IMG/VR virus record: IMGVR_UViG_3300032307_000516
Coordinates: 1-64,000 of that record
Source of the DNA: a virus
Strand: one strand, 5' to 3'
Length of the DNA stretch: 64,000 nucleotides
Shown here one piece after another: positions 1 to 64,000 of this stretch. Numbering within the stretch: the stretch's first letter is position 1; each line of letters begins with the position of its first letter. The notes below the pieces were generated by a model. It had not been told where the DNA came from. It searched no databases and saw only the letters and a list, made by a program, of their open reading frames with translations. Both the position numbers and the translations under genes were made by a program.

Positions 1-549
1 GGATCGTCAGGAACTAGTGGATCGTCAGGAACTAGTGGATCGTCAGGAACTAGTGGAACGTCAGGTACTAGTGGAACTAGTGGTTCAAGTGGAAGTTCTG
101 GATCTAGCGGTTCTTCTGGAACAAGAGGAACTTCCGGATCTAGTGGATCTTCAGGAACTTCCGGAGCTAGCGGATCGTCAGGAACTAGTGGATCGTCAGG
201 AACTAGTGGATCGTCAGGAACTAGTGGAACTTCCGGAGCTAGTGGATCGTCAGGAACTAGTGGAACATCAGGATCTAGTGGAACATCAGGATCTAGTGGA
301 ACATCAGGATCCTCAGGTTCTTCTGGTTCTTCTGGTTCTTCTGGATCATCTGGTTCTTCTGGATCTAGCGGAACATCTGGATCTTCAGGAACTAGTGGAA
401 CTTCAGGATCTTCTGGATCTAGTGGTTCTTCAGGAACTAGGGGAACTTCAGGAACTTCCGGATCTAGTGGAACTAGTGGTTCAAGCGGAACTTCAGGAGC
501 AGCAGGAGCTAGTGGATCCTCAGGAACTAGTGGAACATCAGGAGCTCCT
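1..549 (+). repeat. Tandem 9/18-bp repeats encoding Gly-Ser-Ser/Gly-Thr-Ser triplets
   Basis: Units of the type GGATCGTCA and GGAACTAGT are repeated head to tail. They encode Gly-X-Y triplets of the fibre stalk. The synonymous codons vary, so the amino-acid period is stricter than the DNA period. This kind of array is prone to length change by slippage. Confidence 0.85.
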
Positions 550-3426
550 GGACCAGGAGGAACAATAGCTTATTGTGGATCTTTTTACGATACAGCTATA
601 CAGACAAACGCTGGAGCTACAGCGACTAATTATTTTAGATACAATACTACAGATTTCGCATTAGGTGTTTCTATCCAAAACAGTAGCGAAATTACTATTG
701 ATAACGCTGGTACATATAACATACAATTTTCTGCACAGATTGATAAATCTGACTCAGGAAGTGACGTAATTGAAATATGGTTATCAAAAAATGGGTCAAA
801 TGTACCAGACTCATCAACAACTTTGGAAGTTGTCGGAAACAGCACAGAACTAGTAGCTGCTTGGAACTGGTTAGTAGAAGCTGAGGATGGTGATTATTAT
901 GAGATAGCTTGGCACTCGAATGACTTAAACGTTTTTATTCTTGCAAGAGGTACACAAACAAATCCAACAAGACCTGCTATACCTTCGGTAATTCTTACTG
1001 TATCACAGGTAACTTACACCCAGATTGGACCTACTGGAGGATCTGGAACTAGCGGAACTAGCGGTACCTCAGGATCTAGCGGTACCTCAGGATCTAGCGG
1101 ATCATCGGGATCTAGCGGATCATCGGGATCTAGCGGAAGTTCGGGAACAGGAGGAACATCTGGATCTTCTGGAACATCAGGATCTAGTGGTTCTTCTGGA
1201 ACATCTGGAACATCTGGATCTAGTGGAACATCTGGCTTAAGTGTTTCTGCAAGTTTTATGAGAGGATCTCGTTCAACTCAACAGACCACGGGATTAACTA
1301 CTAATAGCTTAGTTGTCTTTACACAAACTGATGTTTCAACGGGATCAGATATCTCATTAAATACTAGCACCGGACAGATTACACTTGCTGCTAATAAAAC
1401 TTATAGAATCTTAGGACAAGTTCCCAACGTGACTATATCAGGGGCTTCTGTTAGACCATCTTTCTGTTGGTATAATGAAACTACCGCTGCATATGTCGGA
1501 AGTGCTGCTTCTTATTACCAGCCATCAGATGCTGCCGGATTTGCTGCCGGGGGAGGTCTTTCAGACTTGGTTCTAACTACCACACAGACCACAGTAATTT
1601 CATACCGAATTTTAAGTACTAATAGCTCATTAACCGGTCTTGGTGGTAATGGTGACTTTGGATTAACTGGTTCTTATCCTTGGTTTGATATAGAGGTTAT
1701 ATCAGGGCATTCTCCTTTGTTAAGTGGAACATCTGGATCTTCAGGATCATCAGGTTCTTCAGGAACTAGTGGTTCTTCAGGTTCTAGTGGAACATCTGGC
1801 TCTTCAGGAACTAGTGGTTCTTCAGGTTCTAGTGGATCTTCGGGGACTAGAGGAACTTCAGGAACTTCGGGTTCTAGTGGAACATCTGGCTCTTCAGGAA
1901 CTAGTGGTTCTTCAGGATCTTCAGGATCTTCAGGAACTAGCGGTTCTTCAGGATCTTCCGGAACTAGTGGAACATCTGGCTCTTCGGGGACTAGAGGAAC
2001 TTCAGGAACTTCGGGTTCTAGTGGAACATCTGGCTCTTCAGGAACTAGTGGTTCTTCAGGTTCTTCAGGATCTTCAGGAACTAGTGGAACATCTGGCTCT
2101 TCAGGAACTAGCGGAACTTCAGGATCTTCCGGAACTAGTGGAACATCTGGCTCTTCGGGAACTAGCGGAACTTCAGGATCTTCAGGATCTAGTGGGTCTT
2201 CAGGATCTAGTGGAACATCAGGAACAACCCCAATAGGAGTTCTGAATTATCAGCAGACTCAAGGAACACAAGTAACAATCAATGCGGGTGCAACTGGTAC
2301 AGTAGTTAGCGCTCCTGCTATTACAACTACAGGCAAGGCAGTACAAATTTTAGTCACAGGAGATGCTAATCCAAATTCAGCAGCAGGGGGTTGGTGTAGA
2401 CTTCAATTATTCAGGGACTCTACTGCAATAGGAAAAATTGTACAGCCTGAGTCAAGTGCACAAAACGAAAATGTCCCTTATGCTTTAAACGTTATAGACG
2501 CACCTACAGCTGGGACATATACATATTCACTAAGGGCAACAACTGTAAGCGGAAGTAATTTTCAGTTCGGAGAATCAGATGGACCGGTGATAAATGTTAT
2601 AGAGCTAGCAGGTTCAGGATCTTCAGGAACATCCGGATCTTCAGGAACCTCAGGATCTAGTGGATCTTCAGGGTCGTCAGGAACTAGTGGAACATCTGGA
2701 TTTACGGTATTAAATAATACAGATAACAACGTTCTAACAGCAACTGGTGTTTCTGGCCAAGCCAACGGGGAATCTACCTTAACGTATGATGGAGTAACCC
2801 TTAAAATGCTTGCTCAATCGGGTGATGAAGGTGGCGAAATTTTCTTAAACAAACCGGTTACAAATAGTTCAATCAACACTGGTGTTACAATTGACATCTA
2901 TCAAAATAGACTTAGATTCTTCGAATCAGGAGGTTCTGCTAGAGGTGCTTATATTGACTTGACAACACAAGCCGCGGGAGTTGCTACGAACCTTTCACCA
3001 AATGCTTGGCTTTATGTAACAAGAAACACGAATCAAACTATAGGTTCAGGAAACTGGGGTAGCAGGGATATTATTTTTAATAATCAAGTTTATTCAAATA
3101 ATATAACATATAACACATCAACAGGAATAGCCACTCTAACAGCAGGGACTTATAGGATCACAGCAAGATTAGCTTGGAGTGCTGGAGCAACTTATCTAAT
3201 ACAATACTCATTGTTTGATAGCTCAAATAATCAATTGGGTCCAACTGTTGAACAGATACAGCCAACTTCAGGTAGTAATAACGTTAGTTCTGGTGATTTT
3301 GACATGATATATGATACAGCCTCTACGATAGACGTTAAAATTAGAACATTAAGTACTACCAATGCTTTATCCGGTGAGTTCATTAGAGGAGATCTGAATA
3401 CACAGTTCATTATTCAGAAGCTTTGA
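1..3426 (+). CDS. Giant collagen-like tail fibre protein (5' end outside window)
   Basis: The reading frame is open from base 1 to the TGA at 3424-3426, so the gene starts before the window; 1141 residues are visible. It alternates Gly-X-Y stalks made almost only of GSS and GTS triplets (about nt 1-550, 1030-1235, 1720-2225, 2610-2700) with four globular beta-rich domains (about nt 553-1020, 1236-1715, 2226-2605, 2701-3426). The globular parts have the look of C1q/TNF-like jelly-roll trimer heads, which is inference from pattern and not a match I can verify. Collagen-like triplets in phage fibres form triple-helical stalks. A related but shorter fibre is encoded at 51630-52865. The likely role is host-surface binding. 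A methionine at 823 is in frame but is internal, because the frame upstream has the same composition and no stop codon. Confidence 0.85.
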   Translation, partial: GSSGTSGSSGTSGSSGTSGTSGTSGTSGSSGSSGSSGSSGTRGTSGSSGSSGTSGASGSSGTSGSSGTSGSSGTSGTSGASGSSGTSGTSGSSGTSGSSGTSGSSGSSGSSGSSGSSGSSGSSGTSGSSGTSGTSGSSGSSGSSGTRGTSGTSGSSGTSGSSGTSGAAGASGSSGTSGTSGAPGPGGTIAYCGSFYDTAIQTNAGATATNYFRYNTTDFALGVSIQNSSEITIDNAGTYNIQFSAQIDKSDSGSDVIEIWLSKNGSNVPDSSTTLEVVGNSTELVAAWNWLVEAEDGDYYEIAWHSNDLNVFILARGTQTNPTRPAIPSVILTVSQVTYTQIGPTGGSGTSGTSGTSGSSGTSGSSGSSGSSGSSGSSGSSGTGGTSGSSGTSGSSGSSGTSGTSGSSGTSGLSVSASFMRGSRSTQQTTGLTTNSLVVFTQTDVSTGSDISLNTSTGQITLAANKTYRILGQVPNVTISGASVRPSFCWYNETTAAYVGSAASYYQPSDAAGFAAGGGLSDLVLTTTQTTVISYRILSTNSSLTGLGGNGDFGLTGSYPWFDIEVISGHSPLLSGTSGSSGSSGSSGTSGSSGSSGTSGSSGTSGSSGSSGSSGTRGTSGTSGSSGTSGSSGTSGSSGSSGSSGTSGSSGSSGTSGTSGSSGTRGTSGTSGSSGTSGSSGTSGSSGSSGSSGTSGTSGSSGTSGTSGSSGTSGTSGSSGTSGTSGSSGSSGSSGSSGTSGTTPIGVLNYQQTQGTQVTINAGATGTVVSAPAITTTGKAVQILVTGDANPNSAAGGWCRLQLFRDSTAIGKIVQPESSAQNENVPYALNVIDAPTAGTYTYSLRATTVSGSNFQFGESDGPVINVIELAGSGSSGTSGSSGTSGSSGSSGSSGTSGTSGFTVLNNTDNNVLTATGVSGQANGESTLTYDGVTLKMLAQSGDEGGEIFLNKPVTNSSINTGVTIDIYQNRLRFFESGGSARGAYIDLTTQAAGVATNLSPNAWLYVTRNTNQTIGSGNWGSRDIIFNNQVYSNNITYNTSTGIATLTAGTYRITARLAWSAGATYLIQYSLFDSSNNQLGPTVEQIQPTSGSNNVSSGDFDMIYDTASTIDVKIRTLSTTNALSGEFIRGDLNTQFIIQKL
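1717..2226 (+). repeat. Second long Gly-X-Y coding repeat array
   Basis: About 170 residues of uninterrupted GSS/GTS triplets, with occasional GTR. Longer repeated blocks of about 120 bp are visible (each opens with a GGAACTAGAGGAACT-like or GGGACTAGAGG unit), which suggests past duplication of larger segments. Confidence 0.8.
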
Positions 3427-3447
3427 TAATATTAGGATATATAAGTT

Positions 3448-3702
3448 ATGAATCATATCCAATTATTCGAGAATTTTATACCAGGAGGTAAAAAAGAATT
3501 TACTGATTCCGAAATTCAATATTATCAGAAATTATGGGATTGGCTTCACGATAAGTACAGATACAATAAATTCTTCTCCAGTCTTTGGGATAAAGTAAAG
3601 ACAAAAAAATCCCTAACTAGCAAACAATGGATTGAATTAGAATTTCTACTTAAAAACGGAAAATCTAGATACGAAGCTGGTATTCTACCTAATAATTATT
3701 AA
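3448..3702 (+). CDS. Small protein with capsid-targeting-like N-terminus
   Basis: 84 residues, no recognised domain. The N-terminus MNHIQLFENFI matches the short motif shared by several proteins in this window (M-K/N-x-hydrophobic-x-x-F-x-x-F-I), which resembles the capsid-targeting leader of T4 internal head proteins. A GGATATATAA box lies just upstream of the start, as for other members of that group. The remainder is rich in Lys, Trp and Tyr. A head-internal or injected protein is an inference. Confidence 0.6.
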   Translation: MNHIQLFENFIPGGKKEFTDSEIQYYQKLWDWLHDKYRYNKFFSSLWDKVKTKKSLTSKQWIELEFLLKNGKSRYEAGILPNNY

Positions 3703-3760
3703 TTTTACGAAACAAAACCTTAGTTTAATCTATAAAAAACAAAGGTTATTGTAATTCGAG

Positions 3761-4387
3761 ATGGTAAGAAAAAGAAATTGGGGTGTATCGAATGTTTTTT
3801 CTGAAGCACATAGAAGATGTCTTCCTGGAAATTTTTGTTTGTGGGATGTAGACGGTTTTATGTTAGACGGAACAGGAGAACCCTGTGCTATTTATGAAGG
3901 CAAATTCAAAATGGCAAGTGTAGATAGAGGTAACTTTATAGAATCTTTTTATCACTCGAATAATCTCCAGGCATCATTTCTAAGAAAGATGTCGCAAGTA
4001 ATACCAGTTTGGATATGCGAGGAATCAACCAATACCTGGTGGTATCTTCACAATACAATTCTAGTTAAAGGAGAAAATCCTGAAATGGATCTTTACAAGA
4101 CGGAAAATCGTATTTATGTTGAAGATATACTAAGACCCGGATTTTCTATGAATAATCCTTCTGGTATATTTGTAAGAACAGAAGGCGAAAAACCTTGTGA
4201 TCTTGTTGGAATTGCTGAAAGATTATCATATCTTTTAAATGTACCGACAGTTCTAGTTAATGATATTTTCGAGGAAGGACACGTACACTTTAAAAACCAA
4301 GACAAGGATATTCAATTAAAATCCGAAGTGCTAGAATCTTTTGAAGGCGATTGGTTGAATGACTGGAAAAATCTAGAAATTGTCTAA
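3761..4387 (+). CDS. Possible PD-(D/E)XK-type nuclease
   Basis: 208 residues. Residues 27-47 contain a D-x-D-G ... E-G-K arrangement (WDVDGFML then IYEGKFK), which is the spacing expected for the D and E-x-K residues of PD-(D/E)XK nucleases, followed by a helix rich in charged residues. There is no other family signature I recognise, so the nuclease call is tentative. It is preceded by a GAAAC-N16-TATAAAAA promoter-like sequence at 3708-3738. Confidence 0.4.
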   Translation: MVRKRNWGVSNVFSEAHRRCLPGNFCLWDVDGFMLDGTGEPCAIYEGKFKMASVDRGNFIESFYHSNNLQASFLRKMSQVIPVWICEESTNTWWYLHNTILVKGENPEMDLYKTENRIYVEDILRPGFSMNNPSGIFVRTEGEKPCDLVGIAERLSYLLNVPTVLVNDIFEEGHVHFKNQDKDIQLKSEVLESFEGDWLNDWKNLEIV

Positions 4388-4460
4388 GAAAATCCAAGAA
4401 TAAACCATTTATTCTGAAACTATACTCCCGCCTTTTAGATATGATAATAAAAGAATTTAT

Positions 4461-4814
4461 ATGCCTAAAAGTAGAGTAAGAAAGAAAAAAGGTAAACCGG
4501 TTAAGTATACTCCGAAGCCTCAGGGGATATCAAAAACTAAAATGAAACAGTTGATGGAGTTGATTGCAAAACAACAAGAATTGATGCAAGCACAGTCAAC
4601 AGAAACACCAGAACTTCGTGAAGGTGAAGGTGAACTTATTATTGGATCAGAATTTACAAAAAAATTAAATGTAAATCCTTCAACAGAGATTTTAGAAGGA
4701 CCTGGATTATCTGATATTAAAGAAGAGGTAAAAGAGAGTGAGAGAAAATCTGAAGAAATCTTAGAGGTTGCTCCAGATGCAGAAGAAGGACCAGTATCTG
4801 GAGAAGTAGAATAA
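4461..4814 (+). CDS. Hypothetical protein, basic N-terminus and acidic C-terminus
   Basis: 117 residues. The first 25 residues are strongly basic (SRVRKKKGKPVKY), followed by a predicted helix rich in Gln and Met and a low-complexity acidic tail. I do not recognise the family. The charge split suggests nucleic-acid or capsid-interior binding, but this is only a suggestion. Confidence 0.6.
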   Translation: MPKSRVRKKKGKPVKYTPKPQGISKTKMKQLMELIAKQQELMQAQSTETPELREGEGELIIGSEFTKKLNVNPSTEILEGPGLSDIKEEVKESERKSEEILEVAPDAEEGPVSGEVE

Positions 4815-4880
4815 TTCTACAACTCAGATCTTTACTGATCTTTAAAATGGTTATATACCATATCAAATAATCAAAGACTA

Positions 4881-5198
4881 ATGGATTCTATCAATGACGA
4901 AAAACTAAACGAAGCAATAAACGGTGGTAAAACAACACTGGTTTGGTTCTCAGCAGAATGGTGCGGACCATGCAAACTTCTAAGACCTCCTATGGAGAAG
5001 ATTTCTAAAGAACTTTCAGAGAGTTACAATTTCGTAAAAGCTGATGTTGGATCAGCATCAGAAACAACAAAAAGATTTGGTATTAGAAATATTCCAACGT
5101 GCGTTCTAACTAGAGACGGCGAAGAGATCGGAAGATTCTCTGGAGTAAAAAACGAAGAGCAAATAAAAAATTTTTTAGAGGAACATCGTTCTATTTGA
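4881..5198 (+). CDS. trx: Thioredoxin
   Basis: 105 residues, the usual length for a single-domain thioredoxin. The active site WCGPC is at residues 27-31 and the cis-proline motif (NIPTC) near residue 72. It is a cytoplasmic dithiol-disulphide oxidoreductase and a likely electron donor for nucleotide reduction or virion protein folding. An extra Cys next to the cis-Pro is unusual but tolerated in the family. Confidence 0.92.
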   Translation: MDSINDEKLNEAINGGKTTLVWFSAEWCGPCKLLRPPMEKISKELSESYNFVKADVGSASETTKRFGIRNIPTCVLTRDGEEIGRFSGVKNEEQIKNFLEEHRSI

Positions 5199-5207
5199 AA
5201 CTTTTAT

Positions 5208-5215
5208 TATATTTG
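5208..5215 (+). promoter_or_regulatory. Bacteroidota-type promoter -7 box (TATATTTG) for the RNA locus
   Basis: TATATTTG matches the Bacteroidota housekeeping -7 consensus TAnnTTTG. It lies 20 nt upstream of a boxA-like element and about 45 nt upstream of the first structured RNA. Confidence 0.6.
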
Positions 5216-5234
5216 CAGATAAATAATAAAAACA

Positions 5235-5247
5235 CGTTCTTTAACAT
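5235..5247 (+). promoter_or_regulatory. boxA-like antitermination element
   Basis: CGTTCTTTAACAT is close to the bacterial rRNA boxA consensus (TGCTCTTTAACA) bound by NusB-NusE. Copies of the same element stand in front of all four tRNA groups in this window. Its presence here supports a non-coding transcription unit. Confidence 0.6.
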
Positions 5248-5253
5248 ACTTAT

Positions 5254-5479
5254 TTTCTTGAAGCGGTTTAGAAGGTTACTTCACAACATGATAAACGCAG
5301 AAGGATTAGTTCTCCGGTTCTAATCTACACAGGTCTCAGTACTGCTATAGGTGAGGCGCTTCTATATTCTAAAGGATATAGGAGAAAAATCAGTAGCTCG
5401 GTTTAATTCACCTGACTAGAAATTCGGGAATGATTACCTCCCATAAGGAGGAACCACCTTTTAAAGATTTCTCAAGAAA
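5254..5479 (+). ncRNA. Y RNA-like element 1 (large insert), upstream of the Ro60 gene
   Basis: Architecture: P1 TTTCTT (5254-5259) pairs with AAGAAA (5474-5479); GAAGCGG at 5260-5266; N9 TTTAGAAGG (5267-5275) pairs with CCTTTTAAA (5457-5465, one G-U); TTACTTC at 5276-5282; GATTTCTC at 5466-5473. The 174-nt insert has several hairpins, including an 11-bp stem capped by TAAA (about 5359-5384), a GATTAG/CTAATC hairpin (5304-5325) and TCAG/CTGA around a D-loop-like segment (5390-5415). The closed-end stem with two conserved internal strands resembles Y RNA architecture (Ro60-binding stem plus effector domain). The Y RNA label rests on architecture and on the adjacent TROVE gene. Confidence 0.6.
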
Positions 5480-5500
5480 GTATTATTAATAAAATAAACT

Positions 5501-5564
5501 CCGAAGCGGGAACAAGGATTACATCATTAAGGAAAAGAAAAACATCCTCGTTTATTATTCTCGG
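5501..5564 (+). ncRNA. Y RNA-like element 2 (minimal)
   Basis: GAAGCGG (5503-5509), N9 GAACAAGGA (5510-5518), TTACATC (5519-5525), short loop, N9' TCCTCGTTT (5545-5553; 8 of 9 pairs with one mismatch), ATTATTCTC (5554-5562), P1 only CC/GG. It is the weakest copy: P1 is very short and the TTACTTC box has one change. Confidence 0.5.
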
Positions 5565-5577
5565 TTTTTAAATTATT

Positions 5578-5651
5578 ATTCTGAAGCGGGATAAAGAGTT
5601 ACTTCATATAACTTTGCACGAAAAAACGCTCTTTATCAAAATACTCAGGAT
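5578..5651 (+). ncRNA. Y RNA-like element 3 (minimal)
   Basis: P1 ATTCT (5578-5582) pairs with AGGAT (5647-5651); GAAGCGG (5583-5589); N9 GATAAAGAG (5590-5598) pairs perfectly with CTCTTTATC (5629-5637); TTACTTC (5599-5605); AAAATACTC (5638-5646). The loop is only 23 nt. The helix is covariant relative to the other copies, which supports a real RNA. Confidence 0.6.
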
Positions 5652-5658
5652 ATAACTT

Positions 5659-5693
5659 TAAGGGGTTTGAACTACGGTTTAAACCCCTTTTTT
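5659..5693 (+). terminator. Intrinsic terminator of the Y RNA-like locus
   Basis: AAGGGGTTT ... AAACCCCTT stem followed by seven T residues, between the RNA locus and the Ro60 gene. Confidence 0.8.
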
Positions 5694-5720
5694 ATTGCGT
5701 AAAAATTAAAAATAAAATAT

Positions 5721-7367
5721 ATGTCAAGACTAGGCGAATTTGCTGACAAAAAAACAGCAATGCAAATTTTACAAAACTCCACTTACGGAGCACTAGGAGT
5801 AGAGAACTTCATGGGAGGGATATCTTACAGCTTATCACCTCTAAACACATTAAAGATTGTTGCTGCTTCTTCAATCTTTGGAGAACCACAATATTATAGA
5901 GATGGATTAGGTGCTCCTAGTAACCTTAGCACTATCTTGGACTATTCTATATTAGCTCCGATGTTCAAAGCAGAATCTGGAGCTTTAAAAGATAATCTGA
6001 GTGCTGTAGATATCTTCGAAGAAGCCATACAGGCAGCTTTAGACTTCGACTTTAAAGCAACATTGGATTTAGCTTTAGAACTCCGTAACGAGTACTATAT
6101 GCGTCTAAATCCAGCTGTAATATTTGTTAAAGCAAGTATGCACGAAGGTCGTCAGGAGTTCAACGAGAAAAATCCTGGGTACATGAAGATGATAGGTAAA
6201 GCTATTGCTCTTAGACCTGATGATTTAACAAATCAGTTCGAATACTATATGTATAAGAACGGAGGTAAAAAAGGTCTTTCATCTTTGGTGAAAAGAACTT
6301 GGGCAGAAAGACTTGCAGAATTCTCGCGTTACCAATTGAACAAATACAAGGGTAAAAGATTAATCGACCTTGTTCGTATCTCTCACGCTAAAAGTGAAGA
6401 TATTAATGAGCTAATGACAACTGGTACATTAAAAGTAGAAGAGTCAGAAAAAACATGGGAGATCTTAAGATCAGAAAAAAAATCATGGGAAGAGATTGTA
6501 AACACTATCTCAATCCCACATATGGCTCTTTTGAGAAACCTTAGAGGTATTTTTACTGAAGTCGAAGATCCTACACTTACTGCAAGAATTTTAACTCAGT
6601 TAAAAGGCGGTGTTATAAAAGGAAAACAATTCCCTTTTAGATATTGGTCAGCTTATAAAGCTGTATCCAATTCACAGATCCACCACAAACAACTTGTTTT
6701 GGATACTCTTGAAGAATGTTTAGACATCTCTGTAGAGAATATGCCTAAATTAAAAGGTAAAACGGTTTGTCTTTCTGATAACTCAGGATCTGCATGGGGT
6801 GCTTTCAATAGCGAATATGGATCAGTTACTGTAGCAGAGATTGCTAACTTGTCTTCATTAATTACATCACTACAATCTGATTCAGGAGAAGTTGGTGTAT
6901 TTGGGGATGATCTTTCATTGAAAGGAGTATCTAAAAGAAATGGCCTTCTTACACAATTAGAAGAAACTTCTAAAAGAGGTAGAGCTCAAGGAGGTGGTAC
7001 AGAAAATGGAATTTGGGTATTCTTTGATGAAGCCATCAAAAATAAAGTCCATTACGACAACATCTTTATCTATTCAGATATGCAAGCAGGTCACGGTAAT
7101 CTTTATGGACACGGACACACAGTAGGTAAAACTAAATTTGTCCACCCAAGAAAAGGCGGAACATACGTAGACGTACTTGCTATGGCTCAGGAATACAGAG
7201 ATAAAGTTAATCCTAAGGTTAATTTATTTACAGTTCAAGTAGGAGGTTACAACAACAGTGTTCTTCCTGAGGCTCTTTACAGAGGAGCAATATTAGCTGG
7301 TTGGACTGGTAAAGAACCTGTATTTGCTAAAGCAATTATAGACATTTGGGATTCAGTAGAAGCCTAA
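5721..7367 (+). CDS. rsr: Ro60/TROVE-family RNA-binding protein
   Basis: 548 residues, the length of bacterial Ro60 orthologues. The N-terminal ~330 residues form the helical TROVE repeat region; the C-terminal part is a von Willebrand A domain with an intact MIDAS motif D353-N-S355-G-S357. Ro60 proteins are ring-shaped, bind Y RNAs on the outer surface and misfolded or fragmented RNAs through the central hole, and in bacteria tether the exonuclease PNPase or assist rRNA/tRNA turnover. The gene directly follows three structured RNA elements and a terminator, the arrangement expected for Ro60 with Y RNAs. In a phage with a large tRNA set, a role in tRNA quality control or as an RNA decoy holder is plausible inference. 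Confidence 0.92.
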   Translation: MSRLGEFADKKTAMQILQNSTYGALGVENFMGGISYSLSPLNTLKIVAASSIFGEPQYYRDGLGAPSNLSTILDYSILAPMFKAESGALKDNLSAVDIFEEAIQAALDFDFKATLDLALELRNEYYMRLNPAVIFVKASMHEGRQEFNEKNPGYMKMIGKAIALRPDDLTNQFEYYMYKNGGKKGLSSLVKRTWAERLAEFSRYQLNKYKGKRLIDLVRISHAKSEDINELMTTGTLKVEESEKTWEILRSEKKSWEEIVNTISIPHMALLRNLRGIFTEVEDPTLTARILTQLKGGVIKGKQFPFRYWSAYKAVSNSQIHHKQLVLDTLEECLDISVENMPKLKGKTVCLSDNSGSAWGAFNSEYGSVTVAEIANLSSLITSLQSDSGEVGVFGDDLSLKGVSKRNGLLTQLEETSKRGRAQGGGTENGIWVFFDEAIKNKVHYDNIFIYSDMQAGHGNLYGHGHTVGKTKFVHPRKGGTYVDVLAMAQEYRDKVNPKVNLFTVQVGGYNNSVLPEALYRGAILAGWTGKEPVFAKAIIDIWDSVEA

Positions 7368-7383
7368 ATAAAACCATTATTTT

Positions 7384-7412
7384 AAATCCCTAGCATTGCT
7401 AGGGATTTTTTT
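7384..7412 (+). terminator. Intrinsic terminator after the Ro60 gene
   Basis: AAATCCCTAGC, loop ATT, GCTAGGGATTT, then a T tract. Confidence 0.85.
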
Positions 7413-7449
7413 GTGGGTTTCTACTAAGATATTGGATAAATATACTTGT

Positions 7450-7728
7450 ATGAAAAATTTAAAGACATTTGAGAATCATAGTTTCGAAGTTTACGATTCA
7501 GGTTCTAATATATTAAAAGGATACGGAGAAGAATTCCCATTTTCAAATTTATCCGTGGGAGACAAATTAGTTTATATGGGAACTCCATGTGAGGTTTACG
7601 AAGTATCTGATACTATTATTACATTACAGAATCTAAACCAAAATACAAAAAGATTTACTGTGAATCAAAACATGTTTAATAAAGGCGGATTTATCTCTAA
7701 AAAAGATACTCCAGCTAAACTCAAATAA
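7450..7728 (+). CDS. Hypothetical protein, weak capsid-targeting-like N-terminus
   Basis: 92 residues. I place the start at the ATG at 7450 because the longer frame (from 7396) would begin inside the terminator hairpin. The N-terminus MKNLKTFENHSFE resembles the shared M-K-x-L-x-x-F motif. The rest looks like a small beta-rich domain. Function unknown. Confidence 0.6.
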   Translation: MKNLKTFENHSFEVYDSGSNILKGYGEEFPFSNLSVGDKLVYMGTPCEVYEVSDTIITLQNLNQNTKRFTVNQNMFNKGGFISKKDTPAKLK

Positions 7729-7737
7729 AAATAAAAA

Positions 7738-7884
7738 ATGGCTAAAACTAAAACTATCGATTCTAGCAAGTATTACAAGCATAGTACTAAGAAAAAAAGA
7801 CCTGGAATTCATTCCAAGTGTAAAAGTAGTGTAAGTAAGAATTCTAAGAACTATAAGAAAGCTTACGTTGGTCAGGGTAAATAA
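7738..7884 (+). CDS. Small basic protein (48 aa)
   Basis: The ORF is 48 residues, very basic, and contains KKKRPGIHSKCKSS and ends in YVGQGK. Such small RPG(I/V)H-type basic proteins recur in Bacteroidota phages, but I know no function. It starts 9 bp after the preceding gene. Confidence 0.6.
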   Translation: MAKTKTIDSSKYYKHSTKKKRPGIHSKCKSSVSKNSKNYKKAYVGQGK

Positions 7885-7909
7885 TAAGGATATATAAAAT
7901 AAAAAAAAG

Positions 7910-8260
7910 ATGAAACATCTAAGAATTTACGAACAATATGCAGAGGAAGTTATGCCAACGGAAGACACTGCAACTGATGTTCATTTCGAAACTGAAACTA
8001 CTGACTTTAAACCTACTGACGGAAATAGCGAAGGTAACTATATTGTTACTTTTCAAAATGCAGAAGGTGAAGATACAACAATAGAAATTGCTGGCGCTTC
8101 TGAGCCAGAATATGTTGGAAGTTCAATGGTAAGCAATATCGAGATGATCGAAGATTCAAGCTCTGACGGAAAAAAATATTCAATCGTTGGATATTACGAT
8201 GAAGTGCCTGGTCAAGACGGTGAATATGAGCTTAAAAAAGTACTAGTAGAAGAAATATAA
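7910..8260 (+). CDS. Acidic protein with capsid-targeting-like N-terminus
   Basis: 116 residues, strongly acidic. It begins MKHLRIYEQYAEEVMP, close to the T4 leader pattern (M-K-x-x-x-x-[FY]-x-x-[FY]-x-E). A GGATATATAA box is 16 bp upstream. Likely a packaged head protein by analogy; no enzymatic motif seen. Confidence 0.6.
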   Translation: MKHLRIYEQYAEEVMPTEDTATDVHFETETTDFKPTDGNSEGNYIVTFQNAEGEDTTIEIAGASEPEYVGSSMVSNIEMIEDSSSDGKKYSIVGYYDEVPGQDGEYELKKVLVEEI

Positions 8261-8262
8261 TC

Positions 8263-8544
8263 ATGTCAATCAGAGTCTATTCAGGATACGATGAATTTAA
8301 GTTCGAGGAAGAAGAAATCTGCGAATATTTAGAATCCGATTTCTCAGATTCAAACGATGATGATGAATCAGATGATGTATTTTTTTATACTGAATCTAAA
8401 ATAGATTTTAGAGACGATGCTGATTTTTATATAATCTGTGATACAGAGGACGAGGAGACAGCAGAGGATATAGCTTCTTATTTAGGTAAGGCTAAAAAAA
8501 TAAATTTAGAAGATTTTAGGAAATCATTTTTTTATATAAGATAA
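8263..8544 (+). CDS. Acidic hypothetical protein
   Basis: 93 residues, about one third Asp/Glu, with alternating acidic and aromatic segments; starts 2 bp after the preceding stop, so it is probably co-translated with it. DNA-mimic proteins have such a composition, but nothing specific supports that here. Confidence 0.55.
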   Translation: MSIRVYSGYDEFKFEEEEICEYLESDFSDSNDDDESDDVFFYTESKIDFRDDADFYIICDTEDEETAEDIASYLGKAKKINLEDFRKSFFYIR

Positions 8545-8558
8545 AATATCTATATTTG
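8525..8558 (+). promoter_or_regulatory. Promoter A of tRNA operon A (CATTTTTTTA-N16-TATATTTG)
   Basis: CATTTTTTTA (8525-8534), exactly 16 nt, then TATATTTG (8551-8558). The same two boxes with the same 16-nt spacing occur at 11137, 13065 and 24299. It overlaps the end of the upstream gene. Confidence 0.7.
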
Positions 8559-8594
8559 TGAAACAAAACAACAAATAAGATATATAAAGTTTAA

Positions 8595-8654
8595 ATGAAA
8601 ACAATACTTAACATATTACCTTCAATATTAAGACCGTCGATAAGACGATCCTAA
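8595..8654 (+). CDS. Leader peptide A (19 aa) of tRNA operon A
   Basis: The ORF encodes MKTILNILPSILRPSIRRS. Fifteen of 19 residues are Ile, Leu, Arg, Ser or Pro, exactly the amino acids carried by the tRNAs that follow (Ser, Arg, Pro, Ile, Leu, plus Met). The codons match at isoacceptor level: all four Ile codons are ATA (tRNA-Ile TAT), two of three Leu are TTA (tRNA-Leu TAA), two of three Arg are AGA (tRNA-Arg TCT), all Ser are TCN (tRNA-Ser TGA). The stop codon abuts an AAAGGTCC segment that pairs with the terminator arm. I infer a ribosome-stalling leader of an attenuator. Confidence 0.75.
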   Translation: MKTILNILPSILRPSIRRS

Positions 8655-8719
8655 AGGTCCTGTGTTAATAAAAAATAATCATTAACTAAACCGGGACCTT
8701 TAAAAGTCTCGGTTTTTTT
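8653..8719 (+). terminator. Attenuator A: antiterminator/terminator
   Basis: Segment 1 AAAGGTCC (8653-8660, at the leader stop) can pair with segment 2 GGACCTTT (8694-8701). Segment 2 is also part of the terminator stem AACCGGGAC (8689-8697) / GTCTCGGTT (8706-8714), followed by T8713-8719. The two pairings exclude each other. A small GTTAAT/ATTAAC hairpin (8664-8686) lies between. Confidence 0.8.
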
Positions 8720-8720
8720 A

Positions 8721-8733
8721 TGTTCTTTGACAT
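8721..8733 (+). promoter_or_regulatory. boxA-like element of tRNA operon A
   Basis: TGTTCTTTGACAT, near-consensus boxA, 17 nt before the first tRNA. Confidence 0.65.
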
Positions 8734-8749
8734 GTTGGATTATCAAATT

Positions 8750-8836
8750 GGAGAGGTGGCAGAGCCTGGTTTATTGCACCGGTCTTGAAAACCGACGTAG
8801 TGAAAGCTACCGGGGGTTCGAATCCCTCCCTCTCCG
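8750..8836 (+). tRNA. tRNA-Ser(TGA)
   Basis: Class II tRNA; acceptor GGAGAGG/CCTCTCC, anticodon loop CTTGAAA, long variable arm, discriminator G. First gene of operon A. Confidence 0.95.
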
Positions 8837-8841
8837 CATTT

Positions 8842-8915
8842 GGTCCGCTAGCTCAGCTGGATAGAGCAACTGCCTTCTAAGCAGTAGGTCTCAGGTTCGA
8901 ATCCTGAGCGGATCA
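8842..8915 (+). tRNA. tRNA-Arg(TCT)
   Basis: Acceptor GGTCCGC/GCGGATC, anticodon stem ACTGC/GCAGT with loop CTTCTAA; reads AGA/AGG. Confidence 0.95.
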
Positions 8916-9082
8916 CACAAATCCCTCTGCCTAGCGCTGGGTATGGATCGAAGATAGAATATGCCTCTACACCGTAGACAGGTAGGATACCTCGGTATTC
9001 TTTAATGATATGCACACTTATTCTCCAAATCGTTGGTTGGCACAGTTTGTATGTTCTGGTGATACTTAAAGACATACAATTT
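8916..9082 (+). other. Spacer with possible structured RNA between tRNA-Arg and tRNA-Pro
   Basis: 167 nt without a tRNA or ORF that I can support. The 3' part holds a TTGTATGT/ACATACAA hairpin (about 9045-9080). The rest has no clear motif. Confidence 0.35.
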
Positions 9083-9155
9083 CGGGATGTAGATCAGTTG
9101 GTAGATCGCCTGGTTTGGGACCAGGAGGCCCCAGGTTCGAGTCCTGGTATCCCGA
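9083..9155 (+). tRNA. tRNA-Pro(TGG)
   Basis: Acceptor CGGGATG/TATCCCG, anticodon stem CCTGG/CCAGG with loop TTTGGGA. Confidence 0.93.
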
Positions 9156-9158
9156 CTA

Positions 9159-9221
9159 CGGAGGCTGTAAAGTCAAACAGTGAAGAATTTAAAGGATGAC
9201 ATCTTTAAATCCCTCCGACCA
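9159..9221 (+). ncRNA. tRNA-like small RNA ending in ACCA
   Basis: CGGAGG (9159-9164) pairs with CCTCCG (9212-9217), followed by ACCA. Inside are two hairpins, CTGT/ACAG (9065-type D-arm position, 9165-9180) and ATTTAAAG/CTTTAAAT (9187-9210). There is no T-loop consensus and no anticodon. It lies 3 nt after tRNA-Pro and 1 nt before tRNA-Ile, so it would be released by normal tRNA processing. Confidence 0.45.
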
Positions 9222-9222
9222 T

Positions 9223-9296
9223 AGAGGCGTAGCTCAATTGGTTAGAGCACATGCCTTATACGCATGCGGTCACGAGTTCGACTCTCGTCGTCTCTA
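9223..9296 (+). tRNA. tRNA-Ile(TAT)
   Basis: Acceptor AGAGGCG/CGTCTCT, anticodon stem CATGC/GCATG with loop CTTATAC. A TAT anticodon reads ATA directly and does not need lysidine modification; leader A uses only ATA for Ile. Confidence 0.92.
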
Positions 9297-9300
9297 CTTA

Positions 9301-9374
9301 GGTCCCTTAGCTCAGTAGGTTAGAGCAACTGACTCATAATCAGTAGGTCCACGGTTCGAGCCCGTGAGGGACCA
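9301..9374 (+). tRNA. tRNA-Met(CAT), elongator type
   Basis: Acceptor GGTCCCT/AGGGACC, anticodon stem ACTGA/TCAGT with loop CTCATAA. Lacks the three G-C anticodon-stem pairs of initiators. A CAT tRNA could also be an Ile-lysidine tRNA; sequence alone does not decide. Confidence 0.9.
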
Positions 9375-9465
9375 CAAAGATACGGATGAGATTTCTAAAT
9401 CTCCTACTTACTTATGAAAAGAAGGATTCCGTAACTAATACCATATAGTAGTGATGGTATTGTCT
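9375..9465 (+). ncRNA. Possible structured RNA between tRNA-Met and tRNA-Leu
   Basis: TACGGA/TCCGTA closes a region with a GAGATTT/AAATCTC hairpin, and a second hairpin AATACCAT/ATGGTATT follows. The inter-tRNA spacer is otherwise free of coding signs. Confidence 0.35.
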
Positions 9466-9548
9466 GCCCGGATGTTGAAATAGGTAGACAAGACGGACTT
9501 AAAATCCGTTGGCCATTGGTCGTGAGGGTTCAAGTCCCTCTCCGGGTA
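9466..9548 (+). tRNA. tRNA-Leu(TAA)
   Basis: Class II; acceptor GCCCGGA/TCCGGGT, anticodon stem ACGGA/TCCGT with loop CTTAAAA; reads TTA/TTG. Leader A uses TTA twice. Confidence 0.93.
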
Positions 9549-9553
9549 CAAAT

Positions 9554-9660
9554 ATAATAGTGGCAGAGAGGCTTAATGCTGAGCATACATAGAGTCTGGG
9601 AATGTGGTATGTATGATACCTATACACGGGGACTCGCAGGTTCGAATCCTGTCTATTATA
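9554..9660 (+). tRNA. Aberrant tRNA, class II (Ser-like), anticodon unclear
   Basis: A perfect 7-bp acceptor ATAATAG/CTATTAT, a Ser-type D-arm (GCAGAGAGGCTTAATGC) and a canonical T-arm with TTCGAAT are present. The anticodon region does not fold conventionally: CATACAT/ATGTATG encloses an 18-nt loop, or GAGTC/GACTC and GGTAT/ATACC form instead. It could contain an insertion, be a mimic, or be decayed. Confidence 0.55.
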
Positions 9661-9663
9661 TAT

Positions 9664-9768
9664 ATAGGAGTGGCGGAAGCGTGATCTTTGCAAAGGTCCG
9701 ATAGATAGACGACAGGGTGTCATACCCGAGAATGAAAGTTCATATTGGTGCAAGTCCAATCTCCTGTA
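9664..9768 (+). tRNA. Aberrant tRNA, class II (Leu-like), D-loop insertion
   Basis: Acceptor ATAGGAG/CTCCTGT and T-stem ATTGG/CCAAT (T-loop TGCAAGT, with G where U55 is normal). A hairpin GATCTTTGCAAAGGTC sits in the D-loop. The anticodon stem is only GGG/CCC around TGTCATA. Acceptor pairing is kept, so it may still be processed. Confidence 0.5.
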
Positions 9769-9792
9769 CTTTTTTGATATATATAAAGAATC

Positions 9793-10164
9793 ATGAGTGA
9801 ACATATTAAGATATCAGGAATGGGTATAGAAATATACAAAAATGATATACCAGGTGTAAGATGGAATAAAGCTCAGTCTTTTGCTCAGATTCTTGGAGAT
9901 GGATGGAGATTACCAACTTTAGAAGAACTTGCTTTAATAAGATCAATAAGAAATATAGGTGATATAGGAAGATTTCCTGTAGAATATTCGGATTTTTCCG
10001 ATTCATATTACTGGAGTAACGAAGAACGCGAATTTACTACTAAAAAAATGATGGGAAGTAGTCTTAAAAGTACCTATGCTTACTTTTTTGATATGGCTGA
10101 AGGAACTTCTTCACACAATAAAAAGTCATACGAGCTTAGGGCTAGATTTGTTAGAGATATATAA
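9793..10164 (+). CDS. DUF1566-like (Lcl C-terminal type) domain protein
   Basis: 123 residues. The block GDGWRLPTLEEL at residues 35-46 and the terminal RARFVRDI are characteristic of the DUF1566/Lcl_C fold, often found in surface-exposed and phage receptor-binding proteins. It is followed closely (3 bp) by a probable virion protein, so I infer a virion surface or adhesin role. Confidence 0.65.
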   Translation: MSEHIKISGMGIEIYKNDIPGVRWNKAQSFAQILGDGWRLPTLEELALIRSIRNIGDIGRFPVEYSDFSDSYYWSNEEREFTTKKMMGSSLKSTYAYFFDMAEGTSSHNKKSYELRARFVRDI

Positions 10165-10167
10165 ATC

Positions 10168-10944
10168 ATGCCAACAACAAGAGCATTTGCATATAATCCA
10201 GCACAAGCAACAATTTCTGGAACTACAAATATAGGTACATTATGTGTAGGTGTATCTGCTTTAAATTACGGAGGAAATCCTGGTGGATTAACTTGGTGGA
10301 TGGGTCCGGACGAGGATAATTCTTATGTTATAGCTAAGGATGTGCCAACAGCAGACTTCCCTACTCCAGTAGGTAATGTTGGTAATGTACAATTTTGGAG
10401 ATGTTCTAACAACAGCTCAGAATTCACTAATCTTGTTACATTAATAAGTGGTACTACACAAGCATCTGCTTCTGCTGCTCAATCGTGGCTATCAACAAAT
10501 AATTATTGGACTAATTACACTAGCGGAGTAACTTTCTCACAACCTTTTGTAAATGGTACTGCACCAACAAATGCAGTAGAAACTGCTTGGAATACATTTA
10601 GAGCATCTTTAACAGGTTCTTATACACAATTTGTTGTATCTAATTCATTAGGGTTTAGTTTAACAGTAAGTCATGCTACTTCAGTACAGACTTTGGCAAA
10701 TGCACTAAGAAATGCAACAAATAATACCTCGGTAACTATAAACAGCGTAGTTTGGAGAGTAGGAACAGGATGTGGAACTCCTAAAATAGGTGGGGTTGCT
10801 GTTGAATTTTCCAACGTAGCAAGCTGTAGTTCATCAAGTACTATAGCATTTAGACCTATGATTAATAACTTAAACTGGGGAGGTATGGGTACAGGATCTA
10901 CTGTAGGACAGGCTTCACAAACAATGACACTAACATTTAGCTAA
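10168..10944 (+). CDS. Probable virion structural protein
   Basis: 258 residues, rich in Ser, Thr, Asn and Gly with few charged residues, like fibre or capsid-decoration proteins. It has no recognised domain. It overlaps the next small gene by one base (TAATG). It sits with the DUF1566-like gene as a small insertion between two tRNA groups. Confidence 0.5.
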   Translation: MPTTRAFAYNPAQATISGTTNIGTLCVGVSALNYGGNPGGLTWWMGPDEDNSYVIAKDVPTADFPTPVGNVGNVQFWRCSNNSSEFTNLVTLISGTTQASASAAQSWLSTNNYWTNYTSGVTFSQPFVNGTAPTNAVETAWNTFRASLTGSYTQFVVSNSLGFSLTVSHATSVQTLANALRNATNNTSVTINSVVWRVGTGCGTPKIGGVAVEFSNVASCSSSSTIAFRPMINNLNWGGMGTGSTVGQASQTMTLTFS

Positions 10945-11096
10945 TGGAAACTTATAGAATAATAGACTTAAGAGTAACCCCAAATGAAATAGTACCAGGT
11001 AAGGAATCTGTTACTTTAGAAGAGGGACAATTATGGATAGACGAGAACGGAGGAGATTGTCCATTGTGCGACTATACGCTATTAATCAATGAATAA
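10944..11096 (+). CDS. Small 50-aa protein with a CPLC motif
   Basis: ATG overlaps the preceding stop codon. Residues near 40-43 are Cys-Pro-Leu-Cys. Acidic, no other feature. Translationally coupled to the upstream structural gene. Confidence 0.5.
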   Translation: METYRIIDLRVTPNEIVPGKESVTLEEGQLWIDENGGDCPLCDYTLLINE

Positions 11097-11136
11097 ATGT
11101 AGATTTTTTAAAATAATTTGAAAAAAATACAAAAAA

Positions 11137-11170
11137 CATTTTTTTAAACGGGAACTTTTCCGTACTTTTG
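11137..11170 (+). promoter_or_regulatory. Promoter B of tRNA operon B (CATTTTTTTA-N16-TACTTTTG)
   Basis: CATTTTTTTA (11137-11146), 16 nt, TACTTTTG (11163-11170). Same architecture as promoters A and C. Confidence 0.7.
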
Positions 11171-11202
11171 GAGTATATAATAAAAAAGGAACAAAACTTT
11201 CA

Positions 11203-11292
11203 ATGAAACACTTTTTAAATATCGAAATGGATCTTCAGCTTCTAAAAGGAGACGAACGTCTTGAGGATACAAATAAGTGTCAGAGGAAATAA
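11203..11292 (+). CDS. Leader peptide B (29 aa) of tRNA operon B
   Basis: The ORF has 3 Asp, 3 Glu, 5 Leu (four of them CTN) and 2 Met in 29 codons, with the core EMDLQLLKGDERLED. The tRNAs directly downstream are Glu(TTC), Asp(GTC), fMet and Leu(TAG), the last reading CTN. The final codons contain TCAGAGG, the first strand of an antiterminator. I infer a stalling leader. Confidence 0.7.
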   Translation: MKHFLNIEMDLQLLKGDERLEDTNKCQRK

Positions 11293-11342
11293 ATTTATAT
11301 AAAGATATAATTTAAACCTCTGATAACCTCAGAGGTTTTTTT
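11280..11342 (+). terminator. Attenuator B: antiterminator/terminator
   Basis: Segment 1 TCAGAGG (11280-11286, inside the leader ORF) and segment 3 TCAGAGG (11329-11335) are identical; both pair with segment 2 CCTCTGA (11317-11323). 2:3 forms a terminator AAACCTCTGA / TCAGAGGTTT with a T tract; 1:2 prevents it. Confidence 0.8.
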
Positions 11343-11350
11343 GTTTTATA

Positions 11351-11363
11351 CGCTCTTTGAAAT
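11351..11363 (+). promoter_or_regulatory. boxA-like element of tRNA operon B
   Basis: CGCTCTTTGAAAT, 3 nt before the first tRNA of operon B. Confidence 0.6.
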
Positions 11364-11366
11364 TAT

Positions 11367-11438
11367 GGTCCCTTCGTCTATCGGTTAGGACGTTAGGTTT
11401 TCATCCTAGAAAGAGGGGTTCGATTCCCCTAGGGACTA
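11367..11438 (+). tRNA. tRNA-Glu(TTC)
   Basis: Acceptor GGTCCCT/AGGGACT, anticodon loop TTTTCAT; followed by an encoded CCA (11439-11441). Confidence 0.93.
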
Positions 11439-11446
11439 CCAGAAAA

Positions 11447-11520
11447 GGTCCTACAGTCCAGTTGGAGTGGACGCCGCCCTGTCACGGCGGAGATCGCGGG
11501 TTCGAGTCCCGCTAGGACCG
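11447..11520 (+). tRNA. tRNA-Asp(GTC)
   Basis: Acceptor GGTCCTA/TAGGACC, anticodon stem CCGCC/GGCGG with loop CTGTCAC, discriminator G as usual for Asp. Confidence 0.95.
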
Positions 11521-11522
11521 CT

Positions 11523-11606
11523 AAAACTTATGCTACATAGAGCAAAGCAGAAAGGTACGATCTGGTACACTATGAAGTACAAATAGAAAGTCAGATCATA
11601 AGTTTT
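11523..11606 (+). ncRNA. Structured inter-tRNA RNA
   Basis: AAAACTTATG and CATAAGTTTT form a 10-bp closing stem. Internal complementarities are ATCTG/CAGAT and CATAG/CTATG, the latter possibly a pseudoknot. No tRNA features. It lies between tRNA-Asp and tRNA-fMet. Confidence 0.45.
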
Positions 11607-11618
11607 AAAAAATTATAT

Positions 11619-11691
<73 letters not shown>

Positions 11692-11905
11692 CTAATAAGT
11701 TATTTGAAATATTTGCGAAAAGTTCGATGGAATCAATTATAGGTCCAGGGCACAAATCCGTGTGAGGAATCCAATTGATAGAAGAACCTTCTACTGAGTA
11801 ATGCACGTACACGTGATATCCATAGAAAAGTCCTAATAAGTTAAAGGCAAAGGAGTTGATAATACCGGTTAAAAACAACTTTATCTCTTTAGATAGCAAA
11901 TAAAT
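11692..11905 (+). other. 214-nt spacer in operon B
   Basis: No supported ORF. ATCAATT/AATTGAT (around 11730-11785) encloses a GCACA/TGTG hairpin, so structured RNA is possible. No match to the GAAGCGG element. Confidence 0.3.
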
Positions 11906-11985
11906 GCCCTCGTGGTGGAATTGGTAGACACGCTAGACTTAGGATCTAGTGCGAAAGCGTGAGAGTTCGAGTCTCTCCGAGGGTA
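11906..11985 (+). tRNA. tRNA-Leu(TAG)
   Basis: Class II; acceptor GCCCTCG/CGAGGGT, anticodon stem CTAGA/TCTAG with loop CTTAGGA. Reads CTN, the Leu codons favoured in leader B. Confidence 0.95.
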
Positions 11986-11987
11986 CT

Positions 11988-12485
11988 ATGAAAGTTATAT
12001 TTTTAGATTTTGATGGTGTTCTTAATCTTATACCTCAAGGACATGACTATTACGGAGGGATTTTTCACCCTGAATTTGTCGGCAACCTAGGTAGGATTAT
12101 AGAGGAAACTGGAGCAAAACTTGTGATAAGCTCTTCGTGGAGAACTATGGGATTGGAAAGACTTAGAATGATGTGGGAACATCGTTTATATCCAGGAGAC
12201 ATCATAGGAGTTACCCCAGATCTTAGATGGAGGACAAAAAAAGATGCTATGGAATTAAACGAAGTCGAGTACGTTAGAGGAGATGAAATAGAGTCATGGC
12301 TAAATCTACATCCGGAGGTAACTAATTATGTTATACTTGACGATGATGATGATATGTTACAATCACAAAGAATAAACTTTGTAAGAACATCTGATAATAT
12401 TAATCATCCTGATTGCATTGATATAGGATACGGATTAACTAATATTTGTTCTAACGATGCAATTAGAATTTTAAACAGAAAATAA
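11988..12485 (+). CDS. HAD-family phosphatase 1 (RNA-repair type)
   Basis: 165 residues. The start is at 11988; a longer frame from 11949 would overlap tRNA-Leu. Motif I D7-F-D9-G-V, motif II ISSSW near residue 50 and an acidic DDDDD patch near residue 120 define a compact HAD. The pattern (DFDGVLN ... SSSWR) fits the HAD domain of Swiss-army-knife RNA repair proteins. It starts 2 bp after a tRNA and is followed by a paralogue; by analogy with the T4 Pnkp phosphatase domain I infer 3'-phosphate removal during tRNA repair. Confidence 0.75.
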   Translation: MKVIFLDFDGVLNLIPQGHDYYGGIFHPEFVGNLGRIIEETGAKLVISSSWRTMGLERLRMMWEHRLYPGDIIGVTPDLRWRTKKDAMELNEVEYVRGDEIESWLNLHPEVTNYVILDDDDDMLQSQRINFVRTSDNINHPDCIDIGYGLTNICSNDAIRILNRK

Positions 12486-13054
12486 TGAAAGTTATATTTT
12501 TAGATCATGATGGAGTAATTTGTCTTTCCCAGCAATTTGGTGGGCGTTACAAAAAGCAGACTAAAGCTAGAACTAAGCTTTCTCAAAACGTGATGGATTT
12601 TCCAGTCGATGCTAGATTTGATAACTTCGATAAGAAAGCTATTAAAGTTCTAAACCTAATCTTAGAAGATACTGGAGCTGAAATAGTTGTTTCTTCTGAT
12701 TGGAAGAACTGGGCAAATGTTGAAGAAATGGGCGAATATTACGAACAACAAGGTATAATTAAAAAGCCTATTGATTTTACACCTAGAGAATACACAATGC
12801 CAGAGAAACAAGAATGGCATCCAGACTGGGATTTAGAAGCATCAAGAACTTTAGAAATCCAAGAATGGCTAAAAGATCATCCAGAGGTTACTCATTGGGT
12901 AGCAATAGATGATTTAGATATGAGCTTTAAAGAGGTATCAAATAATAGAAGCGGTACTGGCTGGGGCTTAAAAAACTTTGTACACACCCCAAGTATCACT
13001 GAAGGGATTAAAAAAATGGGTATAAAAGAAAAAGTTTTAAAATTTTTAAAATAA
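12485..13054 (+). CDS. HAD-family phosphatase 2 (RNA-repair type)
   Basis: 189 residues; ATG overlaps the stop of HAD 1 by one base. Motif I D7-H-D9-G-V, SSDW near residue 76, acidic DDLD near 141. It has the same overall plan as HAD 1 but diverged, and a longer insertion after motif I. Tandem, translationally coupled paralogues suggest a heteromeric or substrate-split activity. Confidence 0.75.
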   Translation: MKVIFLDHDGVICLSQQFGGRYKKQTKARTKLSQNVMDFPVDARFDNFDKKAIKVLNLILEDTGAEIVVSSDWKNWANVEEMGEYYEQQGIIKKPIDFTPREYTMPEKQEWHPDWDLEASRTLEIQEWLKDHPEVTHWVAIDDLDMSFKEVSNNRSGTGWGLKNFVHTPSITEGIKKMGIKEKVLKFLK

Positions 13055-13064
13055 TTTCAAAAAA

Positions 13065-13098
13065 CATTTTTTTATTTAAAAAATATATTGTACTTTTA
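13065..13098 (+). promoter_or_regulatory. Promoter C of tRNA operon C (CATTTTTTTA-N16-TACTTTTA)
   Basis: CATTTTTTTA (13065-13074), 16 nt, TACTTTTA (13091-13098). A GGATATATAA box (13118-13127) precedes the leader. Confidence 0.7.
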
Positions 13099-13137
13099 CG
13101 AAACTATTCTGGAAACAGGATATATAATTAAGAAAAA

Positions 13138-13245
13138 ATGAAAAACTGTAGTAAACATAACATCAATCGCATGAACAGTCAAATTAATGGCTGCTATCAA
13201 ACGGTGGCGTTTTGGGCTAAGGGGAAAGAACCCGATCGAAGCTAA
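13138..13245 (+). CDS. Leader peptide C (35 aa, 19 different amino acids) of tRNA operon C
   Basis: The ORF contains every amino acid except Leu in only 35 codons, with Asn x5, Lys x4, Ser x3. The downstream tRNAs represent 16 isotypes (Phe, Lys, Trp, Arg, Cys, Ser, Ile, Val, Asn, Tyr, Gly, Ala, Met, His, Thr, Gln) and all 16 occur in the peptide. Isoacceptor choice also agrees: Ser is only AGT/AGC (tRNA-Ser GCT), Ile only ATC/ATT (tRNA-Ile GAT), Arg only CGN (tRNA-Arg ACG). The last three codons GAT CGA AGC are the antiterminator strand. I infer a broad sensor of charged tRNA. Confidence 0.8.
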   Translation: MKNCSKHNINRMNSQINGCYQTVAFWAKGKEPDRS

Positions 13246-13304
13246 TACAGAAAATCATAATTAGATATTTTGGAAAAGGCTTCGATTTAATCGAAGCCTT
13301 TTTT
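13235..13304 (+). terminator. Attenuator C: antiterminator/terminator
   Basis: Segment 1 ATCGAAGC (13235-13242, end of leader C) is identical to segment 3 in the terminator. Segment 2 GCTTCGAT (13279-13286) pairs with either. 2:3 is AGGCTTCGAT, loop TTA, ATCGAAGCCT and a T tract, a strong terminator. Confidence 0.88.
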
Positions 13305-13307
13305 ATT

Positions 13308-13320
13308 TGTTCTTTGACAT
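13308..13320 (+). promoter_or_regulatory. boxA-like element of tRNA operon C
   Basis: TGTTCTTTGACAT, identical to the operon A copy; 12 nt before tRNA-Phe. Confidence 0.65.
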
Positions 13321-13332
13321 ACTGGAAAAAAT

Positions 13333-13405
13333 GGTACCGTAGCTCAGTTGGTAGAGCACTAGACTGAAAATCTAGGTGTCGCCGGTTCGATTCCGGCCGG
13401 TACCA
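13333..13405 (+). tRNA. tRNA-Phe(GAA)
   Basis: Acceptor GGTACCG/CGGTACC, anticodon stem CTAGA/TCTAG with loop CTGAAAA. Confidence 0.95.
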
Positions 13406-13476
13406 CAATACTAAACAAGAAATTGTCTCACTAAACTAATCATGTTTAGTATTACAAAAACAAGTTTAGTAACAAT

Positions 13477-13550
13477 GATCTCGTAGCTCAGTTGGCTAGA
13501 GCACCTCACTTTTAATGAGGGAGTCGAGGGTTCGAGCCCCTCCGGGATCA
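13477..13550 (+). tRNA. tRNA-Lys(TTT)
   Basis: Acceptor GATCTCG/CGGGATC, anticodon stem CCTCA/TGAGG with loop CTTTTAA. A conventional Lys tRNA, separate from the permuted copy at 14462-14556. Confidence 0.95.
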
Positions 13551-13556
13551 CTACAC

Positions 13557-13629
13557 ACGTCAGTAGCTCAATTGGTAGAGCGTTGGTCTCCAAAACCAAA
13601 GGTCGTAGGTTCGATTCCTACCTGGCGTG
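13557..13629 (+). tRNA. tRNA-Trp(CCA)
   Basis: Acceptor ACGTCAG/CTGGCGT, anticodon stem TTGGT/ACCAA with loop CTCCAAA, discriminator G. Confidence 0.94.
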
Positions 13630-13635
13630 CTAAAA

Positions 13636-13708
13636 GGCTCTGTAGTTCAAGGGATTAGAATGGATCACTACGGATGATCTGATCCTGGTTCGAATCCAGG
13701 TGGAGTCT
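13636..13708 (+). tRNA. tRNA-Arg(ACG)
   Basis: Acceptor GGCTCTG/TGGAGTC (three wobble pairs), anticodon stem GATCA/TGATC with loop CTACGGA. A34 would need deamination to inosine to read all CGN. Confidence 0.85.
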
Positions 13709-13719
13709 CAAACAAATAA

Positions 13720-13791
13720 GGTCGTGTGGTCGAGTGGTTTAGGCACTAGTCTGCAAAACTAGTTATACTGGTTCAATTCCAGTCACGGCCT
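13720..13791 (+). tRNA. tRNA-Cys(GCA)
   Basis: Acceptor GGTCGTG/CACGGCC, anticodon stem ACTAGT/ACTAGT with loop CTGCAAA, discriminator T typical of Cys. Confidence 0.94.
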
Positions 13792-13808
13792 CAAAAAATG
13801 TAAGAAGT

Positions 13809-13934
13809 ATGAAAATAGTTATTGAAGGAAAAATGAAATCGTCGAATCACAGATTAAATGCGATTCCAGTTAAAATTGAAAGAAAAAATTCTCTAATCAA
13901 AAGAATCAAAAGATTGATTAATAAAGGAAAGTAA
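13809..13934 (+). CDS. Small basic protein (41 aa) whose end overlaps tRNA-Ser
   Basis: The ORF encodes a Lys/Arg-rich peptide starting MKIVIEGKMK and ending INKGK. Its last codons GGAAAGTAA double as the 5' acceptor strand of tRNA-Ser(GCT). Possible small RNA-binding protein; unknown family. Confidence 0.45.
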   Translation: MKIVIEGKMKSSNHRLNAIPVKIERKNSLIKRIKRLINKGK

Positions 13935-14011
13935 TCTCAGATGGTGACGGGGCTCGCCTGCTAAGCGAAGCGTACCTTAATTGGTATTTGGTTCGATTCC
14001 AATTCTTTCCG
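13926..14011 (+). tRNA. tRNA-Ser(GCT)
   Basis: Class II; acceptor GGAAAG/CTTTCC (seventh pair T x T), loop CTGCTAA, variable arm GTACC/GGTAT, discriminator G. Its first 9 bases overlap the end of the small ORF. Reads AGT/AGC, the only Ser codons in leader C. Confidence 0.85.
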
Positions 14012-14017
14012 CAACAT

Positions 14018-14091
14018 TGACATATAGCTCAGTTGGTTAGAGCGTTGATCTGATACGTCAAAGGTCGAAGGTTCGAATCCTTCTATGTCAA
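14018..14091 (+). tRNA. tRNA-Ile(GAT)
   Basis: Acceptor TGACATA/TATGTCA, anticodon stem TTGAT/GTCAA with loop CTGATAC; reads ATC/ATT. Confidence 0.94.
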
Positions 14092-14127
14092 CTTAAAAAT
14101 TATAAAAATGAAAAAAGAATTTGACAA

Positions 14128-20975: not shown

Positions 20976-21785
20976 ATGCTAAAACATCTAAGAGACTTTA
21001 AAAACTTCCTAAACGAATCTATAAGAATAGAGAAAGTAGATCCTGCGTCATATCAAGACGAGACTGTTACTGCTTTACCGTATTCAAAACTCATAGATGA
21101 AAATCGACAAGCGTTTCTTAAAAAAGTTGTAAGAATATCAGAGGATTTAGGAATAGATCCTTTATGGCTTATGCACACTATTTTTCATGAAAGCGAATTC
21201 GATCCAAAGAAAAAAGATAGGATGTCTGGAGCAGTTGGGCTTTTATCTTTTATGCCTTTAGTTATACAAAAATTTATAGATACAGAAAGCGGTAAAACTT
21301 TAACTCCCAATGATGTTCTACAGATGTCCAATATCGATCAACTAGATATTATTAGATCTTTTTATAAGGCCTGGTTCGAAAGAATGAGACTAAAAAAACC
21401 TATAGTAGCTGGAGATTTTGCAGCAATTACTTTTTATCCTGCAGTAATAAAAAAAGATTGGGAGTGGGAATTTCCGGATTATATTGTAGAAAAGAATAAC
21501 CAAATGTTTAAATCGTTCCCGTCAGGGGGTAGAACAAAGAAAGATTACTATGAATATATCGATCAGGTTTTTAAAAACGATAAAGAATATAGTGATTTTA
21601 GCGATAGACTACTAGGTAATTTTACAGGAGCTATAGCTGAGCCTGGAGAATATGAAAATAAAAAACCTTTAGAATATTATAGAGAACTTCTTACAAGTAT
21701 AGAAGACCCGGTTCTTAGTCAACAATCTCAAGCACAACTACAGGACCAACAAGAGACTGAAAAATTTAAACAATCAGACAAATAA
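20976..21785 (+). CDS. Soluble lytic transglycosylase-like protein with capsid-targeting-like N-terminus
   Basis: 269 residues. IFHESEFDPKKKD with Glu72, then SGAVGLLSFMP, is the ES...(A)GL.Q.MP pattern of SLT transglycosylases (Gln replaced by Ser). The N-terminus MLKHLRDFKNFLNES belongs to the shared leader family and follows a GGATATATAA box. A peptidoglycan enzyme carried inside the head and ejected with DNA would help entry; the packaging part is inference. Confidence 0.7.
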   Translation: MLKHLRDFKNFLNESIRIEKVDPASYQDETVTALPYSKLIDENRQAFLKKVVRISEDLGIDPLWLMHTIFHESEFDPKKKDRMSGAVGLLSFMPLVIQKFIDTESGKTLTPNDVLQMSNIDQLDIIRSFYKAWFERMRLKKPIVAGDFAAITFYPAVIKKDWEWEFPDYIVEKNNQMFKSFPSGGRTKKDYYEYIDQVFKNDKEYSDFSDRLLGNFTGAIAEPGEYENKKPLEYYRELLTSIEDPVLSQQSQAQLQDQQETEKFKQSDK

Positions 21786-21796
21786 AAAACGAAGCT

Positions 21797-22063
21797 ATGA
21801 AATTTATTACTAATTTTTTTAAAAAACTGTTTGGTAAAACAGAAAAAAATATCGAAGATAAAGATATCGATATCAGAATAGAAATATGGGAGCCACCAAA
21901 GAATGTTGAGATCTATCAAGAAATAAGAGAAGATCACGAAAAATCCCAAGTAGAATTAAAACCAAAAAAGAAAAAACCTTCTAAGCCAAGAGCTAAAAAA
22001 GAGGATAATTCTAAACCAGTTGAAGCTCCTAAAAAAACCACAAGAAAGAAAAAATCGGAGTAA
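21797..22063 (+). CDS. Small Lys-rich protein
   Basis: 88 residues: an amphipathic start (MKFITNFFKKLFGKTEKN), an acidic middle and a highly basic tail (PKKKKPSKPRAKK, TTRKKK). The tail suggests DNA binding. No family recognised. Confidence 0.5.
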   Translation: MKFITNFFKKLFGKTEKNIEDKDIDIRIEIWEPPKNVEIYQEIREDHEKSQVELKPKKKKPSKPRAKKEDNSKPVEAPKKTTRKKKSE

Positions 22064-22068
22064 TTCTT

Positions 22069-22101
22069 GGAACTTTTTAAGTCTTAGTTATATAATAATA
22101 G
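22069..22101 (+). promoter_or_regulatory. GGAACTT-N15-TATAATA promoter
   Basis: GGAACTT (22069-22075), 15 nt, TATAATAATAG (22091-22101), upstream of a structured leader. Confidence 0.6.
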
Positions 22102-22178
22102 AACTAGAGGTTTCTAGTCACTTCCCGGTCAACAAACCGTAGAGCTTTCAGAAATGGACGCAAAGGAAGGGGCCAAAT
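22102..22178 (+). promoter_or_regulatory. Structured 5' leader of the Zn-ribbon protein
   Basis: CTAGA/TCTAG hairpin, then CTTCC (pairing with GGAAG at the 3' side) enclosing CGGT/ACCG. The 3' half contains TGGACGCAAAGG and the loop side CAAACC, which recall the conserved boxes of c-di-GMP-I riboswitches, but the central hairpin is wrong for that class. A novel leader RNA is as likely. Confidence 0.35.
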
Positions 22179-22190
22179 AAAATAATCTTT

Positions 22191-23039
22191 ATGTATTATT
22201 CAACGCCAAGTGGGATGTCGCAGTGTACTGCTAGCATCACAAGAAACAGAAACAGAGCCAAAATTTATGGCGATTCCATCTATCTGAAAGATGGAGAGAA
22301 CTTCGAGATTGAATTATTCAATCCAACCACAGCAAGGGTACTTGCGAAAATCACTATCAACGGTAAGTCAATTTCAAATTCAGGAATTGTATTAAAGCCA
22401 GGGGAAAGAGTTTACCTTGAAAGATTTATTGATTCCAACAATAAATTTGTTTTTGAAACCTACGAGGTTGAAAAATCTAACGAGGCTTTAAATGCTATTG
22501 TAGACAATGGATTAATCAAGATTGAGTTTTTTAACGAGATCACATTAAATTCTGGTTTTACCCTACAAGGATCAACAGGGTTTGGATCAACGATAACAAC
22601 CCTTGGTACTAATTATCAGTATACCTCACAAGGTCCTATTGGTACTGTTGGTCCTAGTGGTACAATAGGATTAAATAGTATAACTAACGATTCTTATTTC
22701 AATAATTCAACACTTACTGCATCTTTTGGAGGAACAACATCGAATAATATTTTCGTTACTACTTCAATGATAAATGAATCTATTAAGGGATCCAACGAAA
22801 GTAATTCTAAAGGAATTGAAACAGGAAGAATTGAGAAAGGTGAATCTAGCGAACAATCTTTCTCAACTACTAATGGTAATTTTAGCTATTTTCCTACAAC
22901 AACTATTTCTTATCGATTGTTACCAACTTCAGCAAAACCAGTAGAGACTTCTGAAATTAGAAACTATTGTACTGGATGTGGATCTAGAATAAAGAAATCC
23001 AGCTGGAAATTCTGCCCTTCGTGCGGTGAAAAATTCTAA
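22191..23039 (+). CDS. Probable virion protein with C-terminal zinc ribbon
   Basis: 282 residues. A beta-rich N-terminal part (residues 15-120) is followed by Gly/Ser/Thr-rich sequence with short Gly-X-Y stretches. The last 25 residues hold two CxxC pairs (YCTGCGSR and FCPSCGEK), a double zinc ribbon. It has its own promoter and a structured leader. Confidence 0.6.
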   Translation: MYYSTPSGMSQCTASITRNRNRAKIYGDSIYLKDGENFEIELFNPTTARVLAKITINGKSISNSGIVLKPGERVYLERFIDSNNKFVFETYEVEKSNEALNAIVDNGLIKIEFFNEITLNSGFTLQGSTGFGSTITTLGTNYQYTSQGPIGTVGPSGTIGLNSITNDSYFNNSTLTASFGGTTSNNIFVTTSMINESIKGSNESNSKGIETGRIEKGESSEQSFSTTNGNFSYFPTTTISYRLLPTSAKPVETSEIRNYCTGCGSRIKKSSWKFCPSCGEKF

Positions 23040-23054
23040 ACCTTACTACACAAA

Positions 23055-23086
23055 AAACCCAGGAGAGATCCTGGGTTTGTAGTTTT
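23055..23086. terminator. Bidirectional terminator between convergent genes
   Basis: AAACCCAGGA, loop GAGA, TCCTGGGTTT; T-rich on both flanks in the respective strands. Confidence 0.8.
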
Positions 23087-23874
23087 TATAGGTATTGTGA
23101 CCAGTCGTTAGCCATTTCAGCTTGAGAAATCTCCATATCAGTATAAGGTCTAATATTTTGTAATGGAGTTCCTTGGTAAGACATATAAGCATCTTTAGGA
23201 ACTGGGATTTGATATTGAGGTTCTCCTCCATATCCTCCGTACATACTAGCAGAAGCAGTAGATGGCATAGATCCAGTTTTAGGACCAAACATCCATTCAG
23301 TAAATTTAACACCAGTTTTTAAATTTCTTGCCTCTTTTTTAAGTGCTCTAATTTTTGAAGTATCTTTAGCTAGATTAGTAAGATGAGCACCTCCGTTAGT
23401 AACGAATTTTTTTAGAGATCCTAACATTTTACCAGTATAAGGCGCTATACCAGCGAACTTTGAAGTAAATTTAGCACTTTTAAAAAAAGCTGCTATTTTC
23501 GGGAAGAATTTTGCTACTAGATTTACCAATGGTTTTAGGATTGATCCTCCGATTGCTGCACCTTTTCCTAAAGCTTTAACAAGTAATGTACCACCAGCTC
23601 CGATGTATTGTCCGAAAATTGGAATTAATCCTATAGCACAAAGTCCTGCTAGAAGATATTCTCCCTGTTTAGCGTAAGAAACTAAGTTAATTCCCTCTGC
23701 TACCGAACCAACACCTGGAATCAAAGCTGCGAAGTCTAATACTGTATTATACCAATGCTCTAGTAATTGTGGATCCTCCGAATTGAGATAATCTAATGAT
23801 TCTTTTATCTGTTGAGGAGAAAAATGTATTTTGTTCTCTGATATAAATTGGTCTATAGACAATAAATTCTCCAT
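23086..23874 (-). CDS. Hydrophobic, Gly-rich protein with capsid-targeting-like N-terminus
   Basis: 262 residues on the minus strand. Begins MENLLSIDQFISENK. Residues about 45-130 contain several Gly-rich hydrophobic stretches (IPGVGSVAEGINLV, AGLCAIGLIPIFG, GAAIGGSILKPLVNLVAKFFP) that look like membrane-inserting segments of pore-forming or penetration proteins. The C-terminus is Tyr/Gly/Pro-rich. An ejected membrane-acting protein is inference. Confidence 0.6.
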   Translation of the reverse strand: MENLLSIDQFISENKIHFSPQQIKESLDYLNSEDPQLLEHWYNTVLDFAALIPGVGSVAEGINLVSYAKQGEYLLAGLCAIGLIPIFGQYIGAGGTLLVKALGKGAAIGGSILKPLVNLVAKFFPKIAAFFKSAKFTSKFAGIAPYTGKMLGSLKKFVTNGGAHLTNLAKDTSKIRALKKEARNLKTGVKFTEWMFGPKTGSMPSTASASMYGGYGGEPQYQIPVPKDAYMSYQGTPLQNIRPYTDMEISQAEMANDWSQYL

Positions 23875-23936
23875 GAATTTTTTATTTTATATATCCCTGA
23901 TTCGAATCTTTTACATTTAGATACACTATAAATATC

Positions 23937-24293
23937 ATGTTATACAGATCAAATAAGATTTACGTCGACGATTCCTCAATACACGGGAGAGGAGTTTTTT
24001 GTTCCGATACAATAAAGCAAGGAGAAATTCTAGAGGAGTGCCACTTTTTCTTGGTTCCTCCTGGATTAGAATATCCAGCTATTTTACATGATCATTTTTT
24101 TAGCTGGCCAAAAAGGGGAGAGGGATTATGTATATGCCTTGGTTTTGGAAGCATATTTAATCATTCAGATTCGGGATTTAATGCAGACTGGGAAACAGAC
24201 ACACAGAAAAATAAAATAATATTTTTTGCTACACGAGAAATAAATCCAGGGGAAGAAATATTTACAAATTATCAAAAGCCTGGAAATATCTAA
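23937..24293 (+). CDS. SET-domain protein (putative lysine methyltransferase)
   Basis: 118 residues, essentially a bare SET domain. IHGRGVF (residues 15-21) gives the G-x-G SAM-binding turn, FGSIFNHSD (70-78) the NHS core, and GEEIFTNY (105-112) the terminal E...Y catalytic motif. Pre- and post-SET zinc clusters are absent, as in many bacterial and viral SET proteins. It could methylate a virion or host protein. Confidence 0.85.
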   Translation: MLYRSNKIYVDDSSIHGRGVFCSDTIKQGEILEECHFFLVPPGLEYPAILHDHFFSWPKRGEGLCICLGFGSIFNHSDSGFNADWETDTQKNKIIFFATREINPGEEIFTNYQKPGNI

Positions 24294-24298
24294 GGAAA

Positions 24299-24332
24299 CA
24301 TTTTTTTATAAACAAAATAATAGTTACATTTA
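24299..24332 (+). promoter_or_regulatory. Promoter CATTTTTTTA-N16-TACATTTA
   Basis: Fourth instance of the promoter that drives the three tRNA attenuators; 16-nt spacing kept. Drives 24352. Confidence 0.65.
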
Positions 24333-24351
24333 CACTAATAAAATAATCGAT

Positions 24352-24621
24352 ATGGACATGGATAACATAAAAAAACTCCAAGATTTAGAAGATCAAATCG
24401 ATGAACTCTATGATGAACAATCGAGAAAACTCTATAATTATATAGAGACGATGGGTGAAAAAGCTTTCGAAGAAGGAAGCCCTTTATATAAATTTAGAGA
24501 CTCAGATCTTTTTGAGAGATTGATTAATCATTTTGAACAATTGGAGGAATACGAGAAGTGTGCATTTTTAGTAAAGGCATCTTGGAATATTAAAAGATCT
24601 ATAATAGAGAGCCTTCTCTAA
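24352..24621 (+). CDS. Hypothetical acidic helical protein
   Basis: 89 residues, predicted mostly alpha-helical (MDMDNIKKLQDLEDQIDELY). No family recognised. Its promoter is the early-type CATTTTTTTA class shared with the tRNA operons. Confidence 0.55.
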   Translation: MDMDNIKKLQDLEDQIDELYDEQSRKLYNYIETMGEKAFEEGSPLYKFRDSDLFERLINHFEQLEEYEKCAFLVKASWNIKRSIIESLL

Positions 24622-24627
24622 AAACTT

Positions 24628-24659
24628 GGAAACTTATTTGCTACTTTCTACTATAAATA
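24628..24659 (+). promoter_or_regulatory. GGAAACT-N17-TATAAATA promoter
   Basis: GGAAACTT (24628-24635) and TATAAATA (24652-24659). The -10 equals the T4 late-promoter octamer recognised by gp55; the next start codon is 5 bp away. Confidence 0.6.
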
Positions 24660-24663
24660 TAGT

Positions 24664-24942
24664 ATGGAAAGGGGCAAAAAATATATCAAAAGATCTGCTG
24701 ATGGTAGATATTTTGTTTACATAGAAAAACCTGAATACATTATTGATAAGGAGAAGAAAACAAAGCTATGGCTTTCTTCTCCTTTTTTGTTTTCTGAGGC
24801 ATTCGACGATAATCCAATCGAAGCAGAAAAAACCCTAAATGCTCTTATTGAATGGAACGAGGAATCTCAGGACTTTGAGTCTTGTTCTAAACTTCTTAAT
24901 CTTAAGAGAAGTTTTCAAAATAATTCAAAACCGTTGAATTAA
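24664..24942 (+). CDS. Hypothetical protein
   Basis: 92 residues with a small mixed alpha/beta composition. Start is 4 bp after the late-type promoter box, so its mRNA would be nearly leaderless. Unknown family. Confidence 0.5.
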   Translation: MERGKKYIKRSADGRYFVYIEKPEYIIDKEKKTKLWLSSPFLFSEAFDDNPIEAEKTLNALIEWNEESQDFESCSKLLNLKRSFQNNSKPLN

Positions 24943-24977
24943 AACGGTTTAATGAGGGTATAATAAAGAAAATACTT

Positions 24978-25283
24978 ATGGAAGAAATTTTTGAAAGTGA
25001 AAATTTGCTCTGTGGAAGAATGATTTCTTATTCAAAATCTTCTTACCGAAACCAGTTCCCCGAAAATGAGGTTTACTTCAATGCAAACATCTTTGTTTTA
25101 GGAGAGGGTAAAGTTTGGTATGGTGATATTGATGTTACTAAGGATAAGGAAAAATTGGAAAATATAGCAAGTGAAATTGGGAAAGACTTATACATCCTTA
25201 GAGAAATGGATGGAAGATTTGGAAATGAAGAATTAAAAGACTCTGAAATTATTACTAGAGCAATGTGTAAAATAACTAAATAA
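24978..25283 (+). CDS. Hypothetical protein
   Basis: 101 residues, mixed alpha/beta (RMISYSKSSYRN, KVWYGDIDVTKDKEKL). Preceded by GTATAATAAAG (24958-24968). It precedes uvsX by 10 bp and may be co-transcribed with the recombination block. Confidence 0.5.
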   Translation: MEEIFESENLLCGRMISYSKSSYRNQFPENEVYFNANIFVLGEGKVWYGDIDVTKDKEKLENIASEIGKDLYILREMDGRFGNEELKDSEIITRAMCKITK

Positions 25284-25293
25284 GAAAAATAAG

Positions 25294-26466
25294 ATGGCAA
25301 AAAAAGAATTTTCGTTTACAGAATTAGACAAAGCCCTTTCGAAGATCGATGGATTTGAAATGGGGTCAATTTTAGAAAATAATGATTTCTCCGAAGTCGG
25401 AGATTGGATTCCTACAGGTAACTATTTATTAAATGCTCAATTATCTGGTACTTTGTTCGGGGGTATTGCAAATAATAGATCAATGGGTATTGCAGGAGAT
25501 CCACAGACTGGTAAATCATTCTTATGTATGAATATCGTAAGAGAAGCACAGAAAAAAGGATACAACGTAATTTATTGTGATACCGAAGGTGCTATTGATA
25601 AGTCAGGAGCAAAAAAATTCGGTATCGATACTAATACAGTACGTTACCAACCTATCAAGACTATCTCAGATTTTAAAGTATTTGTTGCTAACTTGGTAGA
25701 CAAGGTTAAAGCATACAGAAAAGACGGAGCAGATCCTAAAATTGCTATCATTCTAGATTCACTTGGTATGTTATCAACAGATAAAGAAACTGGTGATGCT
25801 TTAAAAGGAAAAAGCGTAATGGATATGGGTATTAGATCTAAGGAATTAAGATCATTATTCAGAGTTATTACATTAGATCTTACAGCTGTTAAGATTCCAT
25901 TGATTTGTACAAACCACACGACTACAGGTAACATTGGAGGATTTATGCCAACGAAAGAAGCTGCTGGTGGTGACGGACCTATCTTCTCAATGAGTAATGT
26001 TATTATGCTTTCTAAAGCTCAGTTAAAAGAAGGAAGCGATAACACAAGAACTGGTATCGTTGTTACATCTACTCCAAAGAAAGCAAGATTTACTAGACCT
26101 TATCCTGTTAAATTCCACATTTCATTTATGAATGGTATGAATGCTTACGTTGGATTACAAGATTTTGTTTCTTGGGACATTTGCGGTATTGAGAGAGGAA
26201 AACTTGAAGTTGATAAGAAGACCGGAGAAATGGAATTTACACCTAATGCTTCATCAACACGTTGGGCAATTAAACACTTAGGAAAAACAGTTACCTCCTC
26301 ACAATTATTCTCCTCTGAAATATTTACTGATGAGGTTTTACATATGATTGACGAGAAAGCTATTAAGCCACATTTCTTATTACCAGATCTTTTCGATGAT
26401 AACGAATTAGCAATATTAGCTAATCCAGAGAGTGAAGAAGAAATAGAAGAGAATGGAGAAGAGTAA
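25294..26466 (+). CDS. uvsX: UvsX-like RecA-family recombinase
   Basis: 390 residues, the size of T4 UvsX. Walker A GDPQTGKS at 68-75, a DTEGAID stretch near 96-102, Walker B IAIILDSLG near 148-156, and an acidic C-terminus. It forms filaments on ssDNA and drives strand exchange for recombination-dependent replication. Followed in order by a helicase, gp47 and gp46, the T4-like recombination set. Confidence 0.92.
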   Translation: MAKKEFSFTELDKALSKIDGFEMGSILENNDFSEVGDWIPTGNYLLNAQLSGTLFGGIANNRSMGIAGDPQTGKSFLCMNIVREAQKKGYNVIYCDTEGAIDKSGAKKFGIDTNTVRYQPIKTISDFKVFVANLVDKVKAYRKDGADPKIAIILDSLGMLSTDKETGDALKGKSVMDMGIRSKELRSLFRVITLDLTAVKIPLICTNHTTTGNIGGFMPTKEAAGGDGPIFSMSNVIMLSKAQLKEGSDNTRTGIVVTSTPKKARFTRPYPVKFHISFMNGMNAYVGLQDFVSWDICGIERGKLEVDKKTGEMEFTPNASSTRWAIKHLGKTVTSSQLFSSEIFTDEVLHMIDEKAIKPHFLLPDLFDDNELAILANPESEEEIEENGEE

Positions 26467-26473
26467 ACTTAAA

Positions 26474-26746
26474 ATGAAATATCTTCTGGGTATATGGAAG
26501 GATCTTCCAGAATACCCAACAAAGGAAGATGTTATCTATGAGCTTAATTCATATCTAATTAAAGATGGAAGACCTGATGGGGAATTTTCAGATCAGACTT
26601 TCAATTCGTTTTTACCTGAGAATTGGGAAAATGAAAAATTTGGGGATATGGTAAAAGAATTAATAGAGACAGAGATTTTTGAGAAGACTGAAAAAACATT
26701 AGGAAATAAAAATTGGTACAAAATAAAGGATAACCCACACTATTAA
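26474..26746 (+). CDS. Small hypothetical protein in the recombination block
   Basis: About 90 residues. I choose the ATG at 26474, 8 bp after the uvsX stop; an upstream ATG at 26453 would overlap uvsX by 14 bp. It resembles a compact wHTH-size domain rich in Trp and Glu. Position suggests a recombination accessory factor. Confidence 0.5.
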   Translation: MKYLLGIWKDLPEYPTKEDVIYELNSYLIKDGRPDGEFSDQTFNSFLPENWENEKFGDMVKELIETEIFEKTEKTLGNKNWYKIKDNPHY

Positions 26747-26749
26747 AAA

Positions 26750-28051
26750 ATGCAGAATCAACACTTAGAAAATATTTGGTTTAAAGCGGTAATTGATAAT
26801 CCAGCTTATATTGAAGCAACTGAATCTAGCTACTTTAAGAATCCAGATTATCAAGAGGCTTTTAAAGTTGTAAAATCATTCTGGAAAAAATATCAGCAAA
26901 TTCCTAGCAAAAATCAAGTTAGGGAATCTGCTAAGCTTTTAAAGATTGAAGACAAACTTACTGATTCCCTATTGGAGTCTATGTGGTCTATATCATTAAG
27001 TGATTATGATCTAGATTGGTTACAACAAAACACTGAATCTTGGATAGAGTGGAAGACTCTCGAGAAAAGTGCGGTTGACTCTATTAATTACATTAAAAGT
27101 ACCGATGTAACTCCTGACAACATTAAAGATGTAATTAACACTTACAAATCCATCGTTGTTGACAGAAACAAGGTGGATTTCTCATTTGATATGGGATTAA
27201 ACTTTAATGATCCGGAAGCTCATAAACAATATGCTAACAGTACATTCTCCAGTGGATATGAATATATCGATTTCTGTCTGGGAGGAGGATTTTCTGCTAA
27301 ATCCCTGTATGTTCTATTAGGACAGCCAAAAGTTGGTAAAACATTATGGTTAGGTAATATTGCAACACAAGCAGTAAGGGCTTCTAATAATGTTGCTATC
27401 ATTACTCTAGAGCTTGGTGACAGAAAATACATGAAAAGATTAGGGTCTAATCTTTTAGGTATTAAAATGTCAGAATATAAGAACACAGCTGACAATGACG
27501 AGTTACTAAAGAAGAAAATTAGAAATATCGGATTTGACAATTTAGCAACTCCTGGTCAGTTGGTAGTAAAAGAATTCCCAACATCACAGGCATCTGCAAT
27601 TGACGTGGAAAACTGGCTTAGTAAAACTGAGCAGATAATGGGAATAAAATTTAAGATCGTTATTATAGACTACATTAATATTATGAAGAACTGGAGAAAT
27701 CCCAATTCAGAGAATACTTACATGAAGATCAAACAGATTGCAGAAGATCTTAGAGCTGCTGCACAAAGAAATGATTGGGCTATAGTAACTGCAACACAAA
27801 CAAAACAAAGCGAATTTGATGCTACAGATTTAAGTATGAATTCAGCATCAGAATCATCTGGGCTAGTAGCTACTGTTGATGGTATGTTTGGTATTATCCA
27901 AGATCCGTTAATGTATACCGCAGGTGAATATAAATTAAAGCTACTAGCAAACAGGGACGAAGGTTATAAAAACTCATACAAGAAATTCTTGGTTGATTAC
28001 AATTTTATGAGAATCTCAGAAGATCCCAATTCTCAAATAATGAATGATTGA
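26750..28051 (+). CDS. 41: Replicative DNA helicase, DnaB/gp41 family
   Basis: 433 residues. Helical N-terminal domain, then RecA-type core with Walker A GQPKVGKT (191-198), Walker B FKIVIIDYINIM near 302-313 and the ATATQTKQS sensor (H4-like) region near 345. This hexameric 5'-3' helicase would unwind the phage fork. Its stop overlaps the next start (TGATG). Confidence 0.9.
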   Translation: MQNQHLENIWFKAVIDNPAYIEATESSYFKNPDYQEAFKVVKSFWKKYQQIPSKNQVRESAKLLKIEDKLTDSLLESMWSISLSDYDLDWLQQNTESWIEWKTLEKSAVDSINYIKSTDVTPDNIKDVINTYKSIVVDRNKVDFSFDMGLNFNDPEAHKQYANSTFSSGYEYIDFCLGGGFSAKSLYVLLGQPKVGKTLWLGNIATQAVRASNNVAIITLELGDRKYMKRLGSNLLGIKMSEYKNTADNDELLKKKIRNIGFDNLATPGQLVVKEFPTSQASAIDVENWLSKTEQIMGIKFKIVIIDYINIMKNWRNPNSENTYMKIKQIAEDLRAAAQRNDWAIVTATQTKQSEFDATDLSMNSASESSGLVATVDGMFGIIQDPLMYTAGEYKLKLLANRDEGYKNSYKKFLVDYNFMRISEDPNSQIMND

Positions 28052-28524
28052 TGAAAAAACAAAAAAAACTGATTGAAGATGATGCGAACGATCTTGACTT
28101 AAATCCAGAGATTGAGGATATAGAATCCAAAAACGTAGAATTAGAAGAATTCGAGGTTAACCCTAATCTAGACTATAGAAGTTTACAATCTACAGTCACT
28201 TACGAAGATGAGGAATATTTACATTCAGTTAAGCTGAATGATAAGATAGATGAGATCTTTTTAAAATCAAGATGGACAGTTATTAGTCCGAGTAAAAAGA
28301 TTCCTAAAGATCTTATTCCTTTAATATTCCAGGACATCCTTAAGGAATTAGAAGAAACTGAATTCACAATGGTAGAGAAATTTGTTGCAATATGTGACTA
28401 TACAGCTATTAATTACCAGAAAGCTTATGAATCTATCCATATGAAATATAAAGAGCTTATAGTTCAAGAAATGGACCAAAAATATGGGATTCTAGGCAAG
28501 AAAGGTATTAAAAAAATATTTTAA
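28051..28524 (+). CDS. Hypothetical replication-block protein
   Basis: 157 residues; ATG at 28051 overlaps the helicase stop (an in-frame TTG lies one codon earlier). Acidic, disordered first third, helical remainder. No family recognised; the position between helicase and gp47 suggests a helicase-loader or accessory role, unproven. Confidence 0.5.
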   Translation: MKKQKKLIEDDANDLDLNPEIEDIESKNVELEEFEVNPNLDYRSLQSTVTYEDEEYLHSVKLNDKIDEIFLKSRWTVISPSKKIPKDLIPLIFQDILKELEETEFTMVEKFVAICDYTAINYQKAYESIHMKYKELIVQEMDQKYGILGKKGIKKIF

Positions 28525-29633
28525 TGTTAGATTTTCCAAAAATAAAGAGAGTAATTTTTATTACTGATACTCACTTAGGTGTAAGAAACAACTCTAACGA
28601 CTGGATAGAGATACATGAGGATTATTTTAAAAATTGGTTCATTCCATTATGTAAGAAGATTTATAGACCGGGAGACTGTTTAGTTCATCTCGGGGATGTT
28701 TATGATAGTAGGCAATCATTAAATCTTAGGGTACTTAATCTTGGAATAGATATTTTCGAAGAATTATCTGGTATCTTTAAAGACGGTATTTTTATAATAT
28801 GCGGAAACCATGACATTTATGGTAAAAATACCAACGAGGTTAACTCATTAAAATCTCTAAAATGGATCCCAAGAATTAAAATATTCGAAGAACCTGAAAC
28901 GATCCAGATGGGTCCAAAGAAAGTTTTCTTGATGCCATGGAGAAAAGATCACGAAGCAGAAAGAGAAACACTATCACAAGCAGAAAAACATGATTATATG
29001 TTCTGTCACACTGACGTAAAGGGACTTATGTTTAATAAGTTTGTTAGAATTGAAGCAGGACTTGAATATTCTGATATGGATAAATTTGAAAGAGTTTATT
29101 CTGGACATATACATTACTCACAAACATTTGGAAAAATGAGAATGCTCGGATCCCCGTATCAATTAACAAGATCTGATACAGATAATGCTAAAGGTATTAC
29201 AGTTTTAGATCTAGAAACAGGATTTGAAGAATACTACGAAAATAAATATTCTCCAAGATTTGTGAGAATGGCATTTGAACAAGTATTGAATTCTACGCCA
29301 TTAGAGTTAAATCCTATTTTTAAAAACAATTTTATAGACATATTAGTAGATCCTGAGGTTGCAGTTAAAGCACCACTGGGATTATTAACCGAATATGTTA
29401 ATCCTCCACTCAAGATATCCTTTACTCCTATTACTAATAACGAACAGGAAGTAGTAGATGAAGGATTTCACGATTTGGAAGGTAAGAGCTTTTCCATATT
29501 AGACTTGACACAATTGTATCTAGATAAATGCAATTATGAGGATGATAAGAAAACTAAGATTTATAAAGCGATAGAAAAACTTTTACATAAGGTTTCAGTC
29601 AAAGTAGAAGAAGATGAAGATACAGAAGATTGA
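28524..29633 (+). CDS. 47: SbcD/Mre11-like nuclease, T4 gp47 family
   Basis: 369 residues. Metallophosphoesterase motifs in order: ITDTHLG (13-19), HLGDVYDSR (near 57), CGNHDIYG (near 93), FCHTD (near 156), YSGHIHYSQ (near 193). With gp46 it forms the end-processing nuclease that prepares recombinogenic 3' ends. Overlaps gp46 by 20 bp. Confidence 0.93.
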   Translation: MLDFPKIKRVIFITDTHLGVRNNSNDWIEIHEDYFKNWFIPLCKKIYRPGDCLVHLGDVYDSRQSLNLRVLNLGIDIFEELSGIFKDGIFIICGNHDIYGKNTNEVNSLKSLKWIPRIKIFEEPETIQMGPKKVFLMPWRKDHEAERETLSQAEKHDYMFCHTDVKGLMFNKFVRIEAGLEYSDMDKFERVYSGHIHYSQTFGKMRMLGSPYQLTRSDTDNAKGITVLDLETGFEEYYENKYSPRFVRMAFEQVLNSTPLELNPIFKNNFIDILVDPEVAVKAPLGLLTEYVNPPLKISFTPITNNEQEVVDEGFHDLEGKSFSILDLTQLYLDKCNYEDDKKTKIYKAIEKLLHKVSVKVEEDEDTED

Positions 29634-31281
29634 GTGGAGAAACGTTGCCTCTTACGGTAATAAGATACAAATTTTAGAGTTACCTGAAAAATCTGGCCTT
29701 ATACAGGTTGTAGGTGAAAACGGAGTTGGTAAATCAACTATTTCGGATGTTATTACATTCGGCCTATACGGTAAATTGGAAGGAAAGAAACTAAAGGATA
29801 TTCCTAATAGATCTAACAAATCTGCGTGGATGAAGATCACGTTCGAACAGGACGGGAGAATCTACGAGGTCGAGAGAGGATTAGATCCATCACTTTTTCA
29901 GTTATCTATAGATGGAAATATCTACGACCAGGCAGGTAAGGATAACGTACAGGAATTTCTAACTAATGACATATTAAAGATTCCTTACTACGTTTTTAAT
30001 AATACGATATCGTTATCGATTAATGATTTCAAAAGCTTCCTCAAAATGAGCACAGCTGATAAGAAATTAATCATTGATAAGATATTTGGATTTTATATCC
30101 TAAATGAAATGAGAGATATTCTTAAGGAAGAAACAAAGAATATTAAATCATCAATAGACAGATTGTCAGGGGAGATATTTGCAACAGGAAGATCCATAGC
30201 AGCTTCTCAAAAGGAACTAGATGAATTACAACAGAAAATAGTAGAAAATGCTGGATCTGAAATAGAAAGTGCAGAGGAAAATCTAGAAAATTATAAAGAG
30301 TTACTTAAGCTACATTCGGATAAGCTTAAGGATTTTAGATCTAAAGAAAACGAAGCACAGAGAAACGTAACAAAATCATATGAGATTTTAAGTGATCTTT
30401 CTTCCAAAATAAAAGAGCTAGATTCTAAAATGAATCTATACAACAACGAAAAATGTCCAACTTGTGAATCTGATCTGTCTACGGATTTTCACAAAAATGT
30501 ATTTGACGATCTATCAAAAGCAAGGGAAAAATATACGGACGATCTTAAAGAACTAAAAAATAATTACGAGGATGCTAAAAAAGTTCAATCAGATTTAGCA
30601 ACTATTAAGAATGATCTGTTCACAAAAGGTGGTAAGATTGAGAGTGCAATAAGAACTTTACATGATAAACTAAAAACTCTTAAGACTGCTAAGAACAATG
30701 ACCAATTAAATTCCATACGTAAATTGTTAAATTCTGCTAATGATGATCTATCGGATTTCAACCAGGAAAAAACAGTATGGGAAGAAAGACAAATATGGGT
30801 TAAGACACTGGACGAAGTATTAAGCGAGAAGGGCGTTAAACAGCTCGCTATTAAGTCTATTCTTCCTTCCCTTAATAATGAGATACTCAATACACTTTTG
30901 TCTCTACATTTGCCTTATAAAGTAGTATTTAATGAAGAATTTAATGCACAGATATTTCATATGGGCGAGGAGATATCTTCACAGACTTTATCTACTGGAG
31001 AAATGAAAAAAGTTGACTTTGCAGTACTTGTAGCAATAATTAAGTTGATGAAGATTCGATTCTCTTCGGTTAACATCCTATTTCTAGATGAGATCTTTAG
31101 TTCTGTAGATCCCGACGGGGTTCACAGTATATTGAATACATTAAGAAAATTGTCGGACGATTTAAGTATGAACATCTTTGTAATTAATCATGCCCCGATG
31201 CCGACAGAGATATTCGATTATAAAATAGAAATCTCAAAGAGAAATAATTTCTCTGATATTGCTTTTGAAAAGCTATCTTAA
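29614..31281 (+). CDS. 46: SbcC/Rad50-like ATPase, T4 gp46 family
   Basis: 555 residues. Walker A GENGVGKS (34-41), coiled coils flanking the zinc hook CPTC at 281-284, ABC signature STGEMKK near 461, Walker B NILFLDEIF near 488. Partner of gp47 just upstream. Confidence 0.93.
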   Translation: MKIQKIEWRNVASYGNKIQILELPEKSGLIQVVGENGVGKSTISDVITFGLYGKLEGKKLKDIPNRSNKSAWMKITFEQDGRIYEVERGLDPSLFQLSIDGNIYDQAGKDNVQEFLTNDILKIPYYVFNNTISLSINDFKSFLKMSTADKKLIIDKIFGFYILNEMRDILKEETKNIKSSIDRLSGEIFATGRSIAASQKELDELQQKIVENAGSEIESAEENLENYKELLKLHSDKLKDFRSKENEAQRNVTKSYEILSDLSSKIKELDSKMNLYNNEKCPTCESDLSTDFHKNVFDDLSKAREKYTDDLKELKNNYEDAKKVQSDLATIKNDLFTKGGKIESAIRTLHDKLKTLKTAKNNDQLNSIRKLLNSANDDLSDFNQEKTVWEERQIWVKTLDEVLSEKGVKQLAIKSILPSLNNEILNTLLSLHLPYKVVFNEEFNAQIFHMGEEISSQTLSTGEMKKVDFAVLVAIIKLMKIRFSSVNILFLDEIFSSVDPDGVHSILNTLRKLSDDLSMNIFVINHAPMPTEIFDYKIEISKRNNFSDIAFEKLS

Positions 31282-31303
31282 ATCCCCTTCGGATATATAA
31301 AAC

Positions 31304-31723
31304 ATGGCAGAAGTATATCCAGCAGGTACCACAACAATTAGAAATCTTACACCAAGATATTATTACTTCTTGGTAGTAAAACCTGATTCTTTAGTAGACG
31401 ATATTCCACAGAAAGAATATTTTGTTTACCGATACAAGGTTTCAGTTTCTTCAAGTGATGGTATAGCATCGCTAAAAAATTATTTCACAGGAGAGGATCT
31501 AATAGAATGCAGATCTTTATCCGATGTTGAATATGCAACTGGTATTTTTCAGCATCCTGATTATACAAACAGCAATATGTCTCCTTTAACATTTAAGCTT
31601 AGGGATATTCCTATCTATTTACAATCAACCATAGGTACAATAGATCTTAATAAGGATCCTTACCAATACGGAAGTAAACCTATTATTACCGATAGTACTT
31701 CCGTAATATTAGACAATAATTAA
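31304..31723 (+). CDS. Hypothetical structural protein
   Basis: 139 residues, mostly beta. No family recognised. It opens the morphogenesis block and is 1 bp from the gp15-like gene, so a neck or tail-end role is likely. Confidence 0.5.
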   Translation: MAEVYPAGTTTIRNLTPRYYYFLVVKPDSLVDDIPQKEYFVYRYKVSVSSSDGIASLKNYFTGEDLIECRSLSDVEYATGIFQHPDYTNSNMSPLTFKLRDIPIYLQSTIGTIDLNKDPYQYGSKPIITDSTSVILDNN

Positions 31724-31724
31724 T

Positions 31725-32561
31725 ATGAATTTTTTAGAAAAATTTAATACCGACGACGTATTCTTTAGAGGTGTTATACTAGGATTACTTAGTAAGCTGA
31801 ACGAGACAATAACTTACACACAGGTTAATTCAGATCAATCCAAGAGCACTATATACATTCCATTTTTCTACTCTATGGTAGGAGATGAGCCTTTCTTACA
31901 GGATTTCTATCTTTCATACGAAGATTGTGACGGTAATCCTGCTTTTGCTGAAGGTAACTATGACGTTGTTCCTAGAGGAATATTGGAAATGGGAGCAATA
32001 AGAATAGACACAGGAGGAGCAACTACTAAATATGTAAGAGCTTCTTATGTAAAAGAGGTAGAAAAAGAAACCGGAAGTGAAATGGTTACCTACTCATCTT
32101 ACTTAAATCCTATACCTTTAGGGATACAAGTAACAGCAAAGATAAAAGCAGATACCACACTAGATGCTTTTAAAATTCAACAGAGTGTATTAGAAATACT
32201 TTATAAGAGGTTCCAATATTTCTTTTATTATAAAGGATTTAGAGTTCCCGTTCAAGTTAGTTTACAAGATTCACCCCCAGATAAGCAGCCTAACAATTTC
32301 CAGATGTCTTATGGGTCACAAAGAGGTGAAGCAATAACACTTAGTTTTTCTATGGATTTAGAGACATATTTGCCTCAATTGGATCTTTCAACTGAAAGAT
32401 TTAGAGGAAATCTAATGCAAGGAGGAATAAAATTAAATGTAGAATTAGGTACTGCACCTACAGATAACAGTACGATCATAAGTGGATTAGGAATCTATGA
32501 TATCAATAAGGATATTACAGGAGTGACTGGGGCAACCGGTCAAGCTCCTTATAATCCTTAA
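31725..32561 (+). CDS. Probable tail sheath stabiliser/tail-completion protein (T4 gp15-like)
   Basis: 278 residues, near the 272 of T4 gp15. The centre (IPLGIQVTAKIKADTTLDAF then QQSVLEILYKRFQYFF) follows the gp15 pattern of a strand pair plus a helix ending in a large aromatic segment. The position, a few genes before the terminases, agrees. A divergent family, so moderate confidence. It overlaps the convergent gene by 4 bp. Confidence 0.5.
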   Translation: MNFLEKFNTDDVFFRGVILGLLSKLNETITYTQVNSDQSKSTIYIPFFYSMVGDEPFLQDFYLSYEDCDGNPAFAEGNYDVVPRGILEMGAIRIDTGGATTKYVRASYVKEVEKETGSEMVTYSSYLNPIPLGIQVTAKIKADTTLDAFKIQQSVLEILYKRFQYFFYYKGFRVPVQVSLQDSPPDKQPNNFQMSYGSQRGEAITLSFSMDLETYLPQLDLSTERFRGNLMQGGIKLNVELGTAPTDNSTIISGLGIYDINKDITGVTGATGQAPYNP

Positions 32562-32866
32562 GAATTTAACATCTGATCCTTATTAGAATCTTCTTTTTTT
32601 TCTGGCTCCATTTCTCCAATACCAGAATCCTTAGATTTTCTGTATCCTAAAAGTGCTGCCCCTATAGAGATAAAGATAATAGATTGAGTTAAAATATCTA
32701 CACTCTTATCTAAGAACATTTTATCTATACATCCAAGAAAGAAACAAATACCCCCAATAAATACAATATAAAGTCCAGCTGTACCACTTCCTGAAGTTTT
32801 ACCGTCGGAGTTTGAAGTAAGTTGACCGAAGCTAAACTTCTCCATTGCTGCTCTTAATTTTTTCAT
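32558..32866 (-). CDS. Small membrane protein
   Basis: 102 residues, minus strand. Two hydrophobic segments (GLYIVFIGGICFFLGCI and SIIFISIGAALLGY) flanked by a basic N-terminus and a charged, Lys/Glu-rich C-terminus. It is convergent with the gp15-like gene. A holin-like or inner-membrane role is possible. Confidence 0.55.
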   Translation of the reverse strand: MKKLRAAMEKFSFGQLTSNSDGKTSGSGTAGLYIVFIGGICFFLGCIDKMFLDKSVDILTQSIIFISIGAALLGYRKSKDSGIGEMEPEKKEDSNKDQMLNS

Positions 32867-32905
32867 AACATTTTTACTGATATATATTACAAACAGAAAG
32901 CCAAA

Positions 32906-35098
32906 ATGGCAGAACTAATAGAATTTACATCAATAGGCAATTATAGGATAATCTCCTACAACGATTCATTTAAGAACGTACAAAGTTTTAATGGATGGAT
33001 TATAGATGCGACAGGTGAAAATCCACCTAGCATTTTTCTTTATCTTGAATTTAGATGGAGTATTAATGGAGATAACTGGTCTTTGTGGAGTGAATTAACA
33101 GAGCCAGCAGTTCAAACTCTTCCTATATCACCGTCGAATCCTTTATGGGTGGAAATAAGATTAACAGCTGCTTCGGACGAGAATTCTAGTCCTTATTTCC
33201 CTCCAGGAACTCCCCTAAGTCCGCCTATAATATTAAACGACTTTGAGCTGGATTTAACTTATGTTACGGTAGATCCTAGGGATCTAATGACCGCACCTCC
33301 TGCACCTATTTGTAGTAAAGAATTAACTAACTACCCCATAGTTTTTACAGACTGTGATTTTACATTTAAACCTTATGATATAAACAGGGCAATAAATCTT
33401 TACCAGGATTTAAGTAAGGTTGTAAATAACGTTTTTGGACACGAAGTAGTATATTATTCAGTACAACCACAAGGTAGAGGAAAAGATGTAGTATTAAAAG
33501 AGTATACATTGTTTGATGTTGTTGACGAGAAATGCGTTAAGGTAATGGTACCAAATAACCAATTTCCAGATGCAGCTTTAACATTCGATTCGTGGGGATT
33601 AAATTTTAATCAACCTTTTGAAATTCATATAGATAGAAAATATTTTGAAGGGATATTTGGTAAAGGATCCCAACCTAGAAAAAGAGATATTATCTATTTT
33701 CCAAGAACAAATAGGATCTATAGAATAGATTCAATGTATGTATTTAGGGACATAAATAACTATCCAGTATATTTTAAGATACAGCTAGTAAAATACGATG
33801 TACAAAAAAATACAACATTTACTGATGCTGCAGTTGGTACAGCATTGCACGATTACACAGTAAATACGCAGGATTTATTCGGAGCTGAGGTACAGAATCA
33901 GGAGACTGATGTAACTAAGCCTCAACAATATGCAGTTACTTCACAGAGAAGACTAGAAGATCCTATAAGATCTTACATAAATAAAGATCTTCCCATTATA
34001 GAATACGATTTAAACAATAACTGGACTATCGTATTTAACAATTATTATGATCTAGATAAAATCTTTATAGATGATCCGAACACAATAGATCCAGTATCTC
34101 CCGATTCTGGATGGACAGACGAAGAAAGGGATGCTGTTAGATGGAAAGCAGATCCAGTTCTTACCGCAACAGAGGAAAGATCTTTTATGTGTTGGTTTAG
34201 AACTAGAAATTATCTTGATAGAAGCAAATTAGTACCTAAGCCTGCACCTAAATTACCTATTACAATAGATAACATAGGAACCGGTGAAATAACTTACACA
34301 ACCTATCCTATACCACATAATTTCCATATTAGACCTAATCCTAACGGATATGTTTCAATTCTAGGCGATTCAACAAGATCTGGAGGATTTGAAATACTAA
34401 ATATTGTGGATTCTTTCAGATTTACTGTTAAGGATGGAGGTGCATCAGCACCTGTTAATACTGCTGGATGGAAAGCTCAGAAAGCTCAGTCTAGAATATT
34501 GTTCGATGGGTATTATAACGGACAAGGATTATATCTAGATTTCATCTGGAGCGGATCAAATCCAGTAGAAAGCCCAACAACTAATAACTATCTACAAACA
34601 GGTAGTTTTAGGATAAGGATAAATAACCTAGAGATCTCTTCTCCTTTTGGAGCGGGAATCGCAAGCACATTAGGTCCTTTTATACCTAGCGTTGACGATT
34701 GGTTTGGATTCGTTTTTAATTTCTCTAACGTTTTTAGACAATATTCAATTAAGGTGTGGAAGTTAACTTATGATCCAGAGAATCCAACAACTCAAACCTC
34801 GGATTTGAGTTTAGTACATTCTTTGGATGGAGTGACAACTCAGGCATATACATTTAATGTACCGCCTGTTATAGAAGAAAATTATGATAGTCCTTTTTAT
34901 GGAACTAATAATTATGCTTTTAAAACTAGATCTTGTCCTTTATGGGCAACGAACTATAGATTTTTTAAATACATGGTAGAAGAGGAAAAACAATCAACGA
35001 TTTTAAACCAAAATATAATAGATGATGCTCAGTTGGGTATTATTATAGATAACGCTAAACCGATACTGAAACTTCCAAAAGTTGCCAGAAACAGATAG
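32906..35098 (+). CDS. Large virion protein (neck/tail)
   Basis: 730 residues, beta-rich, with Ig-like and ConA-like-looking segments (e.g. FRIRINNLEIS ... WFGFVFNFSNVFRQYSIKVW near 560-620). No cysteine-based or catalytic motif. It lies between tail-completion and terminase genes, so a structural part of neck or tail is inferred. Confidence 0.6.
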   Translation: MAELIEFTSIGNYRIISYNDSFKNVQSFNGWIIDATGENPPSIFLYLEFRWSINGDNWSLWSELTEPAVQTLPISPSNPLWVEIRLTAASDENSSPYFPPGTPLSPPIILNDFELDLTYVTVDPRDLMTAPPAPICSKELTNYPIVFTDCDFTFKPYDINRAINLYQDLSKVVNNVFGHEVVYYSVQPQGRGKDVVLKEYTLFDVVDEKCVKVMVPNNQFPDAALTFDSWGLNFNQPFEIHIDRKYFEGIFGKGSQPRKRDIIYFPRTNRIYRIDSMYVFRDINNYPVYFKIQLVKYDVQKNTTFTDAAVGTALHDYTVNTQDLFGAEVQNQETDVTKPQQYAVTSQRRLEDPIRSYINKDLPIIEYDLNNNWTIVFNNYYDLDKIFIDDPNTIDPVSPDSGWTDEERDAVRWKADPVLTATEERSFMCWFRTRNYLDRSKLVPKPAPKLPITIDNIGTGEITYTTYPIPHNFHIRPNPNGYVSILGDSTRSGGFEILNIVDSFRFTVKDGGASAPVNTAGWKAQKAQSRILFDGYYNGQGLYLDFIWSGSNPVESPTTNNYLQTGSFRIRINNLEISSPFGAGIASTLGPFIPSVDDWFGFVFNFSNVFRQYSIKVWKLTYDPENPTTQTSDLSLVHSLDGVTTQAYTFNVPPVIEENYDSPFYGTNNYAFKTRSCPLWATNYRFFKYMVEEEKQSTILNQNIIDDAQLGIIIDNAKPILKLPKVARNR

Positions 35099-35112
35099 AA
35101 TAAGATTGGTAT

Positions 35113-35676
35113 ATGAGAAACCATATAAAGAAGTTTACACATTTTATTAGTGAGAGCATTGATCAATCCTCTTATCAATCAAATTACGAGGATTGGGAAA
35201 AAGGATTAATAATGGCCTGGGGTCATCTTCTTTACCTTGGATATCATGATCTGCCTTATAATATTAATAATATAGTATCCGAGGATGAAACGAGGGGATA
35301 CTTTGAGGAGTATTACTGGAATGCAGAGGATGATGAGGATCTTCGAGACTGGATGAGTAATAATCCGCCTACAGTAGGTAAAGGAGAAGCAATATTCGAC
35401 AAAAATAGACTGAATATGATGATGAACGATATTGCAATGAAGACAAGAACTTTAGATCCTATCACGATATATCGATACGAAGATCAGGACTACGAGGAGG
35501 GGTGGAACTCATACACTACTGATCCAGAATTAGATTATTCTAACGGAGGAAAGATAACTAAAAAGTCTTATATAATTCCTGCTGGATATCCAGTGATTTT
35601 TGCAGGTGGCATAGGAGATCGTGACGAAGTTATTATAAATCTTTCCAGTAGAGAAAAGAAAAAATTAATCAGATAA
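35113..35676 (+). CDS. Probable ADP-ribosyltransferase with capsid-targeting-like N-terminus
   Basis: 187 residues. Starts MRNHIKKFTHFISES. The C-terminal half has the order expected for mono-ADP-ribosyltransferases: TIYRYED (Arg121), GWNSYTTDP (S-x-T at 133-135) and GDRDEVIIN (Glu172). T4 Alt is a head-packaged ADP-ribosyltransferase that modifies host RNA polymerase on injection; this short protein combines both traits. The call rests on motif order only. Confidence 0.55.
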   Translation: MRNHIKKFTHFISESIDQSSYQSNYEDWEKGLIMAWGHLLYLGYHDLPYNINNIVSEDETRGYFEEYYWNAEDDEDLRDWMSNNPPTVGKGEAIFDKNRLNMMMNDIAMKTRTLDPITIYRYEDQDYEEGWNSYTTDPELDYSNGGKITKKSYIIPAGYPVIFAGGIGDRDEVIINLSSREKKKLIR

Positions 35677-35724
35677 AGATATTTTATAAAAATCATCTAT
35701 TTCAGTCCTTAATATATAGAACAT

Positions 35725-36486
35725 ATGCCAAGAAGAAAACCGAAAAAACAAAATCTTTCGAAAGAGCAGGAACTTAATCTCAAGGATAAACTTGATGGGA
35801 TTATTTTGGCGGACGAAATGCTTTCAGGATTAAGTGCTCCTGATATTCCCCCAATGAAACCACAAAGATTCATAAATGTAGATTCAGTTAAAACAGAGGT
35901 AGAAGTGGAAGCTAGAGCAATATTAGATTCACTATCAAGGTTTTATAATGATATGGAAAATCTTCCTGCTGATAGTTATATCAAACACAAGCAAAAGATA
36001 GACGCATTAAGCATCTCTACAATGGCTTTTCAAATAAGAACTGCTCAGCACGCTATCTCAAAATTAGTTGAGGAGATAGATTCAGGAAGAATGGAGCCAA
36101 GATTATTCGAGGTTCTAGCTCAACTACAGAATCAGATCATGCAAATGCCTAAGAACTTTTCCAATTATATGTCACAAATGGAAAAGAACTACAAGCAGTT
36201 AAGAAGTGAATCTGAGGAAATAAACAAAGAAAACATAGAATTCGATTCAGATGGAAATCTAATGCAATCCAAGGATAATATGGACGCTCTTAAAGTTAGA
36301 GGAAACAAATCTCTAATGGAAAACCTACAGAATATGATGAAAAATGGCAGTATGGTTAAGGAAGCAGAAATAGTAATGCCTGATGACAATCTGATAAACC
36401 CTAAGACTAAGGACGGAGGAACCTCCGATCTTTTGGGCGGCGACGATGACGAGTACTTTGAAATAGAGGACGAAATCTTCGAATAA
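35725..36486 (+). CDS. Probable small terminase subunit (T4 gp16-like by position)
   Basis: 253 residues. Basic N-terminus (PRRKPKKQ), long helical coiled-coil centre and acidic end. It sits directly before the large terminase (11 bp), the usual place of gp16. No sequence signature confirms it. Confidence 0.5.
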   Translation: MPRRKPKKQNLSKEQELNLKDKLDGIILADEMLSGLSAPDIPPMKPQRFINVDSVKTEVEVEARAILDSLSRFYNDMENLPADSYIKHKQKIDALSISTMAFQIRTAQHAISKLVEEIDSGRMEPRLFEVLAQLQNQIMQMPKNFSNYMSQMEKNYKQLRSESEEINKENIEFDSDGNLMQSKDNMDALKVRGNKSLMENLQNMMKNGSMVKEAEIVMPDDNLINPKTKDGGTSDLLGGDDDEYFEIEDEIFE

Positions 36487-36496
36487 ATAGAAAAAT

Positions 36497-38299
36497 ATGG
36501 CTGAAGATAAATCTGGTAATAATTATTGGTCGACTGCAAAAGTTGAAGCTCTAATTTACAATGCGGAGGAGCACGGGGTAGACTATAAAGATATGGATAA
36601 CCCATTTCATGAAAACGACCCAGAGCTTAGAAAAGGTAACGTTCTTTTTGAATACACCGAATGGGAATTAGAGGAAATGCAAAAATGTGCCGCTGATGTG
36701 GTTTACTTTGCTAATAAGTATTGTCACGTTATGACCGACGAGGGAATTAGACAAATACAGCTAAGGGATTATCAGATACAAATTCTAAATCAGTACCAGT
36801 TCCATAGGAAAAATGTTTTCGTTTCTCCTAGACAATCTGGTAAAACCATTACTTCATCTATATTTCTTCTTTGGTATCTACTATTTAACTACGAAAAAAA
36901 TGCCATGATTATGGCGAACATTGGTGATACCGCTGCGGAATTAATGGATAAGATCAAGGTTATTATGAAGGGTCTTCCTTTCTTCTTAAAGCCCGGTCTA
37001 ATCGTTTATAACGTGATGACCATGAAATACGATAACGGATGTAGAATAATGGCTAAGACGACAACTAAAACATCGTCTATCGGTTATACAATCCACATGT
37101 TATACATGGATGAGTTCGCTCACATTAACCCGAACTTTATCAATCAGTTCTTCAAATCTGTTTATCCTACCATATCATCATCACAAATTGCAAGGGTTAT
37201 TATTACATCGACCCCAAATGGAATGAATAAATTCTGGGAGTTGTATAAAGGTGCAATCGACGGGGAAAATGAATTTAACCCAATTAGGGTAGAATGGTGG
37301 CAAATTCCAGGAAGAGATGAAGAATGGAGAAAGAAAGAAATAGCAGCATTAGGATCCGAGGAAGATTTTAATCAGGAATACGGATGCCAGTTCTTATCAT
37401 CTTCAAGGTTACTTTTAGATTCTCCTACACTTAAAAGATTAAAAACCAACGAGGAGAACTTTGTTTTTCACGAACTATCTCCTTTTGAGATGAGTCCTAT
37501 AGATTACACTCCTCTTTTATGGCACCCAAAATTTGATCCGACGTCAATATTTGAAAAAGATGCACAGAAATTCTATATTTCTATTGATACTGCAGGTGGA
37601 GGTGGAGGTGACTTTTCGGTAGTAAATATTTTTAAAGTTACACCTATGCCTACGAATAGTATAAAGAATAAAAAATTCTTTGAGGATGAAAGTGATTTCT
37701 TCTGTTTACTGCAAGTTGGTATCTACAGATCAAACACTGTACAGATTGAAGAGCTCAAAGCATTTGTAGAAATTTTAGTACTTCACGTTTTGGGAGAAGA
37801 AAATACAAGAATTGTATTGGAGATGGATTACAAAGGTGAGTTACTGATGGATAAATTACTTGACGGTGATGATTTTTATGATGAGATGTTCGTTTACACT
37901 AGACATTCAGAGGCTACGTCTAAATTAAGGCCCGGTGTAAAGCTAACAGTAAGAAACAAAGAAAAATTCTGTTATGATCTTAAAATAAATACTAGATCAT
38001 ATAAAATAATCCCCTCTGAGAAGAATACGATCCACGAATTAACAAATTTTGGTATAAATTCTAATGGAAGTTTCTCTAGTCAAATAGGAAAGGATGATAT
38101 AGCAATGACATTAGTTAATCTTAACTGTGTATTTGATAATGGAGATTTCCAAGAGACTGTATCAGAATTATATGATATTATTCCCGAAAAATTTAGAAAT
38201 CTAATAGAAGAAAGACTAAACGATTCAGTAGAAGCGACGCAAAATAGAAATAATGAGATGTCAAACTATACTTTCTTGAATGGCCTCCTTGATTCCTAA
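36497..38299 (+). CDS. 17: Terminase large subunit, T4 gp17 family
   Basis: 600 residues, near the 610 of gp17. Walker A-like SPRQSGKT (110-117), Walker B MLYMDEF (Asp205-Glu206), coupling motif STPNG near 248, and an RNase H-like nuclease domain beginning IDTAGGGGGDFS (Asp364) with LEMDYKGE further on. It is the ATP-driven DNA-packaging motor and headful nuclease docking on the portal. Confidence 0.95.
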   Translation: MAEDKSGNNYWSTAKVEALIYNAEEHGVDYKDMDNPFHENDPELRKGNVLFEYTEWELEEMQKCAADVVYFANKYCHVMTDEGIRQIQLRDYQIQILNQYQFHRKNVFVSPRQSGKTITSSIFLLWYLLFNYEKNAMIMANIGDTAAELMDKIKVIMKGLPFFLKPGLIVYNVMTMKYDNGCRIMAKTTTKTSSIGYTIHMLYMDEFAHINPNFINQFFKSVYPTISSSQIARVIITSTPNGMNKFWELYKGAIDGENEFNPIRVEWWQIPGRDEEWRKKEIAALGSEEDFNQEYGCQFLSSSRLLLDSPTLKRLKTNEENFVFHELSPFEMSPIDYTPLLWHPKFDPTSIFEKDAQKFYISIDTAGGGGGDFSVVNIFKVTPMPTNSIKNKKFFEDESDFFCLLQVGIYRSNTVQIEELKAFVEILVLHVLGEENTRIVLEMDYKGELLMDKLLDGDDFYDEMFVYTRHSEATSKLRPGVKLTVRNKEKFCYDLKINTRSYKIIPSEKNTIHELTNFGINSNGSFSSQIGKDDIAMTLVNLNCVFDNGDFQETVSELYDIIPEKFRNLIEERLNDSVEATQNRNNEMSNYTFLNGLLDS

Positions 38300-38334
38300 G
38301 GAAAGAATGATATATACATAGAAAAAGAAGTCTA

Positions 38335-38350
38335 AAGAAGCGAACTTCTT
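38335..38350 (+). promoter_or_regulatory. Stable hairpin in the 5' leader of the tail sheath gene
   Basis: AAGAAG, GNRA-like loop closed as GCGAAC, CTTCTT; 28 bp upstream of the sheath ATG. A mRNA-stabilising 5' hairpin is likely for a highly expressed gene. Confidence 0.5.
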
Positions 38351-38378
38351 CGATATATAAAAAAAATAAAAATTAGAG

Positions 38379-41300
38379 ATGGCCAAACAAGTTAAACTTG
38401 ACTTATCACAATTCAAAGCATCTGGTGTTTACACTTTGGAGTTTGATGCTTCGGAAAATATTATAATCAACCCACAGACGATTCGTTTGGTAGTTGGTTA
38501 TTCTAATATTGGACCTTTTAATACTCCAGTATACTGCCCGGACATCACAACTTTTCAAGCAGTTTTTGGAGGAATTGATAAAACTCTAGAGAAAAAAGGA
38601 TCTTTTTTCCATAGATCTGTACTAACATGTTTAGGCAGCGGACCGGTATTTGCATTAAATCTTAGAATACTTAACAATACAGTAGATGTAAACGGAGATC
38701 CTGATTTTGCTGCTGGTGCTGATGTTGCTAGATATCGTGCTTTCTCTGTCGATACAGAAGAGCAAAATGGTAACAATGCAACAGGAGGATATTCAGACCC
38801 GTTAACAAAACAAGACAAATTAGTATCTTCTTACTATAATAAAGAGAAATTCTGGTTCCCAGATACTGATTATTTCTTAGCAACCGAGGATACATCAGGT
38901 TCAAAACCAGATTCTAGAAAACTATTCAGCTTAGTTAACATAGGACAAAATCCGGTAAGTATAATTGTTAGAAAATCTCTTGACTCGCCATTCCCTTTAA
39001 AAGGATTCGATATTACAGCTAGAGAATATTTTGGAGCTGATAACGTTCCTTCGTTCATGAATCAATATGATTACCTTTCAGATTGGTTTATTGATGTAAT
39101 TGCAATTAGCGGTAACTGGACAGATTATCAAGCTTTAGCAAATGATCCAGTTTACAGTACATATTTTACATCTAAAGGATTCATCAAGGCACAAATTGAC
39201 AATTTCTTAGCTCAAGACGGAATTAACATCGTTACAACTGTAACTGGTACACTTATTCCTAACTTTGTAGACCAAAACGGTACACTTAGATACATCCAGA
39301 CTTTGATTAATAACCAAGCCCAAACAACTGGTATCTTCTGTGCAGTTAACGAAGAAGCTTTAGATGATATAGAAAATAACTCTTCAGTAATTGACTTAGT
39401 GGGTCACCACTTAGTTGATGAACTTGGCGTAGATTCGGACATTTCAAATCCTAAAAATCTTAACTTCTTATCATACAGCCAAAATCTATTCGCAGATTTC
39501 ACTTATTATAAAAACGTTGCAGGGTCTACTGGAGGTACAGAAATTACAGATACCGGTATTTCACCTTCAACTGGATTTGATATCTTACCAGAAACCGGTA
39601 CTTTAGTGGAGGATACATTATTTAACGTAAGTGGAGACGCGGGTATACCTACAACTTTATGGGCTACTTTCGATGCTGCTGATAGAGATGGTGGAGCTAA
39701 CAATAATGCGTACATCTATCTGGAGACATTATTTACTAACCCGGTAGATCACGACGATCAAATTACAACATTAGAAGGATTTGTTACAACTAATAATAAT
39801 TCACCAGCTTCTAGATGGGTACTTGGTAAAGTTAAAAACCTACCAATACCAGGATATTTAGGATTTTATAATGGGGATCTTGTTAAATTAAAAATTGTAG
39901 AAGCTAAAACAATAACTAATTCAACCTTACCTGTAGGTCAAAGAACACAAATAAGACTATTATTATCGCACCCACTTGTTGGTTCAGGTGCTTCTACAAC
40001 ATATGTTGAGCCTTGGTACGAAACAAACAAGAGTACAGCTGATGCTTACCAAATCGGTAACCCAGATTACTTCGATAATGATGACGTTTTCTTCTCACCA
40101 GATATTCCAGTAGGAACTGATAGTTACTTAGCTTACGAGAACTCTGCAATGTATAGAGATTGGGTAAAAGGTAACATTAGTGATGGCGATATAGACTGGA
40201 AAGATAATACAGGATCATTGCTTCAATATCTTAAATTTGAGAATAACGTTGATAGAGATGGATTCAATATCTTAGTATGTAGAGCATATGCGGATGATAC
40301 ATTCACAACACCTGAAGTTATTGCAACTTGGGACACAACTTATGTTAGCTCACTTCCTGTAGGTACAAACGAAACAACAGGCGAAAGTTTCAATATCGTT
40401 TCAACTAACGGTAACCTTAGCGATTATGTTGACATTATTACTCAGCTAGCACCTAACATTATTGAAATGTCTGTTGCTGAGGCTAATTCATCAGGTATTA
40501 AAGTAGGTGATCTATTAGTTTCTACAGACACTCAAACTTATGATAATCCTTTAACTGAAAATTTACAGTCAAGATTAACAAGAGTACTTGAAGTTAAAAC
40601 AGTAGCTTCTGCTTCTTCACCTGGAGTTTATACAATCCAAGTTAAGACTGAAAGACCTATCCAACTTTACCCTGGTACAACTACTAGAGTATGGAAGTTT
40701 AAATCTATCCAAGAGTTTGTTACTTCATTCAACTTCACATATCTACCAGGAGCAGCTATTAAAGCAGCTTCAGTTCCAAACGGAACAGATACAAGAATGA
40801 ATGCTATCTTGGATGTACTTTACAATACTAACTTAGCTAGAACTCTTGCAGATACTGACGTTATTACATTCAGATACGTAGTAGATACATTTGATGGAGG
40901 TATTCAGCCAAACTGTAAATACCAACTTACAAGACTTGCTAAGAACAGACAAAAATGTATGGCAATCTGTAACGTACCTTCAATGCAGAAATTCTCAGAA
41001 TCAGTAGATCCTAGATTTACTTCTGCACCTACTGCAACAGATCCAGCTCCAATTTTACAAGCTAGATACATTGCAGATGGAGGTAATTTAAGTTTAAATC
41101 CTTCATTTACATTCTCTCTTCCTGACGAGGATCAAGGAGCTAAATTCTCTGGATTCTTTGCTCCATTCTTAACAATTAGAGATAATGGTAAGAACTTAAA
41201 CGTTCCACCAGCACCATACGTATCTAATAACTTCATCCGTAAGTTTATCACAGGTGAACCTTATTCAATCGTAGCAGGTGTTAAAAGAGGTATTATTTCA

Positions 41301-41789
41301 GCTGGTAACTTAGTTGGTCTAGAGTATGACTTCGATCTTCAAGATAGAGAATATCTAGAGCCTTTCGGTATCAACCCAATCATTCGTAAAAGAGGAGTTG
41401 GTGTAGTTATCTACGGTAACCAAACAAGCTACCAAAGAACTAACTCAGCATTTAATAACTTACACGTTAGAGATCTATTAATCACAGTAGAATCTGCAAT
41501 TGAAGAAATCTTAGCAAACTACGTTTTCGATTTCAACGAGGATTCAGTAAGACTTGAGATTAAAACTTTAGTAGATAACTACTTAACTGGAGTAAGATCA
41601 GTAGGAGGTATTTATAACTACTTAACTATTATGGACTCTTCTAACAATACTCCTGCAATCATCGATCAAAACATCGGTATCATAGACGTTATTATCGAAC
41701 CTGCAAGAGGAATTCACAAGTTTATTAATAGAATGACAGTTACTAGAACAGGTGGTATTGCTTCTGGAGGATTTATCCAATTTAGCTAA
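38379..41789 (+). CDS. 18: Tail sheath protein, T4 gp18 family (extended)
   Basis: 1136 residues, against about 660 in T4. The C-terminal ~300 residues carry the conserved sheath core (FGINPIIRKRGVGVVIYG, then NNLHVRDLLITVESAIEEIL, then a final VTRTGGIASGG). The N-terminal start (FKASGVYTLEFD) is also typical. The extra ~450 residues in the middle are probably surface-exposed protrusion domains. It forms the contractile sheath around the gp19 tube genes that follow. Confidence 0.9.
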   Translation: MAKQVKLDLSQFKASGVYTLEFDASENIIINPQTIRLVVGYSNIGPFNTPVYCPDITTFQAVFGGIDKTLEKKGSFFHRSVLTCLGSGPVFALNLRILNNTVDVNGDPDFAAGADVARYRAFSVDTEEQNGNNATGGYSDPLTKQDKLVSSYYNKEKFWFPDTDYFLATEDTSGSKPDSRKLFSLVNIGQNPVSIIVRKSLDSPFPLKGFDITAREYFGADNVPSFMNQYDYLSDWFIDVIAISGNWTDYQALANDPVYSTYFTSKGFIKAQIDNFLAQDGINIVTTVTGTLIPNFVDQNGTLRYIQTLINNQAQTTGIFCAVNEEALDDIENNSSVIDLVGHHLVDELGVDSDISNPKNLNFLSYSQNLFADFTYYKNVAGSTGGTEITDTGISPSTGFDILPETGTLVEDTLFNVSGDAGIPTTLWATFDAADRDGGANNNAYIYLETLFTNPVDHDDQITTLEGFVTTNNNSPASRWVLGKVKNLPIPGYLGFYNGDLVKLKIVEAKTITNSTLPVGQRTQIRLLLSHPLVGSGASTTYVEPWYETNKSTADAYQIGNPDYFDNDDVFFSPDIPVGTDSYLAYENSAMYRDWVKGNISDGDIDWKDNTGSLLQYLKFENNVDRDGFNILVCRAYADDTFTTPEVIATWDTTYVSSLPVGTNETTGESFNIVSTNGNLSDYVDIITQLAPNIIEMSVAEANSSGIKVGDLLVSTDTQTYDNPLTENLQSRLTRVLEVKTVASASSPGVYTIQVKTERPIQLYPGTTTRVWKFKSIQEFVTSFNFTYLPGAAIKAASVPNGTDTRMNAILDVLYNTNLARTLADTDVITFRYVVDTFDGGIQPNCKYQLTRLAKNRQKCMAICNVPSMQKFSESVDPRFTSAPTATDPAPILQARYIADGGNLSLNPSFTFSLPDEDQGAKFSGFFAPFLTIRDNGKNLNVPPAPYVSNNFIRKFITGEPYSIVAGVKRGIISAGNLVGLEYDFDLQDREYLEPFGINPIIRKRGVGVVIYGNQTSYQRTNSAFNNLHVRDLLITVESAIEEILANYVFDFNEDSVRLEIKTLVDNYLTGVRSVGGIYNYLTIMDSSNNTPAIIDQNIGIIDVIIEPARGIHKFINRMTVTRTGGIASGGFIQFS

Positions 41790-41834
41790 TAAATTTGATG
41801 ATCAAAAAGAATGTTAAATATATAAAATAAAAAC

Positions 41835-42407
41835 ATGGCAGGATTACCACATTATTCAAGTTCGAAGGCTTCTATTAACAAGTTCGAACCAGTTTTCCTC
41901 AACCAGTTTGAGGTTACTATAAGTCCACCTGCGGGTGTGGCTATTCCGCAAGGAAATCCTGGAAGTAATAATATACTTCTAGAGCAAGTAACTAGAGTTT
42001 CTGGATTACAGGTAGATCAAAACCCAGGGGAGATCACACAGCAATATAAATTTGCTAAAAGATATTACGCTGGAGCAGCTCCACAAAGAACTGGTTTAGA
42101 TTGTGATATAGAGTTTGAAGTCAACTTAAATGATGACAATTCAATGTATGTTTTTAAAGTACTTCGTCAGTGGTCAGATTTAATTTACAATCCCCTAACA
42201 GGTGCAATGGGATTAAAAGCAGATTATGCTGGTAACATTTTAATAAATGTCTTTAATAAACAAGGAGATGTTTATAGAAAAATTAACCTTAGAGATTGCT
42301 TCCCTAGTACACCTATTACTGAAATGGCTTTAAATTACACTCAAACGTCTATTTACAAATTAAATGTTACTTGGGCAGTTGATTACTTTGATGACGTATT
42401 TATATAA
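41835..42407 (+). CDS. 19: Tail tube protein A, T4 gp19 family
   Basis: 190 residues. MAGLPHYSSSKASI start, then the tube-fold pattern KYRYY-like FAKRYYAGAAP and RQWSDLIYNPLTG, ending in WAVDYFDDVF. Directly follows the sheath gene, as in T4. Confidence 0.88.
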   Translation: MAGLPHYSSSKASINKFEPVFLNQFEVTISPPAGVAIPQGNPGSNNILLEQVTRVSGLQVDQNPGEITQQYKFAKRYYAGAAPQRTGLDCDIEFEVNLNDDNSMYVFKVLRQWSDLIYNPLTGAMGLKADYAGNILINVFNKQGDVYRKINLRDCFPSTPITEMALNYTQTSIYKLNVTWAVDYFDDVFI

Positions 42408-42417
42408 TTAAAAAGAA

Positions 42418-42996
42418 ATGGCAGGATTACCACATTTTAGCTCCTCAAAGGCAGCGGTTCAATTATACGAACCAGTTTATCTTAACCAGTTCGAGGTTAT
42501 TATTCAACCTCCAGTTGGTGTAGGAAATCCTCAAGGAAACGGGGGAAGAACACTATTAGTAGAAAACGTTCTATCAGTAGCTGGTCTTGCAGTTGATAAA
42601 AACCCAGGATTAGCAGAACAAAGATACAAATTCTCTAGAAGAAGATATGCAGCAGCAGCTGTTGACGATACTGGTGTAAAAGTTAGAATCGATTTTGAGA
42701 CCAACTTAGACGACAATAACAGTAACTATGTTTTCAAAACATTACGTGAATGGTCAGATTTAATCTATAACCCATTAACTGGTGCTACTGGTATCAAATC
42801 AACATATGCAGGAGGAACTTATATTCTTATCTCCATCTTCAATAAACAAGGAGATGTATTCAGAAGAGTTAAGTTAGTTAACTGCTTCCCTGTAGATCAG
42901 ATCAAGGCAATGGACTTAGATTATACAAACGGAACAACTCCTTATAAAATATCTTTATCTTTTAGAGCAGACTATTTTGAAGATGTATTCAACTAA
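42418..42996 (+). CDS. Tail tube protein B, paralogue of tube A
   Basis: 192 residues, closely similar to tube A along its whole length (MAGLPHFSSSKAAV, REWSDLIYNPLTGA, FNKQGDVFRR, RADYFEDVFN). Starts 11 bp after tube A. It could be a second tube subunit or a tube-initiator/terminator relative such as T4 gp54. Confidence 0.85.
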   Translation: MAGLPHFSSSKAAVQLYEPVYLNQFEVIIQPPVGVGNPQGNGGRTLLVENVLSVAGLAVDKNPGLAEQRYKFSRRRYAAAAVDDTGVKVRIDFETNLDDNNSNYVFKTLREWSDLIYNPLTGATGIKSTYAGGTYILISIFNKQGDVFRRVKLVNCFPVDQIKAMDLDYTNGTTPYKISLSFRADYFEDVFN

Positions 42997-43026
42997 TTTG
43001 TAGATATTTCTTACAATAAATATATA

Positions 43027-43057
43027 AATGGAGACCTTAGAGTCTCCATTTTTATTT
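43027..43057 (+). terminator. Intrinsic terminator after the tube genes
   Basis: AATGGAGAC, loop CTTAGA, GTCTCCATT and a T-rich tail. Confidence 0.85.
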
Positions 43058-43123
43058 TAAAATGTTTTTGTTAATCTGGAAACTTAAACATAAAAATAGG
43101 TAAAAGAAATATAAGCAAATGAC

Positions 43124-44191
43124 ATGGTTGACCATTTAGACGACGAACTATTAAACGAACTGAGCAAGAAAGAGCAAGGTTCAAGATTTGAGTACGATCA
43201 ATTACAACAACAGGAATCTACTCCAGATCCAGATGTAGATGATGTAAATATTCCATCTTGGATCCCACAAGATTATCAAAAGCCTTCTGCTGAGGAGTTA
43301 ATACAAAGATCTGAACAAAATAACTCTCCTAATCTTGGAAAATCTACTAGAGTTCCTATGGGAATGGAGAGTGAGTGGAAGAATCTTCCACCTGAAACTT
43401 TACCATCCAAAGGATTTGGATATCCCGAAGGATTTGAAATTGCTATTAAACCAGCATCTGTTAAGGAAATTCGTCACTTTTCCACAGTAGATGATGACGA
43501 CAGAATAGATTTGGATGACAAATTAAACACAATCCTATCTAAATGTATGAAGATAAGATGGGACGGTGGATTTTTAGAAAATTATGATCTTTGGTACGAG
43601 GATAGATTCTTTATCATAATGTCAATCAGGGATTTAACATTCATCAAAGGTGAAAATAGGATTCTTCTTCCAGTCACTAAAAACTGTACAAAACCTGATT
43701 GTAATATAGCAGATCAGATAGAATTAAAAGCTAATCTTCTAGATAGTTTTGTAATCGATCCAGAGTTACTAAAAAGATACAGTAAAGACACATATTCTTT
43801 TAGATTTGTTCCCAAAGACGGAAGTCCAGATATGGATCTTTACATCCCTACAGTAGGTGTTACTACTTTATGTAGAAAAATACTTTCTGAAAAAAGGAGG
43901 AAAGGAAAGAAATTCGACGAGAGCTTCTCTAAAGTTGCAAGTTTTATTATTCCGGATTGGAGAAATCTAGACGAAAGACTTTATGACCAATACGAAAGGG
44001 CATCCAACGAATGGACTCCCTTACAATTTTCAATTGCAGATCAGATTAGTGAAAAAATAAATTTTGCAACTAAATCGAGAATCTATAGTAAATGTTCTAG
44101 CTGTGATGGGGAGGTCACAGCAGAAATATCATTTCCCGGAGGGTACAGATCCCTTTTCGTTATTTCAGATATCCTTAGCCAATTACTTTGA
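43124..44191 (+). CDS. Probable baseplate hub protein (T4 gp26-like)
   Basis: 355 residues. After a disordered 90-residue N-terminus, LPSKGFGYPEGFEIAIKP followed by a charged helix (VKEIRHFSTVDDDD) is the start pattern of gp26-type baseplate hub proteins. Two Cys pairs (NCTKPDC near 190, KCSSC near 325) suggest a zinc site. It overlaps the next frame by 128 bp, see findings. Confidence 0.5.
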   Translation: MVDHLDDELLNELSKKEQGSRFEYDQLQQQESTPDPDVDDVNIPSWIPQDYQKPSAEELIQRSEQNNSPNLGKSTRVPMGMESEWKNLPPETLPSKGFGYPEGFEIAIKPASVKEIRHFSTVDDDDRIDLDDKLNTILSKCMKIRWDGGFLENYDLWYEDRFFIIMSIRDLTFIKGENRILLPVTKNCTKPDCNIADQIELKANLLDSFVIDPELLKRYSKDTYSFRFVPKDGSPDMDLYIPTVGVTTLCRKILSEKRRKGKKFDESFSKVASFIIPDWRNLDERLYDQYERASNEWTPLQFSIADQISEKINFATKSRIYSKCSSCDGEVTAEISFPGGYRSLFVISDILSQLL

Positions 44192-44369
44192 TATTAAATT
44201 TAGGTTGTGGGAAGAATTTAAAGTATCTCTAGATTCTTTAGAAGCACTTCCTTTCTATGAATATCAGATCTATATAGATAAGCTAAACGAAAAGATAGAG
44301 AAAGAGAACAAAAAATCCGAACAAGGAGATTTAGTTGAAGCATTTTCATTTTCAAAGCCAAAAAGTTAA
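44064..44369 (+). CDS. Probable baseplate hub assembly protein (T4 gp51-like); start uncertain
   Basis: Frame +1 relative to the upstream gene. The non-overlapping part (WEEFKVSLDSLEALPFYEYQ then a charged helix) follows the gp51-like pattern of an aromatic P-[FW]-[YW]-E-[FY] box and a charged helix. Starts at 44064 or 44106 would overlap the previous gene; a +1 frameshift fusion is an alternative. Confidence 0.45.
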   Translation: MQLNRESIVNVLAVMGRSQQKYHFPEGTDPFSLFQISLANYFDIKFRLWEEFKVSLDSLEALPFYEYQIYIDKLNEKIEKENKKSEQGDLVEAFSFSKPKS

Positions 44370-44384
44370 ACTTTTTGGCTTTTT
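44354..44384 (+). terminator. Intrinsic terminator overlapping the gp51-like stop
   Basis: Near-perfect palindrome AAAGCCAAAAAGTT / AACTTTTTGGCTTT with T-rich tail. Confidence 0.75.
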
Positions 44385-44407
44385 AGGTATATAAATAAAA
44401 AAACATT

Positions 44408-46072
44408 TTGGCAGGAGAAACAGGATCAGAATTCCCAGTTTTTAAAACTGAAGGCGGTGCTTTTGACAGAGCTAAGTTCAACGAGTCACTTTCCACTAGC
44501 GGAGGAGCTATAGGGGTAGACAGTAGCGTTCTTGATGCTTTAAAAGAAGCAAATAGTGTAGGGGATGCAGCAAAGAAATTTTTCAAGGGTGCTTTTGAAC
44601 AGAATTTAAAAGCATTAGATCCTGCTTATGATCCTCGAAGTGTATTTTATAGAGAAGCACGTTCACCTTCAGGATTATATCAGAAATCCATACAGAATAA
44701 AATAGATAACGGGGAAGCAATAGACGGAAAAGAAATTTTCGAAATGTCTAAGAAAGCTGCAGAGAAAAAGATTGCTAATGTGGCAATACTTAAAACAGGT
44801 AAAGTTACTGAGATTTTAGAAAATGTCGGATTTGACGACTTTAAGAGTTTTGATGCTTACGAAGATGTAAAAAGCGATTTTGATAGTAAGATCAAAGAGG
44901 ATAAGTTTAAGTTCGATTCAGTATTGGATGGATTTTGGCTTCTTCTGGATGATTTGAATAGCAAAGAGCCAATTCCAACACAAACATTACAATATTTAAA
45001 CAACCCCGAGAATAGCGCAATTCTGTCCGCTGTAGCTAAAGTGCTAGAATCAGAAGGATTCAATAGCGAAAGTGTTTTAGCTATGTCTAAAAGATACGAA
45101 GAAAGTTTAGCTAAACTTGTAGAAATATCTGAAAAGGGATCTGTTGAAGGAGCTAAAACCCCTGCAGAAGAAAAAAAGATTGAAACATCCTCTACTGCAA
45201 CAACAGAGGAACAAAAAGTAGGAGAAAAAAAAGAGGAAACTAAAGGTGGTGAAACAGGATCAACCCCTGTAGAATCTGCTAAAACCGAAACAACTGCGAC
45301 AACTACAGGAACAACAGGTACAGAAGCAAAAGGTACTACCCAAGAAAATACACTTGCTAACAAAACCGGAGAAGAGCCTAAGAAATTAGATGGAGTATCA
45401 GGTACTGGAGGTACAGAAAATAAAAGCCAGCCAGCATCAGCCGAAGTATCATCTAAGATAGACAATTTAATATCGAATCTTTTCGGCGTTAAAGGTGGTG
45501 CAGGGGGAACAGGAGCAGGAGCAGGTGGAACAGGAGCAGGTGGAACAGGAGCAGGAACAACTGGAGGAGCACAATCTCTAGAAAATAAATTGACAACAGC
45601 TGCTAGTAATACATCACAGGAAGTAAGATCTGCTATAGATAAAAATTTAGAATCATTGGGATTTAAAGCTAAATCGTCACCAAGTGGAAATTCTACTAGT
45701 ACTGTAGAAAATTTATCACCTAAGAATGAAACTTCTTCCACCCCTAAGGGTATAAAAGAAACAGAGACACAAAAGTTAAGTAGTGTGGCTCCTCCTGCGG
45801 AAAATAAGCCAACAGAGGAAACTACCACATCTACTACAACGCCAGTGAATTCTGAGACAGTAACTAATAAGGTATCGGCAGAAACGGCAAGTGTCAATTC
45901 CACCACAGGAAACGAGCAAACAAAGGGCGAAACTCCGAAAGAAACCGTTAGTTCTACAGGCAATGAAGACTTAAGTAAAAAAATGGAAACTATGGTTACA
46001 CTACTGACTCAATTGAATAATACACTCCAAGGACCTCTATTAGTAACCTCAACTTCAAAAAAAATTGACTAA
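44408..46072 (+). CDS. Low-complexity structural protein (TTG start)
   Basis: 554 residues. The start is TTG in the phrase TTGGCAGGA, giving M-A-G like the tube and portal proteins. Residues 1-240 are helical; 240-400 are Thr/Glu/Gly-rich repeats including GGTGAGAGGTGAGG; the C-terminus is a short helix (MVTLLTQLNNTLQG). Located among tail genes. A tail or head-scaffold role is possible. The long minus-strand frame over it is a shadow. Confidence 0.5.
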   Translation: MAGETGSEFPVFKTEGGAFDRAKFNESLSTSGGAIGVDSSVLDALKEANSVGDAAKKFFKGAFEQNLKALDPAYDPRSVFYREARSPSGLYQKSIQNKIDNGEAIDGKEIFEMSKKAAEKKIANVAILKTGKVTEILENVGFDDFKSFDAYEDVKSDFDSKIKEDKFKFDSVLDGFWLLLDDLNSKEPIPTQTLQYLNNPENSAILSAVAKVLESEGFNSESVLAMSKRYEESLAKLVEISEKGSVEGAKTPAEEKKIETSSTATTEEQKVGEKKEETKGGETGSTPVESAKTETTATTTGTTGTEAKGTTQENTLANKTGEEPKKLDGVSGTGGTENKSQPASAEVSSKIDNLISNLFGVKGGAGGTGAGAGGTGAGGTGAGTTGGAQSLENKLTTAASNTSQEVRSAIDKNLESLGFKAKSSPSGNSTSTVENLSPKNETSSTPKGIKETETQKLSSVAPPAENKPTEETTTSTTTPVNSETVTNKVSAETASVNSTTGNEQTKGETPKETVSSTGNEDLSKKMETMVTLLTQLNNTLQGPLLVTSTSKKID

Positions 46073-46100
46073 GGGGGTTTACTTTTTGAAAACAATCTAC

Positions 46101-46108
46101 TATATTTG
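46101..46108 (+). promoter_or_regulatory. Bacteroidota-type promoter box TATATTTG
   Basis: TATATTTG 22 bp before the next start codon, matching TAnnTTTG. Confidence 0.55.
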
Positions 46109-46129
46109 TAAAAATAAAATCTAAATAAA

Positions 46130-46402
46130 ATGAGTAAAAATTACGAGATCACTAAGGAGCTAAGGCAGGCTTCATTAGAATTCCTAAAGGAGTTTGGGAA
46201 TTACCAAAAATGCCTAGAAATTTTAAGCGATGAAGAAAAATTAGAATTTACCGAAGAAGAAGTTAATGAAATATTGAATCTATTGGGCTCATTCAGATTA
46301 AGGGATGTCTTCAACATCGTAGAAAGATATAAAGTTGAAGTTACACCTTTAAAATCTCAAACTGATGAGCAATCAGAGCCTATCACAGGACAAGCAGAAT
46401 AA
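46130..46402 (+). CDS. Hypothetical protein
   Basis: 90 residues, helical, acidic. Overlaps the dCMP deaminase start by 38 bp. Unknown family. Confidence 0.55.
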   Translation: MSKNYEITKELRQASLEFLKEFGNYQKCLEILSDEEKLEFTEEEVNEILNLLGSFRLRDVFNIVERYKVEVTPLKSQTDEQSEPITGQAE

Positions 46403-46802
46403 AGTCGATCGTTTATACTTAAAAATGGCTAAGGTATGGGCCGAGAATTCTCACTGTAAGAGAAGTCAGGTCGGGTGTCTTATTGTCAATAATCGACAAA
46501 TTATATCTGATGGATACAACGGAACACCTTCCGGATTTCCTAACAATTGTGAAGATTGCGACAACAACACATTACACACAGTATTACACGCTGAAGCCAA
46601 TGCTATTACTAAAATAGCTAAAAGTACGAACAGCGCAGAAGGTTCAACACTTTATGTGACTCTCTCACCATGTTTCGATTGTGCTAAACTTATAATTCAG
46701 GCAGGAATTAAAAGAATAGTATACTCTGAAGTTTATAGAAAGACAGATTCTTTTAAACTTTTCGAAGAAGCAGGTATAGAAATAAAACAAATGGATATTT
46801 AA
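46365..46802 (+). CDS. cd: dCMP deaminase
   Basis: 145 residues. Zinc motifs HAE (75-77) and PCFDC (102-106), plus the family start RLYLKMAKVWAENSHCKRSQVG. The upstream start is kept because residues 11-22 belong to the conserved fold. It makes dUMP from dCMP, feeding thymidylate synthesis and balancing pools next to the probable dCMP hydroxymethylase. Confidence 0.9.
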   Translation: MSNQSLSQDKQNKVDRLYLKMAKVWAENSHCKRSQVGCLIVNNRQIISDGYNGTPSGFPNNCEDCDNNTLHTVLHAEANAITKIAKSTNSAEGSTLYVTLSPCFDCAKLIIQAGIKRIVYSEVYRKTDSFKLFEEAGIEIKQMDI

Positions 46803-46816
46803 AAAAATTAGAAAAA

Positions 46817-47434
46817 ATGGCAGTAAAAAACATTCAGGAATTAGCAGAAAGCTTTATGCGAACGTCGTCAGATAAAGACTTCGTAGAATTATATAAAAGA
46901 ATCAAACCAGGATTATTGAATCATTGTAAATCTATATTAATAGATACAGATGCAGCAGAGGATGCGGTATCGAATACAATGGCAAAGATCTGGACAAAAA
47001 TATCACAATACGATCCGCAGAGAGGTAATTTTTCTACATGGGTATACAATATAGCAAGAAACGAATCCTTAGTAATAAAAAAGAGTGAAGACCGTTATAT
47101 GCCAATAATACAGGAGATAGTTAAAAATAATGATGACGGAGAAGATACAGTTCAAAGAGTAAGTCATTATCAGGATAATATCTACAACTGTGATTATATT
47201 AGTAGTGAGGCAAATGAAATGGAGGATCTATACGAAAATGTATTAGAGAGAATGAAAGATCTTCCAGATATCTACAAAGATATTCTTTTCGACCGAGAGA
47301 TCTTAAGAATGAAATATCAAGAGATAGCTGATAAGCACGGAATGAAAAAAAGAGCTATTGCTACTAGAATACGTAGAGCTAGATTAAAAGTTAGAGAGAT
47401 GTTTCCTGGAGTTAATTTGACTTTCAACGATTGA
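46817..47434 (+). CDS. Sigma-70-family (ECF-like) RNA polymerase sigma factor
   Basis: 205 residues. Region 2 (DTDAAEDAVSNTMAKIWTK then YDPQRGNFSTWVYNIARNESL) and region 4 (LPDIYKDILFDREILRMKYQEIADKHGMKKRAIATRIRRARLKVREM) with a clear helix-turn-helix; region 3 is absent, as in ECF sigmas. ECF factors prefer GGAAC-type -35 boxes, and a GGAAACTT-N16-TATAATA promoter class is found in this window. This makes it the natural candidate for that class, by inference. Confidence 0.88.
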   Translation: MAVKNIQELAESFMRTSSDKDFVELYKRIKPGLLNHCKSILIDTDAAEDAVSNTMAKIWTKISQYDPQRGNFSTWVYNIARNESLVIKKSEDRYMPIIQEIVKNNDDGEDTVQRVSHYQDNIYNCDYISSEANEMEDLYENVLERMKDLPDIYKDILFDREILRMKYQEIADKHGMKKRAIATRIRRARLKVREMFPGVNLTFND

Positions 47435-47492
47435 TCCCAATAAATCAGATTGTAACTTTTTCTTTCGTTTAATCTAAAAATAGAAAAGATTT

Positions 47493-47954
47493 ATGAATTA
47501 TCCTTTCAAAAGAGTTGTAATAGATATCAAAAATTATCTTTATATCCGTAGGATCATAAAGAAAAATCGAGATACTATTGAATGGCAAAAGTTTAAATTA
47601 AGAGTGGATTGGATCGGAAGAATCTATACGGTAATAAATCTTCCACCTGAGGTTTTATATTCACCGGATACACCCGAGGAAATTAGACCGGCTTATGTAC
47701 TTGAAGAATCCAAGCCTTTAAATGAATATTTAACAAGCTTAAATCTACAGGAAATAATACTTCCAAGTATTAATCCCATACCATCTTCTACTTCTTACCT
47801 ATTAACATATACCCCATATTTTCAAAGATTGTCGTTAAGATGGATCCTATACCGAACTATATTACTTCTAGTTCTTATTTGGACTCAAGTAAAATTTGGA
47901 TTTTTGGGATGGGTAGGATCACAACTAATTAATCTATATGAGTTTATCTTCTGA
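47493..47954 (+). CDS. Hypothetical protein with C-terminal membrane segment
   Basis: 153 residues. Residues about 118-148 form a hydrophobic helix (LYRTILLLVLIWTQVKFGFLGWV). Basic N-terminus. It overlaps the following exonuclease-like gene by 17 bp. Function unknown. Confidence 0.5.
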   Translation: MNYPFKRVVIDIKNYLYIRRIIKKNRDTIEWQKFKLRVDWIGRIYTVINLPPEVLYSPDTPEEIRPAYVLEESKPLNEYLTSLNLQEIILPSINPIPSSTSYLLTYTPYFQRLSLRWILYRTILLLVLIWTQVKFGFLGWVGSQLINLYEFIF

Positions 47955-48696
47955 TATAAACATAACAAGACAAGCATATCCTTGGGGTAGAGCTTACATA
48001 ATAGAAGGAGCCGATGAGGCTCCTTTAATTTTACCATCTGTTACTACTATATTAAAACTAGTAGAAAATAAAAAATACGAAAAGCTCAGGAAAGAATTCG
48101 GTGAGAAAAGGTGGGAGAAGATACTTCACGATGCTGCGGAAAGGGGAACTGTCATGCACACCATGCTGGAGCTTTTTCTTTTGGAATGGGCAAAAGAAAA
48201 GAATGTTGACAGATCTTTAAAAAAAGCACAGATATTTGCAATCGAAGAATCTAGAAGAGATAACGGTAAATACCTAAAATATGTTGAGAAAGGTAGGAAT
48301 CTATTCTGGAATTTCTATCATGCTAAGTTCTGGGAAAATATCTCGGAAGTTGTAGACAATGAAGCATTTCTTTACACCACATTCAAAGGAGGATGGGCAG
48401 GAGCTTGCGATTTTGTTTATAGAGATTTAGAAATGAATCTAATAGTAGATGATTTTAAATCTTCAACCTCTCCTAAAGACGAGGAAGACATATTAAATTA
48501 CAAATTACAGATAGCTGCTTATATGTTTATGTGTGCTGAAAAATATGGTGAGGTTCCAAAGGTTGGAAAGATAAGGATAGCAAATGAACAGACCCCGGAT
48601 TTGCAAATATTTGAAGTCCACGATTATGAGCTAAAAGAATATCTTTCACAGTTTATTGAATTGGCTCAAAAATTTAGAAAAATACACTCCATATAA
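47938..48696 (+). CDS. PD-(D/E)XK (RecB/Cas4-like) exonuclease
   Basis: 252 residues. AERGTVMHTMLELF (the G..H motif), GGWAGACDFVYRD then LIVDDFKSS (the D ... D-x-K catalytic residues) and a QIAAYMF helix (the Q..Y motif) are the standard order of the RecB-type nuclease domain. It probably degrades or processes DNA ends in replication. Confidence 0.8.
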   Translation: MSLSSDINITRQAYPWGRAYIIEGADEAPLILPSVTTILKLVENKKYEKLRKEFGEKRWEKILHDAAERGTVMHTMLELFLLEWAKEKNVDRSLKKAQIFAIEESRRDNGKYLKYVEKGRNLFWNFYHAKFWENISEVVDNEAFLYTTFKGGWAGACDFVYRDLEMNLIVDDFKSSTSPKDEEDILNYKLQIAAYMFMCAEKYGEVPKVGKIRIANEQTPDLQIFEVHDYELKEYLSQFIELAQKFRKIHSI

Positions 48697-48727
48697 GAAA
48701 CTTCTTATTATTTCCAAGTATAACAAA
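48696..48727 (+). promoter_or_regulatory. AGAAACT-N16-TATAACA promoter
   Basis: AGAAACT (48696-48702), 16 nt, TATAACAAA (48719-48727). Confidence 0.5.
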
Positions 48728-48744
48728 CATAAAAAATATTTAAA

Positions 48745-49254
48745 ATGGCAAAGACTAAAATTAAAGAAGCAGCACCAGCTATTACTGAAGAACAAAACGA
48801 AGCAATCCTTGATAAGTTCATCACTAATGTAGATCAAGAAAAAGTTGCTTCAATCAGAAAAGATTTAGAGGACTTTAAAAAAAGTCTTACTGATAAGGAG
48901 TATGCAGTTTCAATGGATGCTAACTTATTAAAAAGATTTGACACATTCATGAACGAGGAAGTGGAATGGAGATCTAAAGAAGCATTAGGTGTTACTGAAA
49001 TTATTAAAAGAATCGAAGCCATTAAAAAAGAAGGAATTAAAGATGGTGTAGCATACTTAACAAATCTTGAAGTTGAGGCTTCTCACTATTTTCTTATGAA
49101 ATGGTCAGGAAAGGGATCTTCAGAAGTTAAGGATTTCATTTCTTTATGGAAAACTTTCGAAGAAACACTAGCTCTTATCCAACAAGATAACGCTGTAGTT
49201 AAAGACTTAGAACAACAATTAGCTGCTGCAGAACAAGGAGTAGAGATTGAATAA
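48745..49254 (+). CDS. Conserved-type helical protein
   Basis: 169 residues, helical, Lys/Glu-rich. No family recognised. It has its own promoter and a strong terminator, so it is a single-gene unit and probably abundant. Confidence 0.55.
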   Translation: MAKTKIKEAAPAITEEQNEAILDKFITNVDQEKVASIRKDLEDFKKSLTDKEYAVSMDANLLKRFDTFMNEEVEWRSKEALGVTEIIKRIEAIKKEGIKDGVAYLTNLEVEASHYFLMKWSGKGSSEVKDFISLWKTFEETLALIQQDNAVVKDLEQQLAAAEQGVEIE

Positions 49255-49276
49255 TTAATAACCTGCTACTATAATA

Positions 49277-49310
49277 CTAAAGACTGGATTTAACTCCAGT
49301 CTTTTTTTTG
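49277..49310 (+). terminator. Intrinsic terminator
   Basis: AAGACTGGA ... TCCAGTCTT followed by T residues. Confidence 0.85.
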
Positions 49311-49326
49311 TGGATATATAGAGAGT

Positions 49327-50481
49327 ATGAAAAAGAAATTGTTTCCTTGGATAATAGCACTCTCGGCTTTAGCTGTCTCCGGATCTGCTGCATTCTATTC
49401 AGTATCAGGATTAGGTAAAATGTTTGCTGGAGCTTCTTTGCAAGTTATGGTTCTTGCAGGCAGTCTAGAATTTGCAAAACTTGTAACGGCTTCACTTTTG
49501 TACCAATATTGGACTTCTCTTAATAGATTGCTCAAAGTTTACCTATCTATAGCCACTCTTATTTTGATTTTAATAACGTCTGCTGGGATTTACGGGTTCT
49601 TGTCAGCTGCTTATCAAGAAACAGCTTTTAAAGTCCAGAATCAGGACAAAAACATCGAAATATTGGATAAGAATATTTCCATAATCAAAACTGAAATAGC
49701 CAATTACGAATCACAGGTTAAGCAGAAAAATGATAGGGTATCACAATTAACTACGATTAGAACAAATCTTCAATCCACACAGGATGTATTAATAGAAAAG
49801 GGGAAATCTACCAACGCTGTTAGACAGCAAATTAAAGATGTTGATTCAGAGATCAAAAGAGTAGATTCCGAGGTATCAGCACTTAATGATTCAATATCTT
49901 CTAAAAATAGTAAAATATCTTTAATCGAAACCAATAAACTAGACGTATCCTCCGACTCAGATCTTGCTAAAGAAGTTGGACCACTTAAATATATTGCCGA
50001 ATTAACTGGAAAGGGATTGGGTGAGATTGTGAATTGGTATATTATAGTACTGATGCTAGTTTTTGATCCACTAGCAATAGCTTTAGTTATTGCTGCAAAC
50101 TTTGCATTTCAGAAATCCAAAGATGACGAGGGAGTAGATACAAAAAATAAAATAACAGAAGAAAACAAAAAAGATGATATGAAAGATGTAGCTAAAAAAT
50201 TATGGGGGACTTTAACCAAATTTACAAGAAGAAAAAACAAATCCTCTAATGAAGATACCAAGGATCCAATTATAGAAGAAGCACTTACTCCGAAAAAGGA
50301 ATCACCTTTCATATCTGTTTCTGATATAGTCAAAGAAGATTTGGTAGATAATAAGAATGAGGAGGAGATTCAAGAGAGTGAAGAGGATAAATACAATAGG
50401 GAAATGGAAGAATATAAGAGAAGAAGGGATAGATTCAGAAACAATCCTGGAAACCAAGGCCCATTAAGAAGAACGAGATGA
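49327..50481 (+). CDS. Membrane protein with periplasmic coiled coil
   Basis: 384 residues. Three or four membrane segments (about 7-25, 35-55, 70-92 and 235-262) with a long coiled coil (100-215, KNISIIKTEIANYESQVKQK) between the third and fourth, then a charged cytoplasmic tail. The layout recalls phage membrane proteins of unknown role found in many large myoviruses. Functions in lysis timing or superinfection exclusion are possible. Overlaps the next gene by 4 bp. Confidence 0.65.
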   Translation: MKKKLFPWIIALSALAVSGSAAFYSVSGLGKMFAGASLQVMVLAGSLEFAKLVTASLLYQYWTSLNRLLKVYLSIATLILILITSAGIYGFLSAAYQETAFKVQNQDKNIEILDKNISIIKTEIANYESQVKQKNDRVSQLTTIRTNLQSTQDVLIEKGKSTNAVRQQIKDVDSEIKRVDSEVSALNDSISSKNSKISLIETNKLDVSSDSDLAKEVGPLKYIAELTGKGLGEIVNWYIIVLMLVFDPLAIALVIAANFAFQKSKDDEGVDTKNKITEENKKDDMKDVAKKLWGTLTKFTRRKNKSSNEDTKDPIIEEALTPKKESPFISVSDIVKEDLVDNKNEEEIQESEEDKYNREMEEYKRRRDRFRNNPGNQGPLRRTR

Positions 50482-51062
50482 TAAAACCAATTTATACAAC
50501 AAATCCGGAGTACATAAAGTTCTTAGATTGTAATCCTGCGGTCTATAGAAGAGTAGCATTCCAATCTTGTAATTTAGATATAAAAGAAGGATCAAAGGTT
50601 TTGTCTACTATATCATTATGTGACTTTAAATTGGAATCATTAGGAAGCGGGGATCTTGGAGGATGTGGAGGATCTTTAAAAAGAAATATAACTTTAAAAG
50701 CTTCTTCTAATTATGTACTAACAGCGCCGGAAGTAGGTCAAGAGCAAGGGGAGGTTCAGCTGATTGTAATAAAGGTTAAGTACGATAGTAAAATAGATCC
50801 AGCGGATAGGTATTTGACTTGGGAATATAAGGGAAATGCTTATCCTATAAATTCTCTTATGGTTTTAACCGGTAGAACAGAACCAGGGATACCTTGGCAA
50901 GGATGGGATTTAAGTTATTACTCTAACAATCCTCCTTCTCCAGACTTTTCACCCCATATATTTCCACCGATTACTTCTCCGGATTTAACTTTCGGAGGTA
51001 TTATGTTTACCAACCCTAATCAGTCTTATGATGCTGAACTAGAAATATTTGTTTTTAACTAA
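50478..51062 (+). CDS. Virion protein A of a paralogous pair
   Basis: 194 residues, beta-rich, with an internal Cys pattern (FQSCNLDIKEGSKVLSTISLCD) shared with the next gene. It precedes fibre genes and is overlapped by one base with its paralogue. Fibre-base or baseplate-decoration protein is my guess. Confidence 0.5.
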   Translation: MIKPIYTTNPEYIKFLDCNPAVYRRVAFQSCNLDIKEGSKVLSTISLCDFKLESLGSGDLGGCGGSLKRNITLKASSNYVLTAPEVGQEQGEVQLIVIKVKYDSKIDPADRYLTWEYKGNAYPINSLMVLTGRTEPGIPWQGWDLSYYSNNPPSPDFSPHIFPPITSPDLTFGGIMFTNPNQSYDAELEIFVFN

Positions 51063-51616
51063 TGGCTACACCACCTCTAGTATGTAATACTATTCCTTTC
51101 GAAGGAGCTATCTTCCAAAGATGTAACCTACAGGTTATTAACGGAACAACTGTAATTAGAGAAATCTCTTTATGTGACACAGACATAACGATAAACAATT
51201 TTTCGAGCTTTTCTGGATGCGTCTATGGTAACTCGACACTTCTATTAAACTCTGAAGGACTTGGAGAGCTTTCTTTTATAATGATAAAAGCAACATATCC
51301 TACTACTTTACCAGTAGCTAGTAGATTTATAAATATAATCTATGATGGAGCTTATTTGCCGATGTCAAATTTAACTATATTAACAGGCAATCCTAGTGAT
51401 TATTCACCAAATTTTCCAGGTAGAGGATGGGATTTAGATCCTAATGGAAGCGATATCGAATCTCCTTTCTTCAGCCAAGGAGGTATGTTACTCTATAATC
51501 CTCATAGTGTTAGGGTAAACGTTGAGGTGATATTAGCTGGAGGATTTTCAACTTCCAACGGATCATCAAACGATTTTATCGTTTCGGAAGATGGAGATTT
51601 TATAATGTCCGAATAA
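51062..51616 (+). CDS. Virion protein B of a paralogous pair
   Basis: 184 residues, homologous to the preceding gene (FQRCNLQVINGTTVIREISLCD, and a shared GWDL motif: GRGWDL here and WQGWDL in the neighbour). Translationally coupled to it (TAATGG). Confidence 0.5.
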   Translation: MATPPLVCNTIPFEGAIFQRCNLQVINGTTVIREISLCDTDITINNFSSFSGCVYGNSTLLLNSEGLGELSFIMIKATYPTTLPVASRFINIIYDGAYLPMSNLTILTGNPSDYSPNFPGRGWDLDPNGSDIESPFFSQGGMLLYNPHSVRVNVEVILAGGFSTSNGSSNDFIVSEDGDFIMSE

Positions 51617-51629
51617 AAAAAATTATAAA

Positions 51630-52865
51630 ATGTCGAATAGAAAAAGACCTATATCTAATTATCCAACCGCTGAACAATTTACAGATGGTGATTTTTTATT
51701 GGGGCTGCACGAGGGAAAAACATCCAAATTTCCTCAAACAATAATAACTTCAGCAGGTCCTACAGGTGATAGCGGAACCAGTGGAACATCAGGATTATCT
51801 GCTTTAGGCTTACCATCAAAAGTTATTTTTACTGATAATACAGGATGGACATATGATGGAACTGCGGGAACTAATACTAAAACTTTCACATTCTCAACTC
51901 CATTTCAAAATACCAACTATTCTGCGGATTTAATTTGGCAACTTGCGGACTTTGATGCTACCGCTCATAGTAATAGTTTTAGTGATAATTTTGGGTCAGT
52001 AATATTCCTAAATAAAACAGCATCTTCAATAGATGTTGAATTTGATTATGTTTCATCCGATATATCGGGATTACCAGGTTTTAATGCCCGTTTAGTTTTG
52101 ATTGCAGAAGGGGAAAGTAATGGGTCAGGTATAAATGGTACATCGGGCACTAGCGGAACATCAGGATCAAGTGGAGCCAGTGGTTCTTCAGGTACTTCAG
52201 GAACATCAGGAATAAATGGAACTAGCGGATCTTCTGGAACATCAGGATCTTCTGGAACATCAGGAACTAGTGGATCTTCTGGAACATCAGGAACTAGTGG
52301 ATCTTCTGGAACATCAGGTTCATCGGGTACTTCTGGAACATCAGGAACTAGTGGATCTTCGGGAACATCAGGATCTTCGGGAACATCAGGATCTTCGGGA
52401 ACATCAGGAACTAGTGGATCTTCTGGAACATCAGGTTCATCGGGTACTTCTGGAACATCAGGATCTAGTGGCACAGCAGGAACTTCAGGATCTAGCGGAA
52501 CTTCTTTTTCGTCACCCTATACTGGAAACATACAAATAAACGGACAGGCGTGGATTACTGCTGACGCAAACGGAAACACCACATCAACAACAGCTGTTGA
52601 TTGGAATAATGGAAATATACAGACCTTCACACTAAACGCTAACCCAACAACTTTTACTTTTAGCAACGGACAAGCAGGAGCTACTTACATTTTAATAATA
52701 AGACAAAATTCCTCAGGTTCATATACAGTGAGCTGGCCTGGAACAGTAGCTTGGTCTGGAGCTTCAACTCCAACTATGACTCCAACCGCTAATAGATATG
52801 ATGTTTATACATTTATTTATGATGGTACTAAATACTTTGGATCGTATGTACAAAACTTTACGTAA
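51630..52865 (+). CDS. Collagen-like tail fibre protein 2
   Basis: 411 residues. N-terminal attachment region, a first small globular domain (about residues 60-160), a Gly-X-Y stalk of GTS/GSS triplets (about 170-290), and a C-terminal jelly-roll-like domain (300-411). Same triplet vocabulary as the giant fibre at the left end. Overlaps the next gene's ATG by one base. Confidence 0.8.
   Translation: MSNRKRPISNYPTAEQFTDGDFLLGLHEGKTSKFPQTIITSAGPTGDSGTSGTSGLSALGLPSKVIFTDNTGWTYDGTAGTNTKTFTFSTPFQNTNYSADLIWQLADFDATAHSNSFSDNFGSVIFLNKTASSIDVEFDYVSSDISGLPGFNARLVLIAEGESNGSGINGTSGTSGTSGSSGASGSSGTSGTSGINGTSGSSGTSGSSGTSGTSGSSGTSGTSGSSGTSGSSGTSGTSGTSGSSGTSGSSGTSGSSGTSGTSGSSGTSGSSGTSGTSGSSGTAGTSGSSGTSFSSPYTGNIQINGQAWITADANGNTTSTTAVDWNNGNIQTFTLNANPTTFTFSNGQAGATYILIIRQNSSGSYTVSWPGTVAWSGASTPTMTPTANRYDVYTFIYDGTKYFGSYVQNFT
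52132..52508 (+). repeat. Gly-X-Y coding repeat array of fibre 2
   Basis: Tandem GGATCTTCTGGAACATCA-type 18-mers with larger duplicated blocks of about 120 bp. Coding, not CRISPR: no unique spacers. Confidence 0.8.
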
Positions 52866-54265
52866 TGATAGTATTTCCGTTTTCTTTTCTATCTGTTCAG
52901 AATAGTTTAATACTGGACTGGGACATACAAAATCAATCATCATATTCAGGAAGCGGATCAACTATAACGGATCTAAGAGGAAATTCTAACGGGACATTAG
53001 TTGGAACAATAGACTACACCTCAGGATACCCTAGTTATTTAACTATTCAGGGTAGCAGCAGTGAGTATATTGTTTCGTCTGTTAATCTAAACTCCAAATT
53101 ATCCCCTACCAATACAGGAACTTCAATATCATATTTTCTTTGGGTTTACCCTACAGGAAACGGTGTTATATTAAACGAACAAGGAACAACGACACCCGCT
53201 AGTAGCTGGCACGATACACAAATTGAAATTGTATCTGGATCATTGAAATTTAGGCTCTGGCAATTAGCTTCTCCTTTTTTAACCTCCAGTACTAGTATAA
53301 CTTTAAATACATGGAATCACATAGGATTAACCTATGATGGTACTAATTTAATCGCATACCTAAACGGGTCGCAAGTAGCTTCCACAACTTCTTTTTCGAG
53401 GCTTACGCCTTACAACGATGGCAGTGGAGTAGGCTTATATTATTCCCTAGGAGCAACTGACAACGCTACAAATATGGGTGACGGCAACGGTGCTACATTT
53501 AGATTCGGCTCATTTCGTGTATATAACACAGGATTAACAGGAACTCAAGTTTTGAATCTTTACAACGACACTAAATCTAGCTACAGCATAGTTACTGATA
53601 GTCTTTTCATGAAATTAGATGCGTCTAATTACACTAGGGGAACTTGGATTGATGAAACAGGTAACGGAAATAATGCAACAATCAACGGAGCTACTTGGCT
53701 GTCATCAGACGGAGGAATATTTGATTTAGATGGTTCTAGTAATACTATTAGTATACCTAATAACTCGTCATTATCCTTATCTGCATCAGTACAAAAAACA
53801 ATACAGGTTTGGGTTAAATTTGACACTTTACCTGCATTGAATGTACAGATTCCAGTCTTTGGTAAGCTTTCTTCTAATTATGGATTTGATGGATATTGGG
53901 GCGGTTTATATTCTAATAGCGGTTTAGTAAGATGTGTTACCAATGGAACAGGTGCACAGAAAATATCTAATTCATCTCTAACAGTTAACTCTAATACATG
54001 GTACCTATTTACTTTTGTTTCACAAATATCATCAACTAGCAATACAACTAAGGTTTATATTAATACTACTGAATACATTACTACTGCTCACGGATCTGAT
54101 TCATATTCGGAATCTAACCCGCTTTATTTGGGATGGATCGGATCTGGTGTTGGATCTGCATACCTTAACGGAAAGATAGGAGCCTGTTATTTCTACACAA
54201 AAGGATTAAGCGTATCGGAGATTACTACAAACTACAATGCTACAAAATCTAAATACGGTTTATAA
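52865..54265 (+). CDS. Fibre/adhesin with two ConA/LamG-like domains
   Basis: 466 residues. Two tandem laminin-G/concanavalin-like lectin units (each with WNHIGLTYDGTNLIAYLNGSQV- or WYLFTFVSQISSTSN-type strands). Begins MIVFPFSFLS, as does the next gene with MIVFPFSFTK, so the N-terminus is probably a shared attachment tag. Likely glycan-binding. Confidence 0.75.
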   Translation: MIVFPFSFLSVQNSLILDWDIQNQSSYSGSGSTITDLRGNSNGTLVGTIDYTSGYPSYLTIQGSSSEYIVSSVNLNSKLSPTNTGTSISYFLWVYPTGNGVILNEQGTTTPASSWHDTQIEIVSGSLKFRLWQLASPFLTSSTSITLNTWNHIGLTYDGTNLIAYLNGSQVASTTSFSRLTPYNDGSGVGLYYSLGATDNATNMGDGNGATFRFGSFRVYNTGLTGTQVLNLYNDTKSSYSIVTDSLFMKLDASNYTRGTWIDETGNGNNATINGATWLSSDGGIFDLDGSSNTISIPNNSSLSLSASVQKTIQVWVKFDTLPALNVQIPVFGKLSSNYGFDGYWGGLYSNSGLVRCVTNGTGAQKISNSSLTVNSNTWYLFTFVSQISSTSNTTKVYINTTEYITTAHGSDSYSESNPLYLGWIGSGVGSAYLNGKIGACYFYTKGLSVSEITTNYNATKSKYGL

Positions 54266-54267
54266 AA

Positions 54268-55617
54268 ATGATAGTATTTCCGTTTTCTTTTACTAAATCT
54301 ACCTCAACTTTAGCCGAGGGTTTAATAATTAAGCTAGATGCTAATGATACATCTAGTTATCCAGGTACAGGAACTAGCGTATTTAATTTACAAAGCGGAT
54401 CTTATAACCACACTTTATCTGGAGCTACATACACTATTCTTGATGGTATTAAATGCTTTGATTGTACAACAGGAACTAATAGAGTTGTGGTAGATAGCAC
54501 AGGTCCCACTTTACCAACCACTGGATACACATACATTACTTGGGCGAGAGTGATATCGAGCAATTCTTCTTTTAGAACCTTACTCTACACGAACTCTCCA
54601 AAATATACACCAATCACCGTACCTAGTGGTACAGATACACTCGGATATTGGGATACGCAGTTCAGAACTTCTGGATATAATCTGACTTCCTCCGAAGAAA
54701 CCTGGGTTCAATTCTCTGTAGTAGGTGATAACTCATCGCAAACATTTTATATCAACGGTGGTCAGGTAGGAAGTACAATTGCTTACGGTTCAGGAGGAAC
54801 TACTCACTGGGGATGGGGTAATAATGATAATACAGTACAGCCTTGGGGTCATGTTGCTAATTTATATTATTACAATAGAAAACTAAGCCTATCTGAAATA
54901 GTAGATCAGTATAATACATTATCCCCAACTTTCTATAACTATGTAAGATCAAATTTAGTTTTATATTTTGATCCGAATAATCCATCTAGCTACGTTTCAG
55001 GATCTACTGTAAATGATCTTTCCGGTAATTCATTAAACGGAACTTTAAGTAGTGTTACATATACAACGCCATCATTCAATTTCGATGGAGCATCATCTCA
55101 AATATCAATCGCAGATAATTCTTTATTAGAGCCAGGAAGTGGTAGCTTCACAGTGGAGGTTTGGGTCAATCAATCTGTATCCGGTAATGATGTTGTACTT
55201 GGTAAATTTAATAACGGAGGCCTTGCACAAAATGTAAGTTACAGTATAAGAACAACAGGTACAACATTTTATGCACAAATAGGATCAGGAAGTGGCAGTG
55301 GTTCGACATTATATATTAATAGCACAAACTTCACTGGAACACTAAACACGTGGTACCAAATTGTTTATGTATTTAAAAACGGAGGAACTAAAACATTAGA
55401 AACTTTCGTAAATGGTTCAAGCATCGGTACTGTAAGCCATAATTTATCAAGCATACTAAATTCAACTAATCCTCTTTATATTGGAAGTTACAATGGAGGT
55501 GAATATTCTCAATGGTTTGCTGGTAAAATAGGAATTACAAGAATCTATAATAAAGCTCTAGATAGTTCAGAAATAGTACAGAATTTTGAAAATGATGCCT
55601 CTAGATATGGACTTTAG
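54268..55617 (+). CDS. Fibre/adhesin with two ConA/LamG-like domains, paralogue
   Basis: 449 residues, same domain order and N-terminal tag as the preceding gene but strongly diverged in binding loops. Ends in a strand and helix (AGKIGITRIYNKALDSSEIV) typical of LamG phage adhesins. Two side-by-side adhesins suggest host-range diversity. Confidence 0.75.
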   Translation: MIVFPFSFTKSTSTLAEGLIIKLDANDTSSYPGTGTSVFNLQSGSYNHTLSGATYTILDGIKCFDCTTGTNRVVVDSTGPTLPTTGYTYITWARVISSNSSFRTLLYTNSPKYTPITVPSGTDTLGYWDTQFRTSGYNLTSSEETWVQFSVVGDNSSQTFYINGGQVGSTIAYGSGGTTHWGWGNNDNTVQPWGHVANLYYYNRKLSLSEIVDQYNTLSPTFYNYVRSNLVLYFDPNNPSSYVSGSTVNDLSGNSLNGTLSSVTYTTPSFNFDGASSQISIADNSLLEPGSGSFTVEVWVNQSVSGNDVVLGKFNNGGLAQNVSYSIRTTGTTFYAQIGSGSGSGSTLYINSTNFTGTLNTWYQIVYVFKNGGTKTLETFVNGSSIGTVSHNLSSILNSTNPLYIGSYNGGEYSQWFAGKIGITRIYNKALDSSEIVQNFENDASRYGL

Positions 55618-55769
55618 GCTATAAATTAAATAAATCTTAGTAAATTATATGATACATACAATAGTATCAACAATAAATAATCTAATAATACCTTAGATGC
55701 AATTTCCGATAAAGCTAATCTAGGAAAATCTTTCTAGATGATGATATATACTAAAAAAGCAAATTAAAA
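55618..55769 (+). other. Intergenic region with hairpin
   Basis: About 150 bp without a supported gene. ATCTAG/CTAGAT hairpin at about 55720-55740. A TATATACTAAAAAAG sequence precedes the next start. Confidence 0.3.
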
Positions 55770-58100
55770 ATGGAAAAAAATATTAATCCAGAGATCAACA
55801 GATTAAACATGGAAACATCTAAGCAAGCAGCGGATTCTCTTAGAGAGTGGGCAGGTCTAGGTGCTTCTAAAGCTCCTGTTGCTTCTTCTTTCCTTAATGG
55901 ATCGACTTCTCAAATGCTTAAAGAATCAAATAACAATGATTTTTCACCAAAATCAAAAGGAAATACATCTTTTAGTTTCGGACTTACTAACACAGTTTCA
56001 GCACTTAAAAATTCGAGTATTTATGAATTACCAGCAGGTAAAATTCTTCTTGAAAAATACGAATTCCTTCTTTTTAATAAGGGTATCTCTGAAGCTTTCT
56101 TAATCGAAGGATTAATTGAAGACCTTAGATCTTTTTCTTGGGAAAATTCAGTTGCACCGGTTTTAGAAAACTTATCTGACACTTATGAAAAAAATAGAAG
56201 AGAGGTTGAGGTTTTAAAAACATATGAAACTATCAAAGGAACTTCTGGGAAAGAATTATTCTCTGATGCAACTTCTCAAATGAAAAATTGGTTAGTATCT
56301 GAAAGAAGAACATCAGATACTTTAATCCATGGTCTTAAAAGATTTGGGTTTAATCCAATGGTTAGAAATTTAGTTAGTTTCCTTTCCATTTATGAAAATA
56401 ATGAAACTGGTAAATTTAACGTAGGATATGATAATGATGTTTGTGAAGTTACTAACATTTATTCACCAGTTCACGTAAACGAGAACGAATCTATATTCTA
56501 TGCTTCTGGTAAATTCTTCAAATTAGATGGAGATACTAATAGCATCTTCGAATGCGAAATGGACGATGTTCCTGCTGAACTTTCTGACAAAGCTCAAGTA
56601 TTAGCTGATAGAGATATTAAAATTGGTAACAATAAGATCTCTTTAAATCTTGGAAATAATAGAATAGAGATCGTATTTGAAAACGAGTCTAAAAACATTT
56701 ACTTTGACGGTAAACAAATAAATGAGGAAGATCTTCCAGCAGTAGTTAGTGTTTCAACCAATAATCTATTAGAAGGATCAAATCACAAGATTGCAAAAGC
56801 GGTATTTGTTTCTAATGTAGCTGAAGAATTAGTTGATCTTGACTTCGGTAAGAAGATCAAATCTAAAATCTACGAAGGAGTAGAAGCTAACATCTTCAAA
56901 ATCGAAGGTAAAATATACGTACAAACTGTTAATCCTTCAATGAGACTTAACAAAATGTATGAAGCAAATGCAACTCAAGCTATTAACATCGTACAAGATT
57001 TCCTTAAATATGATATCTCTGAATCTCTTACAGAATTCTTAGACGGAGAAAAAGCTTTCTTAAGCATCATGAAAAATGATAAGAAAGAGATCGTTAATAA
57101 TATTGAAATCTTAGAAAGTGAATTAAGAAAAATAGACCAAGCTAAGGAACAAAATCCTTTACTCGCAAATTCTCAAGAATTAAATTCTTTACAAGAGGGA
57201 ATCGAAAACGAAATTGAATCTCTTAAAGATAGATGGAATCAAATTAATGTCGAGATTTCTAGATTCGAGAATAAAGCTAAAGTGGTTGATTCAGTTAATG
57301 AAGATATGGGATATCCAATTGACACTGAAGTTAGAGTAAAAAGAAATGGTGTTAAAGGTAAAGTAATAGGTGTTGACGGAAGCTCAAAAACTTATACAGT
57401 GCTTTTTAAGGAGGGTAAGACCGGAGAATATTTTTTCTCTGACGTAGAGGATCTTACCGACGAAGTAGAAAACTATGATATTAAAGCACCTGAATTAGAT
57501 CTTGAATTTAGCGCGGATCTTACAAACGAGTCAGAGGAAAACTTTGCAGCTGCTCCAGATAAAGCATCTGCTAGCCACTACGATAAAGTTTTTATGAGTA
57601 TGTACAAAAAACATTTATCTGCTGCTCCTGATAAAAAAACTGGAGCATCTCCTAAATTTGTTGAAGATTCAAAGAATGCTAATTTAGCTTCTGTTTCGAA
57701 TTCAGGAAAAAAATCACCTTTAACTGGAAGAGGAGTTAAAAACGTTTCTGGAATGGCTACTTCACCTAAAGGAAGTGCAGGAAAGGGTAAAAACTTTATA
57801 GATAATCCTTCAAATGCAGATTTAGCTGATGCACCTGGATCTAAAATTAAAACTCCAGGTAAATTCATTCAGGATCTTAAAAATATGAATTTGTCTTTAA
57901 AAGAAAGCCAAAAAAATTCACACATCGAAAAGGCTCCTAAAGCAAAAGTTGAGAAGCCAAAAAAATTCATAGAAAACGAAGATGATGCTAATTTAGCTGA
58001 TGCTCACGGTAACAGCAAAAAAAATGGTAAAAAATTCGTAGAAGATATGAATAGAGCAGGACTTTCTAAAGCACCTGCTTCGAAATCAAAAAAAAAGTAA
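55770..58100 (+). CDS. Large structural/scaffold-like protein with 5 C-terminal repeats
   Basis: 776 residues. Helical N-terminus, a beta-rich middle (about 200-420), a coiled coil (about 440-520) and a KOW-like short domain (VKRNGVKGKVIGVDGSSKTYTV near 530). The last 150 residues contain five degenerate copies of K-x-F-[IV]-[EDQ]-[DN]-x-x-N-A-[DN]-L-[AS]. Frame ends in A AAA AAG TAA, a canonical -1 slippery site with an open -1 frame beyond (next entry). It lies between the fibre genes and the late sigma/portal genes; a head core or prohead role is possible. Confidence 0.6.
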   Translation: MEKNINPEINRLNMETSKQAADSLREWAGLGASKAPVASSFLNGSTSQMLKESNNNDFSPKSKGNTSFSFGLTNTVSALKNSSIYELPAGKILLEKYEFLLFNKGISEAFLIEGLIEDLRSFSWENSVAPVLENLSDTYEKNRREVEVLKTYETIKGTSGKELFSDATSQMKNWLVSERRTSDTLIHGLKRFGFNPMVRNLVSFLSIYENNETGKFNVGYDNDVCEVTNIYSPVHVNENESIFYASGKFFKLDGDTNSIFECEMDDVPAELSDKAQVLADRDIKIGNNKISLNLGNNRIEIVFENESKNIYFDGKQINEEDLPAVVSVSTNNLLEGSNHKIAKAVFVSNVAEELVDLDFGKKIKSKIYEGVEANIFKIEGKIYVQTVNPSMRLNKMYEANATQAINIVQDFLKYDISESLTEFLDGEKAFLSIMKNDKKEIVNNIEILESELRKIDQAKEQNPLLANSQELNSLQEGIENEIESLKDRWNQINVEISRFENKAKVVDSVNEDMGYPIDTEVRVKRNGVKGKVIGVDGSSKTYTVLFKEGKTGEYFFSDVEDLTDEVENYDIKAPELDLEFSADLTNESEENFAAAPDKASASHYDKVFMSMYKKHLSAAPDKKTGASPKFVEDSKNANLASVSNSGKKSPLTGRGVKNVSGMATSPKGSAGKGKNFIDNPSNADLADAPGSKIKTPGKFIQDLKNMNLSLKESQKNSHIEKAPKAKVEKPKKFIENEDDANLADAHGNSKKNGKKFVEDMNRAGLSKAPASKSKKK

Positions 58101-58348
58101 ATACACAAAAAATAATTGAGTCTGTTACCGGCAATCCTGAAGAGGGGCTTGGTAACAGACTCAATTTTATTTTAGACGATTTGAAAGATTGTCTAATAAA
58201 AATAGAAGAATTGGAAACTTCTAGTAAGGAACACGGTAAGATAGGAATAGAAACAATTAGAAATTCTAGGAAAGATTTGGAACAATTAAGGGTAAATTTA
58301 GAAAAACAACTGCAAAAGCTCCAAAATAATCTCCCAGAAGAACAATGA
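58097..58348 (+). CDS. -1 frame extension of the 776-aa protein (probable programmed frameshift)
   Basis: From GTA at 58097 the -1 frame is open for 83 codons to TGA at 58346-58348, which overlaps the next ATG. It encodes a credible helical segment (DDLKDCLIKIEELE, RKDLEQLRVNLEKQLQKLQ) but has no ATG or convenient GTG/TTG near its start. The slippery heptamer AAAAAAG (58091-58097) and a perfect 12-bp stem (58118-58129 with 58151-58162) are just where a frameshift needs them. A separate gene with a rare start is the alternative. Confidence 0.55.
   Translation, partial: VNTQKIIESVTGNPEEGLGNRLNFILDDLKDCLIKIEELETSSKEHGKIGIETIRNSRKDLEQLRVNLEKQLQKLQNNLPEEQ
58118..58162 (+). promoter_or_regulatory. 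12-bp stem-loop, putative frameshift stimulator
   Basis: GAGTCTGTTACC pairs perfectly with GGTAACAGACTC around a 21-nt loop. 20 nt separate it from the slippery site, longer than the usual 5-9. Confidence 0.5.
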
Positions 58349-58701
58349 TCTACGTAAAAAACAAAGAACTAAAAAGAGCACTTTTAGAAAGCAAAGAAAA
58401 AGGCCAGCTCACAGGAGAAACCGTTGAAATGTTTACACTTATAGTAAACGGTATGTCCAAAACCCATTCCTATAGAGATAACGAAGACAGAGAAGACTGT
58501 ATATCCTCAGGATTAGAGGATTTAGTTAAATACTGGAATCGTTACGATCCAGCAAAATCGGATAATCCATTTGCATTCATATCTCAAATAGCACACAACG
58601 GGATGAAAAAAGGATGGAAAAAAATTCACCCACCAAAATCAATTAAAACTATTCCTTTCTCGAGAATAGTAAGAGAAGAGAACTCCGTCTATAACGTTTA
58701 A
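58345..58701 (+). CDS. 55: Late-transcription sigma factor, T4 gp55 family
   Basis: 118 residues, shorter than T4 gp55 (185). YVKNKELKRALL at the start and DCISSGLEDLVKYWNRYDPAKSDNPFAFISQIAHN follow the gp55 sigma-2-like core (T4: YVNNKELLQAII and a NP-A-I-QA stretch). The C-terminal clamp-binding tail is not obvious. Directs host RNA polymerase to TATAAATA-like late promoters; one exact TATAAATA is at 24652. Confidence 0.8.
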   Translation: MIYVKNKELKRALLESKEKGQLTGETVEMFTLIVNGMSKTHSYRDNEDREDCISSGLEDLVKYWNRYDPAKSDNPFAFISQIAHNGMKKGWKKIHPPKSIKTIPFSRIVREENSVYNV

Positions 58702-58703
58702 TT

Positions 58704-59192
58704 GTGGATATTAAAAAGTTAAAACCGAATGGAAAGTGGAAGTCTGGTAAATATTTTCCAAACAACCCAGAAAAGTACATCGGTGATATCCATAATATAA
58801 TATACAGAAGCTCTTGGGAAAGAAAATTTTGTCAATATTGTGACATAAATCCTAACATATTAAAATGGAGTTCTGAACCTCTTTCAATACCTTATTGGAG
58901 TCCTATCGATAAGAAAGAGCATAAATATTTTGTTGATTACTATATACAAGTAAAAAAAGCAGATCAAACAATAGAAAATTGGTTTATAGAGATCAAACCT
59001 GAAAATCAATACGACATAACAAAGCGTCCACAAGAACCTACCGGTAATTTAACTGAAAAGAAAATCAGAAATTATAATGAGAAGCTTAAGACGTGGATAA
59101 TAAATAGAGCAAAGTTTGAAGCTGCAACAAGATTTGCCGAAGCAAGAGGTTATAAATTTGGAGCTATCAACGAAAGCTTTATAATGAGATGA
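58704..59192 (+). CDS. 4: Head completion nuclease, T4 gp4 family
   Basis: 162 residues, GTG start 2 bp after the gp55 stop. NPEKYIGDIHNIIYRSSWERKF and LKWSSEPLSIPYWSP are strongly gp4-like; YFVDYYI then WFIEIKPE give the PD-(D/E)XK catalytic set. Needed for head maturation before tail joining in T4. Confidence 0.9.
   Translation: MDIKKLKPNGKWKSGKYFPNNPEKYIGDIHNIIYRSSWERKFCQYCDINPNILKWSSEPLSIPYWSPIDKKEHKYFVDYYIQVKKADQTIENWFIEIKPENQYDITKRPQEPTGNLTEKKIRNYNEKLKTWIINRAKFEAATRFAEARGYKFGAINESFIMR

Positions 59193-64000: not shown

What the first reader, a model, noticed from the sequence alone, without database searches (positions are those of the whole stretch)
8595..8719. Leader A: Ile(ATA)/Leu/Arg/Ser/Pro peptide before tRNA-Ser, Arg, Pro, Ile, Met, Leu
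15 of 19 codons specify five amino acids, all with a tRNA in the operon; all four Ile codons are the rare-type ATA read by the encoded tRNA-Ile(TAT). The stop codon touches AAAGGTCC, which pairs with GGACCTTT of the terminator arm.
Basis: partly seen in the sequence, partly recalled or inferred. Interest (0 to 1): 0.9.

Follow-up and report, generated by a model that had tools for sequence, protein, structure and literature searches.

The report
Leader peptides sensing viral tRNA shortage
Phages of Bacteroidota bacteria appear to place, before each block of tRNA genes, a tiny gene written in the very codons those tRNAs read, so that a shortage of those tRNAs stalls the ribosome and switches on production of replacements; such control of tRNA genes seems not to have been described before.

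Summary
In the window, three tRNA operons of a T4-like Bacteroidota phage each begin with: promoter element, 19-35 codon ORF, antiterminator strand overlapping the stop codon, intrinsic terminator, boxA-like motif, tRNAs. Each peptide is rich in the amino acids of its own operon. Leader C's control region uses exactly the 16 amino acids served by the tRNAs behind it. A structure-only scan found the same anatomy in 158 viral loci (78 non-redundant peptides), including seven separately tuned leaders in the 635-kb phage LR745206.1 (MTTTQQIQQQQINQTD before three tRNA-Gln). Leader composition matches its own operon (permutation z=14.3; other two frames z=-0.6 and -1.7), and codons match anticodons. 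Matched codons are enriched about 2-fold until ~10 nt before the antiterminator strand, then not at all, which is where a stalled ribosome would begin to cover it. Best explanation: ribosome-mediated transcription attenuation of phage tRNA operons, a multi-tRNA OR-gate with negative feedback. Switching itself is untested. I found no earlier report in the library searched. The trigger is unknown; neighbouring TROVE and RNA-repair genes suggest host tRNA cleavage. New variant of a known kind; high interest.

The parts
8551..8558 (+). promoter A -7 element TATATTTG (Bacteroidota TAnnTTTG type)
   Evidence: sequence; TAnnTTTG lies within 120 nt upstream of 43 of 73 leaders against 11% of random windows
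8595..8654 (+). leader A ORF MKTILNILPSILRPSIRRS*
8652..8662 (+). antiterminator strand A (TAAAGGTCCTG), overlaps the stop codon
   Evidence: helix -15.2 kcal/mol; extension covaries in relatives
8692..8702 (+). partner of antiterminator A (CGGGACCTTTA), shared with the terminator 5' arm
8688..8715 (+). terminator A (10 bp, T-run to 8719)
8722..8733 (+). boxA-like GTTCTTTGACAT
   Evidence: same motif in Bacteroidota rRNA operons upstream of 23S
8750..9549 (+). tRNA operon A: Ser(tga) Arg(tct) Pro(tgg) Ile(tat) Met Leu(taa)
11163..11170 (+). promoter B -7 element TACTTTTG
   Evidence: sequence
11203..11292 (+). leader B ORF MKHFLNIEMDLQLLKGDERLEDTNKCQRK*
11278..11286 (+). antiterminator strand B (TGTCAGAGG), inside the last codons of leader B
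   Evidence: -14.0 kcal/mol
11314..11338 (+). terminator B; its 5' arm (11317-11325) pairs with antiterminator B
11352..11363 (+). boxA-like GCTCTTTGAAAT
   Evidence: sequence
11367..11986 (+). tRNA operon B: Glu Asp Met Leu(tag)
13091..13098 (+). promoter C -7-like element TACTTTTA (one mismatch)
   Evidence: sequence
13138..13245 (+). leader C ORF MKNCSKHNINRMNSQINGCYQTVAFWAKGKEPDRS*; control region uses exactly the 16 amino acids of operon C plus the 15851-16541 block
   Evidence: strong purifying selection pN/pS 0.09 in relatives
13235..13243 (+). antiterminator strand C (ATCGAAGCT)
   Evidence: -15.7 kcal/mol
13271..13305 (+). terminator C (16 bp); 5' arm 13278-13286 pairs with antiterminator C
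13309..13320 (+). boxA-like GTTCTTTGACAT
   Evidence: sequence
13333..14757 (+). tRNA operon C: Phe Lys Trp Arg(acg) Cys Ile(gat) Val Asn
15851..16541 (+). tRNA block Ser Tyr Gly Ala Met His Thr Gln; part of operon C in relatives, here separated by a ~1.1-kb insert

Best explanation
Each leader is a ribosome-mediated transcription attenuator that controls a block of phage tRNA genes. A ribosome follows RNA polymerase into a short ORF built from the codons that the downstream tRNAs read. If all those tRNAs are available, the ribosome reaches the stop codon, covers the antiterminator strand (region 2), and the terminator (3:4) forms before the tRNAs. If any of them is scarce, the ribosome stalls further upstream, region 2 pairs with the 5' arm of the terminator (2:3), and polymerase reads through a boxA-like antitermination site into the tRNA operon. 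When no ribosome is present, region 2 can be sequestered by the leader (1:2) and the terminator forms. The new tRNAs relieve the stall, giving negative feedback with OR-logic over up to 16 tRNA species. Shown by computation: anatomy, tuning to the operon, codon-level match, frame specificity, position of control codons, covarying antiterminator. Inferred: translation of the leader, the direction of switching, and the trigger (most likely depletion or cleavage of host tRNAs during infection).
For: Three leaders in one window have the same architecture and different sequences, and the correct leader-operon assignment scores best of 6. 78 non-redundant leaders come from 158 loci found by structure only. 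Composition matches the own operon at z=14.3; 92% of operon amino acids occur in the leader against 68.5% after permutation; 19 of 20 amino acids are individually enriched, Met being the exception. Frames +1 and +2 give z -0.6 and -1.7. Codons match anticodons: Ile ATA:ATC/T is 16:5 with tRNA-Ile(tat) and 12:54 with (gat); Leu TTR:CTN is 15:2 with (taa) and 10:21 with (tag); Arg AGR:CGN is 24:6 with (tct) and 5:13 with (acg). In LR745206.1 the seven leaders score best of 5040 assignments. Antiterminators (score>=11) occur at 65% of unselected terminators before tRNA clusters, against 4.7% with swapped upstream sequence. Matched codons are enriched ~2x from -30 to -13 nt before region 2 and ~1.0 from -6 on. 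Region 2 is sequestered by the leader more than with shuffled codons, p=2e-7. Four different inner hairpin sequences keep the antiterminator of family A. Family A varies at control positions only among I, L and S, all operon amino acids.
Against: There is no experiment: no RNA, ribosome-profiling or reporter data. Transcription-translation coupling in Bacteroidota is not established here. Leader A alone is only P~2e-4 and was chosen post hoc. About 18% of non-redundant terminators before tRNA clusters lack a detectable antiterminator at score 9. No such leader was found in six control or isolate phages (PAU, pT24, crAss001, Thanatos-1, HY01, phage G), and no cultured phage carrying it was found. 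The set that was not fished by pattern is small (14 leaders, z=7.0).
Confidence: 0.87

Rival explanations
1. Same cis mechanism, but the natural signal is amino-acid starvation (uncharged tRNA), as in biosynthetic attenuators, rather than loss of tRNA molecules.
For: Classic attenuators read charged tRNA; a stalled ribosome cannot tell an uncharged from a missing tRNA (established knowledge).
Against: The operons supply tRNA, not amino acids, so they would not relieve starvation. Codons follow the anticodon of the encoded tRNA. Two HAD_SAK_2 RNA-repair genes and a TROVE protein sit with the operons. Phage tRNAs are known to counter host tRNA cleavage (PMC10264068, PMC11555353).
Confidence: 0.2
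2. The leader is a nascent-chain arrest peptide (tnaC/erm type) whose peptide sequence, not its codons, stalls the ribosome.
For: Leader C and family N peptides are conserved (pN/pS 0.09 and 0.31).
Against: Peptides of different operons share no motif. Family A changes order freely within its amino-acid set (pN/pS ~0.8-1.0). Composition follows the tRNAs and synonymous codons follow the anticodons.
Confidence: 0.04
3. The ORF and its composition are incidental; the hairpins are an ordinary terminator that insulates the tRNA operon from upstream transcription.
For: Each leader does contain a standard intrinsic terminator, and tRNA clusters may well be preceded by terminators.
Against: Frame-specific composition match z=14.4 against -0.6 and -1.7; promoter-like elements lie upstream of the leader, so the terminator sits inside the operon's own transcript; antiterminator 65% against 4.7%.
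Confidence: 0.03
4. Direct tRNA sensing by the RNA (T-box-like) with a decoy ORF.
For: Outcome and target (tRNA level) are alike.
Against: No T-box or other Rfam match besides tRNA in the window; the leaders are short and read as codons in one frame.
Confidence: 0.02

Closest known systems
Leader-peptide transcription attenuators of amino-acid operons (trp, his, leu, thr, ilvGMEDA) and of pheST (from established knowledge)
   Same: Short ORF rich in control codons, region 2 near the stop codon, mutually exclusive 2:3 antiterminator and 3:4 terminator, 1:2 sequestration; ilv and thr leaders already sense more than one amino acid.
   Different: They control biosynthetic or synthetase genes and sense charged tRNA for one to three amino acids. 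Here the controlled genes are the tRNAs themselves, in phages, with up to 16 amino acids in one leader and synonymous codons tuned to the encoded anticodons.
T-box riboswitches
   Same: tRNA-responsive terminator/antiterminator switch.
   Different: T-boxes bind tRNA directly without translation and control synthetase, biosynthesis and transport genes; no T-box match here.
Phage tRNA arrays that counter host tRNA cleavage (PMC10264068, PMC11555353)
   Same: Phage tRNA genes supplying replacements.
   Different: Those papers treat tRNA sequence, expression and promoter strength; neither main text contains 'leader' or 'attenuat'.
rRNA-operon boxA antitermination sites
   Same: GTTCTTTGACATATTGG is found upstream of 23S in many Bacteroidota genomes.
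   Different: Here it follows a regulated terminator and precedes phage tRNAs.

Membership tests
Ribosome-mediated (leader-peptide) transcription attenuators | short ORF whose control codons correspond to the product of the downstream operon | tested here: met
   z=14.3, other frames at background, codon-level match; translation itself is inferred
Ribosome-mediated (leader-peptide) transcription attenuators | mutually exclusive terminator and antiterminator | tested here: met
   covarying antiterminator hairpins
Ribosome-mediated (leader-peptide) transcription attenuators | control codons placed so that a stalled ribosome leaves region 2 free and a ribosome at the stop masks it | tested here: met
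   enrichment ends ~10 nt before region 2; stop codon overlaps or follows it
Ribosome-mediated (leader-peptide) transcription attenuators | 1:2 sequestration when no ribosome is present | tested here: met
   pairing of region 2 with leader 0.63 against 0.52 shuffled, p=2e-7; folds; modest effect
Ribosome-mediated (leader-peptide) transcription attenuators | read-through changes with decoding of control codons | not testable with these tools
   needs reporter or in vitro transcription-translation
T-box riboswitches | Stem I specifier loop and T-box bulge, as modelled in Rfam | tested here: not met
   no match at gathering score in the window
rRNA-type boxA antitermination | boxA motif as in host rRNA operons | tested here: met
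   (59 of 74 with <=1 mismatch, but many loci were fished by this motif; 6 of 14 unfished); NusB/S10 action not testable

The most novel reading that the evidence does not exclude
A phage-borne surveillance system for the tRNA pool: each tRNA operon carries a translated 'test strip' listing the tRNAs it can supply, so that loss of any one of them (for example through host anticodon nucleases) switches on that operon, in concert with linked RNA-repair and Ro-like proteins. It would be an inducible, feedback-controlled counter-defence widespread in Bacteroidota phages.
Probability: 0.6. Interest if true: 0.95.

Novelty: new variant of a known kind. Interest (0 to 1): 0.92.

Why it matters
Why phages carry tRNAs has been debated for decades (codon compensation or replacement of tRNAs destroyed by the host). 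A leader that lists the codons an operon serves says directly what the phage treats as its signal, operon by operon, and makes the question testable with one reporter per leader. If it works, it extends leader-peptide attenuation from amino-acid synthesis to tRNA genes, from one to three inputs to as many as 16, and to viruses. The leaders could also help predict which tRNAs are attacked in natural hosts, and could serve as modular sensors of single tRNAs.

Tried and rejected
A BLAST of the tRNA region against phage records gave only tRNA cross-matches. A search for a cultured phage with the anatomy failed: a terminator-boxA probe found only partial matches; PAU, pT24 and crAss001 show no leader; T4-like HY01, Thanatos-1 and phage G show none in the stretches fetched. 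The terminator-boxA pattern is absent from 20 genomes behind the boxA hits, mostly Bacteroidota, so a host-chromosome origin got no support; that pattern would miss leaders without boxA. The first test of the motif against a 16S start within 500 nt found nothing, because the motif lies upstream of 23S. A T-box was rejected, an arrest peptide is disfavoured, and chance composition was rejected by the frame control. Nine of the ten paper searches bore on regulation of tRNA genes or leader peptides and gave no report of leader-peptide control of phage tRNA genes; the library lacks most subscription journals and preprints.

Full report
WHAT IS THERE. The window belongs to a 72-kb IMG/VR virus record of a T4-like myovirus (UvsX, gp17-type terminase, portal, tail sheath). 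Its terminase is closest to uncultured huge phages and, among isolates, to phages such as PAU and Tenacibaculum phage PTm1; a Bacteroidota host is inferred from this and from the promoter and boxA motifs. It carries 26 tRNA genes for all 20 amino acids. The reported ORF, terminator and complementary segments are exactly as described. The terminator (8688-8715, -12.9 kcal/mol) and the antiterminator helix (8652-8662/8692-8702, -15.2 kcal/mol) exclude each other.

IT IS NOT ALONE. The same order of parts occurs twice more in the window: leader B (11203-11292) before Glu, Asp, Met, Leu, and leader C (13138-13245) before Phe, Lys, Trp, Arg, Cys, Ile, Val, Asn. Of the six ways to assign the three leaders to the three operons, the real one scores best. 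Leader A's control region has 12 of 15 residues in its operon's set (5.0 expected, P~2e-4) and B's 12 of 22 (4.8 expected, P~9e-4). Leader C's control region uses exactly the 16 amino acids of operon C plus the 15851-16541 block, and lacks Asp, Glu, Leu and Pro, whose tRNAs lie in operons A and B (P~3e-6). The cut of the control region at about 10 nt before the antiterminator was taken from the general profile described below, so this last figure is partly post hoc. With the whole peptide, 19 of 20 amino acids occur and only Leu is absent.

OTHER PHAGES. I fetched viral contigs by two proteins, by terminator-boxA patterns and from two huge-phage records, and scanned upstream of every tRNA cluster for a terminator plus an antiterminator, without looking at peptides. 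A leader ORF was found in 158 loci, giving 78 non-redundant peptides. Examples: MKNLLDILMVALVAVLWAADEDRLYSVG before Asp, Glu, Val, Leu, Ala; MRTTLLHTLLLDRQGLLRRLMP before Leu, Arg, Leu; MSNIINIQPQPQHHPQGC before Pro, His, Gln, Gln. In LR745206.1 (634,780 bases) seven operons each have their own leader, among them MTTTQQIQQQQINQTD before three tRNA-Gln and a Tyr/Glu-rich one (MNTITNIASYESYYEEGNLVRRNNYVVM) before Glu and Tyr tRNAs. The true assignment of those seven is the best of 5040.

STATISTICS. With operon labels permuted among the 78 leaders, the match is z=14.3; 92% of operon amino acids occur in the leader against 68.5% permuted, and each amino acid but Met is more frequent in leaders whose operon has its tRNA. 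With stricter redundancy limits z stays 12.7 (57 leaders) and 9.7 (36 leaders). Translating the same DNA in the other two frames gives z=-0.6 and -1.7, so nucleotide composition cannot explain it. Leaders not fished by pattern alone give z=7.0 (n=14). Synonymous codons follow the anticodon for Ile, Leu and Arg. Of 125 non-redundant terminators before tRNA clusters, 65% have an antiterminator of score 11 or more, against 4.7% when upstream sequences are swapped.

GEOMETRY. Matched codons are enriched increasingly toward the antiterminator strand, about 2.1-fold at -30 to -19 nt, 1.55-fold at -12 to -7, then 0.91 and 1.07 at -6 to +5. By established ribosome dimensions (my knowledge) a ribosome with its A site closer than about 12 nt would cover the strand, so codons there would be useless as sensors. 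The stop codon overlaps or closely follows the strand in nearly all leaders. In family A the loop between the two conserved antiterminator arms holds four different hairpin sequences in different relatives, all self-complementary, and at least one arm pair changes A-U to U-A. Without a ribosome, the antiterminator strand tends to be sequestered by the leader (p=2e-7, modest).

SURROUNDINGS. A TAnnTTTG element lies within 120 nt upstream of 43 of 73 leaders against 11% of random windows. Between terminator and tRNAs there is usually a GTTCTTTGACAT motif, which in Bacteroidota genomes occurs in rRNA operons upstream of 23S, consistent with boxA. Between operons B and C lie two HAD_SAK_2 ('Swiss Army Knife RNA repair') proteins, and 1.2 kb upstream of leader A a TROVE (Ro-like) protein. 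This neighbourhood suits a response to damaged tRNA, but that is inference.

EVOLUTION. Leader C is under strong purifying selection (pN/pS 0.09), family N moderate (0.31), leader A weak (0.77-1.04). Yet in leader A's control region all four variable positions from codon 7 on change only among Ile, Leu and Ser, which are operon amino acids, while about 46% of one-step replacements would be. Composition is kept while order drifts, as expected for a codon-counting sensor.

HOW IT WORKS, AND LIMITS. The best-supported reading is leader-peptide attenuation with OR-logic and negative feedback. Shown here by computation: anatomy, tuning, frame and codon specificity, geometry, covariation. Not shown: translation, switching, trigger. 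Leaders were not seen in the control phages examined, nor the terminator-boxA pattern in 20 bacterial genomes. Paper searches found no report of leader-peptide control of tRNA genes in phages, within an open-access library only; two papers on phage tRNAs as counter-defence do not treat it.

Noticed in passing
11949-13054: Two tandem HAD_SAK_2 (Swiss Army Knife RNA repair HAD domain) proteins between tRNA operons B and C; the first ORF listed starts inside tRNA-Leu, its likely ATG is at 11988.
   Followed up: partly
5721-7367: TROVE/Ro-like protein 1.2 kb upstream of leader A; relatives in Bacillus phage G (53.5% identity), a Desulfovibrio phage and crAss-like phages.
   Followed up: partly
14760-15945: The 5' half of tRNA-Tyr is duplicated at 14760-14795, and ~1.1 kb with a 311-aa ORF (weak DUF6734) and a second tRNA-Ser(tga) lies before the intact tRNA-Tyr; relatives have Tyr directly after Asn. 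Looks like an insertion into a tRNA gene that rebuilt the gene.
   Followed up: partly
9560-9770, 13938-14015, 14434-14600: tRNA-like stretches that ARAGORN and Rfam do not call (T-arm and D-arm pieces); tRNA remnants, or possibly Y-RNA-like partners of the TROVE protein.
   Followed up: no
8722-8733, 11352-11363, 13309-13320: rRNA-type boxA motif directly before phage tRNA operons; same motif upstream of 23S in Bacteroidota genomes.
   Followed up: yes
L142-L145: Huge phage LR745206.1 has about 60 tRNA genes in separately led operons with many isoacceptor copies (four Lys, four Asp, three Gln), each leader tuned to its own set.
   Followed up: partly
L140, L141, L600: tRNA clusters of phages PAU, pT24 and crAss001 show no leader/terminator, so the system is not universal in Bacteroidota phages.
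   Followed up: partly

What the first reader, a model, noticed from the sequence alone, without database searches (positions are those of the whole stretch)
11203..11342. Leader B: Asp/Glu/Leu(CTN)-rich peptide before tRNA-Glu, Asp, fMet, Leu(TAG)
11 of 29 codons are Asp, Glu or Leu, in a central cluster, and the four tRNAs of this short operon are Glu, Asp, fMet and Leu(TAG). Antiterminator and terminator strands TCAGAGG are identical copies, a clean switch.
Basis: partly seen in the sequence, partly recalled or inferred. Interest (0 to 1): 0.85.

Follow-up and report, generated by a model that had tools for sequence, protein, structure and literature searches.

The report
Phage tRNA operon controlled by attenuator
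In front of a virus's tRNA genes sits a tiny decoy gene spelled with the codons those tRNAs read, wired so that a ribosome short of those tRNAs should stall and switch the tRNA genes on; similar tRNA-matched switches occur across many large phages and appear not to have been described before.

Summary
At 11138-11366 lie a promoter (TACTTTTG), a 29-codon ORF (11203-11292), an intrinsic terminator (11314-11338) and a boxA-like site, then tRNA-Glu, Asp, fMet and Leu(tag). TCAGAGG at 11280-11286, the end of the ORF, copies the terminator's 3' arm, so it can form a competing antiterminator. Composition alone does not convict leader B (10 of 28 codons in set; P=0.012; 3% of gene segments do as well). 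What does: two sister leaders in the window (A 8595-8654; C 13138-13245) share promoter and layout. Leader A matches its operon (13/18, P=4e-6); codons 2-28 of leader C use only amino acids of the downstream array (P=3e-6) and cover all 16. Relatives keep the layout, and strands 2, 3 and 4 of B change together. Across 22 leader families from phage contigs, leader codons match their own tRNA operon far better than others (0.48 against 0.29; z=7.6), and ORF ends pair with their own terminator (z=10). Best reading: ribosome-mediated transcription attenuation of tRNA operons, a self-correcting tRNA supply. No experiment was done. The literature searches found no precedent.

The parts
11138..11170 (+). 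Promoter of leader B: ATTTTTTT box then TAnnTTTG (TACTTTTG at 11163-11170). Same spacing at leaders A (8525/8551) and C (13065/13091; TACTTTTA).
   Evidence: CATTTTTT-N14-24-TAnnTTT occurs 4 times on the + strand of the window, three of them at the three leaders with the same 26-nt offset; about 0.1 expected in a first-order Markov model. The looser pattern gives 19 hits against 3.7 in shuffles. Conserved in relatives. TAnnTTTG as the Bacteroidota -7 box is from my own knowledge.
11203..11292 (+). Leader peptide ORF B, 29 codons, MKHFLNIEMDLQLLKGDERLEDTNKCQRK; sensing cluster is codons 8-22 (11224-11268).
   Evidence: Reading frame kept in relatives through 3- and 12-nt indels, while the spacer after the stop has 1-2 nt indels.
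11280..11286 (+). Strand 2 (TCAGAGG), antiterminator 5' strand inside the last codons of ORF B; starts 14 nt after the first base of the last in-set codon (GAT 11266).
   Evidence: covaries with strands 3 and 4 in L012 and L038.
11317..11323 (+). Strand 3 (CCTCTGA), shared between antiterminator and terminator.
11314..11338 (+). Intrinsic terminator (AAACCTCTGATAACCTCAGAGGTTT plus U tract); strand 4 at 11329-11335.
11352..11366 (+). boxA-like site (GCTCTTTGAAATTAT) between terminator and first tRNA.
   Evidence: Same element after the terminators at leaders A (8722) and C (13309) and in relatives. A similar site precedes 16S rRNA in a Bacteroidales contig (L289) and a bacterial tRNA-tuf operon (L271).
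11367..11986 (+). tRNA operon B: Glu(ttc), Asp(gtc), fMet(cat), Leu(tag).
8525..8737 (+). Sister leader A: promoter, ORF 8595-8654 MKTILNILPSILRPSIRRS, strand 2 AAAGGTCC 8653-8660, terminator 8688-8715, boxA 8722; before Ser(tga), Arg(tct), Pro, Ile(tat), Met(cat), Leu(taa).
   Evidence: 13 of 18 codons read by operon A tRNAs, P=3.8e-6, 0 of 14,341 gene segments as good; all four Ile codons are ATA; 7 of 7 nonsynonymous variants in relatives stay in the set (L013 excluded), P=1.1e-4; 10 of 13 with L013, P=8e-5.
13065..13325 (+). Sister leader C: promoter, ORF 13138-13245 MKNCSKHNINRMNSQINGCYQTVAFWAKGKEPDRS, strand 2 GATCGAAGC 13234-13242, terminator 13271-13305, boxA 13309; before the Phe...Gln tRNA array 13333-16541.
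   Evidence: Codons 2-28 all belong to the operon's set (27/27, P=3.3e-6) and name all 16 of its amino acids (P=3.5e-4 given the first); 0 of 13,945 gene segments do both.

Best explanation
Leader B is a ribosome-mediated transcription attenuator that controls a phage tRNA operon. RNA polymerase starts near 11177 and a ribosome translates the 29-codon ORF behind it. If Glu-, Asp- or Leu(CUN)-tRNA is scarce, the ribosome slows in codons 8-22, strand 2 (11280-11286) stays free and pairs with strand 3 (11317-11323), the terminator cannot form, and polymerase runs through the boxA-like site into the tRNA genes. [quoted passage not shown] The tRNAs thus limit their own transcription. Leaders A and C do the same for the other operons, and together the three leaders divide the amino acids as the operons do. 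Shown here: anatomy, conservation, strand covariation, codon-operon matching over many families. Inferred: translation of the ORF, stalling, switching, direction of regulation, and use during infection.
For: Same layout promoter-ORF-terminator-boxA-tRNAs at three operons of the window. Codon sets: A P=3.8e-6; C P=3.3e-6 with all 16 amino acids; B P=0.012, or 9.5e-4 without the last 7 codons. Conserved in relatives L003-L014 and L038. Strand 2, 3 and 4 covariation in leader B, also seen in two unrelated leader families (L116 vs L200; L120 vs L161). Energetics for B: strand 2 free gives antiterminator -16.3 kcal/mol even with strand 4 present; ribosome at stop gives terminator -12.7. Over 22 leader families picked by a rule blind to composition, own-operon match 0.484 vs 0.290 permuted, z=7.6, 0 of 20,000; 19 families without the window type z=6.4 (21 families). 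ORF 3' end pairs with its own terminator arm, score 19.8 vs 13.1 permuted, z=10.1. Leaders resembling leader A hold His and Thr codons (L116, L200) or His, Thr, Cys and Gln codons (L151) where those tRNAs are in the operon; L013/L014 lack tRNA-Pro and all Pro codons.
Against: No experiment. Leader B by itself is not exceptional in codon content (3% of gene segments equal it) and its in-set positions are not significantly set-conserved. L012 and L038 have Leu(tag) elsewhere but keep Leu codons in leader B; L013 keeps Ser codons without a tRNA-Ser gene found. For leader C the stalled-ribosome fold prefers the terminator once strand 4 exists, so the switch would have to be kinetic. A protecting 1:2 hairpin for leader B is not conserved in L006 (by eye). 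Several families in the permutation set do not match their operon (for example L012 15429, L016, L154 6911).
Confidence: 0.85

Rival explanations
1. The hairpin is simply the terminator of the preceding genes (10168-11097), the tRNA operon has its own promoter after it, and the ORF is chance.
For: Leader B composition alone is only mildly unusual. A bacterial tRNA-tuf operon in L271 shows a terminator after an upstream gene followed by boxA and tRNAs with no leader.
Against: A promoter shared with leaders A and C lies between the preceding gene and the ORF. The ORF, its frame and a copy of the terminator arm at its end are conserved and covary. Own-terminator pairing over families has z=10.1, and codon-operon matching z=7.6.
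Confidence: 0.05
2. The leader senses translation generally (nascent-peptide arrest, antibiotics or slow ribosomes) rather than the operon's own tRNAs.
For: Any stall upstream of strand 2 would have the same structural effect; leader C is highly conserved in sequence among close relatives.
Against: Across families the codons track the downstream tRNAs, and leaders resembling A exchange I, L, S, T, H, C and Q with the operon's content. No common arrest motif was seen.
Confidence: 0.06
3. Leader codons match the tRNAs only because both follow codons that the host reads poorly; the switch detects an unsuitable or tRNA-depleted host and is not mainly a feedback loop of the operon.
For: Leader A uses ATA, AGA and TTA. 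Phage tRNAs are proposed to replace host tRNAs destroyed by defence nucleases (PMC10264068).
Against: Which amino acids appear depends on which operon follows; leader C names 16 different amino acids. The two ideas are compatible: depletion would be the trigger, feedback the off-switch.
Confidence: 0.15
4. Direct binding of uncharged tRNA to the leader RNA, as in a T-box riboswitch.
For: The regulated signal is tRNA and the output is an intrinsic terminator.
Against: No T-box or other regulatory family reached its gathering score in the window; only weak sub-threshold matches at the leader. The leader is a conserved ORF, and one leader serves up to 16 tRNAs.
Confidence: 0.01

Closest known systems
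Ribosome-mediated transcription attenuators of amino-acid operons (trp, his, leu, thr, ilv, pheA leaders)
   Same: Short ORF with regulatory codons, a strand at its end that can pair with the 5' arm of an intrinsic terminator, expression expected when the codons are read slowly (general model as described in PMC1183508).
   Different: The genes controlled are tRNA genes, not biosynthetic enzymes; the leader carries codons for several to 16 amino acids matching the operon's tRNAs; it is in phages; a boxA-like site follows the terminator. No hit to any Rfam leader family at gathering score.
T-box riboswitches
   Same: Respond to tRNA status with a terminator/antiterminator switch.
   Different: No T-box match, works through a translated ORF, and controls tRNA genes.
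hisS/hisZ leader peptides of Firmicutes (PMC2965389)
   Same: Leader peptide outside amino-acid biosynthesis, controlling a gene of tRNA charging.
   Different: Controls aminoacyl-tRNA synthetase-type genes, one amino acid; that survey of attenuators does not mention tRNA genes or phages.
rRNA-operon boxA antitermination
   Same: boxA-like GTTCTTTGA element right before stable RNA genes.
   Different: Here it lies downstream of an attenuator; its function here is inferred only.

Membership tests
Ribosome-mediated transcription attenuator | Short translated ORF in the leader, upstream of an intrinsic terminator | tested here: met
   ORF 11203-11292 and terminator 11314-11338, conserved with frame in relatives. 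Translation itself is inferred.
Ribosome-mediated transcription attenuator | Regulatory codons cognate to what the operon supplies | tested here: met
   Class-wide z=7.6; leaders A and C P about 1e-6 each; leader B alone only P=0.012.
Ribosome-mediated transcription attenuator | Antiterminator that excludes the terminator, with its 5' strand covered by a ribosome at the stop codon | tested here: met
   TCAGAGG copy at 11280-11286, three-strand covariation, energies, class-wide z=10.1.
Ribosome-mediated transcription attenuator | 1:2 protecting/pause hairpin that keeps the operon off without translation | tested here: inconclusive
   Partial 1:2 pairing in the folds of the window leader B, not conserved in L006.
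Ribosome-mediated transcription attenuator | Read-through rises when the cognate charged tRNA falls | not testable with these tools
   Needs in vitro transcription-translation or infection data.
T-box riboswitch (RF00230) | Match to the T-box covariance model | tested here: not met
   No regulatory family at gathering threshold in the window; none among weak hits at 11100-11366.
Rfam amino-acid leader families | Match to a known leader family at its gathering score | tested here: not met
   Best relevant hit Phe_leader 21.7 bits, cut-off 55.

The most novel reading that the evidence does not exclude
A widespread, so far undescribed class of phage regulators in which a leader peptide is an inventory of the tRNAs in the operon behind it, giving autoregulated tRNA supply during infection; it would let phages answer host tRNA depletion by defence nucleases. 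It recurs in about 20 dissimilar leader families with boxA-like sites, and in others without.
Probability: 0.8. Interest if true: 0.92.

Novelty: new variant of a known kind. Interest (0 to 1): 0.87.

Why it matters
Why phages carry tRNA genes has been open for over 50 years (PMC10264068). A switch that measures the supply of exactly the tRNAs it controls says that these phages treat tRNA shortage as a variable to be corrected, and its leader is a readable record of which tRNAs matter. It makes the question testable: a leader-reporter should turn on when a host defence cuts a given tRNA. It also extends ribosome-mediated attenuation from amino-acid synthesis to tRNA genes and from one or a few amino acids to as many as sixteen in one peptide, and gives a sequence signature for finding such operons in other phages.

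Tried and rejected
Considered a gene-end terminator with a chance ORF: rejected on the shared promoter and covariation. T-box and known Rfam leaders: no match. Cultured phages as an experimental system: Sphingomonas phage PAU and Tenacibaculum phage pT24 have tRNAs but gave no leader by the rule, PTm1 and MaF61 have no tRNA match, Bacillus phage G shows no terminator-leader unit before its tRNAs by eye, and tblastn of four leader peptides against cultured phages gave nothing convincing. Set-conservation of variants inside leader B: not significant. The leader A search pattern brought in many contigs without the unit, probably chance matches.

Full report
WHERE IT IS. The window is part of a 72,049-base virus record. 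It encodes a tail sheath, a terminase large subunit and a UvsX-like recombinase; nearest cultured relatives by terminase (about 30% identity) include Sphingomonas phage PAU, Tenacibaculum phages PTm1 and pT24, and Flavobacterium phage MaF61. With TAnnTTTG promoters this points to a Bacteroidota host (inference). It carries 26 tRNA genes at 8750-16541.

OBSERVATION. Before tRNA-Glu, Asp, fMet and Leu(tag) there is a promoter (11138-11170), a 29-codon ORF (11203-11292), a terminator (11314-11338) and a boxA-like site (11352-11366). TCAGAGG at 11280-11286 repeats the terminator's 3' arm 11329-11335; both can pair with CCTCTGA 11317-11323. Leader B holds 10 of 28 codons read by its own tRNAs (counting Asp, Glu, CTN), P=0.012 against the phage's codon usage; 447 of 13,901 same-length segments of its own genes do as well. 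So composition alone would not be convincing.

SISTER LEADERS. Two more tRNA operons in the window begin with the same unit. The promoter motif CATTTTTT-N14-24-TAnnTTT occurs four times on the + strand, three times at these leaders with identical spacing; about 0.1 expected. Leader A, MKTILNILPSILRPSIRRS, precedes Ser(tga), Arg(tct), Pro, Ile(tat), Met(cat), Leu(taa): 13 of 18 codons are read by these (P=3.8e-6), and all four Ile codons are ATA, the codon of Ile(tat). Leader C, MKNCSKHNINRMNSQINGCYQTVAFWAKGKEPDRS, precedes the long array: codons 2-28 are all in the set of that array (27/27, P=3.3e-6) and cover all 16 of its amino acids; the amino acids missing are Leu, Pro, Asp and Glu, which belong to operons A and B. 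The Glu, Pro and Asp codons of leader C are in the last seven codons, where a stalled ribosome would already cover strand 2 (the footprint argument is from general knowledge). In the window the array is split by an inserted ORF; in relatives such as L004, L005, L011 and L081 it is one run.

RELATIVES. A TROVE (Ro-like) protein next to the operons found 46 relatives; most of L003-L014, and L038, carry the tRNA operons in the same order with the same units. Leader B keeps its frame through 3- and 12-nt indels, while spacer indels are 1-2 nt. In L012 and L038 the terminator core changed from CTCTG/CAGAG to CTCGG/CCGAG, and the ORF copy changed with it from CAGAG to CCGAG: three strands moved together, as mutually exclusive pairing demands. 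The antiterminator's inner hairpin has a compensatory A-U to G-C change in L006 (read by eye). In leader A, 7 of 7 distinct nonsynonymous variants at in-set positions stay in the set (2.1 expected, P=1.1e-4; 10 of 13 with the divergent L013 included); leader B does not show this (2 of 9; 1.5 expected) and leader C is uninformative (4 of 4; 3.3 expected).

A WIDER CLASS. I picked one ORF per operon by a rule blind to composition, merged similar peptides, and shuffled leaders among operons. With 22 families, own-operon codon match is 0.484 against 0.290, z=7.6, 0 of 20,000 shuffles; 19 families without the window's types z=6.4; 16 families with a terminator but no boxA z=6.7 (similar result with 21 families). 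The same kind of families' ORF ends pair with their own terminator arm (19.8 against 13.1, z=10.1). Examples: MKNLFHTTTSSSTSTSSCDEDTRALLRDR before Ser, Ser, Thr, Cys, His, Thr, Ser, Glu, Asp (L198); MMNTMVKKCWHMFGFAGKTSGGAI before Ala, Phe, Lys, Met, Cys, Gly, Trp, His (L034). Leaders that resemble leader A contain His and Thr codons in L116 and L200 and His, Thr, Cys and Gln codons in L151, matching extra tRNAs there; L013/L014 lack tRNA-Pro and all Pro codons. In L007 the ATG of leader A is ATA and several tRNAs of that operon are gone.

MECHANISM. The geometry is that of classical ribosome-mediated attenuation (model as in PMC1183508). The last in-set codon of leader B starts 14 nt before strand 2. 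With strand 2 free, RNA from there to the terminator folds as antiterminator (-16.3 kcal/mol) even when strand 4 is present; with the ribosome at the stop codon only the terminator (-12.7) can form. So stalling should give read-through and fast reading termination: negative feedback by the tRNAs themselves. For leader C the terminator wins at equilibrium, so switching there must be kinetic. The boxA-like site after the terminator probably protects the untranslated tRNA transcript, as in rRNA operons (inference); similar sites precede 16S rRNA in L289 and a tRNA-tuf operon in L271.

NOVELTY. Nine full-text searches of the library found no report of leader-peptide attenuation of tRNA genes or of phage tRNA operons; most subscription papers are not covered. 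A recent survey of phage tRNA genes has no mention of attenuation, leader peptides or promoters, and a survey of premature terminators mentions neither tRNA genes nor phages. I therefore class it as a new variant of a known kind: known switch logic, new target and a multi-amino-acid sensor.

LIMITS. All evidence is computational. Several retained ORFs in the permutation set are probably not leaders, which dilutes the statistics rather than inflating them. Families were merged by peptide similarity only, so some may share a distant ancestor. Reading of the operon A Met(cat) tRNA as an AUA-reading tRNA-Ile2 (C4-G69, C5-G68) is from memory and untested.

Noticed in passing
window 24299-24331: A fourth copy of the leader promoter (CATTTTTT, same spacing, TACATTT) stands before a protein gene (ATG near 24354, MDMDNIKKLQDLEDQ...) with no tRNA; it may share regulation with the tRNA operons.
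   Followed up: partly
window 5721-7367: TROVE (Ro-like RNA-binding) protein near the tRNA operons, with 46 viral relatives and a 53% identical relative in Bacillus phage G.
   Followed up: partly
window 11949-13054: Two adjacent HAD_SAK_2 genes (HAD domain of RNA-repair proteins) between tRNA-Leu(tag) and leader C.
   Followed up: no
window 14434-14680 and 14830-15765: Degenerate tRNA-like pieces and an inserted ORF (weak DUF6734) split the C array, which is one run in relatives.
   Followed up: no
window 9301-9375: tRNA-Met(cat) of operon A has an acceptor stem like the AUA-reading tRNA-Ile2, which would fit the four ATA codons of leader A; needs a proper test.
   Followed up: no
L012 15384-15429: A fourth tRNA operon (Leu, Pro, Leu) with terminator and boxA but no matching leader ORF; the same unit appears in L038 near 17787.
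   Followed up: partly
L034, L036, L027, L332: Matching leaders before tRNA operons without a boxA-like site (for example L036 MFTMNYDYNNNFSYENVTYDYGTEETT... before Asn, Tyr, Asp, Thr, Glu, Gly), perhaps in phages of other hosts.
   Followed up: partly
window 19062-20126: IMP dehydrogenase/GMP reductase-domain gene in the phage.
   Followed up: no
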